A DNA stretch of 64,000 nucleotides from Methylobacter sp. GTDB lineage: Bacteria; Pseudomonadota; Gammaproteobacteria; Methylococcales; Methylomonadaceae. The translations under genes were made by a program, and so were the position numbers. The notes beneath the pieces are model-generated. The model was not told the origin of the DNA and made no database searches. It saw only the letters and a list, made by a program, of their open reading frames with translations. This document shows, one piece after another, positions 1 through 64,000 of this stretch. The stretch spans positions 1 to 64,000 of the forward strand of contig JAUYMY010000057.1 of assembly GCA_030699385.1 (NCBI GenBank), read 5' to 3'. Position 1 is the first letter of the stretch. Each line of letters starts with the position of its first letter.

Positions 1-50
1 TCCCAGAAATTGAAAAGTATAGTTGCTGTATCTATTGGGTTGCGGCTATT

Positions 51-90
51 TTTGATGGGGTTTGCGCCAAATGTAGCAAACCCCATCAAA
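51..90. repeat. 15-bp perfect inverted repeat upstream of gltA
   Basis: Positions 51-65 and 76-90 are exact reverse complements around a 10-nt loop. There is no T-run, so it is not an obvious terminator. The rest of 1-286 shows no convincing gene. It is the gltA leader and perhaps the tail of an upstream unit outside the window. Confidence 0.6.
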
Positions 91-286
91 TATACCCCTA
101 CATGCCCGGATACCCCCCTAAAAACTGGGAAACTTCAGATACAAGATATTTTCCGGGTTTTGTTGCTTTATAAGAAAACGCCCTTTAAAGACTGATCACG
201 CAAAAGGCATGGTAAAATACGCTTGTTGTTGATTTACCACGTCTTTTGACGACGCTACAAATCCTGTTACAAAACTGAGAAAAATT

Positions 287-1588
287 ATGACTAAATTGCG
301 CAGTGTTACCTTAAATGAGAAAACTCAATTACTGTCTGAGTTGCCTATTTTATCTGGAACTATTGGCCCCGATGTAGTCGATATCCAATCTCTGTATCAA
401 CAGACCGGCATGTTCACCTATGATCCCGGTTTTACTTCAACTGCGAGTTGCAGTTCGTCGATTACCTATATCGATGGCGAAAAAGGAATATTGCTGTATC
501 GCGGCTATCCTATTGAGCAGCTTGCAGAGCAATGTACTTTTTTGGAAGTTTGCTACTTGTTATTGAATGGTGAACTGCCTAATGCTGATGAAATTGTGCA
601 GTTTGAAAGCACGATAACGATGCATACGATGGTGCATGACCAGCTGACCAACTTTTTTAAAGGCTTCCGCCGCGACGCGCATCCGATGGCTATTATGGTT
701 GCCGCCGTCGGTGCATTGTCGGCGTTTTATCATGATGCGCTGGACATTAAGTCTAAAAAGGATAGGGATTTGAGTGCTATCCGCCTGATTGCTAAAGTGC
801 CGACCATTGTGGCGATGTGCCATAAATACAGTACCGGTTTGCCGTTTATGTATCCGCAAAACAAGCTTAGTTATGTGGAAAACTTTATGCGCATGATGCA
901 GGGCACGCCTTGCGACGACTTCGTGCCCAACCCGACTTTGGTCAAGGCGCTGGATAGAATTTTGATCCTTCATGCCGATCATGAACAAAATGCGTCGACC
1001 TCAACCGTCCGTTTAGCCGGTTCCAGCGGCGCCAATCCCTACGCCTGTATTACTGCCGGTATCGCCTGTCTTTGGGGCGCGGCTCATGGCGGAGCCAATG
1101 AGGCGGTATTGGCTATGTTGGAAGAAATTGGCGATGTTTCCAATATTGCCAAATTTATCAATAAGGCTAAGGATAAAAGCGACCCATTCAGGCTGATGGG
1201 CTTTGGTCATCGGGTGTATAAGAATTATGATCCGCGCGCTAAATTAATGCGCGAAACCTGCCATGAGGTGCTGACCGAACTGGGTTTGCATGACGACAAG
1301 ATATTTAAGCTGGCGCTGGAGCTGGAACGTATCGCGCTTGAAGATGAATATTTCATCCAGAAAAAACTCTACCCGAATGTCGATTATTATTCTGGTATCG
1401 TGTTACATGCCTTAGGCATACCGAGCAACATGTTTACCGCGATGTTTGCGATGGGCCGCACGGTCGGCTGGATTGCCCATTGGGATGAAATGATAGCAGA
1501 TCCGGAACAGAAAATAGGGCGGCCAAGGCAACTTTATACCGGCGCAAACAAGCGTGATGTGCCGCCGCAGCATATAAAACGGAGTTGA
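287..1588 (+). CDS. gltA: Citrate synthase
   Basis: Condenses oxaloacetate and acetyl-CoA to citrate, the entry step of the TCA cycle, in the cytoplasm. The 433-residue protein has the normal length for type II hexameric bacterial citrate synthases and is full length. The N-terminal small beta domain ([20 protein letters not shown]) is followed by the family signatures [15 protein letters not shown] and [15 protein letters not shown], which supply the active-site histidines, and by the late aspartate region around PNVDYYSG. It stands alone, convergent with the esterase at 1651-2322. Confidence 0.97.
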
Positions 1589-1650
1589 GGCTTTAGTCAT
1601 CTAAGAAGGGCAGGGCGTTTATCACCCTGCTCACGTTTAGATCGCTAATA

Positions 1651-2322
1651 TCACTTGAAAATTAAGTTAATGAAGCTTGAAATGTGTTCGATTTCTTCGA
1701 TGCACAGGCTGTGTTCCATCAGGTAGTCGTGCCATTCAATGTTATAGCCCATTGTTTGTAGTGCGTCAGAAGCGGCTTTGCCTGCCTCGACCGCTACTAT
1801 CGGATCTATGATGCCGTGGGCGATAAATATCGGTAGCGACTGATTGGCCGCTGACCGCTCGTTTTTTAATTGTTCAATCGTTGGCAAATAAGTCGACAGA
1901 GCAATAATGCCGGCCAGGGGCTGCGGGTATTTTAATCCGGTATGCAGCGCAATGACGCCGCCTTGGGAAAAGCCGGCCAGTAGAATATTAGTCGAGGGAA
2001 TGCCTTTGCTAACTTCTCTCTGTATCAGCGATTCAATCAGCTCGGCGGATTGATTGATGTCATCCGTATTAACGTCGTGTTGTTCCGACATCGATAAAAT
2101 ATCGTACCAGGAACGCATCGACATGCCGCCATTGATGGTGACGGGCTTAATAGGGGCATTAGGAAAAATAAAATGAATATTGGCTCGGGCTGCTAAATGC
2201 AGCTCGGGGGCTAGACTTTCAAAATCATGACCATCGGCACCTAAGCCGTGTAACCATATTACGGAATAGAGGTGCTCTGCGTTTGCGGGTATTTCGATGG
2301 TGCTTAGTGGTTCAACGCTCAT
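1651..2322 (-). CDS. Carboxylesterase / phospholipase family alpha/beta hydrolase
   Basis: Cytoplasmic serine hydrolase of the acyl-protein thioesterase/carboxylesterase II family. The nucleophile elbow GFSQGG, the HGLGADG oxyanion-hole loop near the N terminus and a late HG-IDPIV aspartate region are visible. Near the C terminus the catalytic histidine is in YLMEHSLC. The open frame extends to 2373, but the ATG at 2322 is preceded by GCAGGAG and begins MSVEPLSTIEIPA, so I take it as the start. The physiological substrate cannot be told from sequence. Confidence 0.88.
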   Translation of the reverse strand: MSVEPLSTIEIPANAEHLYSVIWLHGLGADGHDFESLAPELHLAARANIHFIFPNAPIKPVTINGGMSMRSWYDILSMSEQHDVNTDDINQSAELIESLIQREVSKGIPSTNILLAGFSQGGVIALHTGLKYPQPLAGIIALSTYLPTIEQLKNERSAANQSLPIFIAHGIIDPIVAVEAGKAASDALQTMGYNIEWHDYLMEHSLCIEEIEHISSFINLIFK

Positions 2323-2530
2323 AAATGCTCCTGCATAATTTAAAATATTCGTTTGGCGGTAACCGTAAGGCAAATGGCACTATAAAGCTGCAGCCGTGTC
2401 TTATTTTACCAGTCAAACTCAAATCGGCGTCATCAGTGTTTTATTTTTTAACGACCAACAGAATATTTTTGGTTTAATAATAAAAACTGGTTAACATCCA
2501 TCCCATTATCAACTTCACTCCCTTAAAAAT

Positions 2531-5035
2531 ATGCCATATAAAAGTTTTAAAACCAGTAAGCCGAAATCCACCATTACCATACTGCCAAAATTGGGACTGG
2601 AGGAACGCGACTTTGTCGCCGATTTTAAGCGCTATTACAGCCATCGCTTAGGCCGCGATGAAAACTGTACCTCACCGCATTATGCTTATGAAGCCCTGTC
2701 GATGGCGATCAGCGACCGGCTGATAGAGCGTTGGAAAAAAACCTACAATACCTATAAAGAAACCGACTGTAAGCGTGCCTACTATCTGTCGATGGAATTT
2801 TTAATGGGCCGCACCTTGAGTAATGCCATGTTAAACCTGGGCATTACCGAGGCTGTTGAACAAGCCATGTATGATTTGGGGCTTGAGATTGAAGAGCTGA
2901 TTGAAAGCGAGCCCGATGCCGGTTTGGGCAATGGCGGTTTAGGACGCTTGGCTGCCTGTTTTATCGATAGCTGTGCCACCTTGCAGTTGCCGGTAACCGG
3001 CTACGGTCTGCGTTATGAATATGGCATGTTTTCGCAGGATATTGTCAATGGCGAGCAGGTCGAAAAACCGGATCATTGGTTGCGGAACGGCAATGTCTGG
3101 GAAATCGAGCGCCCTGAATATACGCACCGGATTAAATTTTGCGGGCGCACCAAATCGCATATTGATGAGTTCGGCAATAAGCGCACCAGTTGGGTGGAAA
3201 CGCAGGACATACTCGCGGTGCCTTACGACACGCCGATTCCTGGATACAAGAACGGTACGGTGAATACCTTGCGCTTATGGAAAGCGACGGCGACTGAAGA
3301 ATTCAATTTGCAGGAGTTTAATGCCGGCGATTACGCCGAATCGGTGGCGGCAAAAAATACTGCCGAAAATATCACCATGGTGTTGTATCCGAATGACGCC
3401 AACGAAAACGGCAAGGCCTTGCGTTTACGTCAGCAATATTTGCTGGCTTCGGCCAGCTTGCAGGATGTAATCGGCAGTTGGGTTGGCCGCCACGGCAATG
3501 ATTTCACTGAGTTTGCCGCCAAGAATGCCTTTCAATTGAACGACACCCATCCGAGCATCGCGGTTGCCGAATTAATGCGTTTGTTGCTGGATGTTCACGG
3601 TTTAGTTTGGAATGACGCCTGGGCTATCACCCGTAACACCATGGCTTACACCAACCACACCTTGTTGCCGGAGGCATTGGAGCGCTGGTCGGTCAATCTA
3701 TTCAAGCAGTTGTTACCAAGGTTGATGGAAATCATTTTCGATATTAATGCCCATTTCATGGCTGAAGTATCCGCGCATTGGCCGGGTGATACCGATCGCT
3801 TAGGCCGCATGTCCATTATTGAAGAAGGCCATGAGCAACACGTCAGGATGGCTTATCTGGCGATTGTCGGTAGCTTTTCGGTTAACGGCGTTGCGGCGCT
3901 GCATTCAAAATTATTGCAACAAGGTTTGTTTCGTGATTTTTACGAATTCTGGCCCGGAAAATTCAATAATAAAACCAATGGTGTAACGCCCCGTCGTTGG
4001 CTGGCGGCATGTAATCCTGAATTGGCCGGATTGATCACAGAAAACATCGGTAATGGCTGGTTGACCGACTTGTCGTTGTTAAATAAGCTGAAACCTTATG
4101 CTAAAGATGAGGCGTTTTGTCAAAAATGGCATGACATCAAGCAGAATGCAAAGCAAAAGCTGATTGATTATAAAAAGCTTGAACACGATGTTGATTTTAA
4201 CGTTGAGGCTATTTTTGACGTGCAGGTTAAACGCGTTCATGAATATAAGCGGCAGTTGTTAAATGTATTGCATGTGATTCATCTGTATGACCGCATTAAG
4301 CGCGGCGACACCGCAAACTGGACAGACCGTTGTGTGTTGATTGGTGGCAAAGCTGCGCCGGGCTATTACATGGCCAAAAAGATTATCAAGCTGATTAACA
4401 ATGTGTCCCACGTTATTAATTCAGACCCTGATGTGGGCAAAAAGTTGAAGTTGGTATTTTTGCCGAATTACCGGGTTTCCGCGATGGAAAAAATCTGTCC
4501 GGGTGCTGATCTTTCCGAGCAAATTTCCACCGCCGGCAAAGAAGCCTCCGGCACCGGCAATATGAAGTTTATGATGAACGGTGCGATGACCATCGGCACC
4601 TTGGACGGTGCTAATATCGAAATCCGCGAAGAAGTCGGCGATGAAAATTTCTTCCTGTTCGGTTTGACTGAAGGGCAGGTTGGAGAAATGAGCCATCACT
4701 ACGACCCTAATGGCATCATTGATCAGGATGAAGATTTACAACGCGTGATGAGGCTGCTTGAGTGTGGGCATTTTAACCAATTTGAGCCGGGGCTGTTTGA
4801 TGACATTATGGCCTCAATTAGAAGTCCGCAAGACCCTTGGATGACAGCGGCCGATTTCCGTAGCTTTATCGATGCGCAAAAACGGGTAGAGGCGGTTTAT
4901 CAGGATAGAAAGCTTTGGACCAAAATGAGTATTTTGAACTGTGCCGCCAGCGGCAAGTTTTCTACCGATCGGACTATCACCGATTACAACAATGAAATTT
5001 GGAAACTGACACCGGTTACGATTGATGATAAATAA
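2531..5035 (+). CDS. glgP: Glycogen/starch/alpha-glucan phosphorylase
   Basis: Releases glucose-1-phosphate from alpha-1,4-glucans. At 834 residues it matches the usual family length. The pyridoxal-phosphate lysine lies in EASGTGNMKFMMNGA, about residue 680, followed by IGTLDGANIEI. Other family blocks are YYLSMEFLMGR, GNGGLGRLAACF, the substrate-site stretch FQLNDTHP and VKRVHEYKRQLLN. It is monocistronic, with only a 9-nt gap before trmL, so the two may be cotranscribed. It indicates a glycogen storage cycle. Confidence 0.97.
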   Translation: MPYKSFKTSKPKSTITILPKLGLEERDFVADFKRYYSHRLGRDENCTSPHYAYEALSMAISDRLIERWKKTYNTYKETDCKRAYYLSMEFLMGRTLSNAMLNLGITEAVEQAMYDLGLEIEELIESEPDAGLGNGGLGRLAACFIDSCATLQLPVTGYGLRYEYGMFSQDIVNGEQVEKPDHWLRNGNVWEIERPEYTHRIKFCGRTKSHIDEFGNKRTSWVETQDILAVPYDTPIPGYKNGTVNTLRLWKATATEEFNLQEFNAGDYAESVAAKNTAENITMVLYPNDANENGKALRLRQQYLLASASLQDVIGSWVGRHGNDFTEFAAKNAFQLNDTHPSIAVAELMRLLLDVHGLVWNDAWAITRNTMAYTNHTLLPEALERWSVNLFKQLLPRLMEIIFDINAHFMAEVSAHWPGDTDRLGRMSIIEEGHEQHVRMAYLAIVGSFSVNGVAALHSKLLQQGLFRDFYEFWPGKFNNKTNGVTPRRWLAACNPELAGLITENIGNGWLTDLSLLNKLKPYAKDEAFCQKWHDIKQNAKQKLIDYKKLEHDVDFNVEAIFDVQVKRVHEYKRQLLNVLHVIHLYDRIKRGDTANWTDRCVLIGGKAAPGYYMAKKIIKLINNVSHVINSDPDVGKKLKLVFLPNYRVSAMEKICPGADLSEQISTAGKEASGTGNMKFMMNGAMTIGTLDGANIEIREEVGDENFFLFGLTEGQVGEMSHHYDPNGIIDQDEDLQRVMRLLECGHFNQFEPGLFDDIMASIRSPQDPWMTAADFRSFIDAQKRVEAVYQDRKLWTKMSILNCAASGKFSTDRTITDYNNEIWKLTPVTIDDK

Positions 5036-5044
5036 GCGTTGAAC

Positions 5045-5515
5045 ATGTTTCATATTGTTTTATACGAGCCTGAAATTCCCGCTAACACCGGGAATATCAT
5101 TCGCTTATGTGCAAATGCAGGGATGCACTTGCATCTGATCAAGCCCTTGGGTTTTGATTTGGATGACAAGAAATTGCGCCGGGCAGGGTTGGATTATCAT
5201 GAATGGGTAGCGGTCAAAGAGCATGACTCATTGGCCGATTTTACAAGCAGCATTAAGCCGGGGCGGCTATTCGCCCTGAGCACCAAAGGCAGGAAGCTTT
5301 ACAGCGAGGTGAGTTTTCAGTCTGGGGATGCGTTGTTGTTCGGCCCCGAAACGCGCGGCTTGCCTGCCGAGGTGTTGGCCGAGTTAGGTGCTGAACAGTG
5401 CGTATATTTGCCGATGCAGGCCGCCAGCCGCAGCCTGAACTTGTCCAATACTGTGGCTATTGTTTTGTACGAGGCGTGGCGGCAGTTGGATTTTGCCGGT
5501 GCGGCGATTAAATAA
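5045..5515 (+). CDS. trmL: tRNA (cytidine(34)-2'-O)-methyltransferase
   Basis: SPOUT-class methyltransferase that 2'-O-methylates the wobble base of certain tRNA-Leu isoacceptors. The N terminus [20 protein letters not shown] is characteristic, and the C-terminal knot contains [11 protein letters not shown] and [24 protein letters not shown] two codons upstream (5039) is open, but the ATG at 5045 gives the family N terminus. It closely follows glgP. Confidence 0.93.
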
Positions 5516-5519
5516 TTGT

Positions 5520-5672
5520 TGTAACTACTCAGCCAAAAAAGAAATAGAACACGGATGTCACAGATGAGACGGATTTACACGGATTTTTTAAAATAGACCG
5601 TGCTTTTAATCAGCGATTATCCGTTTTACTTGTGCCCCAGAGGGTATCCGTGTCATCCGTGTTCTATTCTAA
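5520..5672. repeat. MITE-like repeat A, copy 1 (right end missing)
   Basis: Starts with TGTAACTACTCAGC and carries the palindromic body beginning AATAGAACACGGATGTCAC and ending GTGTCATCCGTGTTCTATT. Other copies are at 26321-26462, 58464-58685 and 62119-62310. The right terminal repeat seen in the latter two is absent here. The copy stops a few bases before the gpsA-end direct repeat at 5678, as if cut by that junction. Confidence 0.7.
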
Positions 5673-5677
5673 ATTAC

Positions 5678-5708
5678 GACTCCGCTTTTTGCTCTCTAGC
5701 CTGTAGGT
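5678..5708. repeat. Direct repeat of the gpsA 3' end, left copy (putative attachment-type site)
   Basis: 28 of 31 bases match 11565-11595, the last codons of gpsA. Read on the minus strand, this copy also encodes A-R-E-Q-K-A-E-S followed by a stop, with synonymous differences (TCG TAA versus TCT TAG). No gpsA homology is seen beyond 5708. Together the two copies bracket the accessory block 5.7-11.6 kb. The attachment-site reading is an inference, because no integrase gene is visible. Confidence 0.6.
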
Positions 5709-5756
5709 CGGGTTAGCGTAGCGTAACCCGACATAAGGCGCGAATGTGTCGGGTTA
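5707..5756. repeat. Dispersed-type palindrome (GTCGGGTTA ... TAACCCGAC)
   Basis: An inverted repeat at 5707-5732 is followed by a further half-copy, GTCGGGTTAC, at 5748-5757. It is of the kind commonly scattered between bacterial genes. It lies between the left direct repeat and the end of the GGDEF gene. Confidence 0.55.
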
Positions 5757-5778
5757 CGGCTAGCGCCTTTTATGCCCG

Positions 5779-6435
5779 TTAGGATAAATCCGCCCCGGCT
5801 TCAGCAACAATACAACGGTTCCGTCCTTGCTCTTTTGCCTGATATAACGCCTTATCAGCGCTATCGGTAATCGCCTTGGTCAACTCAAGCTTTACGGCTG
5901 TCGATAATGGCTGGTTCATTGCCGGCTGTATTTTCTGCTGTTCAACCTTGGATAAGTGTGTGGGAAATTCGGCAATACCAATGCTGATGGTCGGTCGTAT
6001 CACCGTATTTTCGGTAGTTATGGCCAAAGCCGCCACCGAAAGCCGGATGCGCTCAGCAACCACGAAAGCCGTATTGCTATCGAGTTCCAAAGCAACCACA
6101 AATTCCTCGCCGCCATAACGGATGGCATCGTACTGACGTAAACAATCAGCAATCAGTTTTAACGCCTGATCGCCAACGAGATGGCCATTGTCATCATTAA
6201 TGGCTTTGAATCTGTCAATATCGATGACCAGCAGGGAGAAAATAAAGCGGGAATCGCGATGGAATTTTTCAATCGCCCGTTGTAACTGACGGTCAAAACC
6301 TTTGCGGTTATAAAGGTTGGTAAGCTGGTCGATATAAGACAGATTGACAATTTTCTTCAGCGAAAACGGCTCTAAAATATGCGCCTCATCATGAAATCCG
6401 GTTAACCATTGCTGCAAGCGTGCATTATTGCCCAC
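5779..6435 (-). CDS. GGDEF-domain protein with N-terminal WCX-like remnant (3' half of a broken WYL-GGDEF gene?)
   Basis: Predicted diguanylate cyclase. The GGDEF domain covers about residues 35-210, with DQLTNLYNRKGF, a metal-binding DIDRFKAIND, the active site RYGGEEF, ISIGIAEFP and ADKALYQAKEQGRN. There are about four residues fewer than usual just before RYGGEEF. The GTG start at 6435 is arbitrary, because the same frame is open back to a TAA at 6502-6504. The 21 codons between encode a stretch that continues into LQQWLTGFHDEAHILEP, which resembles the C-terminal extension of WYL regulators. The WYL-domain ORF at 6502-7059 is in the same frame, so this is probably the downstream half of one gene split by a nonsense codon. 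Confidence 0.75.
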   Translation of the reverse strand: MGNNARLQQWLTGFHDEAHILEPFSLKKIVNLSYIDQLTNLYNRKGFDRQLQRAIEKFHRDSRFIFSLLVIDIDRFKAINDDNGHLVGDQALKLIADCLRQYDAIRYGGEEFVVALELDSNTAFVVAERIRLSVAALAITTENTVIRPTISIGIAEFPTHLSKVEQQKIQPAMNQPLSTAVKLELTKAITDSADKALYQAKEQGRNRCIVAEAGADLS

Positions 6436-6501
6436 CCGAGTCGCCGTTAATTTGAAATACGCCGGATTGCCCTCCGGTTCGGTTAAAGTAAAGCTAGCGC
6501 A

Positions 6502-7059
6502 TTACAGCGGGTAGTTTTTGACATAGGAATACACCGACGCGGGAAACTCCACAATCAACTGCTCAATAATTTCCGGCGGTGATTGCGGATGGTTCAAATA
6601 ATCGTGGGCAAAGGTCGCCAGATTAAAATCATCCTCTGGCGTCAAACCCGTTTCATCGCTTAATTGCAGCGACAAAACCTTTCTTGCTGACAATAAAAAA
6701 GGCTCAGTATTATCCCAATAAGAGCCGACCAAAAAATATTGCTGATCCCGAGTGACAAGGCCGAAAGGATTAAAGCTAAACGGCTTGTCCTTGCCCTCAT
6801 AGTGCAAACAGAGTTTTTTCTGCTCAAACAAAGCCTGCTTAAAAACATCAACCGTCTTAGTGACTATGTGTTTGCTTTGGTTCTCAATGACACCGTCCCA
6901 ATGGCTTGGCATAGTGATTTTTTTGTCCCACGCCTGCACTGCTTGATGTGCCGAGGCTTTAGTGGCATCCAATTGCGTAAACGTATCCGGCGGAAAAATT
7001 TCTGACAGGTATTTTTGGGCGAAATGTAAAACCAATGCTTCTGCTGTTTCTTTATTCAT
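6502..7059 (-). CDS. WYL-domain protein fragment lacking its HTH (5' half of a broken WYL-GGDEF gene?)
   Basis: 185 residues. The first 60 resemble the helical linker of YafY-type WYL regulators. A WYL core follows at about residues 70-135, with FSFNPFGLVTRDQQYFLVGS and LLSARKVLSLQL. The protein stops at NYPL, exactly where WYL proteins normally continue into the WCX extension. That extension is encoded in frame directly after the TAA at 6502-6504. The DNA-binding helix-turn-helix expected at the N terminus is missing, and the frame upstream of 7059 shows no HTH before a stop. It is probably a degraded or split regulator. WYL domains often sense ligands in defence and stress loci. Confidence 0.65.
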   Translation of the reverse strand: MNKETAEALVLHFAQKYLSEIFPPDTFTQLDATKASAHQAVQAWDKKITMPSHWDGVIENQSKHIVTKTVDVFKQALFEQKKLCLHYEGKDKPFSFNPFGLVTRDQQYFLVGSYWDNTEPFLLSARKVLSLQLSDETGLTPEDDFNLATFAHDYLNHPQSPPEIIEQLIVEFPASVYSYVKNYPL

Positions 7060-7129
7060 AATCGGATTATTGCAAAAATGGTTAGTTCTTCTGACTCTTC
7101 TCGATTTCGCGGGATAATCGTTATATATT

Positions 7130-7243
7130 TTATTTTTTCATCCGTTCCAATGAAATTATAAAGCCTATAACTTCGATTAATTCTATTTCGTTAAGATTTT
7201 TAATTTGATTCTGAAGATAGACATAATTATTCATTGTTTGCAT
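7130..7243 (-). CDS. Small 37-residue ORF, DUF2281-like antitoxin-type peptide (tentative)
   Basis: ATG at 7243 preceded at good spacing by GGAG. It encodes MQTMNNYVYLQNQIKNLNEI and ends ERMKK. The acidic/hydrophobic segment LIEVIGFIISL is reminiscent of short DUF2281 proteins found beside toxins. It sits 31 nt downstream of the RelE/ParE-like toxin in the same orientation. It may be real or a decayed tail. Function is not known. Confidence 0.35.
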   Translation of the reverse strand: MQTMNNYVYLQNQIKNLNEIELIEVIGFIISLERMKK

Positions 7244-7274
7244 TTTATGCTCCAATTTGTGAACTAGATATAAC

Positions 7275-7625
7275 TCAATCCTTACCCTGTTCCTGATGCC
7301 ATTTTTCAATAATAGCTTGAATTTCTGCTACACTAATATCCGCTTGTTCTGATTTAGAATATAGACTTAATAAAATAATACTCTCCTGTTGCTTCACATA
7401 ATAGATCATTCTATAACCCGCGCTTTTGCCTTTGTTATTATCTGAATTTTTCACTCTTACTTTATAAACGCTATAGCCGATATGCTGGATAACATCGCCT
7501 AATAATTCCCCCGCTTCTAATTGAGTGATAACGGGTTTTATGTCTTTTTGCAAATGCGGGTATTTCTTCGCCAGATTACGGATAACCCGCTTAAAATAAG
7601 CGGTGTAATAAACCGTAATGCTCAT
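7275..7625 (-). CDS. Type II toxin, RelE/ParE superfamily
   Basis: 116 residues with the RelE/ParE fold signature: VYYTAYFKRVIRNLAKKYPHL at the start, then VYKVRVKNSDNNKGKSAGYR-MIYY and ILLSLYSKSEQADIS. Members cleave mRNA on ribosomes or poison gyrase. Which of the two applies here cannot be decided. The start overlaps the antitoxin stop by 4 nt (ATGA), so translation is coupled. It lies within the accessory block. Confidence 0.8.
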   Translation of the reverse strand: MSITVYYTAYFKRVIRNLAKKYPHLQKDIKPVITQLEAGELLGDVIQHIGYSVYKVRVKNSDNNKGKSAGYRMIYYVKQQESIILLSLYSKSEQADISVAEIQAIIEKWHQEQGKD

Positions 7626-7834
7626 GGCTCTATGTCATCCCATAGGGTATCAACAGACTGATATTCGCCGCGTAACATTTCTTGCCAACTTGTTTCAAAG
7701 CCTTTGGCAACATTATCGGGACAAACACTTTCACGGAACGCATGAATAATGGTTAAAAGAGCGGGTAAATATTCAGCTGGTGTTTGTTTTAATTCTAGTT
7801 CGATTTTATCTAAATACGTTTCTTGGATAACCAT
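7622..7834 (-). CDS. Cognate antitoxin of the RelE/ParE pair (hypothetical)
   Basis: 70 residues, first gene of the pair and overlapping the toxin start by 4 nt. It has a helical, acidic N-terminal part (TYLDKIELELKQTPAEYLP) and ends SVDTLWDDIEP. No ribbon-helix-helix or HTH is obvious, so the antitoxin call rests mainly on position and size. Similar short proteins are commonly annotated as DUF-type antitoxins beside ParE-like toxins. Confidence 0.6.
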   Translation of the reverse strand: MVIQETYLDKIELELKQTPAEYLPALLTIIHAFRESVCPDNVAKGFETSWQEMLRGEYQSVDTLWDDIEP

Positions 7835-8187
7835 AATTAAACCTCAATCTTTATTTTTGCTAAATTATCAGCAATGGCTTTGTTGAACGTTGTTTCTTCG
7901 ATCAGCTGTGCTGAAAATCAGATAATTATTGATTGCACTTATGAGTTGAATCTAAGAAACAGTCTATGCTCCGGTTGCAGAATAGGTTATAGCCAAGTAG
8001 TGTGGGCAATGTTTTTCTGCCCACCCACATACAGCGTTTTCAATTTAAATGAGTTAATAACCTATGTCTTCATTATCGCTGGAGTGCAGGCTTTGCCTGC
8101 TCTGGCAGGCAAAGCCTGCACTCCAGCCATGTTATTGTTTTGATATTTTTTTAGTAATTAACCGAATTTGAAAACGCTGTAACTGTA
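7835..8187. other. 353-nt non-coding stretch with a small palindromic element
   Basis: No credible gene is seen. A weak hairpin lies at 8001-8022. The segment 8031-8180 has imperfect inverted ends (ACAGCGTTTTCAA at 8031 and TTGAAAACGCTGT ending at 8180). It encloses a 22-bp perfect inverted repeat, listed separately. The ORF at 7874-8143 runs across these palindromes and is not believed. Confidence 0.55.
8079..8126. repeat. 22-bp perfect inverted repeat with 4-nt loop
   Basis: Arms 8079-8100 and 8105-8126 are exact reverse complements around TCTG, starting CTGGAGTGCAGGC. It lies inside the 150-nt element with imperfect inverted ends at 8031 and 8180. It could be a non-autonomous mobile palindrome or a strong RNA hairpin. 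No adjacent T-run supports a terminator role. Confidence 0.7.
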
Positions 8188-8195
8188 TTAAAATG

Positions 8196-8246
8196 TCAAG
8201 CAGAGCTTGAAGTTAGGCATTCCCAAGCAGGAACTTGGGAACGAGA
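8196..8246. repeat. Dispersed repeat with TTCCCAAG ... CTTGGGAA hairpin
   Basis: Contains ATTCCCAAGCAGGAACTTGGGAACGAGA, a short hairpin repeat. A related copy occurs near 36150-36176 (CCACGCTGGAACCTGGGAACG). Here it replaces the downstream part of the ISAs1-like transposase frame. Confidence 0.5.
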
Positions 8247-8397
8247 CAATAGCAACCCAGTTATCAGCGCCGCAAATCATTGCGCAGATGCTGATAAAGA
8301 AAATATCTTGCAGCTGATGTTTCTTTTGCCTGTTTACTCTGGGGTCTACAATGCTTGAAAAATGATGGATAATAGAAGGCGTTGGTTTTGCTGTCAT
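8247..8397 (-). pseudogene. ISAs1-family transposase, 5' remnant
   Basis: The first 49 or so codons match the transposase-associated N-terminal domain of ISAs1/H-repeat proteins: HHFSSIVDPRVNRQKKHQL, then DIFFISICAMICGADNWVAI. Homology then ends abruptly at the dispersed hairpin repeat. The catalytic DDE domain is missing. GCGATTGCCCTG at 8459-8470 might be an old element end, but I cannot confirm it. It shows past transposition at this locus. Confidence 0.7.
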
Positions 8398-8547
8398 TGA
8401 AAATCAAAATGATAGAATTATTACCTTATTTAAATTATATTTTCAAGTGCTTTTAAGCGCGATTGCCCTGGTCTCTCAGCGCTTTGTTCACCAGAAAATG
8501 CGAGCGTAGCGAGTAATTTTTCCGTGTACAGTAATTTGTTAGGGTGT

Positions 8548-11286
8548 TCATGTTCGCCCAGGACACAGCGGTATTTCTGATTGTTTTTTACCTAGATATA
8601 ACCACATAGCCCACTGTCGAATTGCACCGCCATTCCTTGCTTTGGATGCATCAGTCCAGGTTAATTCGTGTTTCTCAGCGACAAACTCACCAATGTCTTT
8701 CCCTGATAATTGATCGTCGGACTCTAGCAATTTCACAACCTGTAAAAGAATCTCTTCGGAATTCGCGCTTATCCAAAGAGCTTCTCTATTTTCAGAAAAT
8801 TTTCGAAGTTTATCTTCTGCTACGAAGTACTTATCATTCTTTACATAAATAAGCTCAAAGCGCTTTAAAATTGCGAGAGCGTTTCGATAACCTTTTGGCT
8901 TATTCTCATCTTTACCTATGCCACCTTGCTCGACAAGCCAATCTAGTGTTTCTAATACTAGCGCCGGAGAAGCAGGCGCTGTAAATACATTGCTTTTTCG
9001 GAGCTTTACATTTTCGGTCACAACTCCACCTTGGTCCCTATAAATCCAACCATTTCCAGATGATTCAATAAATCCACACAACTCCAACCATCTACAAAGT
9101 CGGATTGTATATGTATGCCATGTTTTCTCGGCATATTTATTACCAGGATAAAGCTGTTTTAAAATATCTATTAGACTGTGAACAGTTATGGCTACGTGTG
9201 ATGAAGTATCCTTAATCGAATATGTGAATGCATGTTTAGAAAATTTTTCCCGTATTACTCTAAGGATATCTATTTCATTACATGTGACAATGTCATCATT
9301 TAATGAATACAGACCGCTTTCCCTAGTGGCCAAACCGAACATAATCATATCCGTGCCCACATTCTGAATAGTGCCCTCAGAGAGCTGCGTCCTTAAAACC
9401 AATTCCTGCACTGATAATTTGGTACCATGTTCAAGATGCTTGACGACCTTGTAAATGGAAGAAAAATCCGTGGAGGGGAGATATCTTAATGGGATTACAG
9501 GAACAGAACCCGTTAATACGTACTCCCGGAAAATATCCCAATAGACATTTAATCTATCGCCACTGCGTATGACTAATCGTCTATCAATTAAAGATTTTAG
9601 TGTTTCCGGTCCGGATAATTCTATAACCTCAAACCAGTCCACTGGTGCTCGCTGCGCCACTAACCTAAGACAACTTGATTCAGCAGCGCTCAGAGATTCC
9701 ATGTCTTCTTTAAATAAGCTTGCCACGTCAAGCTTATTTTCCAACAAATCATCTTGGTTGACGCCGCTATCTATCTTTTCATACAAATGAATACATAGCT
9801 TTTTTAGCAGCCACGGGTAGCCTTGGCTACTCGCGACTAGGTTGTGACGTAGATCGTGATGCAGTTTTTGGTCAATTTCTTTTTCGAAAATATTAATAAT
9901 GGCATTTGATTCATGGTCAGAAAATGGAGCCAACTTCCTTGTGATCCTATAGTCAGATAACTGGTGCCAGAAGAAATACGCTGGATGTTCACTGTGCGTG
10001 GTACTGTCTGTTTTCCAAGCAAAGCCTAAGCAAAGGTTCAGCTTTATCGCCGCCGCATTTAACAGCAACGACTTAGCTCTTTCGAAAACTTCGTACAGTT
10101 CTGGCTTTGAATACAATTCTTCAAATTGATCAAAAACTAATGCAATTAACTGATTTTTAGCTTCAAGCGATTCTAAATAAGTCTTGATGGTTTCCGAATT
10201 TAGTGGACTTCCGACATCTGAAAGAATTAGTTCGATATCCTGTTTTCCAAAGCCGTCTTTTTGAGCATTTCTCAGAGCCTGCAATAGTGAAGAGTAAATG
10301 TACTCAGGGCCCGCGGCTGCTCGTATATCGACCGGGAACACATAGTATTTATTCTTGTTTTGGTAGTTTTCGGCCTTGCTTTTTATCTTTGCAATCAGTG
10401 AGCTCTTTCCCATCCCAGAATTTCCGGTTATGGCAAATATTCTGGTACTTGTGCTCTTCTCTTTTACCTTCTTGAAGAAATCAAATATATAGTTAATTTC
10501 CTTAAGTCGGCCAACGAAATCCTCGGGCCTCGCAGGCCGATAATCACTCCAAGCGTCACCAGTTTGAACCTGGACAACACTAACTGTTTTATTAGAATCT
10601 ATCTCTGTTATTTTTGTTTTTTGGCTTCTAGGTAGTTTGAAATTTAGATTATTTAAAGAGGTGTCAGTATCTGCCAGCTTGCTTAACAAGTCAGCATCTT
10701 CAACTAGCTCATTATTATTGGCATAGTAACAAATAACTCCTGTAGGAATACCACCTGTCAAAGTCGCAGCTGCCCAATAGGTTCCGTAGATTGTTATTAA
10801 TAAAACCCACTCACCAATCAGATTTTCACTACCCATGTATCTAGCGGCAAGGTCTTCAGGCTGTTTTTTTATAACACCAGAACAAATAAGAGAGTCGATA
10901 ACTTTATCTGGTTCGTAAAAGCTTAGTTTGATTGCTTGCTCCTTTGGCTTATCTTTCCATTCTTTAGCGAAGCCTTTAGCTTCCTTGCCGAACTCTCCTG
11001 TACTGATTAGCCACGCCTCAGAATAATCTTTAAAAACAAGAGTCCCTGCCAGATTTTTTAAAATATTTGCGTCGATATTTTTATCGCGATAGGCTTTGCA
11101 CTCAACGTATATTTCTTTTCCGCTGATTTTGTGCCGACATAACAAGTCAAGCTCCACTGCAGTAAATCTTATCTCCTTTATGACCTCATATGATTGTGCC
11201 GAAAGCAATTTTTCAGCTATTGACTCAAGGAGGTCACCTCTTTCTTTTGTAGAGGATAACTTATTTAAAGCAACTTCAATTTTCAT
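8548..11286 (-). CDS. Restriction-endonuclease-like / STAND ATPase fusion, putative defence protein
   Basis: 912 residues, with visibly more A/T than its neighbours. Residues 15-115 form a PD-(D/E)xK Mrr-like nuclease with D47 and E62-C-K64 (YVECKAYRDK) plus a helical block LLESIAEKLL. Residues 157-190 are hydrophobic and may touch a membrane. The FVGR box at 257-260 opens a P-loop NTPase: Walker A GNSGMGKSS (288-296), Walker B LIALVFDQFEELY (380-392) and a STAND-type GYP at 489-491 followed by WLLKKL. About 560-900 looks like several winged-helix segments rather than TPR or WD repeats. The architecture matches single-protein antiviral sensors in principle (nuclease effector plus STAND switch), but it is half the size of classical Avs proteins and lacks their long repeat sensor. 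It is a lone gene with no methylase beside it. The defence role is an inference. The ATG at 11286 has no strong ribosome-binding site. Confidence 0.8.
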   Translation of the reverse strand: MKIEVALNKLSSTKERGDLLESIAEKLLSAQSYEVIKEIRFTAVELDLLCRHKISGKEIYVECKAYRDKNIDANILKNLAGTLVFKDYSEAWLISTGEFGKEAKGFAKEWKDKPKEQAIKLSFYEPDKVIDSLICSGVIKKQPEDLAARYMGSENLIGEWVLLITIYGTYWAAATLTGGIPTGVICYYANNNELVEDADLLSKLADTDTSLNNLNFKLPRSQKTKITEIDSNKTVSVVQVQTGDAWSDYRPARPEDFVGRLKEINYIFDFFKKVKEKSTSTRIFAITGNSGMGKSSLIAKIKSKAENYQNKNKYYVFPVDIRAAAGPEYIYSSLLQALRNAQKDGFGKQDIELILSDVGSPLNSETIKTYLESLEAKNQLIALVFDQFEELYSKPELYEVFERAKSLLLNAAAIKLNLCLGFAWKTDSTTHSEHPAYFFWHQLSDYRITRKLAPFSDHESNAIINIFEKEIDQKLHHDLRHNLVASSQGYPWLLKKLCIHLYEKIDSGVNQDDLLENKLDVASLFKEDMESLSAAESSCLRLVAQRAPVDWFEVIELSGPETLKSLIDRRLVIRSGDRLNVYWDIFREYVLTGSVPVIPLRYLPSTDFSSIYKVVKHLEHGTKLSVQELVLRTQLSEGTIQNVGTDMIMFGLATRESGLYSLNDDIVTCNEIDILRVIREKFSKHAFTYSIKDTSSHVAITVHSLIDILKQLYPGNKYAEKTWHTYTIRLCRWLELCGFIESSGNGWIYRDQGGVVTENVKLRKSNVFTAPASPALVLETLDWLVEQGGIGKDENKPKGYRNALAILKRFELIYVKNDKYFVAEDKLRKFSENREALWISANSEEILLQVVKLLESDDQLSGKDIGEFVAEKHELTWTDASKARNGGAIRQWAMWLYLGKKQSEIPLCPGRT

Positions 11287-11560
11287 TAAAACTATCCATA
11301 TCTAATTGTGAAAATCGACGAAAGTGATGTTAATAAATACGACATTCCGCCAAAAACCGGAAAACGACTATATGTTCCATGATAACCAGAAGCTAAGCAA
11401 TAAATTCAGGAACTTTAGTGAGTTTCTTACAAGCTATTTTGCTATTAGTCTGTAATACGAAACATAGCAGCCAATCAAATCCACACACAATCAGGCGGCT
11501 CTGGGTCGAATACTGACGTAGCGCGGTAGCCCTCGCATTCTGCTATGCTCTGTAGAAGTA

Positions 11561-12559
11561 CTAAGACTCCGCTTTTTGCTCCCTAGCCAGCAGGTTTTGT
11601 ACAGCGGCTAGCGGCGCTAAGCCTTCATATAAAACCTTGTAGGTTTGTTCGGTGATGGGCATGTCTACGCCGTATTTTTTGGCTAATAAAAAGGTTTCTT
11701 TAGCGGCGGAAACGCCTTCTATTTCCTGGGCAATTTCTGCTGTCGCGATTATCGGGTCTTTGCCTTGTCCTAAGGCCAAACCGAAACGCCGGTTTCTGGA
11801 CTGGTTGTCGGTACAGGTCAAAATAAGGTCGCCCAAACCGGCCAGTCCCATGAAGGTTTCCTGTTTGCCGCCCAGTTTGACGCCGAGACGAATCATTTCG
11901 TTTAGCCCACGGGTAATCAATGCGGCGCGGGTGTTTGCGCCAAAGCCAAGGCCGTCGGCAATACCGGCGGCTATCGCCATGACATTTTTGACGGCACCGC
12001 CGACTTCAACGCCAATCAGGTCGGGGTTGGTGTAAGTCCGAAAACGTGCGCTGTGCAGGATGTCGGCTAAGAGGTTGGCAAAATTCGGCTGGAATGAGGC
12101 GATGGTGATGGCGGTCGGCAGTTCTGCCGCGACTTCTCTGGCAAAGCTGGGCCCTGAAAGCAAGGCGGCCGGGGTTTCTGCGGAAAAAATATCGGCAACC
12201 ACTTCATGCAGCAAGGAGCCGTTATCGGGATTAAAGCCTTTGGTTGCCCAAGCTATTTGTACGTCATCGGACAAATACGGTTTGAGTTGGAGCAAGGTGT
12301 CTTTAAATGCGTGGCTGGGTACGGAAACTAAGATCAGCTTACAAAAGCGGCCGATCTCGGTTAAGTCGGAAGTTACCGTCAGCAGTTCGGGGAAGGTGGG
12401 GCCGGGCAAATAGCGTTTGTTTTCCCGGTCTTGCGCCAGCGCGGCGATATGTTGCGGATTATGTCCCCATAACAGCGTTTGGCAGCCATTTCTGGCTGCC
12501 AAAATTGCCAGCGCTGTCCCCCAAGAACCTGCGCCCAGGACGGCAATTTTTTTATTCAT
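11561..12559 (-). CDS. gpsA: Glycerol-3-phosphate dehydrogenase [NAD(P)+]
   Basis: Reduces dihydroxyacetone phosphate to sn-glycerol-3-phosphate for phospholipid synthesis. It has 332 residues, the standard length. The N-terminal Rossmann motif is AVLGAGSWGTALA. The catalytic-domain segments GVEVGGAVKNVMAIAAGI (lysine in KN) and GLAGLGDLILTCT are intact, ending in a REQKAES tail. It is the last gene of a rhodanese-secB-gpsA run with 31-nt spacing from secB. Its 3' end is duplicated at 5678-5708, which makes it the probable insertion target of the adjacent island. Confidence 0.96.
   Translation of the reverse strand: MNKKIAVLGAGSWGTALAILAARNGCQTLLWGHNPQHIAALAQDRENKRYLPGPTFPELLTVTSDLTEIGRFCKLILVSVPSHAFKDTLLQLKPYLSDDVQIAWATKGFNPDNGSLLHEVVADIFSAETPAALLSGPSFAREVAAELPTAITIASFQPNFANLLADILHSARFRTYTNPDLIGVEVGGAVKNVMAIAAGIADGLGFGANTRAALITRGLNEMIRLGVKLGGKQETFMGLAGLGDLILTCTDNQSRNRRFGLALGQGKDPIIATAEIAQEIEGVSAAKETFLLAKKYGVDMPITEQTYKVLYEGLAPLAAVQNLLAREQKAES
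11565..11595. repeat. Direct repeat, right copy, within the gpsA 3' end
   Basis: Partner of 5678-5708 (28 of 31 bases identical, same orientation). This copy is the true end of gpsA. The 11287-11560 gap between it and the STAND gene holds no recognisable gene. Confidence 0.6.
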
Positions 12560-12590
12560 CCATTGAATCCTTGGGCAAGCTCAGTACAGC

Positions 12591-13058
12591 TTAATTGATG
12601 GCATCGGAACCGGGTGCCTGTTGTACTTGTTGCAGGTGTTGCGCGTATAAGGCGTCAAAATTGACCGGGGCTAACAACATTTGCGGAAAGCCGCCTTTGG
12701 TGACGAGGTCGGAAATGGCTTCGCGCGCATAAGGGAACAAAATGTTGGGGCAAAAACTGCCGAGCATGGGGCCCATTTCGGCGTCGTTAAAGCCGCCCAG
12801 CAAGAAAATACCGGCTTGGTTGACTTCGACCAGATAGGCCGTTATATCGCCGTTTTTGACGGTGATGGTGACGGTCAGGGCGACCTCGAACATTGAGTTT
12901 TCCAGCGGCAACACATGGGTACCCAAGTTAAAGTCGACGCTAGGTTCCCATTTTTCGGTGAATACTTTGGGCGAGTTCGGGGTCTCGAAAGACATATCTT
13001 TCGTATAAATCTTTTGTATGGAAAATTGTTTTTCTACTGCGTTGATTTCTTCGCTCAT
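12591..13058 (-). CDS. secB: Protein-export chaperone SecB
   Basis: Tetrameric cytoplasmic chaperone that keeps preproteins unfolded and hands them to SecA. 155 residues with family hallmarks FSIQKIYTKDMSFETPN at the N terminus, FLLGGFNDAEMGPMLGSFCP and NILFPYAREAISDLVTKGGF, then PVNFDALYAQ. It lies between the rhodanese gene and gpsA, the arrangement common in gammaproteobacteria. Confidence 0.96.
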   Translation of the reverse strand: MSEEINAVEKQFSIQKIYTKDMSFETPNSPKVFTEKWEPSVDFNLGTHVLPLENSMFEVALTVTITVKNGDITAYLVEVNQAGIFLLGGFNDAEMGPMLGSFCPNILFPYAREAISDLVTKGGFPQMLLAPVNFDALYAQHLQQVQQAPGSDAIN

Positions 13059-13103
13059 GATGACTTTTTATATTTAAGGTTGAAGGAAAGTGAGGGTGTT
13101 GCT

Positions 13104-13547
13104 TTAGTGTTTTTGCTTGCCGGCTGATTTTATCGGCAATTTATAATCGGTTTCCCAGGCTTGCATACCACCGGTAATGACGAAAACTTGTTCAAATCCC
13201 GCTTTAGTTAATAGCTTGCCGGCTGATGCCGAACGGGTTCCGGTTTGGCAGGCAATCAGAATCGGCTTGTTTTTGTGTGCTTCAAGCTTGGGCAGGTGTG
13301 TGTTTAGGTTGCCCAACGGGGTATTGATTGCATTTTCAATATGGCCTTTAAGAAAATCGTCGGCTTCGCGCACATCAATCACGAGGGTATCGCTGTCGTT
13401 CATTTTGGCAACAGCCAGCAACGGCGAAATGGAGCCAAATTTTTTCGTGGCGGCATCGAATAATTCTTGAATTAATAGATAGGTAACGACGGCCAGGGCA
13501 AGAGATAAGATGTAGTGGTTTAAAATAAATTCTAGATAACGGTCCAT
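13104..13547 (-). CDS. Membrane-anchored rhodanese-like protein (YibN type)
   Basis: 147 residues. A hydrophobic segment at about 8-27 anchors a single rhodanese domain to the inner membrane. DVREADDFLKGHIENAINTP and the active-site loop IACQTGTRSA (Cys100) are present, so sulfur or selenium transfer activity is plausible. It is the first gene of the rhodanese-secB-gpsA run and is preceded by an ArsR-type regulator in the same direction. Confidence 0.88.
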   Translation of the reverse strand: MDRYLEFILNHYILSLALAVVTYLLIQELFDAATKKFGSISPLLAVAKMNDSDTLVIDVREADDFLKGHIENAINTPLGNLNTHLPKLEAHKNKPILIACQTGTRSASAGKLLTKAGFEQVFVITGGMQAWETDYKLPIKSAGKQKH

Positions 13548-13580
13548 GAGTAGATGTGTAAAATTAAGTGGAAAGATGAA

Positions 13581-13895
13581 TTAATCGTTGGAGCAGAAGA
13601 TGTCCCGCATCATTTCAATCAGTTGCAGCATACGGGCATCGTCGATAAAGTAATAAACACGGTTCGCCTGTTTTTTAGAGCCGAGAATATTTTTTTCTCT
13701 GAGAATGGCCAAATGCTGGGAAATGTTGCTTTGGCTGGTGCCAACCTGATCGACAATGTCTTGTACGCAGACTGAATCACTGCCGAGGATGCACAATATT
13801 TTTAATCGCAAGGGGTGTGACATGGCTTTCAAGCAATGCGCGGCCTTGGCTATATTGGCATCGTCGGTGTTTATGTGCGGCTCTTTAAGTTCCAT
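13581..13895 (-). CDS. ArsR-family winged-helix transcriptional regulator
   Basis: 104 residues with the ArsR core: AMSHPLRLKILCIL, then the HTH DIVDQVGTSQSNISQHLAIL and the wing KKQANRVYYFI. There is no classical CxCxxC metal site in helix 3. The only nearby cysteine pair is the CIL and SVCVQD region, so thiol or persulfide sensing is possible. The rhodanese immediately downstream (34-nt gap) suggests sulfur-responsive control, but that is an inference. Confidence 0.88.
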   Translation of the reverse strand: MELKEPHINTDDANIAKAAHCLKAMSHPLRLKILCILGSDSVCVQDIVDQVGTSQSNISQHLAILREKNILGSKKQANRVYYFIDDARMLQLIEMMRDIFCSND

Positions 13896-14158
13896 AGGTC
13901 TGCTTAATGTTTCTAGTTGTTGAATTCGATTAGAAAGAACCTATGAATAATTATTTACACAACTTTTGTCAACGTGTATTAATATAATGATTACTTGATT
14001 AGCTAGTTTGGCGCAAGCCAGCCTACAAAAAACCAGTAAATCTGGCAAAATAATACATCACTACGACCATTTTGGGTAATGAAGAATAAAATGGTATGCC
14101 AAGTCATTTATTTTTCAGAAAAATCAGTGATGCAAAATTTTTTTAATAGCGGGAGATA

Positions 14159-15712
14159 ATGATAAACATGTTGAATCGGCCAAAGCCTGTGGTATTACTG
14201 ATCCTTGATGGATTCGGTTACACCTTGGACAAAGAATACAATGCCATTGCCATGGCGAATACGCCTTGTTGGGACACCTTGCAACAAGATTGCCCTATGA
14301 CCTTGCTGAGCTGTTCTGGCGCTTCCGTCGGCTTGCCCGGCGGACAAATGGGCAACTCGGAAGTCGGCCATGTGCATATTGGCACCGGCCGTTACGTGCC
14401 ACAGGATTTTTCTAAGGTTAATGATGCCATCGTTGACGGCAGTTTTTATACCAATCCAGTGTTATGCCGTGCCGTCGATTTAGCGAAGGAAAAAAATAAA
14501 GCGCTGCATATCATGGGTTTGCTGTCGCCTGGCGGTGTACATAGCCATGAAGAACAGATCATGGCGATGGTCGAGTTGGCGGCAAAACGTGGTCTCGACA
14601 AGATTTATCTGCATGCCTTTTTGGATGGCCGCGATGTGCCGCCCCAAAGCGCAAAAGCCTCGCTGGAGTTGCTGGATGCCAAATTTGCGGCTTTGGGTGT
14701 CGGCCGTATCGCTTCGATTGTCGGCCGTTTTTATGCGATGGATAGGGATAATCGCTGGGATAGGGTTAAGCAGGGCTATGACCTGATTACCAAAGGCGAG
14801 GCTGCATTTACTGTGGCTTCGGCGCTGGACGGTTTGGCGGCGGCTTATCAGCGTGGCGAAACCGATGAGTTTGTGTTGCCGACTGCGGTTTTGGATGCCG
14901 AACAGCGGGTGGCAATGCTTGATCCGGAAGATTCTGTCGTCTTTATGAATTTCCGTGCAGATCGCGCCCGCGAGATTTCGTTGGCCATCACTTCGCCCAC
15001 GTTCGACGCTTTCGACAGGGACCGTGCGCCGCACAGCGGTTATTATTGTACGCTGACGGAGTACCAGCAGGATTTTGATTATGATGTGGCTTTTCCGCCG
15101 ACTGATTTAAAAAACTGTCTGGGCGAGTATTTGTCAGCCTTGGGCATGACCCAATTGCGGCTGGCGGAAACCGAAAAATACGCCCATGTCACCTTTTTCC
15201 TGAATGGCGGCCAAGATACCGCTTTTCCTGGAGAAGACCGGATATTGGTGCCATCGCCCCAAGTCAGAACTTATGATTTGCAGCCGGAAATGAATGCGGC
15301 GGAAGTCACCGATCATCTGGTTGCGGCCATTACCGGCGGCAAATACGATGTCATCATTTGTAATTATGCAAATTGCGATATGGTTGGTCATACCGGCATC
15401 GTTGATGCGGCTATTTTGGCGGTAGAAGCCGTGGATGCGTCATTGCAACGTATTGTCGATGCCTTACATTCGGTTGGTGGACAAATGCTGATAACCGCCG
15501 ATCACGGCAATATTGAGCAAATGGTTGATAAATCAACCGGACAGCCGCATACCGCACATACCACGAATCCTGTGCCTTTGGTTTATGTCGGTGGCGATAA
15601 GCCTTTAGACGACGGTGGCAGTTTGTCGGATTTGGCGCCAACCGTGCTGGCCATGTTGGGCGTTGAACAACCTGTTGAAATGACCGGGCGGTCACTGATT
15701 AAATTTGTCTGA
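14159..15712 (+). CDS. gpmI: 2,3-bisphosphoglycerate-independent phosphoglycerate mutase
   Basis: Interconverts 3- and 2-phosphoglycerate in glycolysis, Mn-dependent. 517 residues, full length. The alkaline-phosphatase-fold motifs are LLILDGFG near the start, the catalytic serine in QMGNSEVGHVHIG, DRDNRWDR and the metal histidines in ITADHGNIEQM and HTAHTTNPVP. GGGAGA lies only 3 nt before the ATG at 14159, so the in-frame ATG at 14168 is an alternative start. The envC-like gene follows after 7 nt. Confidence 0.95.
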   Translation: MINMLNRPKPVVLLILDGFGYTLDKEYNAIAMANTPCWDTLQQDCPMTLLSCSGASVGLPGGQMGNSEVGHVHIGTGRYVPQDFSKVNDAIVDGSFYTNPVLCRAVDLAKEKNKALHIMGLLSPGGVHSHEEQIMAMVELAAKRGLDKIYLHAFLDGRDVPPQSAKASLELLDAKFAALGVGRIASIVGRFYAMDRDNRWDRVKQGYDLITKGEAAFTVASALDGLAAAYQRGETDEFVLPTAVLDAEQRVAMLDPEDSVVFMNFRADRAREISLAITSPTFDAFDRDRAPHSGYYCTLTEYQQDFDYDVAFPPTDLKNCLGEYLSALGMTQLRLAETEKYAHVTFFLNGGQDTAFPGEDRILVPSPQVRTYDLQPEMNAAEVTDHLVAAITGGKYDVIICNYANCDMVGHTGIVDAAILAVEAVDASLQRIVDALHSVGGQMLITADHGNIEQMVDKSTGQPHTAHTTNPVPLVYVGGDKPLDDGGSLSDLAPTVLAMLGVEQPVEMTGRSLIKFV

Positions 15713-15719
15713 TTTGTGG

Positions 15720-16955
15720 ATGAGAAAGCGGCTGGTTCTTGGTTTTTTATTGAGTGCATGTGTCTGTCAGGGGCGTGCAGAAATCTCGGAAAACAGCGAA
15801 GAGCTGACTAAGGTTCAATCGGGCCTTGAAGCGGCTAACCAAAATATGCAGCGACTTTTGCAGCAAAAAAATGCGTTACATGCCCAATTAAGTGAAGTTG
15901 AAAAACTTTATGGCAATGCCGCCGCTTTACTCAGGATGCTGAAAAATCAGGTTGAACAAAAACGTCAGAATTTGACCAAGATTCGTCAGGAAATGCGCGG
16001 TCTTGAGGATGAAATGGCTACGCAAAGTAAAGAAATAGCCGGTCAAATGAAATCAGCCTATATGATGGGGCAAAAGGAAAAGTTAAAACTTTTGCTCAAT
16101 CAGCAAGATCCCGCCTTATCCAGCCGGATGCTGGTATATTACGATTACCTTAATAAGGCGCGTTTGGCGAAATTGGCCGGTATTTCTGAATCTATGCAGC
16201 ATTTGGAGCGCTTGGACAGGCAGCAGCAGCAGGAAACCGAGCTGTTAGAGAAAAATCTTAAACAAAAGCAGGTCGAGCAAATGACTGCCGACGATGCCAG
16301 AAAGCGTAGGGCTAAATTGCTGGCGCAGTTAAAAAATGATTTTTCTTCAAATGAGCAACAAATAGCCCAGCTGAAAGAAAGTGAAAACAAACTGAAAAAC
16401 TTGATGTCTTCATTGCAAAAATCAAGCGATGATGTGAGTTTTGAGGCTGAGGCTAAACAAGCGCAGGCGAAAAATTTACCCACGTCTGCTGAAGCTTTAG
16501 CCGAACCTGCGCCAGTCTCGGCCGATTCCGGTACTGATTTTTCTAAGCCTAAAGGTGATTTTTCCACCCTTAAAGGGCAGCTGTCCTGGCCGGTTAAAGG
16601 GCGGTTGAGTAACAAGTTCGGTAGCGCACGCACGGAGAGCGAGCAGCGTGTTTGGGATGGCGTGTTGATTGAGGCCAGCGAGGGCACCGAGATACGCGCG
16701 ATTAGCCGAGGCAAAGTGGTTTATTCCGATTGGTTGCGCGGTTATGGCATGTTGACGATTGTTGATCATGGCGAGGGCTATATGTCCCTTTATGCGTTTA
16801 ATCAAAGCTTATATCGGAAAGTGGGGGAATGGGTGGATGTTGGCGACGTCATTGCTTCTGTTGGGCAAAGTGGTGGACGCAGCCAGTCCGGGTTGTACTT
16901 TGGAATACGCAGTGAAGGCAAGTCGGTTGATCCGCTTGAATGGTGTCGGCAGTAA
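15720..16955 (+). CDS. envC: Murein hydrolase activator EnvC (degenerate LytM/M23)
   Basis: Periplasmic activator of the AmiA/AmiB amidases during cell separation. A signal peptide with LVLGFLLSACVC is followed by a long coiled coil (about residues 25-225) and a C-terminal LytM domain from about 285. The zinc-ligand positions of active M23 enzymes are substituted: RVWDGV instead of HxxxD and GLYFGIR instead of HxH. That is the pattern expected for EnvC. The frame is open 5 codons further up, into gpmI, but the ATG at 15720 begins the signal peptide. It lies between gpmI and ctpA, a common gammaproteobacterial order. Confidence 0.92.
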   Translation: MRKRLVLGFLLSACVCQGRAEISENSEELTKVQSGLEAANQNMQRLLQQKNALHAQLSEVEKLYGNAAALLRMLKNQVEQKRQNLTKIRQEMRGLEDEMATQSKEIAGQMKSAYMMGQKEKLKLLLNQQDPALSSRMLVYYDYLNKARLAKLAGISESMQHLERLDRQQQQETELLEKNLKQKQVEQMTADDARKRRAKLLAQLKNDFSSNEQQIAQLKESENKLKNLMSSLQKSSDDVSFEAEAKQAQAKNLPTSAEALAEPAPVSADSGTDFSKPKGDFSTLKGQLSWPVKGRLSNKFGSARTESEQRVWDGVLIEASEGTEIRAISRGKVVYSDWLRGYGMLTIVDHGEGYMSLYAFNQSLYRKVGEWVDVGDVIASVGQSGGRSQSGLYFGIRSEGKSVDPLEWCRQ

Positions 16956-17040
16956 CGGGGATTAAGCAGGGTAATTAGCCGGCCATTCGGCTTTGTTTGG
17001 CTATGTTTTGGAAAATTAAGTGTTTGGAGTTTTAAGCTAC

Positions 17041-18357
17041 ATGTTAAAAAAGAAAAATATTTTCATGCTGTCCTTAGGGATTATGTTGGGCGTTTTTATC
17101 GGCATTTGCGGCAGTGTTTGGGCCGAGCCGGATAATGCCGCGCCGCCATCGGCCGATTCCGATGTGCTGCCTTATGAGGACTTGCGCACCTTTACCGAGA
17201 TTTTTGGCCGCATCAAACGGGATTATGTTGAGCCGGTTTCGGACAAAAAGTTACTGGAGGATGCCGTTCGCGGCATGTTGAGCGGACTTGATCCCCATTC
17301 CGCGTATTTGGCCGCCGATGAATATCAGGAGCTAAAGGAAGGCACTACCGGCCAGTTTGGCGGATTGGGTATTGAGGTGACGATGGAAAACGGCTTTATC
17401 AAAGTGGTTTCTCCTATCGATGACACGCCGGCTCAACGGGCAGGCATAAAGGCCGGTGATCTTATTATCAGGTTGGATGACGAGCCGGTAAAAGGTCTGA
17501 GTCTGGCTGATGCGGTGAAAAAGATGCGCGGCGAACCGGGCAGCAAGATTGTGCTCACCGTTGTCCGTGAGGGCATGGAAGCGCCTTTAAAGCTAACGCT
17601 GACGCGTGACATTATTAAAGTTAAAAGCGTAAAAAATCGCCTGCTGGAAAAAGGTTATGGTTATGTGCGTATTAGCAGCTTTCAATCGGGAACCGGTGAA
17701 GGTTTAAAAGAAGCCTTAGCGTCGTTGAAAAAAGAAAATGCGGGCAATTTAAAAGGCTTGGTGCTGGATTTAAGAAACAATCCGGGCGGCGTATTAAATG
17801 CGGCGGTTGAGGTCAGTGATGCATTCATTAAGAGCGGGCTGATTGTTTACACCGAGGGCCGTATTGAGAATTCGGAAATGCGCTTTCATGCAGCACCTGA
17901 TGATCTGCTTGATGGTGCGCCTATCGTGGTGTTGATTAATGCCGGTTCGGCGTCGGCTTCGGAAATTGTTGCTGGAGCTTTGCAGGATCAAAAACGCGCG
18001 GTGATTATGGGCGAGAAATCGTTTGGTAAAGGCTCGGTGCAAACCATCTTGCCAACCAGCGGCGGGGCGGCGGTTAAGCTGACCACGGCCAGATACTACA
18101 CGCCTTCGGGCCGTTCCATACAGGCAGAAGGCATTGAGCCGGACATCATGTTGGCGCGGGTTAAGCTGGAAGCGCTGGAGTCAACCGAATTCAAGCCGGT
18201 CAAGGAAGCTGATTTGTCGCATCATTTAGAAAACGGCAAAGGCAAAGAGAGCAAAAGTGAGGCCAAGGATAAAGAAGACAAGGATGCACTGGAAAAAGAT
18301 TATCCTTTGCACCAAGCACTGACTTTGTTGAAAGGCATCGCTATTATCGGAAAATAA
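17041..18357 (+). CDS. ctpA: Carboxy-terminal processing peptidase (S41 family)
   Basis: Periplasmic serine protease. A signal or anchor segment (IFMLSLGIMLGVFIGICGSV) precedes a PDZ domain (about 95-180, with FGGLGIEVTMENGFIKVVSP). The S41 catalytic core has RNNPGG, the nucleophile in INAGSASASEIVAG and the lysine about 25 residues later in GEKSFGKGSVQ. The charged C-terminal linker is Lys/Glu rich. A GTG at 17020 is also open, but I prefer the ATG at 17041, with GGAG upstream. It is last in the gpmI-envC-ctpA unit and is followed by a terminator. Confidence 0.93.
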   Translation: MLKKKNIFMLSLGIMLGVFIGICGSVWAEPDNAAPPSADSDVLPYEDLRTFTEIFGRIKRDYVEPVSDKKLLEDAVRGMLSGLDPHSAYLAADEYQELKEGTTGQFGGLGIEVTMENGFIKVVSPIDDTPAQRAGIKAGDLIIRLDDEPVKGLSLADAVKKMRGEPGSKIVLTVVREGMEAPLKLTLTRDIIKVKSVKNRLLEKGYGYVRISSFQSGTGEGLKEALASLKKENAGNLKGLVLDLRNNPGGVLNAAVEVSDAFIKSGLIVYTEGRIENSEMRFHAAPDDLLDGAPIVVLINAGSASASEIVAGALQDQKRAVIMGEKSFGKGSVQTILPTSGGAAVKLTTARYYTPSGRSIQAEGIEPDIMLARVKLEALESTEFKPVKEADLSHHLENGKGKESKSEAKDKEDKDALEKDYPLHQALTLLKGIAIIGK

Positions 18358-18380
18358 GCGGTAAGTTGTAGCGAAAATAA

Positions 18381-18433
18381 AAACCCCGGATTCCAGAGAA
18401 CATCTTATGTTTGCTGGAATCCGGGGTTTTTTT
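18381..18433 (+). terminator. Rho-independent terminator after ctpA
   Basis: A 16-bp perfect stem (AAACCCCGGATTCCAG and its complement at 18414-18429) followed by a T-run. The A-rich left flank makes it potentially bidirectional. Confidence 0.85.
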
Positions 18434-18466
18434 ATGTGCGGTTGTTTTTCAAGCTGAAAAAATAGA

Positions 18467-18522
18467 GTCCACGAAAATCACAAAAAGCACGAAAATTGTG
18501 CTTTTTCGTGTCTTTCGTGGAC
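18467..18522. repeat. Palindromic repeat B, copy 1 (GTCCACGAAA ... TTTCGTGGAC)
   Basis: 56-nt hairpin-forming sequence built of CACGAAA units in both orientations. A second copy lies at 31096-31153. Both sit in short intergenic gaps between 3' ends. Confidence 0.7.
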
Positions 18523-18537
18523 AATTATTTGGACTGC

Positions 18538-18990
18538 CTAACAGATGGATTTTTGATAATTAACGCTAAAGTCATTCAGCGTGGACAGTGCGGCGGGCAG
18601 GTCTTCGCTTTTCTCAAGGTTGAAGGCATTGACGCCGACGCGTGATAAATAATACACCTGGTCTGCCATGAGTTTGCCGGTTGCCCGGATTTCGCCTTGA
18701 TAGTGATAACGGGCTCTGAGCAGCCAGGCATGGGAAAAAATGCGGCCGTCAGCAAAGGCTGGGAAATCCAGTTCAATTAAAGCAAGGTCTTTTAAATCGG
18801 CGGCAAGTTCGTCGACCGAATCGGCGGGGCCAATCCTCACGCCGACTTTGCCGTTAGCTTTAAGCAATTGTGCGCGGTCTTTTTTCCAACGGGCCAATGA
18901 TATAGTGATGTTGCCGTTTTCCAGTTCGGCTTCGTCGGCAACATAATGCCAGCTGTCATCAACAATCTGTTTGTCCTTAATGATCTGCAT
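18538..18990 (-). CDS. DUF934 family protein, partner of the sulfite/nitrite reductase
   Basis: 150 residues from the ATG at 18990, which has AAGGAG upstream and overlaps the 3' end of the reductase gene by 14 nt. It includes the family stretch IELDFPAFADGRIFSHAWLL, then ARYHYQGEIRATG. DUF934 proteins are almost always encoded directly after siroheme nitrite/sulfite reductases in proteobacteria and are presumed to help sulfate assimilation. The biochemical role is unknown. The longer frame to 19119 lies inside the reductase gene and is not used. Confidence 0.88.
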   Translation of the reverse strand: MQIIKDKQIVDDSWHYVADEAELENGNITISLARWKKDRAQLLKANGKVGVRIGPADSVDELAADLKDLALIELDFPAFADGRIFSHAWLLRARYHYQGEIRATGKLMADQVYYLSRVGVNAFNLEKSEDLPAALSTLNDFSVNYQKSIC

Positions 18991-20629
18991 AGACTTGCTC
19001 CTTGAAAGGGGTGATGCCAACGCGCTTGACCGTGTCCAAAAAGGACTCGTCATCCAGGCGTTGTTTGAGATAAACCGCCAGTATCGTGGTGATGGCTTGA
19101 GTGACTTGATCTTTGGCAATGGAAGGGCCGAGCCGCTCGCCGATAGCCGCTTCGTTTTCCGAAGAGCCGCCCAGCGTTAGCTGATACCATTCAGCGCCTT
19201 TTTTATCGACGCCCAGAACGCCGATATGACCGACACTCTGGTGCGCACAGCCGTTCATGCAGCCGGACATGTTGATTTTTACATCGCCAATGTCATGAAG
19301 ATAGTCTAGGTCGTCAAGCGCGTCATTGATTTCCTTGCTGATGCCAATAGTGCCGGCATTGGCCAGCGAGCAAAAATCGAGTCCGGGACAGCAAATGATG
19401 TCGGTTGCGGTGCCGTTATTCGGCGTGGCTAACTTCAGTGCATCGAGTTGTTGCCACAACGGGAACAGGTCGGCCTGTTTGACATCGGCAAGAATCAGGT
19501 TCTGCCGATGCGTGCTCCTGATTTCGCCAAAGCTGTAGCGGTCGGCCAAGTCGGCAACGGCGTCGAGTTGGGTATCGGTCATGTCGCCCGGCGGCGAATC
19601 CGGCGCTTTTAACGAGACAAAGACGGCACGGTAACCGACGATTTTATGCTCGGCGGTGTTATATTTTATCCACGTAGCAAAGGCTTTATTGTCAGCCAAA
19701 TGTTCCGTAAAGCTGGCATCTTGCGCGGCATTGGCTTCATAAGCCGGTGGTGCAAATTGGGCTTTGATGGCGTCAATGCGCCCGGCATCAAGTTCCAGAT
19801 TATCGCGGATTAACAGCCATTCGTTTTCGACCAATTCGGCGAATTTTTCCAGGCCGGATTCTTTGACCAGAATTTTAATGCGCGCTTTGTATTTGTTGTC
19901 GCGGCGGCCAAACAGGTTGTAAATGCGCAGTATGGCTTCCAAATAAGACAGCAGGTGTTTCTTTTCTAAATATGGCCTGATGACTTGGCCGATAATCGGC
20001 GTGCGTCCTAAACCGCCGCCGACCAGCACTTTAAAGCCGATTTCGCCGGCATCGTTTGTCACCAGATGCAGGCCGATGTCGTGAAATTGGGTGGCGGCAC
20101 GGTCGTGTTTGGCGCCGCTGACCGCAATCTTGAATTTACGCGGCAAGTAGGCGAATTCAGGATGCAAGGTCGTCCATTGGCGGATAATTTCGCAGTAAGG
20201 GCGCGGGTCTTCAATCTCGTCAACACAGATACCGGCCAGATGATCCGATGAGGTGTTCCTCAGGCAATTGCCGCTGGTTTGGATGGCGTGCATTTGTACG
20301 CTGGCGAGTTCTTCCAGAATGTCAGGCACTCTTTCCAGTTGCGGCCAGTTAAACTGGACATTTTGCCGAGTGGTAAAATGACAATAATTTTTGTCGTAAG
20401 TCCGGGCGATATGGGCGAGCTTTCGGAACTGTTTGGCGTTGAACAGGCCATAAGGACCGGCTATCCGCAACATCGGCGCGTGAGTCTGGATATAGAGACC
20501 ATTCATCAAGCGCAAGGCACGGAATTGGTCGTCTGAAATGTCGCCTTTTAAATAGCTTTCGGTTTGCCGTCTAAATTGGGCTACCCGCTGTTCAATGAGG
20601 GTTTGGTCGTTGTCGTTATACTGATACAT
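18977..20629 (-). CDS. cysI: Siroheme nitrite/sulfite reductase (hemoprotein subunit)
   Basis: Six-electron reductase carrying coupled siroheme and 4Fe-4S cluster, likely sulfite to sulfide for cysteine synthesis. 550 residues with two ferredoxin-like halves. The four cluster cysteines are in CCPGLDFCSLAN and MSGCMNGCAHQSVGHIG. The siroheme-contact stretches NCHFTTRQNVQFNWP, then TSGNCLRNTSSDHLAGI are present. The DUF934 partner favours sulfite over nitrite, but the substrate cannot be settled from sequence. cysG at 29.4-30.8 kb would supply the siroheme. Confidence 0.9.
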   Translation of the reverse strand: MYQYNDNDQTLIEQRVAQFRRQTESYLKGDISDDQFRALRLMNGLYIQTHAPMLRIAGPYGLFNAKQFRKLAHIARTYDKNYCHFTTRQNVQFNWPQLERVPDILEELASVQMHAIQTSGNCLRNTSSDHLAGICVDEIEDPRPYCEIIRQWTTLHPEFAYLPRKFKIAVSGAKHDRAATQFHDIGLHLVTNDAGEIGFKVLVGGGLGRTPIIGQVIRPYLEKKHLLSYLEAILRIYNLFGRRDNKYKARIKILVKESGLEKFAELVENEWLLIRDNLELDAGRIDAIKAQFAPPAYEANAAQDASFTEHLADNKAFATWIKYNTAEHKIVGYRAVFVSLKAPDSPPGDMTDTQLDAVADLADRYSFGEIRSTHRQNLILADVKQADLFPLWQQLDALKLATPNNGTATDIICCPGLDFCSLANAGTIGISKEINDALDDLDYLHDIGDVKINMSGCMNGCAHQSVGHIGVLGVDKKGAEWYQLTLGGSSENEAAIGERLGPSIAKDQVTQAITTILAVYLKQRLDDESFLDTVKRVGITPFKEQVYADH

Positions 20630-20780
20630 AAATGAGCACTTAGTACCTATTCAAGGCGGATAATTACGGCCAATAATCATATACTGTAGGCCATAAAATG
20701 ACAAAGGTTATTGTATGATGCTAATATTACCGGTTAAATTTTTGGTATTTTTGGTGTTATAAAACAAGGGGGTTATTTTG

Positions 20781-22139
20781 GTGCGGTCACTGTTTGTTAT
20801 CTTATTGATGTTGCTATTGCCTGAAGCGGCCATGGCGGGCGGTTTTGAAAGTTTAGGTCTGACGGGAACGGAGCGGGGTATTTATACCGTTCTGATTTTC
20901 CTTATCGCTTATGGCTTTGTTATGGCGGAAGAATTTACTCATTTGAGTAAGTCTAAGCCGGTTATTCTGGCGGCGGGTATTATCTGGGCTAATGCAGCTG
21001 TTTTGGCGGCGCAAGCCGGTGTTTCTGCTGATGATATGCATGAGGCTTTCGAATACAATTTGAAAGAATATGCCGAGTTGATGTTATTCCTGCTGGTTGC
21101 CATGACTTATATTAATTCAATGGCCGAACGTAATGTGTTTGAGGCCTTGCGTTCCTGGTTGGTGAGAAAGCAGTTTGGTTATCGTAAACTGTTTTTGATT
21201 ACCGGCGTGATTACGTTTTTCTTGTCGGCAGTCGCGGATAACTTGACGGCGGCTTTATTGGTCGGCGCGGTGGTCATGGCTGTGGGTGCGGATAACCCGA
21301 AATTTGTCAGTATCGGCTTTGTCAACTTAGTGGTCGCTGCCAATGCCGGTGGTGCATTTTGTCCTTTTGGCGATATTACAACATTGATGGTTTGGCAAGC
21401 GGGTTATGCCGAATTCTTTGATTTCTTCAAGCTGTTTATTCCATCGGCAGTGAATTACGCAGTACCGGCCGCCGTGATGTATTTTGCCGTGCCTGATGAA
21501 CAACCTAAAGCGTCTGATGAAGCGGCTGTGCAATTAAAACCGGGTGCGCTGGTGGTTTGCGGTTTATTTTTGCTGACTATCGTTACCGCAGTCAGTTTTA
21601 AGCAGATGCTGCATTTGCCGCCGTTTATGGGCATGATGGTCGGTCTTTCTGTGTTGATGCTGTATGGCTACCGTTTAAAAACAGTTTTTAGTGTTGAAGG
21701 CGATGACCATTTTGATATTTTCGACAAAGTGCGTCATGCCGAATGGGATACCTTGTTGTTTTTCTTCGGTGTGGTGTTTGCGGTCGGCGGTTTAGGTTAT
21801 ATCGGTTATCTGGAGTTGTTATCTGGTGCCATGTACGACGGTTTGGGCGCAACTACAGCGAATGTCTTGGTCGGTGTGATTTCGGCAATTGTCGATAACA
21901 TTCCGGTGATGTTTGCGGTATTGAACATGAATCTGGATATGGATTTATATCAATGGTTATTGGTGACCTTGACTGCCGGTGTCGGCGGTTCGATGTTATC
22001 GGTCGGTTCGGCTGCCGGTGTGGCCTTGATGGGTCAATCAGATCATAAATATACATTTTTTAGTCACTTGAAATGGGCGCCTGCAATTGCCGGCGGTTAT
22101 GTGGCGAGTATTGTTGTCCATTATCTGGTTAATGGTTGA
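20781..22139 (+). CDS. nhaD: Sodium:proton antiporter, NhaD type (copy 1)
   Basis: Inner-membrane Na+/H+ exchanger of the ion transporter superfamily. About 452 residues with 11-12 hydrophobic segments after a short signal-like N terminus. Conserved blocks are VADNLTAALLVGAVV, NAGGAFCPFGDITTLMVWQAG, EWDTLLFFFGVVFAVGGLGYIGYL, AIVDNIPVMFAVL and TAGVGGSMLSVGSAAG. GTG at 20781 is preceded by AAGGGGG. A longer paralogue is at 47781-49292. A strong terminator follows. Confidence 0.92.
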   Translation: MRSLFVILLMLLLPEAAMAGGFESLGLTGTERGIYTVLIFLIAYGFVMAEEFTHLSKSKPVILAAGIIWANAAVLAAQAGVSADDMHEAFEYNLKEYAELMLFLLVAMTYINSMAERNVFEALRSWLVRKQFGYRKLFLITGVITFFLSAVADNLTAALLVGAVVMAVGADNPKFVSIGFVNLVVAANAGGAFCPFGDITTLMVWQAGYAEFFDFFKLFIPSAVNYAVPAAVMYFAVPDEQPKASDEAAVQLKPGALVVCGLFLLTIVTAVSFKQMLHLPPFMGMMVGLSVLMLYGYRLKTVFSVEGDDHFDIFDKVRHAEWDTLLFFFGVVFAVGGLGYIGYLELLSGAMYDGLGATTANVLVGVISAIVDNIPVMFAVLNMNLDMDLYQWLLVTLTAGVGGSMLSVGSAAGVALMGQSDHKYTFFSHLKWAPAIAGGYVASIVVHYLVNG

Positions 22140-22182
22140 TAGGATTGAGGCGCCGCTGGTTTAATGCGGCGTTGTTGTTCTG

Positions 22183-22212
22183 AAAAGGCCGGGCTTTGTC
22201 CGGCCTTTTTTT
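22183..22212 (+). terminator. Rho-independent terminator after nhaD
   Basis: AAAAGGCCGG and CCGGCCTTTT flank a 7-nt loop and are followed by eight T residues in total. Confidence 0.88.
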
Positions 22213-22269
22213 TATTAGGTGCATGAGATGCTGCATCGTAGTGACTAAGGGGGTTGAGGATGAGCTGTG

Positions 22270-23529
22270 ATGAATAATGGCCCTATCAGACAGGCGCTTT
22301 TTAATAAACGCATCTTTATTTGTATTTTCACCGGTTTCAGTTCCGGCTTGCCGCTGTATATTTTAATTTCATTGTTGCCGGCCTGGTTGCGCTCTGAAGG
22401 CGTGGATTTAAAGGCTATCGGCTTATTCGCATTGATTCAGTTGCCGTTTACCTGGAAGTTTCTGTGGGCGCCGTTGTTTGATCGCTACAGCCCGCCGTTG
22501 GGGCGAAGACGGGGCTGGCTGTTTATTTCGCAAGCAGCCTTATTGTTGTCGATTCCGGTATTTGGCTGGCTGCATCCTGAGTTGGATTTATGGACGATTG
22601 CTTATTTGGCGGTGGCGGTGGCGTTTTTTAGCGCGTCGCAAGATATTGTGCTGGATGCCTATCGACGCGAATTATTACTGGATAATGAGCTGGGTTTGGG
22701 TAACGTGGTGCATGTGAATGCCTATAAAATTGCCAGCTTGATACCGGGGTCTTTGTCGCTGATTTTGGCTGATTATTTGCCGTGGAGTAGCGTGTTTTTG
22801 ATCACGGCTTTATTCATGTTGCTGGGCCTTGCGATGACGCTTTTTGTCAGTGAGCCTGCGCTTAAACAGGGTGCGCCAAAAACGCTCAGAGCCGCTGTGG
22901 TTGAGCCGTTTCAGGAATTTATCGGCCGTAATGGCGTGCAGTCGGCGCTATTGGTCTTGGGTTTTATCTTCTTTTATAAGCTGGGCGACAGCATGGCCAC
23001 TGCGTTGGCGACGCCGTTTTATCTTGATATGGGCTTTAGCAAAACAGAAATTGGCCTAGTCGCTAAGAATGCCGGCTTGTGGCCTAGCGTCATCGGCGGT
23101 CTGCTCGGCGGCATTTGGATGATTAAGCTCGGCATTAACCGCGCTTTGTGGCTTTTTGGTTTGGTGCAGATGGTGGCTATTTTGGGCTTTGCCTGGCTCG
23201 CCAGCGTCGGTCACAGCTTGCTTTGGTTAGGCATCGTTATCAGTGTTGAGGCTTTGGGCGTGGGGTTGGGCACTGCCGCTTTCGTCGCTTTTATCGCTTA
23301 CACCACGCATCCTTTATACACTGCGACACAATTTGCCTTATTTACCAGTCTGGCTGCGGTGCCGCGCACCTTTGCCAATGCCGCCACCGGTTATTTGGTG
23401 GAATGGTTCGGCTGGGAGCATTTTTTTCTATTTTGTTTTGTTATTGCGCTGCCGGGTATGTTGCTTTTATTCAAAGTGGCGCCGTGGAATGGTCAGCCGG
23501 CAATTGTCTCTTCGCGGGACATTCAATAA
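22270..23529 (+). CDS. ampG: MFS permease, AmpG-like muropeptide transporter
   Basis: 419 residues with about 12 membrane segments. SGLPLYILISLLPAWLR near the start, then IQLPFTWKFLWAPLFDRYSPP and the LGRRRGWLFISQ loop are typical of AmpG/acetyl-CoA transporter-family permeases that import anhydromuropeptides for wall recycling. ATG at 22270 is chosen over a GTG one codon upstream. Its end overlaps the convergent deaminase by 7 nt. Confidence 0.88.
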   Translation: MNNGPIRQALFNKRIFICIFTGFSSGLPLYILISLLPAWLRSEGVDLKAIGLFALIQLPFTWKFLWAPLFDRYSPPLGRRRGWLFISQAALLLSIPVFGWLHPELDLWTIAYLAVAVAFFSASQDIVLDAYRRELLLDNELGLGNVVHVNAYKIASLIPGSLSLILADYLPWSSVFLITALFMLLGLAMTLFVSEPALKQGAPKTLRAAVVEPFQEFIGRNGVQSALLVLGFIFFYKLGDSMATALATPFYLDMGFSKTEIGLVAKNAGLWPSVIGGLLGGIWMIKLGINRALWLFGLVQMVAILGFAWLASVGHSLLWLGIVISVEALGVGLGTAAFVAFIAYTTHPLYTATQFALFTSLAAVPRTFANAATGYLVEWFGWEHFFLFCFVIALPGMLLLFKVAPWNGQPAIVSSRDIQ

Positions 23530-23990
23530 AGCGCCTTGTCGCTTTTTTCAGCCCAAGCCGTAAACGGCTGCAGCGCATTCGGCAGGTTCAAATGCAGCAT
23601 GGCGATACGGCGCTGATGCGGCAACACTGAAATTTCATCGTAAATGAAGCTGTCGTCAAAATTAGCGGCCGCAGCATCGTGCCGGCTGCAGGCAAAATAA
23701 ACTTTACTCAGTCTCGCCCAGTAAATGGCACCTAAGCACATTGGGCAAGGCTCGCAACTGGAATAAAGGATGCAGCCTTGCAACTGGAAATCGTTGAGTT
23801 GTTGGCAGGCCAAACGTATCGCCATGACTTCTGCATGGGCTGTCGGATCAAGGTTGCGGGTGACTTTGTTGCCGCTGGCGGCAATCAGCTGCTTATCTTT
23901 TACGATGACCGCGCCATAAGGGCCGCCTTGGCCGGATACGGCGTTTTCTACCGCCAGATCAATGGCTTGTTGCAAAAATTCTTCGTGCAT
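23523..23990 (-). CDS. Nucleoside/guanine deaminase, cytidine-deaminase superfamily
   Basis: 155 residues with the zinc site HAE (52-54) and PCPMC (81-85). E54 is the proton shuttle. Length and AIYWARLSKVYFACS are closer to guanine deaminase GuaD than to the tRNA deaminase TadA, but the substrate is not certain. It is followed immediately downstream on the other strand by the ampG end, and upstream by metA with no gap, so it may be cotranscribed with metA. Confidence 0.85.
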   Translation of the reverse strand: MHEEFLQQAIDLAVENAVSGQGGPYGAVIVKDKQLIAASGNKVTRNLDPTAHAEVMAIRLACQQLNDFQLQGCILYSSCEPCPMCLGAIYWARLSKVYFACSRHDAAAANFDDSFIYDEISVLPHQRRIAMLHLNLPNALQPFTAWAEKSDKALY

Positions 23991-25055
23991 TTACAAGCCT
24001 AATGGATTGTTAGGGTCGATGCCGTCCATAAACGGCAGACCGCGCTCTTGATGGGTCAGTTGGTATATTTTGCCCAGCCAGTTGTTGAATACCGCTTTGG
24101 CGGTGTCGCTCCAAGTGTTGTCGATATGTTCCAGAATCAGGCTTTCCGGGAATTCGGTTAGCCTCAAGCCATTTTTTCTGGCGGCTCTGACCTGCTGCTC
24201 ATAGTCGGTCAAAATTTGCGCAACGACCTCATTGAAATAATGTTCCGGGAAAGGCGGGTAGTCGTTTATTTCGGCGCGATAAAAACGCAGGACTTCGCGT
24301 TTGTATTCTTTCAGTAGGCTGATGTCGTCATATTCGGGATGTCCCTGAAAAAACACGATACGAAAGCCATCAGGACTGACCGCCAGATGCACCCCGGCTT
24401 CTTGGCTGGAAGCCAATACTTTAACGCCGTGCAGCTCCATATCGCGTTGAAATATTTCATTAAAACGCGAATGCGGCACATCGAAACGGGTGTTGATTTC
24501 TGCCACCAGTGGATGGCTGCGGTCGGTCAATTTGTGCGAAAACACGCCCCAGCGTTTGGCGGGCAAGCGGGTGCGTTCAATGCCGTAGCAGTATTGAATC
24601 ACCGCGTGAGTGGCGAGGCACGAGCATAATATCGAGGTGACATTTTCCTTGGCCCAGAAAAAAACTTCGGTCAATGGTTGCCAAAAATCTTCTTCCTGCA
24701 AATGCGGGCGGGTGACATTGGCGCCGCTAATAATCAATGCATCCAAACCGTCGCGTTTTATTTGCTCGAAGGGCTCGTAATATTTGGCGATATGGGCTTT
24801 TGCCTCGGGGCTTCTTTGTAAGCCGTCAATGGTAAAAGGGTGCACATGAAATTGGACAATCTGATTGCAGGCACCGACTAGGCGGAAAAACTGCCTTTCG
24901 GTCGCTTCCAATGCCGCATCGGGCATCATATTCAGCAGGCCGATATGCATTTCCCGTATATCCTGGTTACGCGCGCGTTCCGGGTCTAATATCTCTTCGC
25001 CCTCTTCGCGCAGGCGTTGAAAGGTGGGCAAATCAGTATGGGCAACTAAAGGCAT
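23991..25055 (-). CDS. metA: Homoserine O-succinyltransferase (MetA family)
   Basis: Activates homoserine for methionine synthesis with an acyl-CoA. 354 residues in a glutamine-amidotransferase-like fold. The nucleophile Cys is in SILCSCLATHAV (Cys144 or Cys146). The His239/Glu241 pair lies in FFQGHPEYD. IGLLNMMPDAALEATERQFF is a strong family block. It is longer at the C terminus than E. coli MetA, and whether succinyl- or acetyl-CoA is used needs assay. GGAG precedes the ATG. Confidence 0.9.
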   Translation of the reverse strand: MPLVAHTDLPTFQRLREEGEEILDPERARNQDIREMHIGLLNMMPDAALEATERQFFRLVGACNQIVQFHVHPFTIDGLQRSPEAKAHIAKYYEPFEQIKRDGLDALIISGANVTRPHLQEEDFWQPLTEVFFWAKENVTSILCSCLATHAVIQYCYGIERTRLPAKRWGVFSHKLTDRSHPLVAEINTRFDVPHSRFNEIFQRDMELHGVKVLASSQEAGVHLAVSPDGFRIVFFQGHPEYDDISLLKEYKREVLRFYRAEINDYPPFPEHYFNEVVAQILTDYEQQVRAARKNGLRLTEFPESLILEHIDNTWSDTAKAVFNNWLGKIYQLTHQERGLPFMDGIDPNNPLGL

Positions 25056-25073
25056 AATCGGACTCCATTCAAA

Positions 25074-25919
25074 TTAGTGCTGGCAAGCAAGCGCATCGGC
25101 GATGAGTCTGATAAAGTCATCCTCGTTTTTAACCGTGGCGGCATCATTGGCGTCAATAGTATAGCCGTACTGGTCGGCAATAGCCTGATAACGCGGCAAG
25201 CGGGATTTGAACAGTTCGGGGAAAACCCAAGACACAAAATCATCCGGCTGTATCGCTTCGGTATGGGAATAATTTTTAATCTGCATGAATTCAGCCAGTT
25301 TTTCATCAAGAAACGCTTCTCGGTAATACAGTGGCTTGGGGTCGGATTTGGCGCGTTCAACAATGGTTTGCTCCAGTGTCGGCGGTATTTTGATGTAAAT
25401 AATCAGCGTGTGTTGCGCCAAGGTTTCCAATACCTCCGGACTGTCCAGTTCGCACACGCTGCCACCGGCGTCATTGACAAAATGTTCATAGCCATAGATG
25501 TCTTGGGCTTTGTCAATGAAATCAGGCACATCGTTCATGGCGGCAATTTCGGCTTGATGATGCAGATTTTGCCGGCGCTTGAATTCCTGTAACGACAGTC
25601 CGCCTAAATCGGGGCTGCCGAGTTTACCGAGAAAGCTGGAAACCGGCGCCAGATTATCAACGGTAATTTTATTGCTGATATGGATGGAATCGGACAGCAG
25701 CAGTTCACGCAAAAAAGGCACCAGCATGGCTTGACGTTTAATGTTGTCCAGAATCGGCTCTTCCAGATATTTGGTGCCTATCCGGTAATCGCCGGAATAA
25801 TGGAACCATTTGGCTTTAGGCAGTTTGTTGGCCAGTGTAGTTTTGCCTGCGCCGGACATGGCCAATAGCGTAATGCGTTTGGTTTTCCAGTCCAGAAATT
25901 CCTGGGGACTCATTTTCAT
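25074..25919 (-). CDS. P-loop ATPase of unknown function, nucleotide-kinase-like
   Basis: 281 residues. Walker A is AMSGAGKTTLA (20-30). There is no other diagnostic motif, but YYREAFLDEKLAEF and the general size resemble cytoplasmic kinases. Orthologues are usually annotated only as ATPase. It sits 18 nt upstream of metA and 15 nt downstream of the acidic DUF6763-type gene, in one direction, so the three are probably one operon. Confidence 0.8.
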   Translation of the reverse strand: MKMSPQEFLDWKTKRITLLAMSGAGKTTLANKLPKAKWFHYSGDYRIGTKYLEEPILDNIKRQAMLVPFLRELLLSDSIHISNKITVDNLAPVSSFLGKLGSPDLGGLSLQEFKRRQNLHHQAEIAAMNDVPDFIDKAQDIYGYEHFVNDAGGSVCELDSPEVLETLAQHTLIIYIKIPPTLEQTIVERAKSDPKPLYYREAFLDEKLAEFMQIKNYSHTEAIQPDDFVSWVFPELFKSRLPRYQAIADQYGYTIDANDAATVKNEDDFIRLIADALACQH

Positions 25920-25934
25920 GGGGTGGTTTCCTAA

Positions 25935-26234
25935 TCAATCCAGATAATCTTCGATGTCCATGTCTTCGGGATTGGGGCGGTGTTCGTCGGTGTCGGTATA
26001 ACCCAAATCATCGGTTTCGACATCGTCAAAGGGCGCGCTCCAGTCTTCAGGATCTTCGATATAATCGAAAGTCGAGGTGTACCAGCTGTCATGGTCATAT
26101 TCGCCAATATCGCCGTTAAGGTATTGGACTTCAATGGAATCGTCGACTTCATCAACGGCGACAATCTTAAATTTCAGGCTGTTTTCTACGTCTTTATACC
26201 AACTGCCGATGATAGGGTCTGCTACGGTGGTCAT
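25935..26234 (-). CDS. Small acidic DUF6763-type protein
   Basis: 99 residues, strongly acidic, beginning MTTVADPIIGSWYKDVENSL and ending EDMDIEDYLD. VEYLNGD-like segments (IEVQYLNGDIGEYD) recall small beta-barrel proteins of gammaproteobacteria annotated as DUF6763. Function is unknown. It is the first gene of the run leading to metA. Confidence 0.75.
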   Translation of the reverse strand: MTTVADPIIGSWYKDVENSLKFKIVAVDEVDDSIEVQYLNGDIGEYDHDSWYTSTFDYIEDPEDWSAPFDDVETDDLGYTDTDEHRPNPEDMDIEDYLD

Positions 26235-26320
26235 GATTATTCCTCAATGCTTAACTAGAATTCATATCTTACAAGGTAAGTGATATTACTAACAATGCGA
26301 AAGAAAATACAAAGGTATTT

Positions 26321-26462
26321 TGTAACGGCTCAGTCCTATGCCAAAAATAATTGAATAGAACACGGACAACACAGATGGGACGGATTTACACAGATTTTTT
26401 TAAAATATACTGTGTTTTATCAGTGATTATCCGTTTGATCAGTGCCATCCGTGTTCTATTTT
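26321..26462. repeat. MITE-like repeat A, copy 2
   Basis: Left end TGTAACGGCTCAGT is a diverged form of the family end. The body AATAGAACACGGACAACAC to GTGTTCTATT is palindromic. The right terminal repeat is degraded. The rest of 26235-26659 contains no gene other than the argG leader. Confidence 0.65.
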
Positions 26463-26659
26463 CTTTGCGGCATTTTTATGCAGATTAGGGATGAATGGTG
26501 CATTTTCTTGCAACAGGAGGCTTATAAAACACTGGTCGCTTGGGTTTAGGAAAGGCTGTGTCGACGTTTTTCGGATAAGCTCCAACACGATAGCTTACTG
26601 CTGAAATGCGTATTTTCCGGTATAATCGGCCACATTTTTTAACTCAGGGTGTAGGCGTT

Positions 26660-27877
26660 ATGTCGGAAATCAATAAAGTTGTTTTGGCTTATTCTGGAGG
26701 TTTGGATACCTCTGTTATTCTTAAGTGGTTGCAGGATGTGTATGACTGCGAAGTGGTGACTTTTACTGCCGATTTGGGGCAGGGCGAAGAAGTCGAGCCA
26801 GCGCGCGCCAAAGCGCAGGCGATGGGCATTAAGGATATTTACATCGAAGACTTGCGCGAAGATTTTGCCCGCGATTATGTGTTCCCGATGTTCCGTGCCA
26901 ATACCATTTACGAAGGCGAATATTTGCTGGGCACCTCGATTGCGCGCCCGTTAATCGCCAAACGGCTGATTGAAATCGCCAATGAAACCGGCGCCAATGC
27001 CATTTCTCACGGCGCGACCGGCAAGGGTAATGACCAAGTGCGTTTTGAGTTGGGTGCTTACGCTTTGCGTCCCGATATTAAGGTTATTGCGCCTTGGCGG
27101 GAATGGGATTTGACCTCGCGCCAAACCTTGCTCGATTATGCCGAAAAACATAATATCCCGGTGGAAATGAAACAAGGCAAAACCTCGCCTTATTCGATGG
27201 ATGCCAATTTGCTGCATATTTCTTACGAAGGCCGCGTGTTGGAAAATCCTTGGTCTGAGCCGGAAGAGGCCATGTGGCGCTGGACGGTTTCGCCGGAAGC
27301 GGCACCCGATCAAGCTACTTATATCGAACTGACTTACCGTCAGGGCGATATTGTCGCCATTGATGACGTGCCGTGTTCACCGGCAACTGTGATGGAACAG
27401 TTGAACAAAATAGCAGGCGCTAACGGCATCGGCCGTTTGGACATCGTGGAAAACCGTTATGTCGGCATGAAATCACGCGGCTGTTACGAAACACCGGCCG
27501 GTACGGTGATGCTGAAAGCGCATCGGGCGATTGAATCGTTGACGCTGGATCGCGAAGTGGCGCATTTAAAGGATGAATTGATGCCGCGTTATGCGTCTTT
27601 GGTTTACAACGGCTACTGGTGGAGTCCTGAGCGGGAAATGATGCAAACCATGATTGATGCGTCTCAGGTCAATGTTAACGGTAAAGTCAGACTGAAGCTT
27701 TATAAAGGCAATGTGATTGTGGTCGGGCGCGCGTCCGATACCGACAGTCTGTTTGATGAAAGCATTGCGACCTTTGAAGACGATGCAGGTGCCTATAACC
27801 AAAAAGATGCCGAGGGTTTTATCAAGCTGAATGCGCTGAGAATGCGTATTGCGGCGGCAAAAAAGCAAAGTCGTTAA
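26660..27877 (+). CDS. argG: Argininosuccinate synthase
   Basis: ATP-dependent ligation of citrulline and aspartate in arginine synthesis. 405 residues from the ATG at 26660, giving the canonical start [19 protein letters not shown] (PP-loop SGGLDTS). [14 protein letters not shown] and [17 protein letters not shown] are conserved. The frame is open to 26606, but those extra residues are not family-like. A hairpin terminator follows. Confidence 0.97.
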
Positions 27878-27886
27878 TGTTTGATG

Positions 27887-27942
27887 GCAGATAGTGTGCA
27901 TGATTTAATCACGCTATCTGCCCGTTTAACAGGGCTTTTTTG
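27887..27942 (+). terminator. Terminator region after argG
   Basis: A 12-bp imperfect stem, GCAGATAGTGTG with CACGCTATCTGC, is followed by CCGTTTAACAGGGC and a T-run. Confidence 0.7.
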
Positions 27943-28106
27943 GTTGCTGTATGGGTTCAAATAAAATGCAGGATTTAGCTGGTAAGCTTGTATAATCGCC
28001 AGCTAAATTTAAGAGTATCGAGAGAAAATAGCTTGTTACTTAAAAAATAATAATTCGGTCAGGATGGCTGGTTGCCATGGTTTTCTGATTTGAGAGGATA
28101 TGATTA

Positions 28107-28718
28107 ATGAGCGATAGAGATAAGACAAATTCAGTGGTGGAGCCTTTGCCGGTCAGCACCGTTACCGTGCTGCAAAACGTGTCGTCGCATCATGAATTAA
28201 TGAAAGCTAACCGGCTATTGCTGGCTGTCGTCTGCTGCTTGATGGGAGTGGTTTTAGTAGCCGGCTTGTTATGGGCGCCCAGCGATAATTTTATCAGTCG
28301 TACTAACAAATCGACCGCGACACAAGCCTATGCCGCTCAAATGAACCCGGTGTTGTCGGCAGAAGTTAACGCCTTAAAAGGGCAGTTGGTCGGTTTGGTT
28401 AGCGGCTCAATTGAAAGCAAATTAAACGCACTGGAAGAAAGCATTCGGATAGGTACGATGTCCAGCTCTATCGGCACCATAGAAGACTTGAAAAATGACC
28501 TTAAAGCCTTGCGCGCTTATTCAGAGCCGGTTAAAAACGAAGCGCCGGTTATTTCCAATGAGCAGTTAATGCAGGAAATGTCGCAGTTAAAGCGGCTGAT
28601 TTATGTCAGTTTGGCTTCTTGCGGATTGATGCTAGTGGCGGTGGCCGGTGTCTGGATTAAAAATCGCAACCGCTTGCCGTTTAAAGAAACTAAAGTCAGT
28701 TATTTGGGTAAAGATTAG
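28107..28718 (+). CDS. Hypothetical inner-membrane protein with two TM segments
   Basis: 203 residues, not recognised. A cytoplasmic N tail (about 34 residues) leads to TM1 at about 36-57 (LLLAVVCCLMGVVLVAGLLW). A roughly 100-residue periplasmic-side segment follows, with weak coiled-coil character, then TM2 at about 158-178 and a basic C tail. AGAGGATATGATTA precedes the ATG. Two-helix hairpins of this type often organise secretion or conjugal membrane complexes, but nothing here identifies one. Confidence 0.75.
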   Translation: MSDRDKTNSVVEPLPVSTVTVLQNVSSHHELMKANRLLLAVVCCLMGVVLVAGLLWAPSDNFISRTNKSTATQAYAAQMNPVLSAEVNALKGQLVGLVSGSIESKLNALEESIRIGTMSSSIGTIEDLKNDLKALRAYSEPVKNEAPVISNEQLMQEMSQLKRLIYVSLASCGLMLVAVAGVWIKNRNRLPFKETKVSYLGKD

Positions 28719-28747
28719 TGGGTTTTATAGCCAGATAATCGGCCATA

Positions 28748-28800
28748 AAAAAAGCCGCCCCGCCGATCAGTCTCAGACCGATTAGCGGGGCGGCTTTTTT
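28748..28800. terminator. Bidirectional terminator between convergent genes
   Basis: AAAAAAGCCGCCCCGC and GCGGGGCGGCTTTTTT flank a loop with an extra inner pairing. A-run and T-run on either side serve both the two-TM gene and cytochrome c. Confidence 0.9.
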
Positions 28801-28817
28801 ATGTTAGCTGATGTAGC

Positions 28818-29156
28818 TTAGCTGCCACCCAGATATTTGTACAAAGCGTCAACAGCTTGATCTTCGCCGTATCCTGCCTTAACAACCGCTGGGTTTTTCA
28901 TGATTTCAGCGATGGCTTTTGGCATTCCGCCTTTGCCTTCTTTCAGAACATTTTCAAATTTACCACGGTCTAATTGACCCGCTTTAATTAAAGCCGTTAA
29001 TTGTGGGTTTGAAGCGATGTCGTGGCAAGTGCCGCAACCGCGACCGAAAGCGCGTTCGTAAATCTTTTTACCGACATCACTTGCTTCGTCGGCAAACACT
29101 TGTCCACTTAAAGTAATTAAAGCAATACCTGCTAAGGTGGCTAATGTTTTTTTCAT
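28818..29156 (-). CDS. Monohaem c-type cytochrome, periplasmic
   Basis: 112 residues: signal peptide to about residue 22 (ALITLSGQVFADE), then a single haem site CGTCH with a distal Met candidate in GGMPKAIAE. Small class I cytochromes like this act as electron carriers. Partner unknown. AGGAGAG precedes the ATG. Monocistronic. Confidence 0.88.
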   Translation of the reverse strand: MKKTLATLAGIALITLSGQVFADEASDVGKKIYERAFGRGCGTCHDIASNPQLTALIKAGQLDRGKFENVLKEGKGGMPKAIAEIMKNPAVVKAGYGEDQAVDALYKYLGGS

Positions 29157-29355
29157 ATTATTCTCTCCTCTGGTGATAAAAAAAGAACCGTTGTTTTTTC
29201 GTACATATTGAGAAACAACAGTTCGATTAAAAGTAAAACCCCGAAATCATAGGTAATTTGGCGCTAAAATTCAATTGTTTTATTAATTTATTTGCGACGG
29301 TGGTCATTATCAATAATCACCGTGAATAATAACTGAATCGTTTGCCGGTCAAAAA

Positions 29356-30750
29356 CTAAGCTAATGGACTCGGCTGAAACCAGCTTAATTTGTCATGCAA
29401 CGAGACTACGGTGCCGATAATGACCAGGGTAGGGGGCTTGATGTCTTGCTCGGCGACTTTGTTCGGTAAGGTTTCCAGGGTGCCGGTCACCACTTTTTGG
29501 TTCGATGTGGTGCCTTGTTGCACAATCGCGGCGGGCAAATCTTTGGGGCTGCCGTGGGCAATCAGCGCCTGGCAGATTTTTTCCAGTCCAACCAGACCCA
29601 TATAAATGACGATGGTTTGATTAGGCGCGGCAAGCTGCGCCCAGTTCAGGTTGATGGAATCGTCTTTCAGATGGCCGGTAACAAAAGTGCAGGATTGGGC
29701 ATGATCGCGATGCGTCAACGGGATACCCGCATAAGTGGCGCAGCCGGATGCCGCAGTAATGCCGGGCACGACTTGGAATGGAATACCTTGCTGCATCAGG
29801 GTTTCAATTTCTTCGCCGCCGCGCCCGAAGATGAACGGATCGCCGCCTTTCAAGCGCACTACCCGCTTGCCTGCTTTCGCCAAATCAGCGAGCAATAGGT
29901 TAATGGCTTCCTGTGGCAGCGCGTGGCATTGGCGCTGCTTGCCGACATAGATTTTTTCCGCATCCCGGCGCGCCAAATCCAAAATTTCCGCCGACACCAG
30001 TCGGTCGTAAACTACCACATCAGCCTGTTGCATTAAGCGCAAGGCGCGGAAAGTCAATAAATCCGGCGCGCCGGGGCCGGCGCCGATCAAATAAACCTCG
30101 CCAACATGGGAGCCCTGTTTTTGTTCCAGTAGGCTTTGTTCCAGCTGTAATTGGGCTTCTTGCTCGCGGCCGGAAAAAACCAGTTCGGCGACCGCGCCTT
30201 GGAACGCGTTTTCCCAAAAAATGCGGCGCTGGGCGGGTTCTGTAATATGTTGTTTCACCTTATCCCTGAAGCTGTCGGCCAGTCCTGCGAGGCGGCCGTA
30301 CGCGGGAGAAATCACGGTCTCGATTTTTGCCCTGAGCAAACGTGCCAATACCGGCGCAGCGCCGCCTGAGGAGACTGCCGCAACAATCGGCGAACGGTCG
30401 ATAATGGCCGGAAAAATGAAGCTGCACAGTTTGGGGTTATCCACCACATTAACCGGAATGTTGCGTTCCGTGGCGGTTTGGGCAACCAGCTGATTGGTTT
30501 CTTCGTTATCGGTCGCCGAAACCACCAACCTGAATTCGGTGAGATCGGCCGGATCGAAACGCTTTTCTAATAGCGTTAAGTTGTGTGTTGTTTGCAGGCT
30601 GGCTACAGCGTGGCCGATTTCGCTGGCAATCACGGTGATTTTTGCCCCGGCTCGCGCCAGCAAATCAATTTTTCGGGCGGCGATTTCGCCGGCGCCAACA
30701 ACCAGGCAGGGCTGGTCTTTAAGTTTTAAAAAGACTGGGAAATAATCCAT
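29356..30750 (-). CDS. cysG: Siroheme synthase (uroporphyrinogen-III methyltransferase / dehydrogenase / ferrochelatase)
   Basis: Trifunctional CysG, making siroheme for the reductase at 18977-20629. Residues 1-210 are the dehydrogenase-chelatase module ([29 protein letters not shown]). Residues 215-464 are the SAM-dependent methyltransferase ([51 protein letters not shown]). The frame is open to 30807, but the ATG at 30750 gives the family start. Confidence 0.95.
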
Positions 30751-30828
30751 TACGTTACGGTGATTTTTGGATTTAAAAGAGGGTGGTATTATAAGCGTAC
30801 CCCACATCGTTGAGAAAACTTAAAAGCC

Positions 30829-31059
30829 ATGATTGAATTTAACTTAGAAGTCGATGCCAGCGGATTACATTGCCCCTTACCCTTGTTGCGCCTGAAAAAA
30901 GCCCTGATGGGCATGAGCAGCGGAGACATTGTTAAAGTGATTGCAACCGATCCTGCCGCACATTTGGATTTTGGCGTTTATGCCGACCAGACTGGACATC
31001 AAATTATTGAATTGATAAAAGAATCCGGTGCGCAGATTTTTTATTTTAAGAAGAAATAG
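30829..31059 (+). CDS. tusA: TusA-family sulfur carrier
   Basis: 76 residues: beta-alpha fold with the sulfur-accepting cysteine in GLHCPLPLLRLKKAL (Cys15). It carries persulfide sulfur for tRNA thiolation or cofactor synthesis. It is divergent from cysG with a 78-nt gap between the chosen starts. Confidence 0.9.
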   Translation: MIEFNLEVDASGLHCPLPLLRLKKALMGMSSGDIVKVIATDPAAHLDFGVYADQTGHQIIELIKESGAQIFYFKKK

Positions 31060-31095
31060 TTACGTCTGGTTAATGATGAGTAATTAAAAAGCAAA

Positions 31096-31153
31096 GTCTA
31101 CGAAAAGCACGAAAGGCACGAAAATTTCGTGTTTTTTCGTGCCTTCCGTGGAC
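31096..31153. repeat. Palindromic repeat B, copy 2
   Basis: GTCTACGAAAAGCACG to CGTGCCTTCCGTGGAC, related to copy 1 at 18467-18522. It sits between the convergent 3' ends of tusA and the anion permease and may act as a hairpin terminator for both. Confidence 0.7.
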
Positions 31154-31212
31154 AATTTCTTGTGACTGCATCTCAATACCCCGTTTATTTAGTGCCCGAG
31201 CAGTTGTGATAT

Positions 31213-32457
31213 TTATGGGTTAATGCCATAGAAAAGCCACAGCCAATAGATTAACAGATTGATAAATCCTAACGGAATGCCAATTCTGGCAAATTCAAAA
31301 AAACCGAGCGTGGCTTGATGCTTTTCGGCATGTTGAATAATGATTACATTACTGGCCGCGCCCAAAATTAGCAGGTTGCCGGCAATCGTGCTGCCCGCTG
31401 CCAGTGCCATTAACGCTTCGTTGCTGGGATTGGTCAGCATTGGCAAATACAGCGCGACCAGCGGCACATTGGAAATCAACTGACTGAGCGAGGCGCTAAG
31501 CAGCATGATGGCCGGGATGCTGGTCAGGTCTATCTGCCAAGTAGCGACCTGTTGCTGCATAAAGCCGGTTTGCCAGACGCTGGACATTAACACAAACATC
31601 GCTGCAAAAAACAGCAAGGTCGACCAGTCCAGGCTTTTTAATACGCGCAGCCGGGCCGAGCTGAACAAGATTGGCGGTAACGCGGCAATCAGGGCGATAT
31701 GGCTTAATTCAAGTCGCAGTGGGCTGTGCAGTGCGGTTAAGGTAATCTTAACGGCGATTAGCCCGACCAGCAAAATCAAGGAAAGGCGCGCCAGTTTGGC
31801 CAGTTTTTTATCCAACAGCTCGACCGGGTTATGGGTCAGCGGCATCGCGGCGATAAATTGTTGCCGATAAACCAAGCGTAAAATCAGGTAAGTAACCACC
31901 AGATTAATCAGCGTGGGAATGGCGAGCGCCTTTAAAAACACGGCAAAAGGTTCGGCTAGGCCGCCTTGGCTGGCAATAAGGAAATTCTGGGGATTGCCGA
32001 TAGGGCTCATTACACTGCCGATGGTAATGGCGTAAGCCAGCGTTAATAGCAGCAGCGTCGTATTAATGTTATGTTCGCGAGCCAAACGTAACACTAAAGG
32101 TGTGCCGATGATGGCGAGGGTGTCGTTCATCAGCAGCGCTGAACTTAACGCCGCGCCGAATAAAATGCCGCACATCAGTTGCGCTACTGAGGTCATCCGG
32201 TTAAATAAATGATAGGCGAGAGCGTACAGATAGCCGCTGGCAACCAGCGCTTGGCCGATGACAAACATGCCGAACAAAAACAGCATGACATTGATGTCGA
32301 TGGCCTTGAGTGCATCAAGCGCGCTAATTTCCCCGCTAGCCAGCACGATCAGCGCGCCGCCGGTCATTGATTGCCAAATTTTGATATTAAAGCGGCCGAT
32401 TTTACGGACGGCGATTAATATAAATACCGCAATCAGCGTGAGTATCGATAGGTTCAT
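31213..32457 (-). CDS. SLC13/ArsB-type anion permease
   Basis: 414 residues with about 11 membrane segments. MFGMFVIGQALVASGYL-like blocks, SAALLMNDTLAIIGTPLVL and SVMSPIGNPQNFLIAS are the paired re-entrant signatures of the ion transporter superfamily. The family carries sulfate, dicarboxylates, arsenite or Na+. The substrate here is not predictable, though sulfate would fit the nearby siroheme and TusA genes. Confidence 0.82.
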   Translation of the reverse strand: MNLSILTLIAVFILIAVRKIGRFNIKIWQSMTGGALIVLASGEISALDALKAIDINVMLFLFGMFVIGQALVASGYLYALAYHLFNRMTSVAQLMCGILFGAALSSALLMNDTLAIIGTPLVLRLAREHNINTTLLLLTLAYAITIGSVMSPIGNPQNFLIASQGGLAEPFAVFLKALAIPTLINLVVTYLILRLVYRQQFIAAMPLTHNPVELLDKKLAKLARLSLILLVGLIAVKITLTALHSPLRLELSHIALIAALPPILFSSARLRVLKSLDWSTLLFFAAMFVLMSSVWQTGFMQQQVATWQIDLTSIPAIMLLSASLSQLISNVPLVALYLPMLTNPSNEALMALAAGSTIAGNLLILGAASNVIIIQHAEKHQATLGFFEFARIGIPLGFINLLIYWLWLFYGINP

Positions 32458-32637
32458 GGTGTTCCTGAGAAGGGATAGATAGGTGCTGTTTTTTAACTAA
32501 TTGTCCAACAGTTCACACATTCAGCGGTAGAGTCGTGTGTTTGTCAGAAATAATTAAGAATAATTTAAGGTTAAATGGTGAGAATGCCGGTTCAGTATTT
32601 CTACGTACTTTAAGCATGAAGGCGAGCACAATCAATT

Positions 32638-33396
32638 ATGAATGAAAATGGCATTATTTCATCACGACGCAATTTTCTAAAAAATATGGCTTACGGCTCC
32701 TTGTTGATGGTGGGAGGGCTTGACATTGCAAGCGCTAAAGCTAGAGCCAAACAGGTAGTTTCACATAAGGTTTCACACAAAAAAGTAGAAGTAGCACATA
32801 CGCTGAGCCATCAGGCACGCGTCCATGACACGCTGCATAAGCATCTGGCGGCTTCATCACATAAAGCAGCCATTGCGCCTGTACACGCACGCGCACAGAC
32901 CTCCTCACCTAAAATAATCCATAACGCGCTGTTTGATAATTCAGTCTCGCATAAAGTGCTGGCTCTGCATAATATGCATACGGGCGATCAGCTGAAGCTG
33001 ACCTATTTTGAAGAAGGGCGTTATATCAAAGATGCGCTGCACGAAATTAATCATTTATTTCGCGATTACCATGACGGCAGCATTCACCCTATTGATCCGG
33101 CATTGCTAGATCAACTGCATGAACTAAAGCATGTGCTTGAAGTCAGAAAGCCTTTTAATATTGTCTCTGCTTATCGGTCACCGGCTACTAATGCCGATTT
33201 ACGCAAACACAGCGATGGCGTCGCCAAAAACAGTCTGCACATGGAAGGTCGAGCGATTGATATACGTATTGAAGGTGTAGATACCCGAAGGATTAGAAAC
33301 GCGGCACTGGCGATGCAGCGTGGCGGCGTCGGTTATTATGGCCGATCCAATTTTGTGCATTTGGATACCGGTAGCGTCAGAACCTGGGGCGGTTAA
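32638..33396 (+). CDS. TAT-exported DUF882/M15-type murein peptidase (YcbK-like)
   Basis: 252 residues. Twin-arginine signal SSRRNFLKNMAYGSLLMVGG (R10-R11). A low-complexity His/Ala/Lys-rich segment covers about residues 38-110 and holds many histidines. The peptidase domain is at about 135-252, with FNIVSAYRSPATNADLRKHS and SLHMEGRAIDIRI, which supply the zinc ligands. It probably trims peptidoglycan. The His-rich linker is longer than in YcbK and could bind metal. Confidence 0.85.
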   Translation: MNENGIISSRRNFLKNMAYGSLLMVGGLDIASAKARAKQVVSHKVSHKKVEVAHTLSHQARVHDTLHKHLAASSHKAAIAPVHARAQTSSPKIIHNALFDNSVSHKVLALHNMHTGDQLKLTYFEEGRYIKDALHEINHLFRDYHDGSIHPIDPALLDQLHELKHVLEVRKPFNIVSAYRSPATNADLRKHSDGVAKNSLHMEGRAIDIRIEGVDTRRIRNAALAMQRGGVGYYGRSNFVHLDTGSVRTWGG

Positions 33397-33839
33397 ATCG
33401 TTAAGGCGGCGTATGAAAAGATCCTGCTATTTATAGTGCAGAATTGCCGGGTGACTTTTTCAGGGATCAGGCGGCGGAAAATTCAAAGCTTGAGCATCCA
33501 GTAAAAGAACGTAAGCGTCGCCCTAAATCATTGGGGACATCAAGAGTCATTTGAATGTCTGCATTTTTGTAACTACTCAGCACAACCAAAACAAAAATTG
33601 CCAAATTTTAAGGTTGCTGCTCACATCTAATAAAACTGTGTTATTTAACGCAGTTTTATTAAGTCATATCACACACATTTCAAAAAAACTGCCGCTGTTT
33701 TGCCGGAAGTCTAGTGTTGGCCGCATTTTTATTGTTGGCATGTTACATGCTTTAATTATTGGCTATGGGTCTCTCTTTTTTGAAACATCCATTAAGAAAA
33801 TTAACTAATTACAATAATAAATGTCCTAAGGAGGACTGA
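33397..33839. other. 443-nt gap before the secreted-protein genes
   Basis: Contains a stop-bounded open frame ending at about 33553 without a usable start. It also has an orphan repeat-A end (TGTAACTACTCAGC, 33568-33581), a 33627-33660 inverted repeat (TAATAAAACTG with CAGTTTTATTA) and the leader of the next gene, with AAGGAGG at 33829-33835. The ORF at 33551-33808 starts inside the repeat and is not credible. Confidence 0.5.
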
Positions 33840-34745
33840 ATGTCACCATCAATTACTACTAAAAAATTGGCGCTATTTTCATTAACCGGCGTTGCGCTGG
33901 CTGTGGCCAGTCAAGGCGCTGTTGCGCATACTCGGTTTGAAACGAATACTGTTGTTGAGGGGACTAAGGTTCATAACCAAGTCAATGTCGGGCATGGTTG
34001 CCCCCCTGCTACTGCCAGAAAGAGCTCCATGGGCACTACGGTTATATTTCCAAATGCGGTTAGTTTTAGCCCTGTTATTGGTATAGATTCGGGTGCAGGT
34101 AAGGTTTATACGACGACTGCAGCGGCGGATTATTATTCACCATTGTTTGGTATCGGTACGTTGATGCGTGTAGGTGGACCGTGGGAGTTGACTGATAATA
34201 AGGTTGATGAAAAAGGTAATAAAGATGGTTTCTGGGCAGGCGGAAAAGCCTATGATCAAACTATTTCAACAGCCATTGGTGTTGAATTTTATTCGGCGGC
34301 TGTGACCATTAAGCCGGAATCATGCGCCCGTTCAGTCACATTTTATGCGGCAATCGCCGATTTTTGCTCGATTGACGTACCTGGCGCGACGGCTAAGGAT
34401 GAGGAAGTTTTGTATTGGTCGCCAATTCCTAATTTTGAAGGTGTACCTGGACAGCCTTTTGGCGCGCCGACTGCCGATGAGGCTCGTAAAATCCCGGCAG
34501 GGCCTAGTTATTCCAATTATGATGGCTATGCTGACGCCGCTCACACCATTGCAGGCGATGGCTGGGGTTCACCGGCTACGTTGAAAGTGACTAGAAATTT
34601 GACAAAGAATCCACTACCGGCGGGTTGCACAGGCAATGGCGGTGCGGGTGATGATGTTCATGTTTATCCTTCGGCTGAACAAATTAACAAAGAAATACCT
34701 ATTTGGTCGAATCCTAACCAAACCGGAAATGTTTATTGGCAGTAA
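33840..34745 (+). CDS. Secreted protein with YcnI-like (DUF1775) copper-binding-type N terminus
   Basis: 301 residues. The signal peptide ends AVASQGAVA, so the mature chain would start with His30. The following HTRFE and, about 25 residues on, VGHGC recall YcnI domains, where the N-terminal histidine binds copper. The remainder (about 90-301) is not recognised. It has several cysteines (SCARS, FCSID, GCTGN) and Trp-rich ends. Strong AAGGAGG site. It heads a run of small secreted and redox genes up to apbE. The YcnI link is by eye only. Confidence 0.6.
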   Translation: MSPSITTKKLALFSLTGVALAVASQGAVAHTRFETNTVVEGTKVHNQVNVGHGCPPATARKSSMGTTVIFPNAVSFSPVIGIDSGAGKVYTTTAAADYYSPLFGIGTLMRVGGPWELTDNKVDEKGNKDGFWAGGKAYDQTISTAIGVEFYSAAVTIKPESCARSVTFYAAIADFCSIDVPGATAKDEEVLYWSPIPNFEGVPGQPFGAPTADEARKIPAGPSYSNYDGYADAAHTIAGDGWGSPATLKVTRNLTKNPLPAGCTGNGGAGDDVHVYPSAEQINKEIPIWSNPNQTGNVYWQ

Positions 34746-34978
34746 TGTTTTAGGGTAGCTGTTTGTCGCGAACAGGTTAGCCTTCAATGTCAGCTCCCGG
34801 CAATAGCGGGGCGCTGATGTTGTTTTTGGTTGATTAGCTTCACTTCCGGTTTGCCAGTCCAACAAATAAAAAGTACGATTGCCATTTTTCCATTATCCAA
34901 ACAAGGCTAGCCGTTCAAAGAACGTGGCAGCACTGTTTGTCATTCATTTCCGCTAGCATTAGCGGCACGAGGAACATT

Positions 34979-35422
34979 ATGAGCATTGCATCTTTAAAAA
35001 AAGCGTTTATAGCAGCATCTATTTTGGCCGCTGCAGTTCCGGGTATTGCACAGGCGCATGGCGGCGGCGGCGCGATTGATCCTAATGGCGATAACGCCAG
35101 CGCAACTATTCTTGCGGGAGTTAATTGCTCCGGTGGCACCGATTTTCTTGTCGCTCAGGTTAGAGACGATTCCGGCTTTGTTCCGGGCTTGTTGCTCAGT
35201 CTTCATCTTCAAAAAGGTCAACAAATGACCTCGGTAACGGATACCGTTTCCGGTGATAATTTTGCTAGTGCCGAAGCGCATTTAGCAGGCGGTGATGGGC
35301 ATTATTATATGTCGCTGACTAAGACCGCTGCGGGTGCCCGAAATTTTGATGTAACTTGGCATTGCATGAATAACAATGGCGATCATACCGACACCGAGAT
35401 CGGTGTTTATCAAGTTCAGTAA
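34979..35422 (+). CDS. Small secreted protein, His-first, unknown family
   Basis: 147 residues. The signal peptide ends GIAQA, and the mature start HGGGGAIDPNG again exposes a leading histidine. There are two cysteines (VNCSGG, WHCMNN), which could form a disulfide. Hydrophobic beta-strand pattern. GAGG 6 nt before the ATG at 34979. It lies between the YcnI-like gene and the thioredoxin, so a role in periplasmic metal or redox handling is suspected. Confidence 0.65.
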   Translation: MSIASLKKAFIAASILAAAVPGIAQAHGGGGAIDPNGDNASATILAGVNCSGGTDFLVAQVRDDSGFVPGLLLSLHLQKGQQMTSVTDTVSGDNFASAEAHLAGGDGHYYMSLTKTAAGARNFDVTWHCMNNNGDHTDTEIGVYQVQ

Positions 35423-35479
35423 TTATCGCCGGTGGCTACGCTAGTAGCCGATGCGGTTTATCCAAACAAAGCGCTATCA

Positions 35480-36022
35480 ATGAATCAACGACTCTTAGTT
35501 CTACTTTGCGCCGCTCTGGCGCTTATTCCTCTGCATACGGCTGTTGCCGCCGAAATAGGCAGCCAAGCGCCGGATTGCGCACTCACTTCAATTAGCGATG
35601 CCCAGCACCATGATTTGCAACAATTTCGCGGCAAAGTGGTTTATGTTGATTTTTGGGCGTCCTGGTGTCCGCCCTGTGCAAAATCTTTTCCGTTTTTGAA
35701 TAAGCTGGAACGCGATTTTAAGGCGGATGGCTTGCAAGTGATCGGCGTTAATTTGGATCAGACCCCCGAAGATGCCACGGTTTTTTTAACGGAATATCCG
35801 GCTGATTTTACCGTGACAGCCGATGCCGATCAGCAGTGTGCAACGAAATTTGAGGTCAAGGCAATGCCTTCTTCTTATTTGATTGATCGTAAAGGCGTCA
35901 TTCGTCATATCCATTTGGGTTTTCGCGATGGTGCCGCCGAGGAGCTTCGGCTTGCTGTCGAGCAGTTATTGGCAGAAGCGCCCGAACTTGCAAGCAGCGG
36001 TGAGTCGGTTACGCAGCCTTGA
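35480..36022 (+). CDS. TlpA-like periplasmic thioredoxin
   Basis: 180 residues from the ATG at 35480. Signal peptide LLVLLCAALALIPLHTAVAA. The redox site is WASWCPPCAKSFPFL, with the cis-proline in AMPSSYLIDRKG. Proteins like this reduce cytochrome or metal-site thiols. In related genomes a TlpA protein stands directly before DUF4266, DUF3570 and ApbE, as here. Confidence 0.88.
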   Translation: MNQRLLVLLCAALALIPLHTAVAAEIGSQAPDCALTSISDAQHHDLQQFRGKVVYVDFWASWCPPCAKSFPFLNKLERDFKADGLQVIGVNLDQTPEDATVFLTEYPADFTVTADADQQCATKFEVKAMPSSYLIDRKGVIRHIHLGFRDGAAEELRLAVEQLLAEAPELASSGESVTQP

Positions 36023-36072
36023 TGATGTCTTTACACTCCTTCGCTCTAGCTTCATCTTTATACATAAGTTAT

Positions 36073-36130
36073 GGGAGCGGCCACCCGGTCGCGAACAGCG
36101 CACGATTGTTCGCGGCCGGTGACCGCTCCC
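36073..36130. repeat. 25-bp imperfect inverted repeat in the TlpA-DUF4266 gap
   Basis: GGGAGCGGCCACCCGGTCGC and its complement ending GACCGCTCCC enclose a short loop. A degenerate CCCACGCTGGAACCTGGGAACG hairpin (36150-36176) and a repeat-D fragment (36176-36200) follow. Confidence 0.65.
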
Positions 36131-36304
36131 ACAACTTTTATCGATGTCATCGTCCCACGCTGGAACCTGGGAACGATTTAAAAACCTGAAAGTTCTAACT
36201 AACTGGCAACACTTTGAACAGGTGGGCTGTTGTAGAGCGTCCATAATGATCAGCGCCGAAATGTGCGAACAATATATGAAAGCAACTTTAATGAGAACCC
36301 GCCA

Positions 36305-36520
36305 ATGAAGGCAATACAACACGGGCTGTTACTGGCTTTGTGCGTTTGTGTGTCGGCTTGTTCGCCGGTCGCGCCGTGGCAGCGGGGGAAATTGGCCAAG
36401 CCGCAGATGGCTTTAGACGCTTACCCGTTACAAAGCACTTTTAAGGGACATATTTACGGTAGCCGGGAAGCGGCAGCCGGTGGTGGTGCCGCTGGCGGGG
36501 GTGGTTGTGGCTGTTATTAA
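36305..36520 (+). CDS. DUF4266 lipoprotein-like small protein
   Basis: 71 residues. Lipoprotein signal with CVCVSACSP, lipobox cysteine about residue 19. The core has PWQRGKLAKPQMALD and the Gly-rich tail ends GGGGCGCY. This is the DUF4266 pattern. The family is found with DUF3570 and ApbE. It overlaps the DUF3570 reading frame at its 3' end, so translation is probably coupled. Confidence 0.85.
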   Translation: MKAIQHGLLLALCVCVSACSPVAPWQRGKLAKPQMALDAYPLQSTFKGHIYGSREAAAGGGAAGGGGCGCY

Positions 36521-39209
36521 ACGTTTATTGACTCGCACCGCCAAGTCGAAACCGGCGGCGAGTGCCTCGTTGCAGGCGCTGACAGCGGCGGCCTTGTTGT
36601 TGCCCGGACTGATGCCTGCATCGGCCCAGGCTGCGGCCTCAGATGAAGAAGTCAGTTTTTTATACGGCTATTATGAAGAGGGCGAGCGTGATCTGTTCGG
36701 CGTTAACAGCCGCTTTGACCCGATTGCGGTCAATAGTTTGCTCGGCAGTTCTAAGGTCCGGTTGTCCGACCGCTTGAAAGCGGCTTTTAATTACACTCAG
36801 GATAGCTGGAGCGGAGCGACGCCGATTGCCACCGCGCCGCTGTCTTTTGGCGGCAATAAAGAAGGTGGCGTGCTGTCAGGGGCGACACCTTATTTGCAAA
36901 ATAATAATGTGCTGTTTGACAAGCAGTTGAATCCGGTAAAACGCGATGCTAGCGGCGCTTATAACCAGGATACGCAACTGGTGCATACGCTGTCTTCCGC
37001 CTCGCCGGAAATTCGCAAACAAGGCGATTTCAAGTTGAGTTACGAATGGGATGAGGCGACGCTGGATGCCGGCGGCGGCATTTCGATAGAAAATGATTAC
37101 GAATCGCGCTTTGGCAATATCGGCGGGCGTTGGGATTTTAACCAGAAATTAACCAGTTTAAATCTGGGCTTGAGCTACACCAACAGCGATACCAACGCGC
37201 TACTCGATCACGATGCTACGCCGTATATCTATGACGCCGGTCGCGGTATCGATTCTTATAATGCGACTTCCTCAAGCGGCAATGTCCAAAAACAGAACCG
37301 GAACACGCTGCTCAGCGGCAATCGCCAGGATTGGGGCACGGCGCTGGGTTTGACTCAGGTGTTGAATGAAAGCGCGTTGCTGGAAGCAGGCGTAGGTTAT
37401 ACCCGCAGTACCGGCTACATGGCCAATCCTTACAAGGTGGTGCAAACTGCGTTCATTGATCCTGCGCAAACCGGTGAGTTATTAAATGGCGTGTCTATCG
37501 GCTTGCTGGAAAAACGCCCTGATGAGCGTAATCAATGGACTGAAAATTTGCGTTATGTGCAATATATCAACGGCCTGGATGCAGCCTTGCATTTTGATTA
37601 CCGTTTTTCCCATGATGATTGGGGCATTAACGCCCATACTTTTGAAGCCGATTGGGTGCAGCCGCTGGGCCAGGGCTGGACGGTCACGCCGAAAGTACGC
37701 TATTACTCGCAGGATGCCGCCGATTTTTACACGCCCTATCTCACTTCCAATCAAGCGCTGAGTAAAACCGCTGTTGATGAAAATGGCCGGACTATTTATG
37801 TGGATGCCGGTGATCCTAATAATGGCAATGTCTATTACCGTGATGACAATTTCAATCTGGTCGACAGCAGCGGCAATCCGGTCGATGAAACGACGGTGAA
37901 TCCTATCCGTAAAACCATCCCGTTTGACCGCAGCAAATTGCCGAGCGATTATTCCAGCGATCATCGGCTGTCGGGATTTGGCGCATTAAGCGGCGGCGTT
38001 ACTTTCAGCAAACAATTTGCTAAAGGTGTCAGCTTTGAAGCCAGCGCCGAATATTACACCCATGCAGGCGCCATGCAATTGGGCGGTAGCGGGGAGGGCG
38101 CTTATGCCGATTATGACTTTTACACAGTCAATGGGGTGTTGAAAGTCGACTTATCGGCGCTGTCTTTTTCCGGCGGCGGTCACAGCGCCCATGCCGGTCA
38201 CGGCGGGCATAGCCATCATGGCGGCCATGCGCCGGCCGGGGTGATGTTCGACCACATGATGGACAAGGCCGGTGACCTGATGTTTGGCGCGCGTTATATG
38301 CGCAGCACTCAGGACGGCACTATGTTGCAGGGTTCCAATAAAGTCAGCGATCAGGCCATTGTGCGACAGGGTTGTAACGGCGATCCGTGCTTCACCACGC
38401 CGGATTCGATGAACATGAATATGATCATGCTCGATCTGATGTACGCGCCGACTGACTGGTTAACGCTGATGCTGATGCCGCAGTTTATGGACATGGATAT
38501 GTCGACTCGCACACTCAGCGGTGCGCCCGCGCCAACTTTCGCGCAGCAATCGTTAATCAATCACCATACCTTGCACGAACACACCACAAGCGGCATCGGC
38601 GATACCGGCGTTTATGGCATGGTCAAGCTGTTCGACAAAGCCGGCCATCGCGTGCATGGCACCTTGGGTATCAGCGCGCCGACCGGCGATGTCGATATTA
38701 AATTTAGGGATACCCATCGCCTCGATGCCGGTTATCAGCATTACGGGATGCAGTTGGGCAGCGGCACTTGGGATTTCAAGCCGAGCGTCACTTATAGCGG
38801 CAAGCTGGATAAATACAGCTGGGGCGCGCAGCTTAACGGCACCGTGCGCCTTGATCACAACAACGAAACCGGCTTTGCTTTTGGCGACATATTCCAATCT
38901 ACCGCCTGGGGCAGTTACAACTTGCTAAATTGGCTGTCAACCTCGGTGCGCGGCGTTTATACCGTGCAAGGTTCGCTTAGAAACCAGTACAACGGCACTT
39001 TTCATCAGCTGGGCCCGATGGATTACCCCGGCAGTTACGGCGGGCGTTATTGGGATGTCGGTTTCGGCATCAACGCTTTTGTGCCCAGCGGCAGTTTGCA
39101 AGGCAACAATCTCAGTTTTGAATGGTTGCAGCCGGTCAGCGACGATGTCAACGGCTACCAGTTGCCGCGTGATGGCGCGCTGTCAGCTACTTGGAGTTAT
39201 GCGTTCTGA
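36507..39209 (+). CDS. DUF3570 outer-membrane-type beta-barrel protein with possible flavinylation motif
   Basis: About 900 residues. The frame is open back to 36480. The GTG at 36507, just after a G-rich stretch, is preferred. A signal-like segment ends PASAQA. DSWSGATPIAT at nt 36801-36833 fits the D-x-x-S-G-A-T rule of ApbE flavinylation sites, and a second SGAT follows 21 residues later. Repeated amphipathic beta strands and a terminal aromatic (WSYAF) suggest an outer-membrane barrel. A His-rich loop (HSAHAGHGGHSHHGGH) and a Met-rich stretch (MNMNMIML, MPQFMDMDM) lie in the middle and could bind copper. The final third resembles phenol-MetA-degradation/transporter-like barrels. Confidence 0.8.
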   Translation: MAVIKRLLTRTAKSKPAASASLQALTAAALLLPGLMPASAQAAASDEEVSFLYGYYEEGERDLFGVNSRFDPIAVNSLLGSSKVRLSDRLKAAFNYTQDSWSGATPIATAPLSFGGNKEGGVLSGATPYLQNNNVLFDKQLNPVKRDASGAYNQDTQLVHTLSSASPEIRKQGDFKLSYEWDEATLDAGGGISIENDYESRFGNIGGRWDFNQKLTSLNLGLSYTNSDTNALLDHDATPYIYDAGRGIDSYNATSSSGNVQKQNRNTLLSGNRQDWGTALGLTQVLNESALLEAGVGYTRSTGYMANPYKVVQTAFIDPAQTGELLNGVSIGLLEKRPDERNQWTENLRYVQYINGLDAALHFDYRFSHDDWGINAHTFEADWVQPLGQGWTVTPKVRYYSQDAADFYTPYLTSNQALSKTAVDENGRTIYVDAGDPNNGNVYYRDDNFNLVDSSGNPVDETTVNPIRKTIPFDRSKLPSDYSSDHRLSGFGALSGGVTFSKQFAKGVSFEASAEYYTHAGAMQLGGSGEGAYADYDFYTVNGVLKVDLSALSFSGGGHSAHAGHGGHSHHGGHAPAGVMFDHMMDKAGDLMFGARYMRSTQDGTMLQGSNKVSDQAIVRQGCNGDPCFTTPDSMNMNMIMLDLMYAPTDWLTLMLMPQFMDMDMSTRTLSGAPAPTFAQQSLINHHTLHEHTTSGIGDTGVYGMVKLFDKAGHRVHGTLGISAPTGDVDIKFRDTHRLDAGYQHYGMQLGSGTWDFKPSVTYSGKLDKYSWGAQLNGTVRLDHNNETGFAFGDIFQSTAWGSYNLLNWLSTSVRGVYTVQGSLRNQYNGTFHQLGPMDYPGSYGGRYWDVGFGINAFVPSGSLQGNNLSFEWLQPVSDDVNGYQLPRDGALSATWSYAF

Positions 39210-40108
39210 GGCGTTTGCATTATTACCGTTATGCGTTCAAGGCAATGGGTTCGCCTTGCGAGATACAGCTTTATGCTGATAGCCAAGCCGAAGCCAAACA
39301 GGTTGCCGATGCCGCTATTGCTGATGTGCAGCGGCTTGAAATGCGGTATTCGCGTTATCGTAGCGATAGTTTTTTGTCGGCGATTAATCGCGTTGCGGTC
39401 ACCGGCGGTAGTATTCGTGTTGATGATGAAACTGCAGGCTTATTGACTTATGCGGCAACTTGCTACGAACAAAGTGATGGCTTGTTCGACATCACTTCCG
39501 GCATCTTGCGCCGCGCCTGGCGTTTTGATTTGGGCAAATTGCCGGAACAACAGCAAATCGAGGCTTTGCTCGACCACGTTGGCTGGCACAAACTGCATTG
39601 GTCAGCACCAGAACTAACCTTCCCCAAGCCCGGCATGGAAATCGACTTTGGCGGCATCGTCAAGGAATACGCCGCCGACCGCGCCGCCGCCTTATGTTTA
39701 TCGGCTGGCGTCAAATGCGGCGTGATTAATTTGGGTGGCGACATCAAAGTGATTGGCCCGCGTAACGATGGCGAACCGTGGCACATCGGCATCCGCGATC
39801 CGCGCAACAAAACGGCGGTATTGCAAACCGTGTTATTGCGTGAAGGCGCACTGGCCAGCAGCGGCGATTATGAGCGCTGCATTATTGTTGATGGCCTGCG
39901 TTACGGTCATTTGCTCAACCCCAAAACCGGCTGGCCGGTACGGCATTTGGCGGCGGTCAGCGTGGTTGCCGATTTCTGCGTGGTTGCCGGTAGCGCGTCC
40001 ACCATTGCCATGCTTAAAGAAGAGGAGGGTGCGGCCTGGTTGGAAAGTTTAGGCTTGCCGCATCTTTGGGTTGATGTGCAAGGCGCAATCGGCGGTACGT
40101 TGGCCTGA
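39191..40108 (+). CDS. apbE: FAD:protein FMN transferase (ApbE)
   Basis: Attaches FMN to threonine or serine of extracytoplasmic proteins. About 300 residues with FKAMGSPCEIQLYAD, MEIDFGGIVKEYAADRAAAL and GVINLGGDIKVIG. The Mg/flavin region is RYGHLLNPKTGWPVR. No signal peptide is visible. The frame begins at a TTG inside DUF3570 and a second TTG lies at 39215, so the true start is uncertain. The 19-nt overlap with DUF3570 supports a shared function. Confidence 0.9.
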   Translation: MELCVLRRLHYYRYAFKAMGSPCEIQLYADSQAEAKQVADAAIADVQRLEMRYSRYRSDSFLSAINRVAVTGGSIRVDDETAGLLTYAATCYEQSDGLFDITSGILRRAWRFDLGKLPEQQQIEALLDHVGWHKLHWSAPELTFPKPGMEIDFGGIVKEYAADRAAALCLSAGVKCGVINLGGDIKVIGPRNDGEPWHIGIRDPRNKTAVLQTVLLREGALASSGDYERCIIVDGLRYGHLLNPKTGWPVRHLAAVSVVADFCVVAGSASTIAMLKEEEGAAWLESLGLPHLWVDVQGAIGGTLA

Positions 40109-40149
40109 GCATTTGATTGGGCTTGGGAAAAATTAATTTTCTGACCGGC

Positions 40150-40191
40150 AATAAAAAAGGCCTGAACAATACTGTTCAGGCCTTTTTTATT
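40150..40191. terminator. Bidirectional terminator between apbE and peroxiredoxin
   Basis: A 19-bp perfect inverted repeat (AATAAAAAAGGCCTGAACA / complement) with flanking A- and T-runs. Confidence 0.9.
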
Positions 40192-40207
40192 GCGCTTCAG
40201 GTATGCA

Positions 40208-40246
40208 GGCCTTCCAGATTTTTAAAACCTAGAAGGTCTAACTAGC
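40208..40246. repeat. Palindromic repeat D, copy 1 (CCTTCCAG ... AGAAGG)
   Basis: Imperfect version of the 33-bp palindrome at 54346-54378. It lies between the terminator and the peroxiredoxin stop. Confidence 0.6.
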
Positions 40247-40265
40247 CTATAAGTTCTGCAGCGGA

Positions 40266-40871
40266 TTACAGTTTATCCGCGTTTTTATCCAGATAGGCAG
40301 CAACACCGGCAGGGCTGGCGTTCATGCCGGCATCGCCTTTATGCCAGCCTGCTGGGCACACTTCACCGTTTTCTTCGAAAAATTGCAGCGCGTCAATCAT
40401 ACGCAGCAATTCGTCCATGTTACGGCCTAATGGTAGGTCATTAACAACTTGATGACGTACCAGACCGGTGCGGTCAATCAGGAAAGTGCCACGGTAAGCA
40501 ACAGCGGGCGCGCAGGCTTCAACATCGTAATCTTTGCAGATTGAGTGCGACAAATCGGCCGCCATTGTATAACGCACAGGGCCAATACCGCCTTGGTTTA
40601 TCGGCGTGTTGCGCCATGCATTATGAGTAAAATGAGAGTCGATAGACACGGCAATCACTTCAACATTGCGGCTTTTGAATTCATCAATACGATGATCCAA
40701 TGCAATCAATTCGCTAGGACAAACGAAAGTGAAATCTAAGGGGTAGAAAAATACGACCGCGTATTTTCCGCGAGTGGCATCAGAAAAACTGAATGAATCA
40801 ACTATTTGACCATCACCTAAAACAGCAGGGACTGTAAAATCAGGTGCTTGTTTACCGACTAATACGCTCAT
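40266..40871 (-). CDS. 2-Cys peroxiredoxin (AhpC/TSA family)
   Basis: 201 residues that reduce peroxides. The peroxidatic Cys51 is in YPLDFTFVCPSE and the resolving cysteine in EVCPAGWHKG. Typical 2-Cys length. No partner reductase is adjacent. The 279-nt upstream gap (40872-41150) holds two divergent promoters and nothing else that I can name. Confidence 0.93.
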   Translation of the reverse strand: MSVLVGKQAPDFTVPAVLGDGQIVDSFSFSDATRGKYAVVFFYPLDFTFVCPSELIALDHRIDEFKSRNVEVIAVSIDSHFTHNAWRNTPINQGGIGPVRYTMAADLSHSICKDYDVEACAPAVAYRGTFLIDRTGLVRHQVVNDLPLGRNMDELLRMIDALQFFEENGEVCPAGWHKGDAGMNASPAGVAAYLDKNADKL

Positions 40872-41150
40872 TGATTATCTCCAAATATAGTGAAAAAAAC
40901 ATAAAAACTGCTTAAGTTTAGTGTCAGCCACTGAGGCAGTGGATTGTTGAAATTGTACACTAGATTAGTAGGTAATTGTCGAAATTGTTGCTATTTTTAG
41001 CTTGCTTTAATTTTAATTTTAGCCATAATTTGTCATTAATAGCTTACAATGATGTCAGAGAATTACTCTAGCAAGGTTTTTTTAAGAACGTCTGTCGACC
41101 TAACTTAGCTGTTACATTCATTTCGTTCATTTGTTTGATGGAATTAAATC

Positions 41151-41672
41151 ATGGCAAAAAATAAACATATTACAGAGCCCGATGTCTTCGGTTATCAGGT
41201 ACGCATCGTAAGACGCGGTAAAGAGAGTAGTCGTTACTTCTCCCATAAATTATGGGGCAATAAAGGCAAATCGTTGAAAGCCGCCATTACTTGGCGCGAT
41301 CAAATGCTGACCGTATTAAAAGGCAGTAAAACGCGCTTTCTTAAGCCGCCTAAAAATAAAACGACTACCGGCGTTACCGGCGTGTCCCGAACCATTAAAT
41401 ACGACCACCGCAAAGATAAAAGTTATCTTTGCTATACCGTGTTTTGGGTCAGCAATTGCAAATCAAAGAATAAAACCTTTCAAGTCGGCAACGTCGATAA
41501 AGTCACCGCAGATGATGAGTTGCACGCGTTTCGCACGGCAAAAGTATTCAGAAGCTGTTATGAATATTCGATTGATAATGATCTTGAATTTTATGACAAT
41601 AAATTCGTCGGCTGGAAAAAGTTACGTTTATATGAAGACGAGAATTTGAACGCTGTTGCCGAGGAAGAATAA
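41151..41672 (+). CDS. AP2-domain-like DNA-binding protein
   Basis: 173 residues. About 71-140 resembles an AP2/ERF-type domain: GVTGVSR, then YLCYTVFWV, KTFQVGNVDK and an ADDELHAFRTAKVFRSCYE helix. The first 60 residues (FGYQVRIVRRGKESSRYFSH) may be a second, weaker copy. In bacteria such domains usually accompany homing endonucleases or integrases, but here it stands alone with no nuclease motif. A DNA-binding regulator is the modest guess. A terminator hairpin follows. Confidence 0.65.
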   Translation: MAKNKHITEPDVFGYQVRIVRRGKESSRYFSHKLWGNKGKSLKAAITWRDQMLTVLKGSKTRFLKPPKNKTTTGVTGVSRTIKYDHRKDKSYLCYTVFWVSNCKSKNKTFQVGNVDKVTADDELHAFRTAKVFRSCYEYSIDNDLEFYDNKFVGWKKLRLYEDENLNAVAEEE

Positions 41673-41698
41673 GGCTTTCTGTTTGGCAGGATTAAGCG

Positions 41699-41740
41699 CC
41701 ACCGATGCACAGCTCAAGTCTGTGCATCGGTGGTGTTTTA
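41699..41740. terminator. Hairpin terminator between the AP2-like gene and tonB
   Basis: 14-bp stem CCACCGATGCACAG with CTGTGCATCGGTGG, then TGTTTTAGTTT. Confidence 0.75.
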
Positions 41741-41757
41741 GTTTGCGCGGCCGAAAA

Positions 41758-42459
41758 TTATTTGGCCAGTTTGAACTGTAAGGTCTGTACCGCTCGCTGA
41801 GTCACCGCAGCACCATCGACTATTTTTCCTTTAAATTTCCATTTGCTGATAGCTTGTAGCGCAGCTTCGTCAAAAATCTCGGCAGGCTCAGCCTCAACCA
41901 CCACGGCATCGGTGACTTCGCCATCCTTAGTAATAGTGAATTCTATTTTCACCCAGCCTTCAATATGGCGCTTGGCTGCGCGCATCGGGTACTTGGGCGG
42001 GAACCGTTCTAGCGGAATTACGCCGGTACTGATACTGCTGGAAGCCGCACTTTTAGTGCTCTTGGTGGTCTCTGCGGACGCTTTAGCTGGAGCGCTTGCG
42101 ACTGGGGCAGCAACCACCGGCGCACTCGATTGCATCGGCAGTTCAGGTATATCCAGCTTGGGTGCGTTGACCATCGGCGTATTTTGCTTGACCACTGCCT
42201 TTTGTATAACAGGCTGCTTTTTAGGCGGTGTCTTGGGCTGCTGTGGTTTTTCCTGTACCTTCTCCACCTTTTTTTCCGGCGGCTTTTTAGGTTTAGGTTT
42301 CTCCGGCGGCTCGCGTTTTAGCCGGATAAAATCCATCATGCTCACCGGCTCGGCTTTTTTAATGTCTTTATGGCTGCTCATCAGCATGATTTGCATCAAC
42401 CAGAACAGCCCCAGCGAAACAACAATACCGGTCAACAAAGCGACAAAAAATGACTTCAC
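41758..42459 (-). CDS. tonB: TonB2-type energy transducer
   Basis: 233 residues. N-terminal TM (about 5-24), Pro/Lys-rich periplasmic linker (about 50-110) and the C-terminal TonB domain with PPKYPMRAAKRHIEGWVKIEFT, DAVVVEAEPAEIFDEAALQA and WKFKG. It transmits proton-motive force to TonB-dependent receptors. It is the last gene of the DUF3450-TtpC-ExbB-ExbD-TonB series, and its start overlaps exbD by 4 nt. Confidence 0.93.
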   Translation of the reverse strand: MKSFFVALLTGIVVSLGLFWLMQIMLMSSHKDIKKAEPVSMMDFIRLKREPPEKPKPKKPPEKKVEKVQEKPQQPKTPPKKQPVIQKAVVKQNTPMVNAPKLDIPELPMQSSAPVVAAPVASAPAKASAETTKSTKSAASSSISTGVIPLERFPPKYPMRAAKRHIEGWVKIEFTITKDGEVTDAVVVEAEPAEIFDEAALQAISKWKFKGKIVDGAAVTQRAVQTLQFKLAK

Positions 42460-42872
42460 GGTGTCTCCGCTTCTTCGGTGGCAATTGAGGCATTACTGAT
42501 ACCGGCCAGACGAACCTGATCCATCACGCTAACCAAGACATGGGTTTTTGTTTCCCGGTCGGCAGTAATTACCACGGCGCCTAATGGATTTTCCGCATGC
42601 AAACGGGCGACATTCGCCCTGACTGCGCGGATGTCGACCACATGCTTATCTATCCAGATTTCGCCGGCCGGGCTAATCGCCACAATGATATGCGCATGTT
42701 CTTTTTTTTCAGCGGTTTGGGCTTGGGGACGGTTAACATCAAGGCCGGATTCTTTAACCGATGAGCTGGTGACGATAAAAAAAATCAACATAATAAAAAC
42801 GATGTCGAGCATCGGCGTCATGTCAATTTCTGCATTTTGGTCGGCTGACGACCGGCTGCTTTTACGGCGCAT
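42456..42872 (-). CDS. exbD: ExbD biopolymer transport protein
   Basis: 138 residues, one TM (about 19-37) with the conserved aspartate in IDMTPMLDIVFIMLIFF, and a periplasmic domain. Forms the motor stator with ExbB. Confidence 0.93.
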   Translation of the reverse strand: MRRKSSRSSADQNAEIDMTPMLDIVFIMLIFFIVTSSSVKESGLDVNRPQAQTAEKKEHAHIIVAISPAGEIWIDKHVVDIRAVRANVARLHAENPLGAVVITADRETKTHVLVSVMDQVRLAGISNASIATEEAETP

Positions 42873-42880
42873 AGTGGTTC

Positions 42881-43405
42881 CTAATCATATTTTAATAAAT
42901 CGGTCAGGCGATGGGTCTCGTCACTGACGCGCTCTTCAATGCGTTTGCTGAAATAAAGCCCGCCTATTGCAATGAGCATACCGGCCATCGTGGGAATAGT
43001 GGCTTGCGATACGCCCGATGCCATCGCTTTGGCGTTACTGGTGCCGGTCACTGACATTACGTCAAACACATGAATCATGCCGGTGACCGTGCCCAATAAA
43101 CCCAATAACGGGCACAACCCAACCAGCATGTTGATCACCGGCAGCGTCCGGCTCATGTTGATTTTAGCCTCGGAAATAATGCACTCTCTGATAGACAAAG
43201 CGTAGGCTGTATGGCGTTCTTCGCGGCTGTCCCATTGTGTCAACCAATCCGCTTTAAGTTCGGGATAGGTCTGCTTGAAAAAAAGGAAGCGTTCGGCGAT
43301 CAGCGCCCACAAACAAATAGATGCGAACAAAATGAGCCACAGCACATTGCCGCCGGCATCCAAAAAATTGCCTAGCGACTCCAGCAGCGCTAATAACGAC
43401 GACAT
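42881..43405 (-). CDS. exbB: ExbB/TolQ-type proton channel (TonB2 ExbB)
   Basis: 174 residues with three TMs. The conserved block GLCPLLGLLGTVTGMIHVFDVM and ISQA-like SQATIPTMAGM are present. It overlaps the TtpC stop by one base. Confidence 0.92.
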   Translation of the reverse strand: MSSLLALLESLGNFLDAGGNVLWLILFASICLWALIAERFLFFKQTYPELKADWLTQWDSREERHTAYALSIRECIISEAKINMSRTLPVINMLVGLCPLLGLLGTVTGMIHVFDVMSVTGTSNAKAMASGVSQATIPTMAGMLIAIGGLYFSKRIEERVSDETHRLTDLLKYD

Positions 43406-44733
43406 TATTTGCCTGCCCGGCGGCTGATTAAACCGGCCGTTTGTTCGTCAAGAATCTGCACCAATACGCGGCTTCTTGACGCGACAATGCTGTGCAAAAA
43501 CAATAAGGGAATCGCCACGCATAAGCCCAGCACGGTGGTCACCAGCGCTTGGGAAATACCTTCCGCCATCAGCTTAGGGTCGCCGGTGCCGAACAGACTG
43601 ATTGATTGAAAGGTTACAATCATGCCGGTTACCGTACCTAATAAGCCCAATAAGGGCGCTACCGCAGCCACCAATTTAAGGATAGACAGACCTTTTTCCA
43701 AAATAGGCACTTCGCGGGTAATCGCCTCATCCAGCAATAACTCCAGATTATCGGTATCTTCAGCATTGCCTTTTTCGACCACAGCGAAAATACGGCCCAA
43801 CGGATTATCCTCGTTAGCCACAGAACGGCTCATTTGCAGTGTCATTTTTTGGCCAACTGACCACAATTGAACCAAGCGGAACACGCCGTAAATAAACCCG
43901 ACCACGCCTAACATCATGGTGATGTAACCAATCAATCCGCCCTGCTGCAAACGTTCAGTCAAGTCAGGCGCTTGAATCAGCATACCTAGAATCACACCAC
44001 GGGTAGGATCGACCGCAACATCGGCCTGCCCAGATGGGGTGTCGATGAAGTCTTCTGCCAAACTAAGATACTTGCTTTGTGGTTGACGGGGCAGGTCAGC
44101 TAGTTTTCCGGTTTCCGGCAAATAGCGTAAATATTGACCATCGGCCAGCGCATTAAACGCACCGATACGCACGACTTTTGCCTGGCGCGGTTCACCCGCT
44201 GCCGATAAAATTTCGCTGTCGTAATAAACCACTTTTCCGGTTTCGGTCATTTCCTGCAGCAGACTAAACCATAACTGCTCCAGCTGCGCCATCGACGGCA
44301 GTGCTTTATTGTCGGCAATTGCTGATAACACACGCGTTCTATCAGGGAACTGGGCAGAAATAATGGAATTATTCAGATTCGCCTTTAAATCGCCGGCAAC
44401 TTGCCTAGCTACACCGAACAGTTCACCTAATGGCCCACTACGCTCGCTTAACTGGTTTTCCAGCTGGTTCAATTGCTGCCTATTGGCTTCCAGTTGCGCT
44501 TTCAGTTGGTTGCCGAGACCTTCCTGTTTACTCAGTTCGGCGCGCGCCGCCTCTAACAATTGTTGCTGTTTGCCGGGGTCAGCCATAAATTCGGCTTCGC
44601 GGGCGGTGTTGATTTTGCCTTCTTCGCCCTGTGCTTGCTTAACCTCCTGCAGCAACTTATCCAAATCCAAATGTTCCGCTGTTGCCGTATTAGAGAACAA
44701 CAGCATCGAAAAAATAAATATCAGTGTTTTCAT
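43405..44733 (-). CDS. TtpC-like MotA/TolQ/ExbB protein with periplasmic coiled coil
   Basis: 442 residues. Signal peptide, then a coiled-coil and globular periplasmic region to about 255. The C-terminal TolQ module has VVGFIYGVFRLVQLW and AVAPLLGLLGTVTGMIVTFQSIS. This long ExbB homologue is the extra component (TtpC) of TonB2 systems described from Vibrio. The DUF3450 gene precedes it with a 4-nt overlap. Confidence 0.9.
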   Translation of the reverse strand: MKTLIFIFSMLLFSNTATAEHLDLDKLLQEVKQAQGEEGKINTAREAEFMADPGKQQQLLEAARAELSKQEGLGNQLKAQLEANRQQLNQLENQLSERSGPLGELFGVARQVAGDLKANLNNSIISAQFPDRTRVLSAIADNKALPSMAQLEQLWFSLLQEMTETGKVVYYDSEILSAAGEPRQAKVVRIGAFNALADGQYLRYLPETGKLADLPRQPQSKYLSLAEDFIDTPSGQADVAVDPTRGVILGMLIQAPDLTERLQQGGLIGYITMMLGVVGFIYGVFRLVQLWSVGQKMTLQMSRSVANEDNPLGRIFAVVEKGNAEDTDNLELLLDEAITREVPILEKGLSILKLVAAVAPLLGLLGTVTGMIVTFQSISLFGTGDPKLMAEGISQALVTTVLGLCVAIPLLFLHSIVASRSRVLVQILDEQTAGLISRRAGK

Positions 44734-45470
44734 TTAGCAGCCTCTGCAGCAGGAACGGGAACAATCAGCATGTCGGGCGCGGTTTCCTTGCGCGCAATAC
44801 GCAGGCCATCGCGAATGGCGTTGCTGTAACCGGAAGCAAGGGCTTGCCAGCGATTTTCTTCTTTATTCCAAAAACCGCTTTCACTGCGATCCAAACGCTG
44901 GTAATACAGCGCCACCCGACCCAGCCGCAAAAAATCGACCGAGCTGGTCACCTCATTTAACACAATATTGCCCTTGTAGGCCTCGATGGTGTTGCCGTAT
45001 TCATTCTCAACCTGAAATGCTTCCATGATGCGGCGGAATTTTTCTGCATGATTGACATCGGCTTTAGCGACCAATTCTTTCAATTGATTCAAACGCTGTT
45101 TGCGTTCTTCCGGCAAAAAGGGCAGGTCCAGCTGAATAAATTTATCCAGACTATCCAGCGCATGGACAATCAACGGCACAATTTCCTGTTTGGTTACTTC
45201 AATATCTTTTAATTGCTGTTCCAGCGATTTTTTTTCTTCGGCTTGCGAGGCCAGCAAATCTTGCAGATGCCGGTTGTAAGTTTGCAAAACATCGGCTTGC
45301 CGGGTCACCGCACGGTATTGTTCCTGCAAGGTGGTTTTTTGCTCGCCGACTGCAGCGGATGGATGATCAGGCGTTGCGGCCTGTAACGGCAAGGCACAAA
45401 TACCCAGGAAAGCGGCGGCCAGACAGCTGTGGTGTCGGCTAGAATTAAACATAGTCATACAAATAGTCAT
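44730..45470 (-). CDS. DUF3450 periplasmic protein of the TonB2 cluster
   Basis: 246 residues. Signal peptide (FLGICALPLQA) and a coiled coil at about 35-95, followed by helical DLPFLPEERKQRLNQLKELV and DFLRLGRVALYYQ, WNKEENRWQ. These are diagnostic of DUF3450, always the first gene of TtpC-type TonB clusters. Three ATGs are close together, and I kept the outermost. Confidence 0.9.
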   Translation of the reverse strand: MTICMTMFNSSRHHSCLAAAFLGICALPLQAATPDHPSAAVGEQKTTLQEQYRAVTRQADVLQTYNRHLQDLLASQAEEKKSLEQQLKDIEVTKQEIVPLIVHALDSLDKFIQLDLPFLPEERKQRLNQLKELVAKADVNHAEKFRRIMEAFQVENEYGNTIEAYKGNIVLNEVTSSVDFLRLGRVALYYQRLDRSESGFWNKEENRWQALASGYSNAIRDGLRIARKETAPDMLIVPVPAAEAAK

Positions 45471-45545
45471 AATGTGAAGTTAAATTGTTGGCTATTATAA
45501 AGCCTGATGGCGGCTAATTATAAGAGCCAATAAAAGTAAGCGCGA

Positions 45546-46784
45546 TTACTCGCCAAGAGGCCTTAATTGATAAGCCTGCTGCCGTGATTTCCAGGACAGA
45601 TAAAATTGCTGTCCGTCACTCAGTAAAAACGGCTGATCGGCGGCTTGCGGAGTTTGCGCTACCGTTTCAGGCGTTGACCACGTCTTGCCGTTGTCATTAG
45701 ATTTCATCCGCTGAATAGTATTGTGGCTGCCGTCGAATTCTTGCCAAACCACGCTGACCTTTGCGCCCCGCGCCAACACATGCGGATGACTGGCGCCGGC
45801 CTTGCCAAAATTAAGCGGCTCGGAAAAATGCCGACCGGCGTCATTTGAATGGGCATAAAACAAACCCTGATGGCTCGGCGAACCGCTAAACCATACCGCA
45901 TGATAAATGCCGGAATCGGCAATCGACAGACCGGGGCCGTGATGCGGGCAGGCATCGATTTTCCAGTTATCGCTACCTAAACGATGGGTATCGCCGGGCG
46001 TATCCCAATCATTGAACTTAACCAGTGCATGATCGCGGATACCGCCGTCGAAAATATGCCGCCAGACCACTACCGGCGTATTGTCTGGCGCGATTGCCGT
46101 ATCCAGTCGGCAGCATTCGCAGGTATGGGTGGCGATTCTCTTGTTGGGGTAAAAATGCCGGCCGCCGTCATCAGACCAGGCGTAATACAAGGACAGTCCA
46201 CTAAAATCCTGCCCTGCCTTTTTAGCCGCCTCGGTATCGCGGGCATCCAGCCAGGCGATAAATATCTCGCCGTTTTTACCGATTGCCAGACTGTCAAAAC
46301 GGTGCCGGATGATTGCTACATTATCGTTGACAATGACCGGTTCGGAAAAGTGTTGGCCGCCGTCGACAGAGCGGCTAAAACGCACATAAGTGCTGCGTTT
46401 TTTATCCAAAGTCAGCACCCAGGTTAAATAAATGTTGCCTTGCGCATCGAGCTTGATTTTCGGGCGGCTTTCGTCTTTGGCGGCCACGTCTTCGGCAATG
46501 GCATTCACCTTGACCGGCGCGTTAAACGTCACGCCTTTATCGGTCGATGATTGCACATAAACATGACCGTCATTAACCCAGGCAATCCACAACTTACCTT
46601 GTGCATCGAACGCGGCGCTAACCGTTTCGGCGCATGTATTGGATGGTGCTGTTTGGGTGTCGGCGCAAGCGGCATTATTTTCGCCGGCGTGTTGATGCAT
46701 AGGTTGTTGTTTAACATCGCCGTTAGTCGCGCAGCCGGAAACAGCCAGCGTTAGCAGGCATAAAAAAGGAGCAAGGGATTTCAT
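45546..46784 (-). CDS. Sialidase-fold (BNR-repeat) lipoprotein
   Basis: About 412 residues from the ATG at 46784. Lipobox LTLAVSGC, then several Asp-box (S-x-D-x-G-x-x-W/F) units: SSTDKGVTF, SRSVDGGQHF, SDDGGRHF, SNDAGRHF and SNDNGKTW. The six-bladed propeller fold is used by sialidases but also by many non-enzymatic proteins, and the catalytic Arg triad is not clear. Adjacent to the TonB2 genes, it may be a surface partner. A longer frame to 46904 is not used. Confidence 0.82.
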   Translation of the reverse strand: MKSLAPFLCLLTLAVSGCATNGDVKQQPMHQHAGENNAACADTQTAPSNTCAETVSAAFDAQGKLWIAWVNDGHVYVQSSTDKGVTFNAPVKVNAIAEDVAAKDESRPKIKLDAQGNIYLTWVLTLDKKRSTYVRFSRSVDGGQHFSEPVIVNDNVAIIRHRFDSLAIGKNGEIFIAWLDARDTEAAKKAGQDFSGLSLYYAWSDDGGRHFYPNKRIATHTCECCRLDTAIAPDNTPVVVWRHIFDGGIRDHALVKFNDWDTPGDTHRLGSDNWKIDACPHHGPGLSIADSGIYHAVWFSGSPSHQGLFYAHSNDAGRHFSEPLNFGKAGASHPHVLARGAKVSVVWQEFDGSHNTIQRMKSNDNGKTWSTPETVAQTPQAADQPFLLSDGQQFYLSWKSRQQAYQLRPLGE

Positions 46785-46924
46785 TGATTGGACCGAATAA
46801 TAAAAGAGGTAAAAATATAATTTTTCTTCATGGGATGGGATATGGACAACAAGGCTATCAGCAGTAGCAACTGCAATAGCTCCCTGGCAGTCGTTATGCA
46901 ACATCTTTCCAGACTTTACGCAAT

Positions 46925-46956
46925 AAAGCCAGACTCATAAAGAAGTCTGGCTTTTC
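46925..46956. terminator. Hairpin upstream of the BNR lipoprotein gene
   Basis: AAAGCCAGACT and AGTCTGGCTTT form an 11-bp stem with short T-tail. It probably ends the thioredoxin-like transcript. The remaining 46957-47154 shows no gene. Confidence 0.75.
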
Positions 46957-47154
46957 ATGGCTTTTATTATTATCGTTGTGGATGAACAAGCAACGAAGGC
47001 ACATTTTATGCCATAGCTATTAAAGCCATGATTTAGCGCCGACTAGCGCTGTTTGAGCGAAAAGCTATTTTGGTGAAAATACGGGATATGACGCAATTTA
47101 ATGCGTTAAATAACACAGTGTAAAAAAACAATCGCCGATAAAGTATTGGCTAAA

Positions 47155-47643
47155 TTATTTAACCATGTTGCCAAGCTTGGCTTCGTAATCTTCTGCTGAC
47201 AAGGCGCCGCTGACTCCGGTGCGCTGGTGTGCCTTATTAAAGAAATAGGTTCTAGGCAATTCGCCATACCAATGAGGGTCAATTTCAAATTGTAAGCGCT
47301 GTACGTTTTCATCGGCATACGCCCAGTTTTCAACGCCGGATAATTGATTTTTCGCCAGTCTGTGTTGGATTTGTTCGGCTTCGGATGCTTCATCGGCGGC
47401 CAGCAGTATTATTTTAAGGTCTGGCTTGTCTTTGTGTAGCTGGTTTAACCAGGCCATTTCTTTCAAGCAGGAAGAACAATTGACCGACCAAATGACCAGC
47501 ACAAACGGCTGATTGGCATTATTCGCGAGTATTTGCTGGTAACTTCCGGCAACAAATGGCGATACATCGGCCTGTGCTGAACTTGTAAAAATATTTAAAA
47601 AAACAAAAAGTAAGCTGGCTAGAATTGTGTTTAAGGTTGTCAT
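47155..47643 (-). CDS. Periplasmic thioredoxin-like protein (TlpA family)
   Basis: 162 residues. Signal segment LLFVFLNIFTSSAQA, redox site WSVNCSSCLKEMAWL, cis-proline in GELPRTYFF. It differs from the TlpA at 35480 in lacking the WCPPC motif. It lies between the second nhaD and the BNR lipoprotein. Partner unknown. Confidence 0.83.
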   Translation of the reverse strand: MTTLNTILASLLFVFLNIFTSSAQADVSPFVAGSYQQILANNANQPFVLVIWSVNCSSCLKEMAWLNQLHKDKPDLKIILLAADEASEAEQIQHRLAKNQLSGVENWAYADENVQRLQFEIDPHWYGELPRTYFFNKAHQRTGVSGALSAEDYEAKLGNMVK

Positions 47644-47780
47644 TTTTTAGTGAGTGTATTCAATATTTGCTTATGATTTTCGTGGCCTATAGAGAAATAA
47701 AAGCCAGGAAAATCACCAAAAAAGCGCATCGCCCGCGCCTTGTAACACTAGCACGGGATACTGCTTGGACTTTGCACAGG

Positions 47781-49292
47781 CTAAAAATATCGGCCATTAA
47801 TCAGAAAGTGGACGGCGATGCTGGCGAAATAGCCTAGCATGATAACCGGTGCCCATTTCAAATGGCTGGTGAAGGTATAAACACCTTTTGCCTGCCCCAT
47901 TAAGCCGACGCCTGCGGCGGAACCGACGGCTAACATGCTGCCGCCGACACCGGCAGTCAAGGTAACTAACAACCATTGGCCTTGAGAAATGTCAGGCGAC
48001 ATTGTCAGCACAGATAACATGATAGTGCCGTTGTCGACAAAAGCTGAGGCGATGCCGACCAGAATATTGGCGACAGTGGGTTCAATGCTGCCGTAGAGAT
48101 GGTGGGAAACTAGCTCCATATAACCGATGAAGCTTAAGCCGCCGACAGCTACCATGACACCGTAAAAAAACAACAGTGTGTCCCATTCCAAGTTGGCGAC
48201 TTTCTGGAAAATATCAAAAGGCAGTTCTTTAGCCAGCCGTTTATTGACCTCTGCCTGAGGATTGTTCATGTATTTCATCGGGCCAAAATGGTCGATTTTG
48301 ACATCAATCAAATCCACGGGAATCAATACCGAATGGGACTCGCGGGTTTTTTGCAAATAAAAACTGAAAAATTTCAAATAGGTCAAACCCATCATCATTC
48401 CGGCTGCGGGTGGCAGGTTCAGGAAGTTTTCAAAGCAGGCCGAGGTGATAATGGTCAATACGAATAAAAAGATGATAATCCAGCCACCCCGTTTCATGTC
48501 TTGGGCTTCCATGACCGCAGCCGGTCTTTCTTGCGGGATGAAAAAATGCATGATGGCTGCAGGTATGGTGAAGTTGACGATAGCCGGAATCAAGAGGGAA
48601 AAGAAATCGGTAAACGGCACCACGCCTTTTTGCCAGACCAATAAGGTAGTGATGTCGCCAAAAGGACTGAACGAGCCGCCTGCATTGGAGGCGACCACGA
48701 CATTGATGCAGGATAAGGTAACAAAACGTGGGCAATCCTTACCCATAGCCAGAATAACCGAACCCATGAGCAAGGCGGTCGTGAGATTATTGCAACCGGC
48801 TGAAATGAAGAACGACTGAAAGCCGGTAATCCAGAATAATTGGCGATAAGTGAAATTCTTGCTCAACAGCCAGACCCGCAAGCTGTCGAACACGCCTCTA
48901 TCTTCCATCGCGTTCAAGTAAGTCATCGACACCATGATGAACAAAAACAGTTCGCCATAACCTTCAAGGGCAGAGCGGAAAGCAACGCCCGCCTGTTCGC
49001 TCATGCCGCCGTCGATATAAACAGCGGCGATAAATATCCAGATAAGGCTGGCCGCAAATACCATCGGTTTGGATTTTTTTAATTCGGTCACTTCCTCGGT
49101 CATGGCCAGGACATAGGCCAATGCAAAAACAACGAGTGCCAAATAGCCTGCCCAATGCCGCGTTAAATCCAAGGTTTGCGTTTGACTGACAGCGCCTGTT
49201 TCCTCAGCGGCCGTTGCTAGGGAAGGGAAAAGCAAGACCAGCAACAGCAGGCTATAGTGTGAGCAAAGTACCTTTGTCACGTCAGATTTCAT
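47781..49292 (-). CDS. nhaD: Sodium:proton antiporter, NhaD type (copy 2, longer)
   Basis: 503 residues. Cleavable-looking signal (LLLLVLLFPSLATA) then 11-12 TMs. It has the same blocks as copy 1: NAGGSFSPFGDITTLLVWQKG, EWDTLLFFYGVMVAVGGLSF, SAFVDNGTIMLSVL, TAGVGGSMLAVGSAAG. About 50 residues longer, mostly a cytoplasmic loop at 320-370. Two NhaD proteins in one window suggest importance of sodium homeostasis or alkaline tolerance. Confidence 0.92.
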   Translation of the reverse strand: MKSDVTKVLCSHYSLLLLVLLFPSLATAAEETGAVSQTQTLDLTRHWAGYLALVVFALAYVLAMTEEVTELKKSKPMVFAASLIWIFIAAVYIDGGMSEQAGVAFRSALEGYGELFLFIMVSMTYLNAMEDRGVFDSLRVWLLSKNFTYRQLFWITGFQSFFISAGCNNLTTALLMGSVILAMGKDCPRFVTLSCINVVVASNAGGSFSPFGDITTLLVWQKGVVPFTDFFSLLIPAIVNFTIPAAIMHFFIPQERPAAVMEAQDMKRGGWIIIFLFVLTIITSACFENFLNLPPAAGMMMGLTYLKFFSFYLQKTRESHSVLIPVDLIDVKIDHFGPMKYMNNPQAEVNKRLAKELPFDIFQKVANLEWDTLLFFYGVMVAVGGLSFIGYMELVSHHLYGSIEPTVANILVGIASAFVDNGTIMLSVLTMSPDISQGQWLLVTLTAGVGGSMLAVGSAAGVGLMGQAKGVYTFTSHLKWAPVIMLGYFASIAVHFLINGRYF

Positions 49293-49411
49293 ATAGGGCT
49301 CATAAAAACAGGAAAGATGAAAATTTTAAACTTATTCGAAACTTTATTATAGCTATAAGTTTGAGCGTTCAACTTTACTGCACAGCGCTTACTTTGCGCT
49401 GGCTTGAGCGG

Positions 49412-50692
49412 CTATAAGCGCTTGAATATAGCGTCGGCAGTGGCTAAGGTAAGGTCCAAATCTTCATCGCTGTGCGCGGCCGATACAAAACCGGCTTCAA
49501 ACGCGGAGGGTGCCAAATAAACGCCCTGTTCCAGCATCGCATGAAAAAAGCGCTTGAACAGGTCTTGATCGCAGCGCATGACTTGGGCAAAGCGGCTCAC
49601 TTGGAGTTCGTCGCTAAAAAACAGACCGAACATGCCGCCGACACTGTTAGTGGTTAGCGCGATACCGGCCTGATGGGCGCGTTCTTTCAGGCCCGAAGTC
49701 AGCTTTTCGGTTTTAGCGGTTAAGGTATCGTAAAAACCGGGCTGGGCTATCAGTTCCAGGGTTTTTAAACCGGCGGCCATCGCGACCGGATTGCCGGACA
49801 GCGTACCGGCTTGATACACCGGGCCTAGCGGCGCCAAATGTTCCATAATTTTGCGTAAACCGCCAAATGCGCCGACCGGCATACCGCCGCCGATGATTTT
49901 GCCCAGCGTGGTCAAATCGGGAGTAATGTTGTAAACCCCCTGCGCACCGCCTAAGCCCACTCTAAAACCGGTCATCACTTCGTCAAAAATCAGCACGCTA
50001 TGATAGCGGTCGCAAACCTGGCGCAAACATTCCAGAAAACCCGGTTCCGGTGGGATGCAGTTCATGTTACCGGCAACCGGTTCGACAATAATGCAGGCGA
50101 TTTGTTCGCCCATCTCGGCAAACAGCGCGTTGACCGAATCGCTGTCATTGTAGGTCAGGGTGATAGTATTTTCAGCGACCGAGGCGGGTACGCCGGGCGA
50201 ACTGGGCACGCCAAAAGTCAACGCGCCGGAACCGGCCTTGACCAACAAGGCATCGGAATGGCCGTGGTAACAGCCTTCGAATTTAACGATTTTGTCGCGG
50301 CCGGTGTAGCCACGGGCCAAACGTATCGCGCTCATGGTCGCTTCGGTGCCGGAGCTGACCATTCTGACCATGTCAATCGACGGCATCAGCTCGCAAACCC
50401 GTTCGGCCATCAGTGTTTCAATTTCGGTCGGTGCGCCAAAACTCAAGCCTTTGTCTGCCGCCAGCTTGACCGCCGCGATGACTTCGGGGTGGGCGTGGCC
50501 TAAAATCATCGGTCCCCAGGAGCCGACATAATCGATATAGCTGTTGCCGGAACTGTCGTAAATATAAGCGCCCAAGGCATGGTCGATAAAAACCGGGGTG
50601 CCGCCGACGCCGCTAAAAGAGCGTACCGGCGAGTTGACGCCGCCTGGAATGACGCGTTTGGCATCGGTAAATAAGGTGTTTGCTTCAGTCAT
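49412..50692 (-). CDS. hemL: Glutamate-1-semialdehyde 2,1-aminomutase
   Basis: PLP enzyme making 5-aminolevulinate. 426 residues with [16 protein letters not shown], the [14 protein letters not shown] stretch and the PLP lysine in [17 protein letters not shown]. The RLARGYTGR and [12 protein letters not shown] blocks are intact. Monocistronic. Confidence 0.96.
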
Positions 50693-50818
50693 GGTTGTTT
50701 CTTTATCGCCAAAGGGTGAGGAATACCGTAAACCTGCCGGGAGCAGGTGCGGCGTGGGCGTAAAGGATAGGATAACTTGGCTGTGATTGGAAGTTTATCG
50801 TGTGTTTTTGGCGATGGA

Positions 50819-51142
50819 CTAAGCCAATATTTTCAACCCGTGTTTTTGCACCACGGCCAAGAGCTTAAGAGCCATGCCACTAGGACGCTTTGCCCCTGAT
50901 TCCCATTTTTGTATGGTTGATTCACTGGTGTTGAGGTAACGGGCAAAAATAGGCTGACTGACGTGGTTGTTTTCACGGATGCGCTTTATTTGTTGAGGTT
51001 CGATTTCTGTAGGAACAACAAGACAAGATTCGTCAAATTCACGCATTGTGGTTTTATCAATTGCCTCCGCACGGTATAGCCCTTGGGCTGCGCCGTGTAT
51101 GGCGGCAAATGCATCACTTTTGAATTTAGGTTTTTTGGGCAT
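50819..51142 (-). CDS. HigA/NadS-type XRE antitoxin
   Basis: 107 residues with an HTH at about 60-100: RENNHVSQPIFARYLNTSES, then IQKWESGAKRP. It is second in the pair and overlaps the toxin end by 17 nt. It probably neutralises the toxin and represses the promoter. Confidence 0.85.
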   Translation of the reverse strand: MPKKPKFKSDAFAAIHGAAQGLYRAEAIDKTTMREFDESCLVVPTEIEPQQIKRIRENNHVSQPIFARYLNTSESTIQKWESGAKRPSGMALKLLAVVQKHGLKILA

Positions 51143-51506
51143 GGCAAATCTCCACTAAATCATCGTTTTTTATTTGGGTGTTGATTGTTTCATCGGTCTG
51201 ACGACCATAAAGAGCCGCTAACTTCTTAAATTCGGCAAGCTCGTTTGTATCAATATTGCTTCGGTCTTTTTTGGCAAACAGATAGGTATAAATCCAGTAT
51301 TGTCCGCCTTTGGCAATGATGATTGAGCGGTGTCTATTGTCGTTAAGACGTTTTTTGAACACGCCGCCACCTAAATCATCCGCCTGACCCTGCATGACTT
51401 GACGCAGTGCCGCACAAAGCTCTTCGTCACGGATACGCGCTTTTTGGGCTGCTTTTGCAAACCAAGCGGTTTTAAAAATTCGGGAAGTTGTATGGGTGTC
51501 AGTCAT
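51126..51506 (-). CDS. HigB/RelE-type toxin
   Basis: 126 residues from the ATG at 51506. KTAWFAKAAQKARIRDEELC, then KKRLNDNRHRSIIIAKGGQY and YLFAKKDRSNIDTNEL are typical of DUF4258/RelE-like toxins. Toxin-first order identifies a HigBA type pair. It stands outside the accessory block between hemL and DUF2782. Confidence 0.84.
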   Translation of the reverse strand: MTDTHTTSRIFKTAWFAKAAQKARIRDEELCAALRQVMQGQADDLGGGVFKKRLNDNRHRSIIIAKGGQYWIYTYLFAKKDRSNIDTNELAEFKKLAALYGRQTDETINTQIKNDDLVEICHAQKT

Positions 51507-51787
51507 GGTTAATGTATAGCATAGTGGTAGCACTGGGTGCAACGAAAATCAAAACCATTTCAGACTATTGGCTTTCCATTCAGCCGCGCTGCATGGCCCT
51601 TGTTTATAACAATTTTCCAATCGGTTTTAAACGAATATCGGACGTAGTGAGTCATTTGCAACGTGAACCGCTGACATACTCGCCTTGAGCATTTTACTTG
51701 GCGATAAAATCCAGGTTTTATTCGGCTATATTCTTTTCAAAAAATCACCTAAGATAGCGCCATTCTTATTTTTAATTGAGTCACTTT

Positions 51788-52123
51788 ATGCGCCGTTTTA
51801 TTTTGTTAAGTTTACTGGCATTTCCTGTCTATGCTGTCGATGAGCGGCCGCCTGCGCTTGAAGGTTTGCCTGAGGTGCCCGAGCCGCCTTTACCGGTGCA
51901 AAACGGCGAAACTATGGAACCGGACATTACCATTATCCGTAAAGGCAAAGATACTATTCAGGAATTTCGCCGTGGCGGACGGCTTTATATGATAAAAGTC
52001 ATCCCGGCCATTGGCCCGCCTTATTACTTTATCGACAGCAATGGCGACGGCAAAATGGATGTGCGCCGCAATGATCTCGATAAAGGCTCCGAAGTGCAAA
52101 TGTGGCGCTTGCTGGAATGGTAA
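51788..52123 (+). CDS. DUF2782 small periplasmic protein
   Basis: 111 residues from ATG 51788. Signal FILLSLLAFPVYA. Pro/Glu-rich linker, then TIIRKGKDTIQEFRRGGRLYM and VIPAIGPPYYFIDSNGDG. This is DUF2782, of unknown function, which regularly precedes thrB (homoserine kinase) in gammaproteobacteria as here. Confidence 0.85.
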   Translation: MRRFILLSLLAFPVYAVDERPPALEGLPEVPEPPLPVQNGETMEPDITIIRKGKDTIQEFRRGGRLYMIKVIPAIGPPYYFIDSNGDGKMDVRRNDLDKGSEVQMWRLLEW

Positions 52124-52135
52124 CCGCTTAAATTT

Positions 52136-53071
52136 GTGTCGGTTTTTACCTGCATCAGCCACTCGCAACTCGATCAATTCTTTAGCGCTTATAATCTTGG
52201 CGCTGTCGTCAGTTTTGAGGGGATAAGCGACGGCATAGACAATACTAATTATTGGGTGAACACCACGCAAGGCCGCTTTGTCTTGACGCTGTTTGAGTCG
52301 CTCAGCGCCGATGAATTGCCTGATTTTTTAAACCTGCTGTCGCATCTGCACCAAAATAATCTGCCCTGTCCCCGTGCTGAAATTGACCTGCTGGGCAATG
52401 CTTTGCGCCATTTGAACGGCAAGCCAGCGGTGCTGTTCAATGCATTGTCCGGCGCTGCAATTGCCTCGCCAACAACGGCGCAGTGCCGGGAAATCGGTTT
52501 GCAACTGGCGCGTTTACATCACTGTACCCAGGACTATGTTTTTCCGGTGAACAGCAGTAATGGTTTGATCAGGTACAAAATGCTGCGGGATAAAATTGAC
52601 GCGCATCTGTCGAAAGAAGACCGCCAGTTGCTTGACGACGAATTGGCTTTTCAAGCAAACAACAGCCCGGAAAATTTGCCGCAAGGCGTGATTCATGCTG
52701 ATTTATTCAGGGACAATGTGTTGTTTGACGGCGACAAACTGAGCGGTTTGCTGGATTTTTACAGTGCCTGCACCGATGCCTTGCTGTTTGATGTGGCTGT
52801 TACAGTTAACGATTGGTGTTGTGATGAGGGCGTGGTTAATGTCGAAAAAGTCACCGCATTGTTATCGGCTTATGACAGCCTGAGGCCGTTCACTGATCAG
52901 GAAAAACAACAGACGCCAACGCTATTGCGGGCGGCGGCGTTGCGCTTTTGGTTATCGCGTCTGGAACATCGCTATTTCCCCCGAACGGGCGAACTGACTC
53001 AGCAAAAAGATCCACTGACTTTCCGGCGCATCTTGCTGCAACACCGGCAAGCGCCTGCTTCGATTTTTTAA
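52136..53071 (+). CDS. thrB: Homoserine kinase, protein-kinase-fold type
   Basis: 311 residues, threonine biosynthesis. YNLGAVVSFEGISDGIDNTN, then VIHADLFRDNVLFDGDKLSG is the catalytic loop and DFYSAC the metal site. It is the alternative ThrB of the choline-kinase fold. GTG start at 52136, 12 nt after DUF2782. SirB2-type gene follows. Confidence 0.9.
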   Translation: MSVFTCISHSQLDQFFSAYNLGAVVSFEGISDGIDNTNYWVNTTQGRFVLTLFESLSADELPDFLNLLSHLHQNNLPCPRAEIDLLGNALRHLNGKPAVLFNALSGAAIASPTTAQCREIGLQLARLHHCTQDYVFPVNSSNGLIRYKMLRDKIDAHLSKEDRQLLDDELAFQANNSPENLPQGVIHADLFRDNVLFDGDKLSGLLDFYSACTDALLFDVAVTVNDWCCDEGVVNVEKVTALLSAYDSLRPFTDQEKQQTPTLLRAAALRFWLSRLEHRYFPRTGELTQQKDPLTFRRILLQHRQAPASIF

Positions 53072-53086
53072 CCTCAGGAGTACAAC

Positions 53087-53449
53087 ATGATTAAAATGCT
53101 TCACATGATTTTCATTTTATTATCCATTTCCAGCTTTGTCGGCCGGGTGTATCTGGCAGAAAAACAGCCTGACATGCTCGAACAAAAATGGATAAAAATC
53201 GGCCCGCATATCATTAACAGTCTGTTATTGATTACCGGTTTTACCCTGATGTTTCAGGGTTCGTGGTTGTCAGGCGAATACGGCTGGATTGTCGCTAAAA
53301 TAATCGCGCTGTTGGGCTATATCGGTTTGGGTTTGGTTGCCATCAAAAGCCAGGGCGATTTGCGTTGGAAAGCTTTTGCCGGTGCGCTGGTCTGCTTTGT
53401 TTACATCGGTATCGTCGCGGTCAGCAAGAACCCCTTGTTGTTTTTTTAA
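53087..53449 (+). CDS. SirB2-family membrane protein
   Basis: 120 residues with four hydrophobic segments (MIFILLSISSFVGRVYL, LLLITGFTLMF, IIALLGYIGLGLVAI, LVCFVYIGIVAV). SirB/YchQ-like. Function unknown. Last of the DUF2782-thrB-sirB2 run. Confidence 0.8.
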   Translation: MIKMLHMIFILLSISSFVGRVYLAEKQPDMLEQKWIKIGPHIINSLLLITGFTLMFQGSWLSGEYGWIVAKIIALLGYIGLGLVAIKSQGDLRWKAFAGALVCFVYIGIVAVSKNPLLFF

Positions 53450-53456
53450 CGGCTTT

Positions 53457-54281
53457 TTACAAATAAAATTCAAGCTGGCTGATATGCCGATCCAGCCAGA
53501 CTAAAACATCTTTGCCCTTATGGAATTGCAGCTGATTCCACGCAAGTTCAGGGCTGTCACTTAACAATTCCCAGCGGGACAGCTGGTTTTTTAGCTGTCC
53601 CTGTTCACTGACCGTAAAATGATAGCGCCGTGTCAGCGCGTCAAACTGTGCCGGTTCCGGTGCGCTAATCAATTTCGCCAGCGCGCTTAATTTGCTCAGC
53701 AGCATTTCAATCGTCGCAAGCTGTGCGGCGATTAAGGCTTCAACCTGTTTGGGTTGGATGTTTTCTGCCGGCGATAAGGCATTATCCGAAATAACTTTCA
53801 GGCACTGGACTAATTCGCCTGAGGTAAAGCGCACGGCGGTTTCATAAAAGGCCGAGGCTTCCATATCGCACAGCGCTTCACTGTGATAACTAAGCTGCGG
53901 TCTTGATGCGGTTTCGATAGCGGCAGTGGGGCAGTGCGGGGTAAAAACCAGCGGCGGATAATGGCTTTTTTGGCTGTCAAGGTCGGTGATTTTGTCGATT
54001 AAAAACAGCGCGCCTAGCGCATGGTGCTGATGTCCGGCAATGCCGATATTAAGCAGCACCGGTGACTCACTCCCGGCAAACAAGGCTTGGGTGTAAGCAA
54101 TGCCCGCCGCCATTGCGCTTTTGCCCAGCCCGGTTACGGTCAGGCAAAGATCGCTATTAAGATAAACCGCAAACGGCTGTACAGTGGTGTCTTTTTTTAA
54201 CTTGAAATGCGCAACCAGCGGCTTGGCTTCGCAGGGCAGGGCGGAGTAGATAAAAAGGCGGGGCGGATGTTGTCGGGGCAT
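53457..54281 (-). CDS. Nucleoside phosphorylase-like protein
   Basis: 274 residues, PNP/UDP phosphorylase fold: GLGKSAMAAGIAYTQAL, NIGIAGHQHHALGALFLIDK and the substrate glutamate in CDMEASAFYETA, then KVISDNALSP. It may be a futalosine or MTA/SAH-type hydrolase. The exact substrate is unclear. Convergent with sirB2. Confidence 0.75.
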   Translation of the reverse strand: MPRQHPPRLFIYSALPCEAKPLVAHFKLKKDTTVQPFAVYLNSDLCLTVTGLGKSAMAAGIAYTQALFAGSESPVLLNIGIAGHQHHALGALFLIDKITDLDSQKSHYPPLVFTPHCPTAAIETASRPQLSYHSEALCDMEASAFYETAVRFTSGELVQCLKVISDNALSPAENIQPKQVEALIAAQLATIEMLLSKLSALAKLISAPEPAQFDALTRRYHFTVSEQGQLKNQLSRWELLSDSPELAWNQLQFHKGKDVLVWLDRHISQLEFYL

Positions 54282-54345
54282 TGGTTCCAGTAGGCAATTC
54301 GTTTGATAGGCTTGATGTTGCCTGCAGGTAATGAGGCGTTACCTT

Positions 54346-54378
54346 AGACCTTCCAGGTTTTTAAAACCTGGAAGGTCT
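54346..54378. repeat. Palindromic repeat D, copy 2
   Basis: AGACCTTCCAGGTTTT and its complement, a 33-bp perfect palindrome (one central base). Related copy at 40208-40246 and fragment at 36176-36200. Confidence 0.7.
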
Positions 54379-54447
54379 GTAGTTCGGCCTATTTCTCGCC
54401 TGCGATAAGCCGAAAACTTGAGCATTTAAAGTATAAAAGGCGGATTG

Positions 54448-55422
54448 TTACTTTCCTTGTATCACATGAAAAGCATCGGCATAAATGTCGCTCATGGATG
54501 CGCCTTTCATAAACGCCATGCGCTTGGTCTGATTGACCATGTCCGGATGCCCGCACAGAAAAACCCGCCATCCGCTTAAGGATTCGGTAGACGATAGCGC
54601 GATGTCATGGGCGCGGCCACGGGCATGAGTTGAATCGCCGTTTGCGCCTGAAACACAGGGCGTGTAGTGAACGTTAGCGAATTTTTCCGCCAGTTCGCGC
54701 ATTTCATCGATGAAATACAGGCCGTTAAGATCGCGGCTGCCATGAAATAAATGAATGGGGCCGGTATGCCCTTGCGCCAAGGCGTCGGCCAGAATGCCGT
54801 AAAGCGGCGCCAAACCGCTGCCGGTCCCGACCAGCATGAGCGGCTGTTCCGCACGACCGGGCAAATAATGGCAGGCGCCTTGCGCTTCCGACAGAATGAC
54901 GCGGTCGCCTAGGGCTAATTCGTCATGCACCCAGCTGCTAAATTGGCCATTCGGCAAGCGCCGAATATGAAATTCGAGGCTGTTTTTAGGGTGCGGGATA
55001 TTCGCAATCGAATAACTGCGGGTTAGGCCATCAAGCCGTTTTAGATTGACAAACTGACCGGCAAAAAAATTAAACGGGGTTTGGTATTCGACCACCAGAC
55101 GCATGATGTCCGGTGTCAGCCGCTGTTTTTGTACGATGACCGCTTCAATCGTAGCGTCTTGCTGATTAGGAAGTGCAACCGTCATATCCTGTTCGGGATG
55201 GCAAATGCACGCCAAAAAATAGTTCTGCTTTTGCAGGGTATCTTTCAGCCCGGTTTGGGCCGAAACAGGTGGAGGGTTATCAAGACTGCGCATCATGCAG
55301 GCTTGGCAAAGACCTTGGCGGCAACCGTTTGGCACTTGCACGTTTTCCCTTAATAGGGTTTCCAGTACGGTTTCATCCGGTTGGCAGGAAAATGTTGATT
55401 CGCCAATAGTTATGCTTTGCAT
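54448..55422 (-). CDS. 2Fe-2S / FAD / NAD(P)H oxidoreductase
   Basis: 324 residues from the ATG at 55422 (GGAG 5 nt upstream). N-terminal ferredoxin with CRQGLCQACM and a later CICHPEQD, FAD-binding with RSYSIANIP, and NAD with LVGTGSGLAPLYGIL. Very similar in layout to CDP-6-deoxy-glucoseen reductase and to flavohaemoglobin reductase modules. Encoded 22 nt after the truncated haemoglobin gene. Confidence 0.88.
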   Translation of the reverse strand: MQSITIGESTFSCQPDETVLETLLRENVQVPNGCRQGLCQACMMRSLDNPPPVSAQTGLKDTLQKQNYFLACICHPEQDMTVALPNQQDATIEAVIVQKQRLTPDIMRLVVEYQTPFNFFAGQFVNLKRLDGLTRSYSIANIPHPKNSLEFHIRRLPNGQFSSWVHDELALGDRVILSEAQGACHYLPGRAEQPLMLVGTGSGLAPLYGILADALAQGHTGPIHLFHGSRDLNGLYFIDEMRELAEKFANVHYTPCVSGANGDSTHARGRAHDIALSSTESLSGWRVFLCGHPDMVNQTKRMAFMKGASMSDIYADAFHVIQGK

Positions 55423-55443
55423 GGTCTCCACCTGGTAGTTCAG

Positions 55444-55830
55444 TTATTTGCCTAAAATGTCTTTGCGTGTGCTTTCGGCAATGGCGGCTGCTTCAGCAAT
55501 CAAGTCTGCCGGTACATTCAGCTCGGTTAAGGTAGCGCCAAGATGCTCCATAACCGCATCAAAATGGCTGTCATTTAAGCCCATTTTGACCAGATGCGCG
55601 TGAGCTGTACGCATATCTGTGCCGGTATAATTATTAGGGCCGCCAAATGCCATGGTAAAAAAAGCTTTTTGCTTGGCTACTTGTTTTTCCATGTCCGCAT
55701 TGTCAAAAAACCGGTTAATGCGGTAATCGGCTAGAACTTTGCGGTAAAAAATATCGACAGCCGCATTAACAGCTGCTTCGCCGCCGATTCTTTCATACAG
55801 TGTTTGGCTTTTTTCTTGTGATTCGCTCAT
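55444..55830 (-). CDS. Truncated haemoglobin, group 1
   Basis: 128 residues with LYERIGGEAAVNAAVDIFY and RTAHAHLVKMGLND-SHFDAV, including the proximal histidine. PNNYTG and 2-over-2 fold pattern are family-like. Paired with a flavin/2Fe-2S reductase, an NO dioxygenase or oxygen-binding role is reasonable. It is divergent from the SufR-like regulator. Confidence 0.9.
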   Translation of the reverse strand: MSESQEKSQTLYERIGGEAAVNAAVDIFYRKVLADYRINRFFDNADMEKQVAKQKAFFTMAFGGPNNYTGTDMRTAHAHLVKMGLNDSHFDAVMEHLGATLTELNVPADLIAEAAAIAESTRKDILGK

Positions 55831-55951
55831 TATTGTCTCCAGTAGAGTGGTGGATCATTATTGTTATTTAAGCAAATATGCTCGAACGAAAGTTTATAAC
55901 AACAGCGCAATTTATGCTATATAAAACTTTTACAAGTTATATGTGTCATAA

Positions 55952-56635
55952 TTGAGCATTATCGAACCAAGCCTAACAGACGCCATAACGAAAATGCTGA
56001 ATCCAGACATACCGCAACGAATAAGTTCCCGTCAATATCAAATACTTGAGCACCTGCTGGCAAGCAGTGAGGGTTTGAGCGTTGATGAACTGGCGAAGGT
56101 TTTGGACATTTCAAGAACGGGCGTGCAGCAGCATTTTGTCGTGCTCGAACGCGATGGCTACATCAAAAAAAGTACGCTCAACAAAACAGCCGGACGACCG
56201 GTGACGATTTATGCCATCACTGACAAAGGCAACAACTATTTTCCAAAACAATATGCCTGGTTTTCGGCGTTGGTTCTGAGTGATTTGCAACAGGAAATGG
56301 GCGATGAACGCTTTGTCGCTTACATGCAAAAACTGGCGCGCAATTTAGCCAATACGCTGCGAGACCGGTTTGACGGGAAAGATTTGAATGAACGTGTTGA
56401 TGCCTTGCTTGCGATCATGGCGGATTTGGGTTTTCAAGTGAAAGCCGGAATGGAAGCCGAGACTTTGTATATTCAGGCGTCCAATTGCATTTATCACGAT
56501 TTAGCGCAGCAGCATCATGAACTTTGCGAGTTCGATCTGGCGCTGATGTCATCCTTGCTGGATAAAAACGTCGAGCAATTAAGCTGTATGGCAAAAGGGG
56601 ATTGTCATTGTCGATTTAAAATAGGTAAAAGATGA
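55952..56635 (+). CDS. SufR-like HTH regulator with C-terminal cysteine cluster
   Basis: 227 residues (TTG start; the ATG at 55994 is an alternative). DeoR/ArsR-like HTH with LSVDELAKVLDISRTGVQQH and the wing TAGRPVTIYAIT. The C terminus has Cys179, Cys192, Cys212, Cys218 and Cys220, close to the SufR pattern that holds an Fe-S cluster. It is divergent from the truncated-haemoglobin genes across a 121-nt gap. It likely senses NO, oxygen or iron and controls them, but this is an inference. Confidence 0.8.
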   Translation: MSIIEPSLTDAITKMLNPDIPQRISSRQYQILEHLLASSEGLSVDELAKVLDISRTGVQQHFVVLERDGYIKKSTLNKTAGRPVTIYAITDKGNNYFPKQYAWFSALVLSDLQQEMGDERFVAYMQKLARNLANTLRDRFDGKDLNERVDALLAIMADLGFQVKAGMEAETLYIQASNCIYHDLAQQHHELCEFDLALMSSLLDKNVEQLSCMAKGDCHCRFKIGKR

Positions 56636-56919
56636 GGTTAATTTCGCTCTGGGTTAATCGAGGGCGGATTCAACTCCGAAGTGCAATCCTAGTACTCATG
56701 CGGCTTCTTGCTCAGATTCAGTAAAAAAGATGGCGTGAGGTGTTTTGTAGTTGGGTGTTTTTCGTGAACAATTACGTCATTTTTAACAACCGCTGAGCAG
56801 TTACAAATTGTGACTGAGTGCAACACAAGTCACTGCTTTTGTTACGCCCGCCATGATTGACAATAGTCGGATCAAACTGCATTATCACTGACCCCATTAG
56901 CTGCCGACTATTTTCATCT
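56636..56919. other. 284-nt gap before the AMP phosphorylase gene
   Basis: No gene seen. An orphan repeat-A right end (GCTGAGCAGTTACA) lies at 56792-56805. The rest is promoter and leader. Confidence 0.45.
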
Positions 56920-58455
56920 ATGAGCAATGACAATCTGCAAATTCGCCGTATCGCTATTGATACCTATCATGAAAATGTTGCCTATCTGAACCGTGAGTGC
57001 GGCGTTTACCGTGCGGAGGGCTTTCAGGCGCTGTCCAAAATCGAAGTCAGCACCAACGGTTCCAAGGTGCTGGCGGTGCTTAATGTGGTTGATGACAATT
57101 CCATTGTACAACCCGGAGAATTGGGCTTGTCCGAGCAGGCCTTTAAACAGCTCAATGTGGCCGAGGGCTGTCTGGTGACGGTCAACCATGCGGAAGCGCC
57201 CAAGTCGATGGATGCGGTGCGCCGCAAAATCAACGGCGAGCGCCTCAGTCAGGAGGATTTTAGCAATATCACCCATGACATTGCCGAAGCCCGTTATTCA
57301 AAAATGGAAATGGCGGCTTTTTTGGTGGCCACCGGGCAAAACAGTCTCGATCGGGACGAGCTGTTTTTTTTGACCCGCGCCATGCTGCAATCGGGCGACA
57401 CCATGAATTGGCATGAATCGCTGGTCGCCGATAAACATTGCATCGGCGGCATTCCCGGCAACCGCACGTCTATGCTGGTGGTGCCTATCGTTGCCGCGCA
57501 CGGCATGTTGATACCGAAAACTTCCAGCCGCGCCATCACTTCGCCAGCCGGGACTGCTGATACCATGGAAATGCTGGCTGAAGTCAATCTGACGCCGGAG
57601 CAATTGCACGCCATTGTGCGTCAGGAACGCGGCTGTTTGGCCTGGGGCGGCACGGCCAAACTGGCGCCGGTCGATGATATGCTGATTTCTGTTGAACGCC
57701 CGTTGGGTATTGATTCGCAGGGGCAAATGGTGGCGTCGATTTTGTCAAAAAAACTGGCTGCAGGTTCCACCCATTTGATTATCGATATCCCGGTTGGGCC
57801 TACCGCTAAAGTAAGGCACATGCGTCAGGCGCTGGCTTTACGTAAGCTGTTTGAATTTGTCGGCGATCGGCTCAATATTCATTTGGAAGTGATGATTACC
57901 GATGGCCGCCAACCGATAGGCCGAGGCATTGGGCCGGCGCTTGAAGCGCGGGATGTGATGCAGGTGCTGCAAAACGATCCGGATGCACCCGCTGATTTAC
58001 GGCAAAAATCGTTGCAACTGGCGGGCAGAATTATTGAATTCGATCCCGATGTGCGTGGCGGCCAAGGCTATGCGATTGCCCGTGACATACTGGAGTCGGG
58101 CAGGGCAGGGGCAAAAATGAATGCCTTGATTCAGGCGCAGGGGGCAAAGTCGATTGACCTACATCCGGGTAAGCTGTGTCATGAAATAGTCTCCGAGGGT
58201 GAGGGCGTTGTCACCAGTATCGACAATTTTCAAATGGCTAAAATTGCAAGGCTTGCCGGTGCGCCGATGATGAAAAAAGCGGGCGTCGATTTGTTAAAAA
58301 AATTGGGCAATTCGGTAAAAAAAGGCGATATTTTGTACCGCATTTATGCCGAATTTCCTGCTGATTTTAAATTCGCGAAGGAAGCCGCCGCTCAAAATAA
58401 TGGCTATACTTTGGGCAGTGAGGAGCAAATTATTAAATCGTTGATTGCTTTTTAA
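56920..58455 (+). CDS. Long thymidine/AMP phosphorylase family protein
   Basis: 511 residues from the ATG at 56920 (the frame is open to 56857). An extra N-terminal domain of about 85 residues precedes the DeoA core: [58 protein letters not shown]. It is of the type seen in archaeal AMP phosphorylases, which release ribose 1,5-bisphosphate. The next gene is a Prs, so a nucleotide-to-PRPP salvage unit is likely. Substrate needs an assay. Confidence 0.85.
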
Positions 58456-58463
58456 GCAGGGAT

Positions 58464-58685
58464 AGTAACTGCTCAGCCCTATATTAAAAAATGATTGAAT
58501 AGAACACGGATAACACGGATGGGACGGATTTACACAGATTTTTTAAAAATATACTGTGCTTTATCCGTGATTATCCGTCCATCCGTCGACTGCAGGGATG
58601 CAGGAGGTAGAGCACCAAAATTAGGCGCTTTAGGCGATGCAGGAGCAATTGCCGAGTTCTATTTCCTTTTTTGCTGAGTAGTTAT
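58464..58685. repeat. MITE-like repeat A, copy 3
   Basis: Left end AGTAACTGCTCAGC, right end GCTGAGTAGTTAT. The palindromic body is followed by a 58583-58659 insert of GGTAGAGCA- and CAATTGCCGAGTTC-type sequence, which also occurs in copy 4 in reverse orientation. Confidence 0.8.
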
Positions 58686-58701
58686 CAGGAATAATTCAGC
58701 C

Positions 58702-59577
58702 ATGATGATACTTGCCTTCCCCGATTATCTAGCTCAGGCGCAACGATTGGCTATGCGGCTTGATGTGCCGCTGTCCGAAGTCGTCGTGCATCATTTTCCC
58801 GATGGCGAAAGTCTGATTCGTCTGCCGCCGTCGCTGCCGGAACACCTGATTATTTGCCGCAGCCTTAATCAGCCCAACGACAAGTTAATCGAGTTGTTGT
58901 TGTGTGCCACGACCGCACGCGAATTGGGTGCTAAGCGTCTGACTTTGGTCGCGCCGTATTTAAGTTATATGCGCCAGGACATTGCCAATCAGCCCGGTGA
59001 GGCGGTCAGTCAGCGTATTGTCGGCAAACTGCTGGCCGAGCTGTTTGACGATGTGCTCACCGTCGATCCGCATTTACACCGTATTTCGTCGTTGACGCAG
59101 GCGATTCCGATAAAAAACGCCATCAGCCTGACTGCCGCTGATGAGATCGGCTTGTTTTTGCAGCAACAATTTAGCCATGCGCTGCTGTTGGGGCCGGACA
59201 GCGAATCGCAACAATGGGTGGGCGCTATCGCGGACAATATCGGTTTCGATTACGCGATTGCCGATAAAATTCGCCTCGGCGATAAGCAGGTTGGCATGGT
59301 GTTGCCGGATAAAAATTTCGCCGGTATTCCCGTGGTGATTATTGACGACATGGCCAGTACCGGCAGAACCTTGGCCAAAGCCGCCGGCTTGTTGCAAGCT
59401 GCAGGTTGTGATGAATTTTACGCGGTGGTTACTCATGCTTTGTTTTGCGGCGATGCTTACGCGCATATTGTTAATTCCGGGATTAAAACCATTTGGAGCA
59501 CCGACAGCATAGCCCATCCGAGCGCTTGCATCCGGCTCGATAGCCTGTTGGCCGCTGCAATTAAAGCGATTGCCTGA
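58702..59577 (+). CDS. prs: Ribose-phosphate pyrophosphokinase-like protein, short form
   Basis: 291 residues, shorter than the usual 315. AFPDYLAQAQRLAMRLD, YLSYMRQDIANQPGEAVSQ and the PRPP site VVIIDDMASTGRTLAKA are present. YMRQD is as in archaeal-like class II/III enzymes. Probably a second Prs beside a housekeeping one outside the window. Lies between AMP phosphorylase and hupE. Confidence 0.85.
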   Translation: MMILAFPDYLAQAQRLAMRLDVPLSEVVVHHFPDGESLIRLPPSLPEHLIICRSLNQPNDKLIELLLCATTARELGAKRLTLVAPYLSYMRQDIANQPGEAVSQRIVGKLLAELFDDVLTVDPHLHRISSLTQAIPIKNAISLTAADEIGLFLQQQFSHALLLGPDSESQQWVGAIADNIGFDYAIADKIRLGDKQVGMVLPDKNFAGIPVVIIDDMASTGRTLAKAAGLLQAAGCDEFYAVVTHALFCGDAYAHIVNSGIKTIWSTDSIAHPSACIRLDSLLAAAIKAIA

Positions 59578-59691
59578 TAAAGCGTTGACAGCACTCAGGC
59601 CAGTTAATAGACTGGCAGTTTTTTATAACCGCGATAGACAGCATGTCGCTGGCTATTGTTTGCCGACCAACAACTTTAATAGGATTTATTT

Positions 59692-60258
59692 ATGCGTATT
59701 AAAAATCAATTGATTGCCGCTTTATGCTTGGTATCGCCTTCGCTTTATGCGCATACCGGCGGCCACATCGACCACAGTTTGTTCAGCGGCTTGTTGCATC
59801 CTTTAACCGGCATTGATCATTTGCTGGTGTTGCTGGCGGTTGGCCTGCTTGCCGCTAAGCAGGGTGGTAAGGCCTTGTGGGCATTTCCGGCGGTGTTTTT
59901 TGCCTTGATGGTGGCCGGCGCTTTACTTAACACGGTCGCGGTGGCTATCCCGTTTGTCGAGTCCTTGATTGCGCTATCATTGGTGGCGTTTGGTTTGCTG
60001 GTCGCTTTTCATCAGACACAACGTGCTAAGCTGTTGTTTTTGGGTGCATCATTTTTCGCCCTGTTTCATGGCTATGTTCATGCCGCAGAAATTCCGGCTG
60101 ACACCAGCGCTACGGTGTATTTTACGTCCTTAATGCTGATGAGTCTGACTATCTGTGTGGCTGGCGCTATCTTGGGATTGAACACAGGAAAACGCATCAA
60201 CTATTTGTTTTCATTGATCTGCTTAAGCAGCGGCTTATATTATTTGAGCGCCGTTTAG
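59692..60258 (+). CDS. hupE: HupE/UreJ family membrane protein
   Basis: 188 residues, signal peptide and about five TMs. HIDHSLFSGLLHPLTGIDHL and HGYVHAAEIP carry the conserved histidines expected for Ni/Co transport. No hydrogenase or urease is nearby, so the actual metal role is unknown. Confidence 0.85.
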   Translation: MRIKNQLIAALCLVSPSLYAHTGGHIDHSLFSGLLHPLTGIDHLLVLLAVGLLAAKQGGKALWAFPAVFFALMVAGALLNTVAVAIPFVESLIALSLVAFGLLVAFHQTQRAKLLFLGASFFALFHGYVHAAEIPADTSATVYFTSLMLMSLTICVAGAILGLNTGKRINYLFSLICLSSGLYYLSAV

Positions 60259-60280
60259 TCGATTTGAGAGGTTGGATAAG

Positions 60281-61111
60281 ATGAGTATACTGGACGAGTT
60301 GCGGCAAAAAGCCGATCAAAAAAGAGCGGAAGAGCTGCAACAAAAATCTATCCAGCAGAATTTAGAAGGCGTTTATAAAACAGCGCTGTTGCCGAAAATG
60401 CAATATTTTTTCGACTGCCTGAATGAGACGGTCAAGCATCTTAACTTTCTCGAAGAGCCGATTCTGATCAGCGATTACAGCACCCGTTATCCGCAATTCG
60501 GCAGGCTTTCGCAAAATAATTACAAGATCAATACCGACGGTTATAGCGGTCTTGCCGACTATGATCGCTTAATGCAAATTAACATCAACTTTGTTTGCGA
60601 GGCGGACGGTAGTTTTAGCTATGCGCTGGAATCACGTTCGCTGATTGAAGCGGAGATTGCTTTTCTTCATGCCAGAAGGCTGCTGTTTTCCTGGAAAAAT
60701 CAAAGCGCGGTCACCGGTGTTGACAGCGCGGGCTTTACCTTGCAGAGAAAAATTCCGGTCAGTTTCAAAATTGAAGTCGACTATAAACAGTCAATGTTGA
60801 AACTGACCATTAATAACCATGAAAATCTGGAATTTTTTAGCAAAAATTTCACGCCAGAGCAGCTTGACGACGATTTTCTGGATGCGCTGATCAGTTATTT
60901 AATGCGCCGTGATAACCGTTTAGTCAGGCTGGATATTTCCGAGGCGCACAAGGTTGCGATCAAGAATCAGTTGGCCCATCACCAACAAGAGCAGGCCGCG
61001 CTGTTAGCCAGCATCAGGTATGAAGAAGAGAACCCACAGCTGGATAAAGAGTCGTTTAAATTGGGCAATCCGGTAAAAGCGATTTTTTCCAAATACGGCC
61101 GGAAAGATTAA
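60281..61111 (+). CDS. Hypothetical 276-residue protein
   Basis: Not recognised. A Lys/Gln-rich helical start (ELRQKADQKRAEELQQKSIQ) is followed by a mixed alpha/beta body. GAGAGG is 9 nt before the ATG at 60281. It lies between hupE and a GNAT gene in the same direction. No signal peptide, so cytoplasmic. Confidence 0.7.
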   Translation: MSILDELRQKADQKRAEELQQKSIQQNLEGVYKTALLPKMQYFFDCLNETVKHLNFLEEPILISDYSTRYPQFGRLSQNNYKINTDGYSGLADYDRLMQININFVCEADGSFSYALESRSLIEAEIAFLHARRLLFSWKNQSAVTGVDSAGFTLQRKIPVSFKIEVDYKQSMLKLTINNHENLEFFSKNFTPEQLDDDFLDALISYLMRRDNRLVRLDISEAHKVAIKNQLAHHQQEQAALLASIRYEEENPQLDKESFKLGNPVKAIFSKYGRKD

Positions 61112-61118
61112 TCTGCTG

Positions 61119-62075
61119 ATGCAAGATGAAACAACTCTCGCGCCGCGCCTGTTGTTGCGCCCGCTAACCGGCGACGACCGCAAAGTTTACGTCTCAATGC
61201 TGCACCGTTCTTTTAATACCTGGTATGGCGCGCACGGTTGGCCGTCCGATTATTTCGGTTGCACAGCCGAGCAGACCGGTATTTTCCTCGATATTTATAA
61301 CGACATTAGTCCCGGCAGCAGCATTGCGGCTTTTGACGCGTACAGCGGCAAGCTTATGGGCGCCTGTTTTTTTCATCCGCGTGAACATCATGTCAGTCTC
61401 GGCATCATGTCGGTGCATCCCGATTATTTCCGGCAAGGGGTAGGGCGGGCGCTGGTCGATCATATTGTCGGCTTTACCGAGGCCAATCGCTATGCCGCGC
61501 TACGCCTGGTCAGCAGCGCGATGAACATGGATTCGTTTTCGTTGTATAACCGCTCCGGTTTTGTTCCCCGTGTTAGTTATCATGATATGGTGCTGCCGGT
61601 GCCGCTGGCCGGGTTGCAAGTCGGTTACCCGCTACGCGATCAGGTGCGCGCTGCCAAGTTGTCGGATATTGAGGCGATGGCGGCGCTGGAAATGGAGGTC
61701 AGCAGTATCAGCCGGGTGGGCGATTATCGTTATGCCATCGAAAACCCGCGCGCTGTGTTGCAGGCGCTGGTATTCGAGAACGGTGGCGGGGCGGTTGACG
61801 GCTTTATGATTTCAATCAAACATCCGGCGCTGAATATGTTGGGCCCTTGCGTGGCGAGCAACGAGCAGGCCGCATTGGCTTTATTGTTGCAAGCGACGGA
61901 GCGTTTTCGCGGCGCGGTGCCGCTGTTTGTGGTGCCGATGGACAAGCGTGAGATGGTGGAAACGCTTTACCAATGGGGCGCGCGCAATGTGGAAACGCAT
62001 TTGTTTCAGGTGCGCGGCGCGTTTCAGGCCTTTAATGGCGTCAGTCTGCCCAGTTTTTTGCCGGAAACCGGCTGA
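61119..62075 (+). CDS. GNAT acetyltransferase, double-domain
   Basis: 318 residues. The first GNAT half has LGIMSVHPDYFRQGVGRALV, acetyl-CoA binding. The second half (about 165-300) has GNAT-like structure without a clear CoA loop (DKREMVETLYQWGARNV). Substrate unknown. It starts 7 nt after the preceding stop. Confidence 0.82.
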   Translation: MQDETTLAPRLLLRPLTGDDRKVYVSMLHRSFNTWYGAHGWPSDYFGCTAEQTGIFLDIYNDISPGSSIAAFDAYSGKLMGACFFHPREHHVSLGIMSVHPDYFRQGVGRALVDHIVGFTEANRYAALRLVSSAMNMDSFSLYNRSGFVPRVSYHDMVLPVPLAGLQVGYPLRDQVRAAKLSDIEAMAALEMEVSSISRVGDYRYAIENPRAVLQALVFENGGGAVDGFMISIKHPALNMLGPCVASNEQAALALLLQATERFRGAVPLFVVPMDKREMVETLYQWGARNVETHLFQVRGAFQAFNGVSLPSFLPETG

Positions 62076-62118
62076 GTTTCAGCGAAGAATTGGCTTCAGC
62101 CAAGAATGTTAAAATAGC

Positions 62119-62310
62119 TGTAATTACTCAGTCCCAGCTAAAAATAATTAAATGGAACTCGGCAATTGCTCCTGCATTGCTCTACCTCCTGCATCCCTGC
62201 AGTCGACGGATTACACTGATAAGACAGATTTTTAAATAGGTTTTTAATCAGTCATTATCCGTCTAATCAGTGGCATCCGTGTTCTATTGCTTTTTCGCTG
62301 AGTAGTTACA
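62119..62310. repeat. MITE-like repeat A, copy 4 (inverted relative to copy 3)
   Basis: Ends TGTAATTACTCAG and GCTGAGTAGTTACA. The insert (62155-62209) matches copy 3 in reverse complement. Left flank AATAGC and right flank AATAGT may be a target duplication. Copies 3 and 4 bracket prs-hupE-ORF-GNAT. Confidence 0.8.
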
Positions 62311-62347
62311 AATAGTCAAGAATTTTTACTAACAAAAATAATATTTT

Positions 62348-63751
62348 ATGAGCATAAAAACACGTTTTGCCCCGAGTCCTACGGGTTATCTGCATGTCGG
62401 CGGCGCCCGCACCGCTTTGTTTTCCTGGTTGTATGCGCGCAAACACGGCGGCAAGTTTATTTTACGCATTGAAGATACCGATTTAGAGCGCTCCACGCAG
62501 GCATCGGTCGACGCCATTTTGGAAGGCATGACTTGGTTGGGTCTGGAATATGACGAAGGGCCTTTTTACCAAACCCATCATTTCGACCGCTACAAAGCGG
62601 TGATCCAGCAGTTGCTCGACCAGGGCGATGCTTATCATTGTTATTGCAGCAAGGACGAGTTGGAACAGTTGCGCACCGAGCAAATGGCTAATAAGGAAAA
62701 GCCGCGTTATAACGGCAAATGCCGCGATTTGACCGAGGCAAAAGGCGACCGTGAAGCGGTGATCCGCTTTAAAAATCCGGTCGATGGCGCGGTCACTATT
62801 CCCGATTTGATTAAGGGCGATATTGTTGTTGCCAATAAAGAGCTGGATGATTTGATTATCGCGCGCGGCGACGGCACGCCGACTTACAATTTGACCGTGG
62901 TGGTTGACGATATGGATATGGAAGTCACGCATGTTATTCGTGGTGATGACCATATTAACAACACGCCTAGGCAGATGAATATCCTCAAAGCCTTGGGTGC
63001 AAAATTGCCGAAATACGCGCATTTGCCGATGATTTTGGGGCCTGATGGCGCTCGATTATCCAAGCGCCACGGTGCGGTCAGCGTGATGCAGTTCCGCGAT
63101 GACGGCTATTTGCCGGAAGCTTTGCTGAATTATCTGGTGCGGCTCGGTTGGTCGCATGGCGATCAGGAAGTGTTTTCCATTGATGAAATGGTTGAGCATT
63201 TTGCCTTGGAAAATGTCAATGTGTCGGCATCGGCGTTCAACACCGAAAAACTGCTCTGGCTGAATCATCATTACATCATGAACAGCGATCCCGCTCACGT
63301 AGCGCGCCATTTAAGTTGGCACATGGGCGAGTTGGGCATTGATCCTAGCGACGGCCCGAGTCTGGTCGATATGGTCAAGGCGCAACGCGAACGCTGCAAG
63401 ACGCTGGTCGAAATCGCGGCTGCCAGTGTGTATTTCTACAAAGATTTTGATGCTTATGATGAAAAAGCGGCAAAAAAGAATTTCACGCCTGCCGCCGCCG
63501 ATGTGTTGGCGCGGCTGCATGATGAATTTGCCGAGATTAGTGACTGGAATGGCGAGGCCTTGCATCAGCTTGTGCTGGATTTGGCCGAAACTTTGGAGCT
63601 GGGCTTGGGCAAAGTGGCGCAGCCCTTGCGTGTTGCGGTTTGCGGCTCAGCAGTGTCGCCTGCGATTGACATTACTTTGTCGTTGCTGGGCAAGGAAAAA
63701 ACCCTGGCCAGAATAAAGCGCGCCATACTGCATATAAAAAATATAAATTAG
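62348..63751 (+). CDS. gltX: Glutamyl-tRNA synthetase
   Basis: 467 residues, class [19 protein letters not shown] (HxGH-type HVGG) and the KMSK-type loop [12 protein letters not shown]. Charges tRNA-Glu. The two tRNA genes just downstream include tRNA-Glu itself. Confidence 0.97.
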
Positions 63752-63798
63752 TGCTGGACTCAATTCATATTTGCTGTAGAATGCCCGTTCTCAACTTC

Positions 63799-63874
<76 letters not shown>

Positions 63875-63898
63875 AAAAGTTTGTTTGAGACAGTTTTA

Positions 63899-63974
63899 GT
63901 CCCCATCGTCTAGTGGCCTAGGACACCGCCCTTTCACGGCGGTAACGGGGGTTCGAACCCCCCTGGGGACGCCA
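63899..63974 (+). tRNA. tRNA-Glu(TTC)
   Basis: 76 nt with encoded CCA. Acceptor GTCCCCA with TGGGGAC. Anticodon loop CTTTCAC closed by CCGCC/GGCGG. TTCGAAC T-loop. Confidence 0.97.
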
Positions 63975-64000
63975 TTATATTAAGGCCTATTTTTATAGGC

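What the first reader, a model, noticed from the sequence alone, without database searches (positions are those of the whole stretch)
36801..36833. Possible ApbE flavinylation site in the DUF3570 protein
The sequence DSWSGATPIAT fits the D-x-x-[ST]-G-A-[TS] pattern modified by ApbE in NqrC and RnfG, and the apbE gene overlaps the end of the same DUF3570 gene. A second SGAT is 21 residues downstream. If flavinylated, this outer-membrane-type protein would carry electrons through the envelope together with TlpA and DUF4266.
Basis: partly seen in the sequence, partly recalled or inferred. Interest (0 to 1): 0.66.

Follow-up and report, generated by a model that had tools for sequence, protein, structure and literature searches.

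The report
Flavin-tagged double-barrel protein, copper links

Summary
The motif is real: DSWSGATPIAT lies at 36801-36833 and a second SGAT at 36876-36887. ApbE flavinylation of DUF3570 at two such motifs is already published, with proof in Chlorobium luteolum, as is the ApbE/DUF3570/thioredoxin/DUF4266 cluster (Meheust 2021).

The rest I did not find in the papers searched. (1) The 899-aa protein is predicted to be two tandem outer-membrane barrels: a 16-strand DUF3570 barrel with both sites, a His-rich linker, and a 12-strand COG4313/FapF-type barrel. (2) Topology rules put both flavin residues on the outer side. (3) ApbEs beside DUF3570 lack signal peptides (3 of 65 SP-like, against 14 of 15 controls), suggesting flavinylation before export. 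(4) Barrel 2 carries a conserved Met ladder; unfused relatives lie within 3 kb of the copper chaperone PCuAC in 11 of 28 genomes, all in two taxonomic families. (5) A YcnI-fold protein with an N-terminal His lies upstream.

Best reading: a flavin-bearing outer-membrane copper machine, probably reducing Cu(II). Copper chemistry and direction are inferred.

The parts
33840..34745 (+). Secreted YcnI-like protein (301 aa); predicted mature N-terminus is His (HTRF...), with HGC and a Trp invariant in its family
   Evidence: Model pLDDT 84.8; best VIA-align rows 8um6, 7me6, 7mek, 3esm at Z 9.8-9.2, next row 5.8; hhalign to 15 proteobacterial DUF1775 proteins P 3.2e-4, probability 39% (reverse P 7.7e-5, probability 62%, 41 columns), scores 32.1 and 35.4 against at most 16.3 in 20 shuffles; found in 30 of 42 two-barrel loci with at least 2.5 kb upstream
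34937..35422 (+). Small secreted protein; predicted mature N-terminus is His (HGGGG...)
   Evidence: Family found in 39 of 42 two-barrel loci with at least 2.5 kb upstream; an AH cleavage-like site in 44 of 60 members listed; no Pfam match
35480..36022 (+). TlpA/ResA-type thioredoxin with WCPPC (GTG start at 35432 also possible)
   Evidence: Pfam Redoxin E 1.3e-28; [WF]CxxC in 110 of 112 unique family members; TlpA-type gene near 98 of 116 DUF3570 genes
36305..36520 (+). DUF4266 lipoprotein with Gly-rich C-terminal tail ending CGCY
   Evidence: Pfam PF14086 E 2.2e-21; C-terminal CxC in 109 of 110 unique members, lipobox-like in 91 of 110; near 113 of 116 DUF3570 genes
36507..39209 (+). Two-barrel DUF3570 protein (GTG start overlaps the end of DUF4266); signal peptide about 36507-36632, judged by eye
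   Evidence: Pfam PF12094 E 1.9e-118; AF2 model pLDDT 81.6, pTM 0.74
36648..38150 (+). Barrel 1 (DUF3570), about 16 strands, mature residues 6-506
   Evidence: VIA Z 21.9 to 9a2o, itself a model of BamA (292 aligned, rmsd 3.9); about 18 to OmpG and CymA
36810..36821 (+).
36876..36887 (+). Flavinylation site 2, SGAT (mature S82-T85), in a long loop of low confidence
38151..38267 (+). Disordered His-rich linker (4-12 His in the 39 aligned proteins)
38277..39206 (+). Barrel 2, about 12 strands, COG4313/FapF type
   Evidence: VIA Z 23.7 to 4rl8, 252 aligned, rmsd 2.6
38409..38501 (+). Met ladder on two neighbouring strands of barrel 2 (mature 593-623, ten Met on one face)
   Evidence: 8-10 of 10 Met in 39 of 39 two-barrel proteins (columns)
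39215..40108 (+). ApbE flavin transferase without signal peptide (TTG 39191 or TTG 39215 as start)
   Evidence: Pfam PF02424 E 1.7e-76; SP-like stretch in only 3 of 65 DUF3570-adjacent ApbEs

Best explanation
The gene encodes an outer-membrane protein made of two barrels in one chain. A cytoplasmic ApbE attaches FMN to T63 and T85 while the chain is still inside the cell. The flavinylated chain is then exported and inserted, so that both flavins end up in the outer mouth or loops of barrel 1. Electrons from a DsbD-type carrier pass through TlpA and the CxC tail of DUF4266 to the flavins. The flavins reduce Cu(II), and Cu(I) passes along the Met ladder of barrel 2 towards secreted N-terminal-His proteins such as the YcnI-like one. 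Shown elsewhere: flavinylation of a DUF3570 by its ApbE. Supported here by computation: two-barrel fold, conserved sites, ApbE without signal peptide, Met ladder, copper-type neighbours. Inferred: outer-side placement, cytoplasmic modification, the electron route, Cu(II) reduction and import direction.
For: Published flavinylation and cluster. Site conservation. Gly of the motif kept in 75 of 75 genes with apbE within 2.5 kb against 14 of 20 without (19 unresolved genes left out, not corrected for relatedness). Two-barrel model. D57, W59, G61 and T63 lie on the face opposite the lipid-type residues 50, 52 and 54. ApbE beside DUF3570 SP-like in 3 of 65, those 3 being frames that run back into DUF3570, against 14 of 15 ApbEs elsewhere, the 15th having a lipobox (a home-made hydrophobicity rule). 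Met 5.5% in barrel 2 against 0.8% in barrel 1, and a His-rich linker in 39 of 39. Unfused barrel-2 relatives under 3 kb from PCuAC in 11 of 28 genomes. YcnI-fold neighbour with N-terminal His and Trp. pmoA/amoA in 12 of 17 two-barrel genomes tested. DsbD homologue elsewhere in the genome.
Against: No metal or flavin was measured. The 11 PCuAC neighbours fall in only two families of genomes (9 and 2); 8 further genomes have a PCuAC that is not near the barrel and 9 have none. Five of 17 two-barrel genomes tested lack a pmoA/amoA match: one is 72% complete, four were reached through MAG loci. YcnI binds Cu(II), which does not fit a simple Cu(I) hand-over. The YcnI relation is below Pfam detection and its profile probability is only 39-62%. 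One unfused barrel sits beside an arsenic-type operon (L182), and three Met-poor relatives exist. Six genes lost the motif Gly yet keep TlpA and DUF4266 nearby, so the core can work without its own flavin. Site 2 lies in a loop with pLDDT under 50. No coordinates were available to measure distances.
Confidence: 0.45

Rival explanations
1. A flavin conduit for general trans-outer-membrane electron transfer to extracellular acceptors, with barrel 2 a separate channel and copper only incidental.
For: DUF3570 proteins without barrel 2 exist well beyond methanotrophs: 29 of 398 phylum genomes have DUF3570, and of the loci shown from that search only G000 and G162 have barrel 2. Many of them keep apbE, TlpA and DUF4266. 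Flavinylation is tied to extracellular electron transfer and iron in PMC8238504.
Against: Met ladder and His linker in all 39 aligned two-barrel proteins, YcnI-fold neighbour, and PCuAC beside unfused barrels.
Confidence: 0.22
2. Copper export or detoxification: flavins and thiols control the copper redox state and barrel 2 lets copper out.
For: Fold and ladder do not tell direction; one unfused relative lies beside ArsR, an ArsC-type phosphatase and an SBF-family transporter, Acr3-like in my reading.
Against: YcnI is implicated in copper homeostasis and uptake (PMC8424229, passages, and titles), and PCuAC is described as a copper chaperone (Pfam name); two-barrel forms are common in genomes with copper monooxygenases.
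Confidence: 0.13
3. The flavins face the periplasm and serve thiol-disulfide or copper-loading chemistry there.
For: TlpA and DUF4266 are expected in the periplasm; the typical ApbE substrates are secreted or membrane electron carriers that work on that side (review passages, and general knowledge).
Against: Barrel topology rules and strand parity place T63 at the outer end of strand 3.
Confidence: 0.13
4. The motif is chance and this protein is not flavinylated.
For: One [ST]GA[ST] occurs in 18% of shuffles.
Against: Both sites conserved across the family; experiment in C. luteolum.
Confidence: 0.04

Closest known systems
ApbE-flavinylated DUF3570 of Chlorobium luteolum and the DsbD/thioredoxin/DUF4266 clusters (Meheust 2021, PMC8238504)
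   Same: DUF3570 domain, two [ST]GA[ST] sites, apbE, thioredoxin-like protein and DUF4266 together
   Different: That paper describes a domain of about 420 aa; its main text has no word beginning with 'barrel' or 'copper'. Here a second barrel is fused, with N-terminal-His neighbours.
YcnI/DUF1775 copper proteins (PMC8424229)
   Same: Fold, N-terminal His, Trp position
   Different: Below Pfam detection (1 of 29 members, E 0.11); longer, extra Cys; no DUF1775 match in 61 relatives
COG4313 channel (4rl8) and FapF
   Same: 12-strand barrel, Z 23.7 and 22.9
   Different: Fused to another barrel and with a Met ladder; I did not compare the ladder with 4rl8 or FapF themselves, but three distant relatives lack it
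Multi-barrel outer-membrane proteins (YjbH/GfcD, discussed in PMC8592465)
   Same: Two barrels in one chain, one FapF-like
   Different: GfcD is linked to exopolysaccharide and has a middle globular domain; no flavin sites appear in the passages read
Cytosolic ApbE of Klebsiella (review PMC12052999)
   Same: ApbE without signal peptide
   Different: Its substrate is a soluble fumarate reductase, not an exported protein

Membership tests
ApbE-flavinylated DUF3570 system | PF12094 match over cut-off | tested here: met
   396.4 bits against cut-off 25
ApbE-flavinylated DUF3570 system | two [ST]GA[ST] motifs | tested here: met
   36810-36821 and 36876-36887
ApbE-flavinylated DUF3570 system | apbE, thioredoxin-like protein and DUF4266 in the cluster | tested here: met
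   the thioredoxin here matches Redoxin/AhpC-TSA, whereas the paper counts PF13899
ApbE-flavinylated DUF3570 system | covalent FMN | not testable with these tools
   needs gel fluorescence or mass spectrometry
FMN-binding domain substrates (NqrC/RnfG type) | FMN_bind domain in the protein | tested here: not met
   Only PF12094 found in the 899 aa at E up to 0.001
YcnI/DUF1775 | Pfam DUF1775 over its cut-off | tested here: not met
   No match for the window protein; 1 of 29 members, E 0.11
YcnI/DUF1775 | fold | tested here: met
   Z 9.8, rmsd 2.7, 128 aligned, aligned range starts at model residue 1 and YcnI residue 27; the tool notes that best Z of 7-8 is common without kinship
YcnI/DUF1775 | N-terminal His and Trp of the monohistidine brace | tested here: met
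   H1 and W164 invariant in 29 rows, which were picked for an AH site; two partial members have Asp there. W164 aligns with the DUF1775 Trp
YcnI/DUF1775 | Glu of the brace (Glu50) | not tested
   Reported missing in many proteobacterial members
YcnI/DUF1775 | copper binding | not testable with these tools
   needs ITC or EPR
COG4313/FapF barrel | 12-strand barrel fold | tested here: met
COG4313/FapF barrel | sequence relation to the solved proteins | tested here: inconclusive
   FapF E 0.7 with the A1 profile; no barrel hit with the window's barrel 2 alone

The most novel reading that the evidence does not exclude
An outer-membrane barrel is flavinylated in the cytoplasm by a dedicated ApbE without signal peptide, exported with its flavins attached, and works at the cell surface as a flavin copper reductase joined in one chain to a Met-lined copper channel: a bacterial outer-membrane counterpart of the yeast Fre1-Ctr1 pair, feeding copper to methane and ammonia oxidisers.
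Probability: 0.27. Interest if true: 0.88.

Novelty: new variant of a known kind. Interest (0 to 1): 0.6.

Why it matters
How gammaproteobacterial methanotrophs and ammonia oxidisers take up copper for their key monooxygenases is only partly known. A recurring gene cluster joining a flavinylated barrel to a Met-lined barrel and a YcnI-type protein gives a concrete, testable candidate. The missing signal peptide of the dedicated ApbEs raises a separate question: whether a protein can cross the inner membrane and be folded into the outer membrane with flavins already attached.

Tried and rejected
Pfam and NCBIfam gave nothing for barrel 2 or the two upstream secreted proteins (the two NCBIfam hits to the DUF3570 protein were far below cut-off). 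PDB sequence search with the single protein gave no match. Foldseek on the whole two-barrel model ranks a TonB receptor first with rmsd above 20; not used. Pfam DUF1775 in 61 relatives: none. A first DUF1775 set of 18 rows held wrong frames and CopC-like proteins and gave P 0.49 with default settings, 0.0017 with a looser one; I rebuilt it with 15 rows by requiring a KP.PK motif. I considered that a missing apbE explains loss of the motif: 14 of 20 genes without apbE within 2.5 kb still keep the Gly. The six that lost it look alike in sequence, no tree was built, and so the Fisher value (4.5e-5) is not independent evidence. A seventh, L101 (TAAS), was among the 19 unresolved. A strict tie to copper monooxygenases was rejected (12 of 17). 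One locus fetched for the ladder, L185, gave no barrel frame in my gene picking and was left out; ladder positions were not aligned for the 20 further frames, whose Met content runs from 2.8 to 11.0%.

Paper searches: DUF3570 and DUF4266 each occur in one held paper. Searches for methanotroph + copper + flavinylation, ApbE + methanotroph, multi-barrel proteins, YcnI, methanotroph copper uptake, thiamine biosynthesis lipoprotein + methane monooxygenase + copper, Nitrosomonas + copper limitation, and ApbE + cytoplasmic + signal peptide showed no description of this cluster in their listings (one search listed 20 of 39 and one search listed 10 of 27). Passages were read in PMC8238504 (outline), PMC8424229, PMC11784148, PMC4831470, PMC13274458, PMC8592465 and PMC12052999; no paper was read whole. 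Preprints and most subscription journals are not in the library. A hairpin between TlpA and DUF4266 was not checked for copies elsewhere in the genome.
Full report
Check of the observation. The Thr that ApbE would modify is at 36819-36821. A second SGAT follows at 36876-36887, starting 22 residues later. The motif D-x-x-[ST]-G-A-[ST] is as given in a 2025 review (PMC12052999, passages). One [ST]GA[ST] is not rare in such a protein (18% of 20,000 shuffles); two within 25 residues are (0.14%). Across 116 unique DUF3570 sequences from methanotrophs, nitrifiers and a sample of the phylum, the modifiable residue of site 1 is Ser/Thr in 114 of 114 rows with letters, and that of site 2 in 110 of 114. 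The full [ST]GA[ST] at site 1 is in 85 of 114; in a further 16 the first residue is Gly or Ala.

What is already known. Meheust and colleagues (PMC8238504; passages) found two conserved [ST]GA[ST] motifs in ApbE-associated DUF3570 proteins (228 in their logo). They showed ApbE-dependent flavinylation of the C. luteolum protein, lost only when both sites were changed. They also described the cluster of ApbE, DUF3570, a thioredoxin-like protein and DUF4266, with DsbD in some genomes. The finding as given is a member of a described kind. DUF3570 and DUF4266 occur in no other held paper.

The window protein is larger than the described domain. Pfam DUF3570 covers residues 22-538 of 899. An AlphaFold2 model built on the window protein and 38 relatives (pLDDT 81.6, pTM 0.74) shows about 16 strands in the DUF3570 part, a disordered linker rich in His, and 12 further strands. 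VIA-align matches the first part to outer-membrane barrels (9a2o, a model of BamA, Z 21.9; OmpG and CymA about 18) and the second to the COG4313 channel 4rl8 (Z 23.7, 252 residues, rmsd 2.6) and FapF (Z 22.9). So one chain carries two barrels. Multi-barrel outer-membrane proteins have been proposed before, with a FapF-type barrel in YjbH/GfcD (PMC8592465, passages).

Where the flavins sit. With chain ends in the periplasm and short turns on the periplasmic side (general rules for such barrels), strand 3 (mature 48-68) runs outward. T63 is near its outer end and T85 in the long loop that follows. In strand 3 residues 50, 52 and 54 are lipid-type, while D57, W59, G61 and T63 lie on the other face; D57, W59, G61 and A62 are the same in 39 of 39 and T63 is Thr or Ser in 39 of 39. 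This places site 1 in the outer mouth of the barrel. It is an inference: no coordinates could be read, and site 2 is in a region with pLDDT below 50.

The dedicated ApbE appears cytoplasmic. Of 65 unique ApbE proteins within 2.5 kb of a DUF3570 gene, 3 have a signal-peptide-like stretch by a simple hydrophobicity rule, and those are frames that run back into DUF3570. In 27 of 65 at most 15 residues lie between the upstream stop codon and the domain. Of 15 ApbEs elsewhere in genomes of this set, 14 have such a stretch and the last has a lipobox. Cytosolic ApbEs are known, but for a soluble fumarate reductase (PMC12052999). In the published DUF3570 test the constructs followed those of the DUF2271 pair, whose signal peptides had been removed, and most of the substrate was in the lysed-cell pellet, so modification inside the cell is possible. 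Whether the native protein crosses the inner membrane with flavin attached is open.

Copper signs. Barrel 2 holds 14-23 Met (5.5%), against 0.8% Met in barrel 1. Ten Met positions on two neighbouring strands share one face, and each of the 39 two-barrel proteins has 8-10 of them. The linker has 4-12 His in 39 of 39. Barrel 2 also occurs unfused: of 299 phylum genomes 30 have a match, 2 fused and 28 in frames of 232-665 aa that I take as unfused. In 11 of these 28 the copper chaperone PCuAC lies within 3 kb; 8 more have a PCuAC that is not near, and 9 have none. The 11 fall in two families of genomes (9 in f47, 2 in f67), so they are not 11 independent cases. In one such locus a dihaem cytochrome and a thioredoxin-like protein stand between barrel and PCuAC (L189). 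Of nine unfused barrels aligned for the ladder, six have 5-10 of the ten Met and three have none. Upstream of TlpA, a 301-aa secreted protein occurs in 30 of 42 and a 161-aa one in 39 of 42 two-barrel loci with enough sequence. The first has the YcnI fold: 8um6, 7me6, 7mek and 3esm (the last counted as DUF1775 from my own knowledge) score Z 9.2-9.8 and the next row 5.8. Profile comparison with 15 proteobacterial DUF1775 proteins gives P 3.2e-4 at a probability of 39%, with the N-terminal His, HGC and Trp aligned; shuffled controls stay far lower. In YcnI the N-terminal His27 binds Cu(II) with Trp137 next to it, and proteobacterial members often keep His and Trp but not Glu (PMC8424229, passages). 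The window protein misses Pfam's DUF1775 model, so I call it YcnI-like, not a member. Two-barrel genomes carried pmoA/amoA in 12 of 17 tested; genomes tested for a shorter DUF3570 in 2 of 17.

Parts that do not fit neatly. Six DUF3570 genes without apbE within 2.5 kb (L103, L104, L108, L111-L113) keep TlpA and DUF4266 but have SSAS or SNAS at site 1; a similar one, L110, keeps SGAS. In three of the six genomes (G067, G306, G426) an apbE lies 6-12 kb away on the same strand; in the other three none is near. The core machine may therefore work without its own flavin, or borrow it. Ten sequences (L085-L094), eight of them with TGAS at site 1, have TRPS-type residues at site 2. YcnI binds Cu(II), so a simple Cu(I) import chain is not fully coherent.

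Mechanism and verdict. The most likely account is a flavin-bearing outer-membrane machine that takes electrons from TlpA and the CxC tail of DUF4266 (109 of 110 members end in CxC) and acts on copper, probably by reducing Cu(II) for passage through barrel 2. Flavinylation I hold at about 0.9, the two-barrel fold at 0.85, a cytoplasmic ApbE at 0.85, a copper role at 0.6, and reductive import at 0.35. The flavin site is known science; the two-barrel copper variant and the cytoplasmic ApbE for an exported barrel were not found in the papers I could search (searches listed under Tried and rejected).

Noticed in passing
36066-36137: Strong hairpin between TlpA and DUF4266 (-50.5 kcal/mol, z -8.1), possibly a mobile or terminator-type repeat.
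   Followed up: partly
L136 (9627-12653, -), L137 (12514-15399, -): Among DUF3570 loci lacking an adjacent apbE, a protein of about 1000 aa with a hydrazine-synthase-alpha middle domain lies in the same gene run; in L136 it adjoins an apbE.
   Followed up: partly
L051, L067, L068, L069: Two DUF3570 two-barrel genes in one locus.
   Followed up: no
L182 5836-8911: Unfused Met-ladder barrel next to ArsR, an ArsC-type phosphatase and an SBF-family transporter.
   Followed up: partly
L131, L132: DUF3570 frames of 1147 and 1231 aa with a long insert inside the DUF3570 part.
   Followed up: no
L054, L080, L133: Copies whose DUF3570 frame is split into pieces.
   Followed up: no
L037 998-1969 and relatives: A family (324 aa in L037) with helical-repeat-like sequence, by eye, upstream of the cluster; 28 members in 28 loci.
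   Followed up: no
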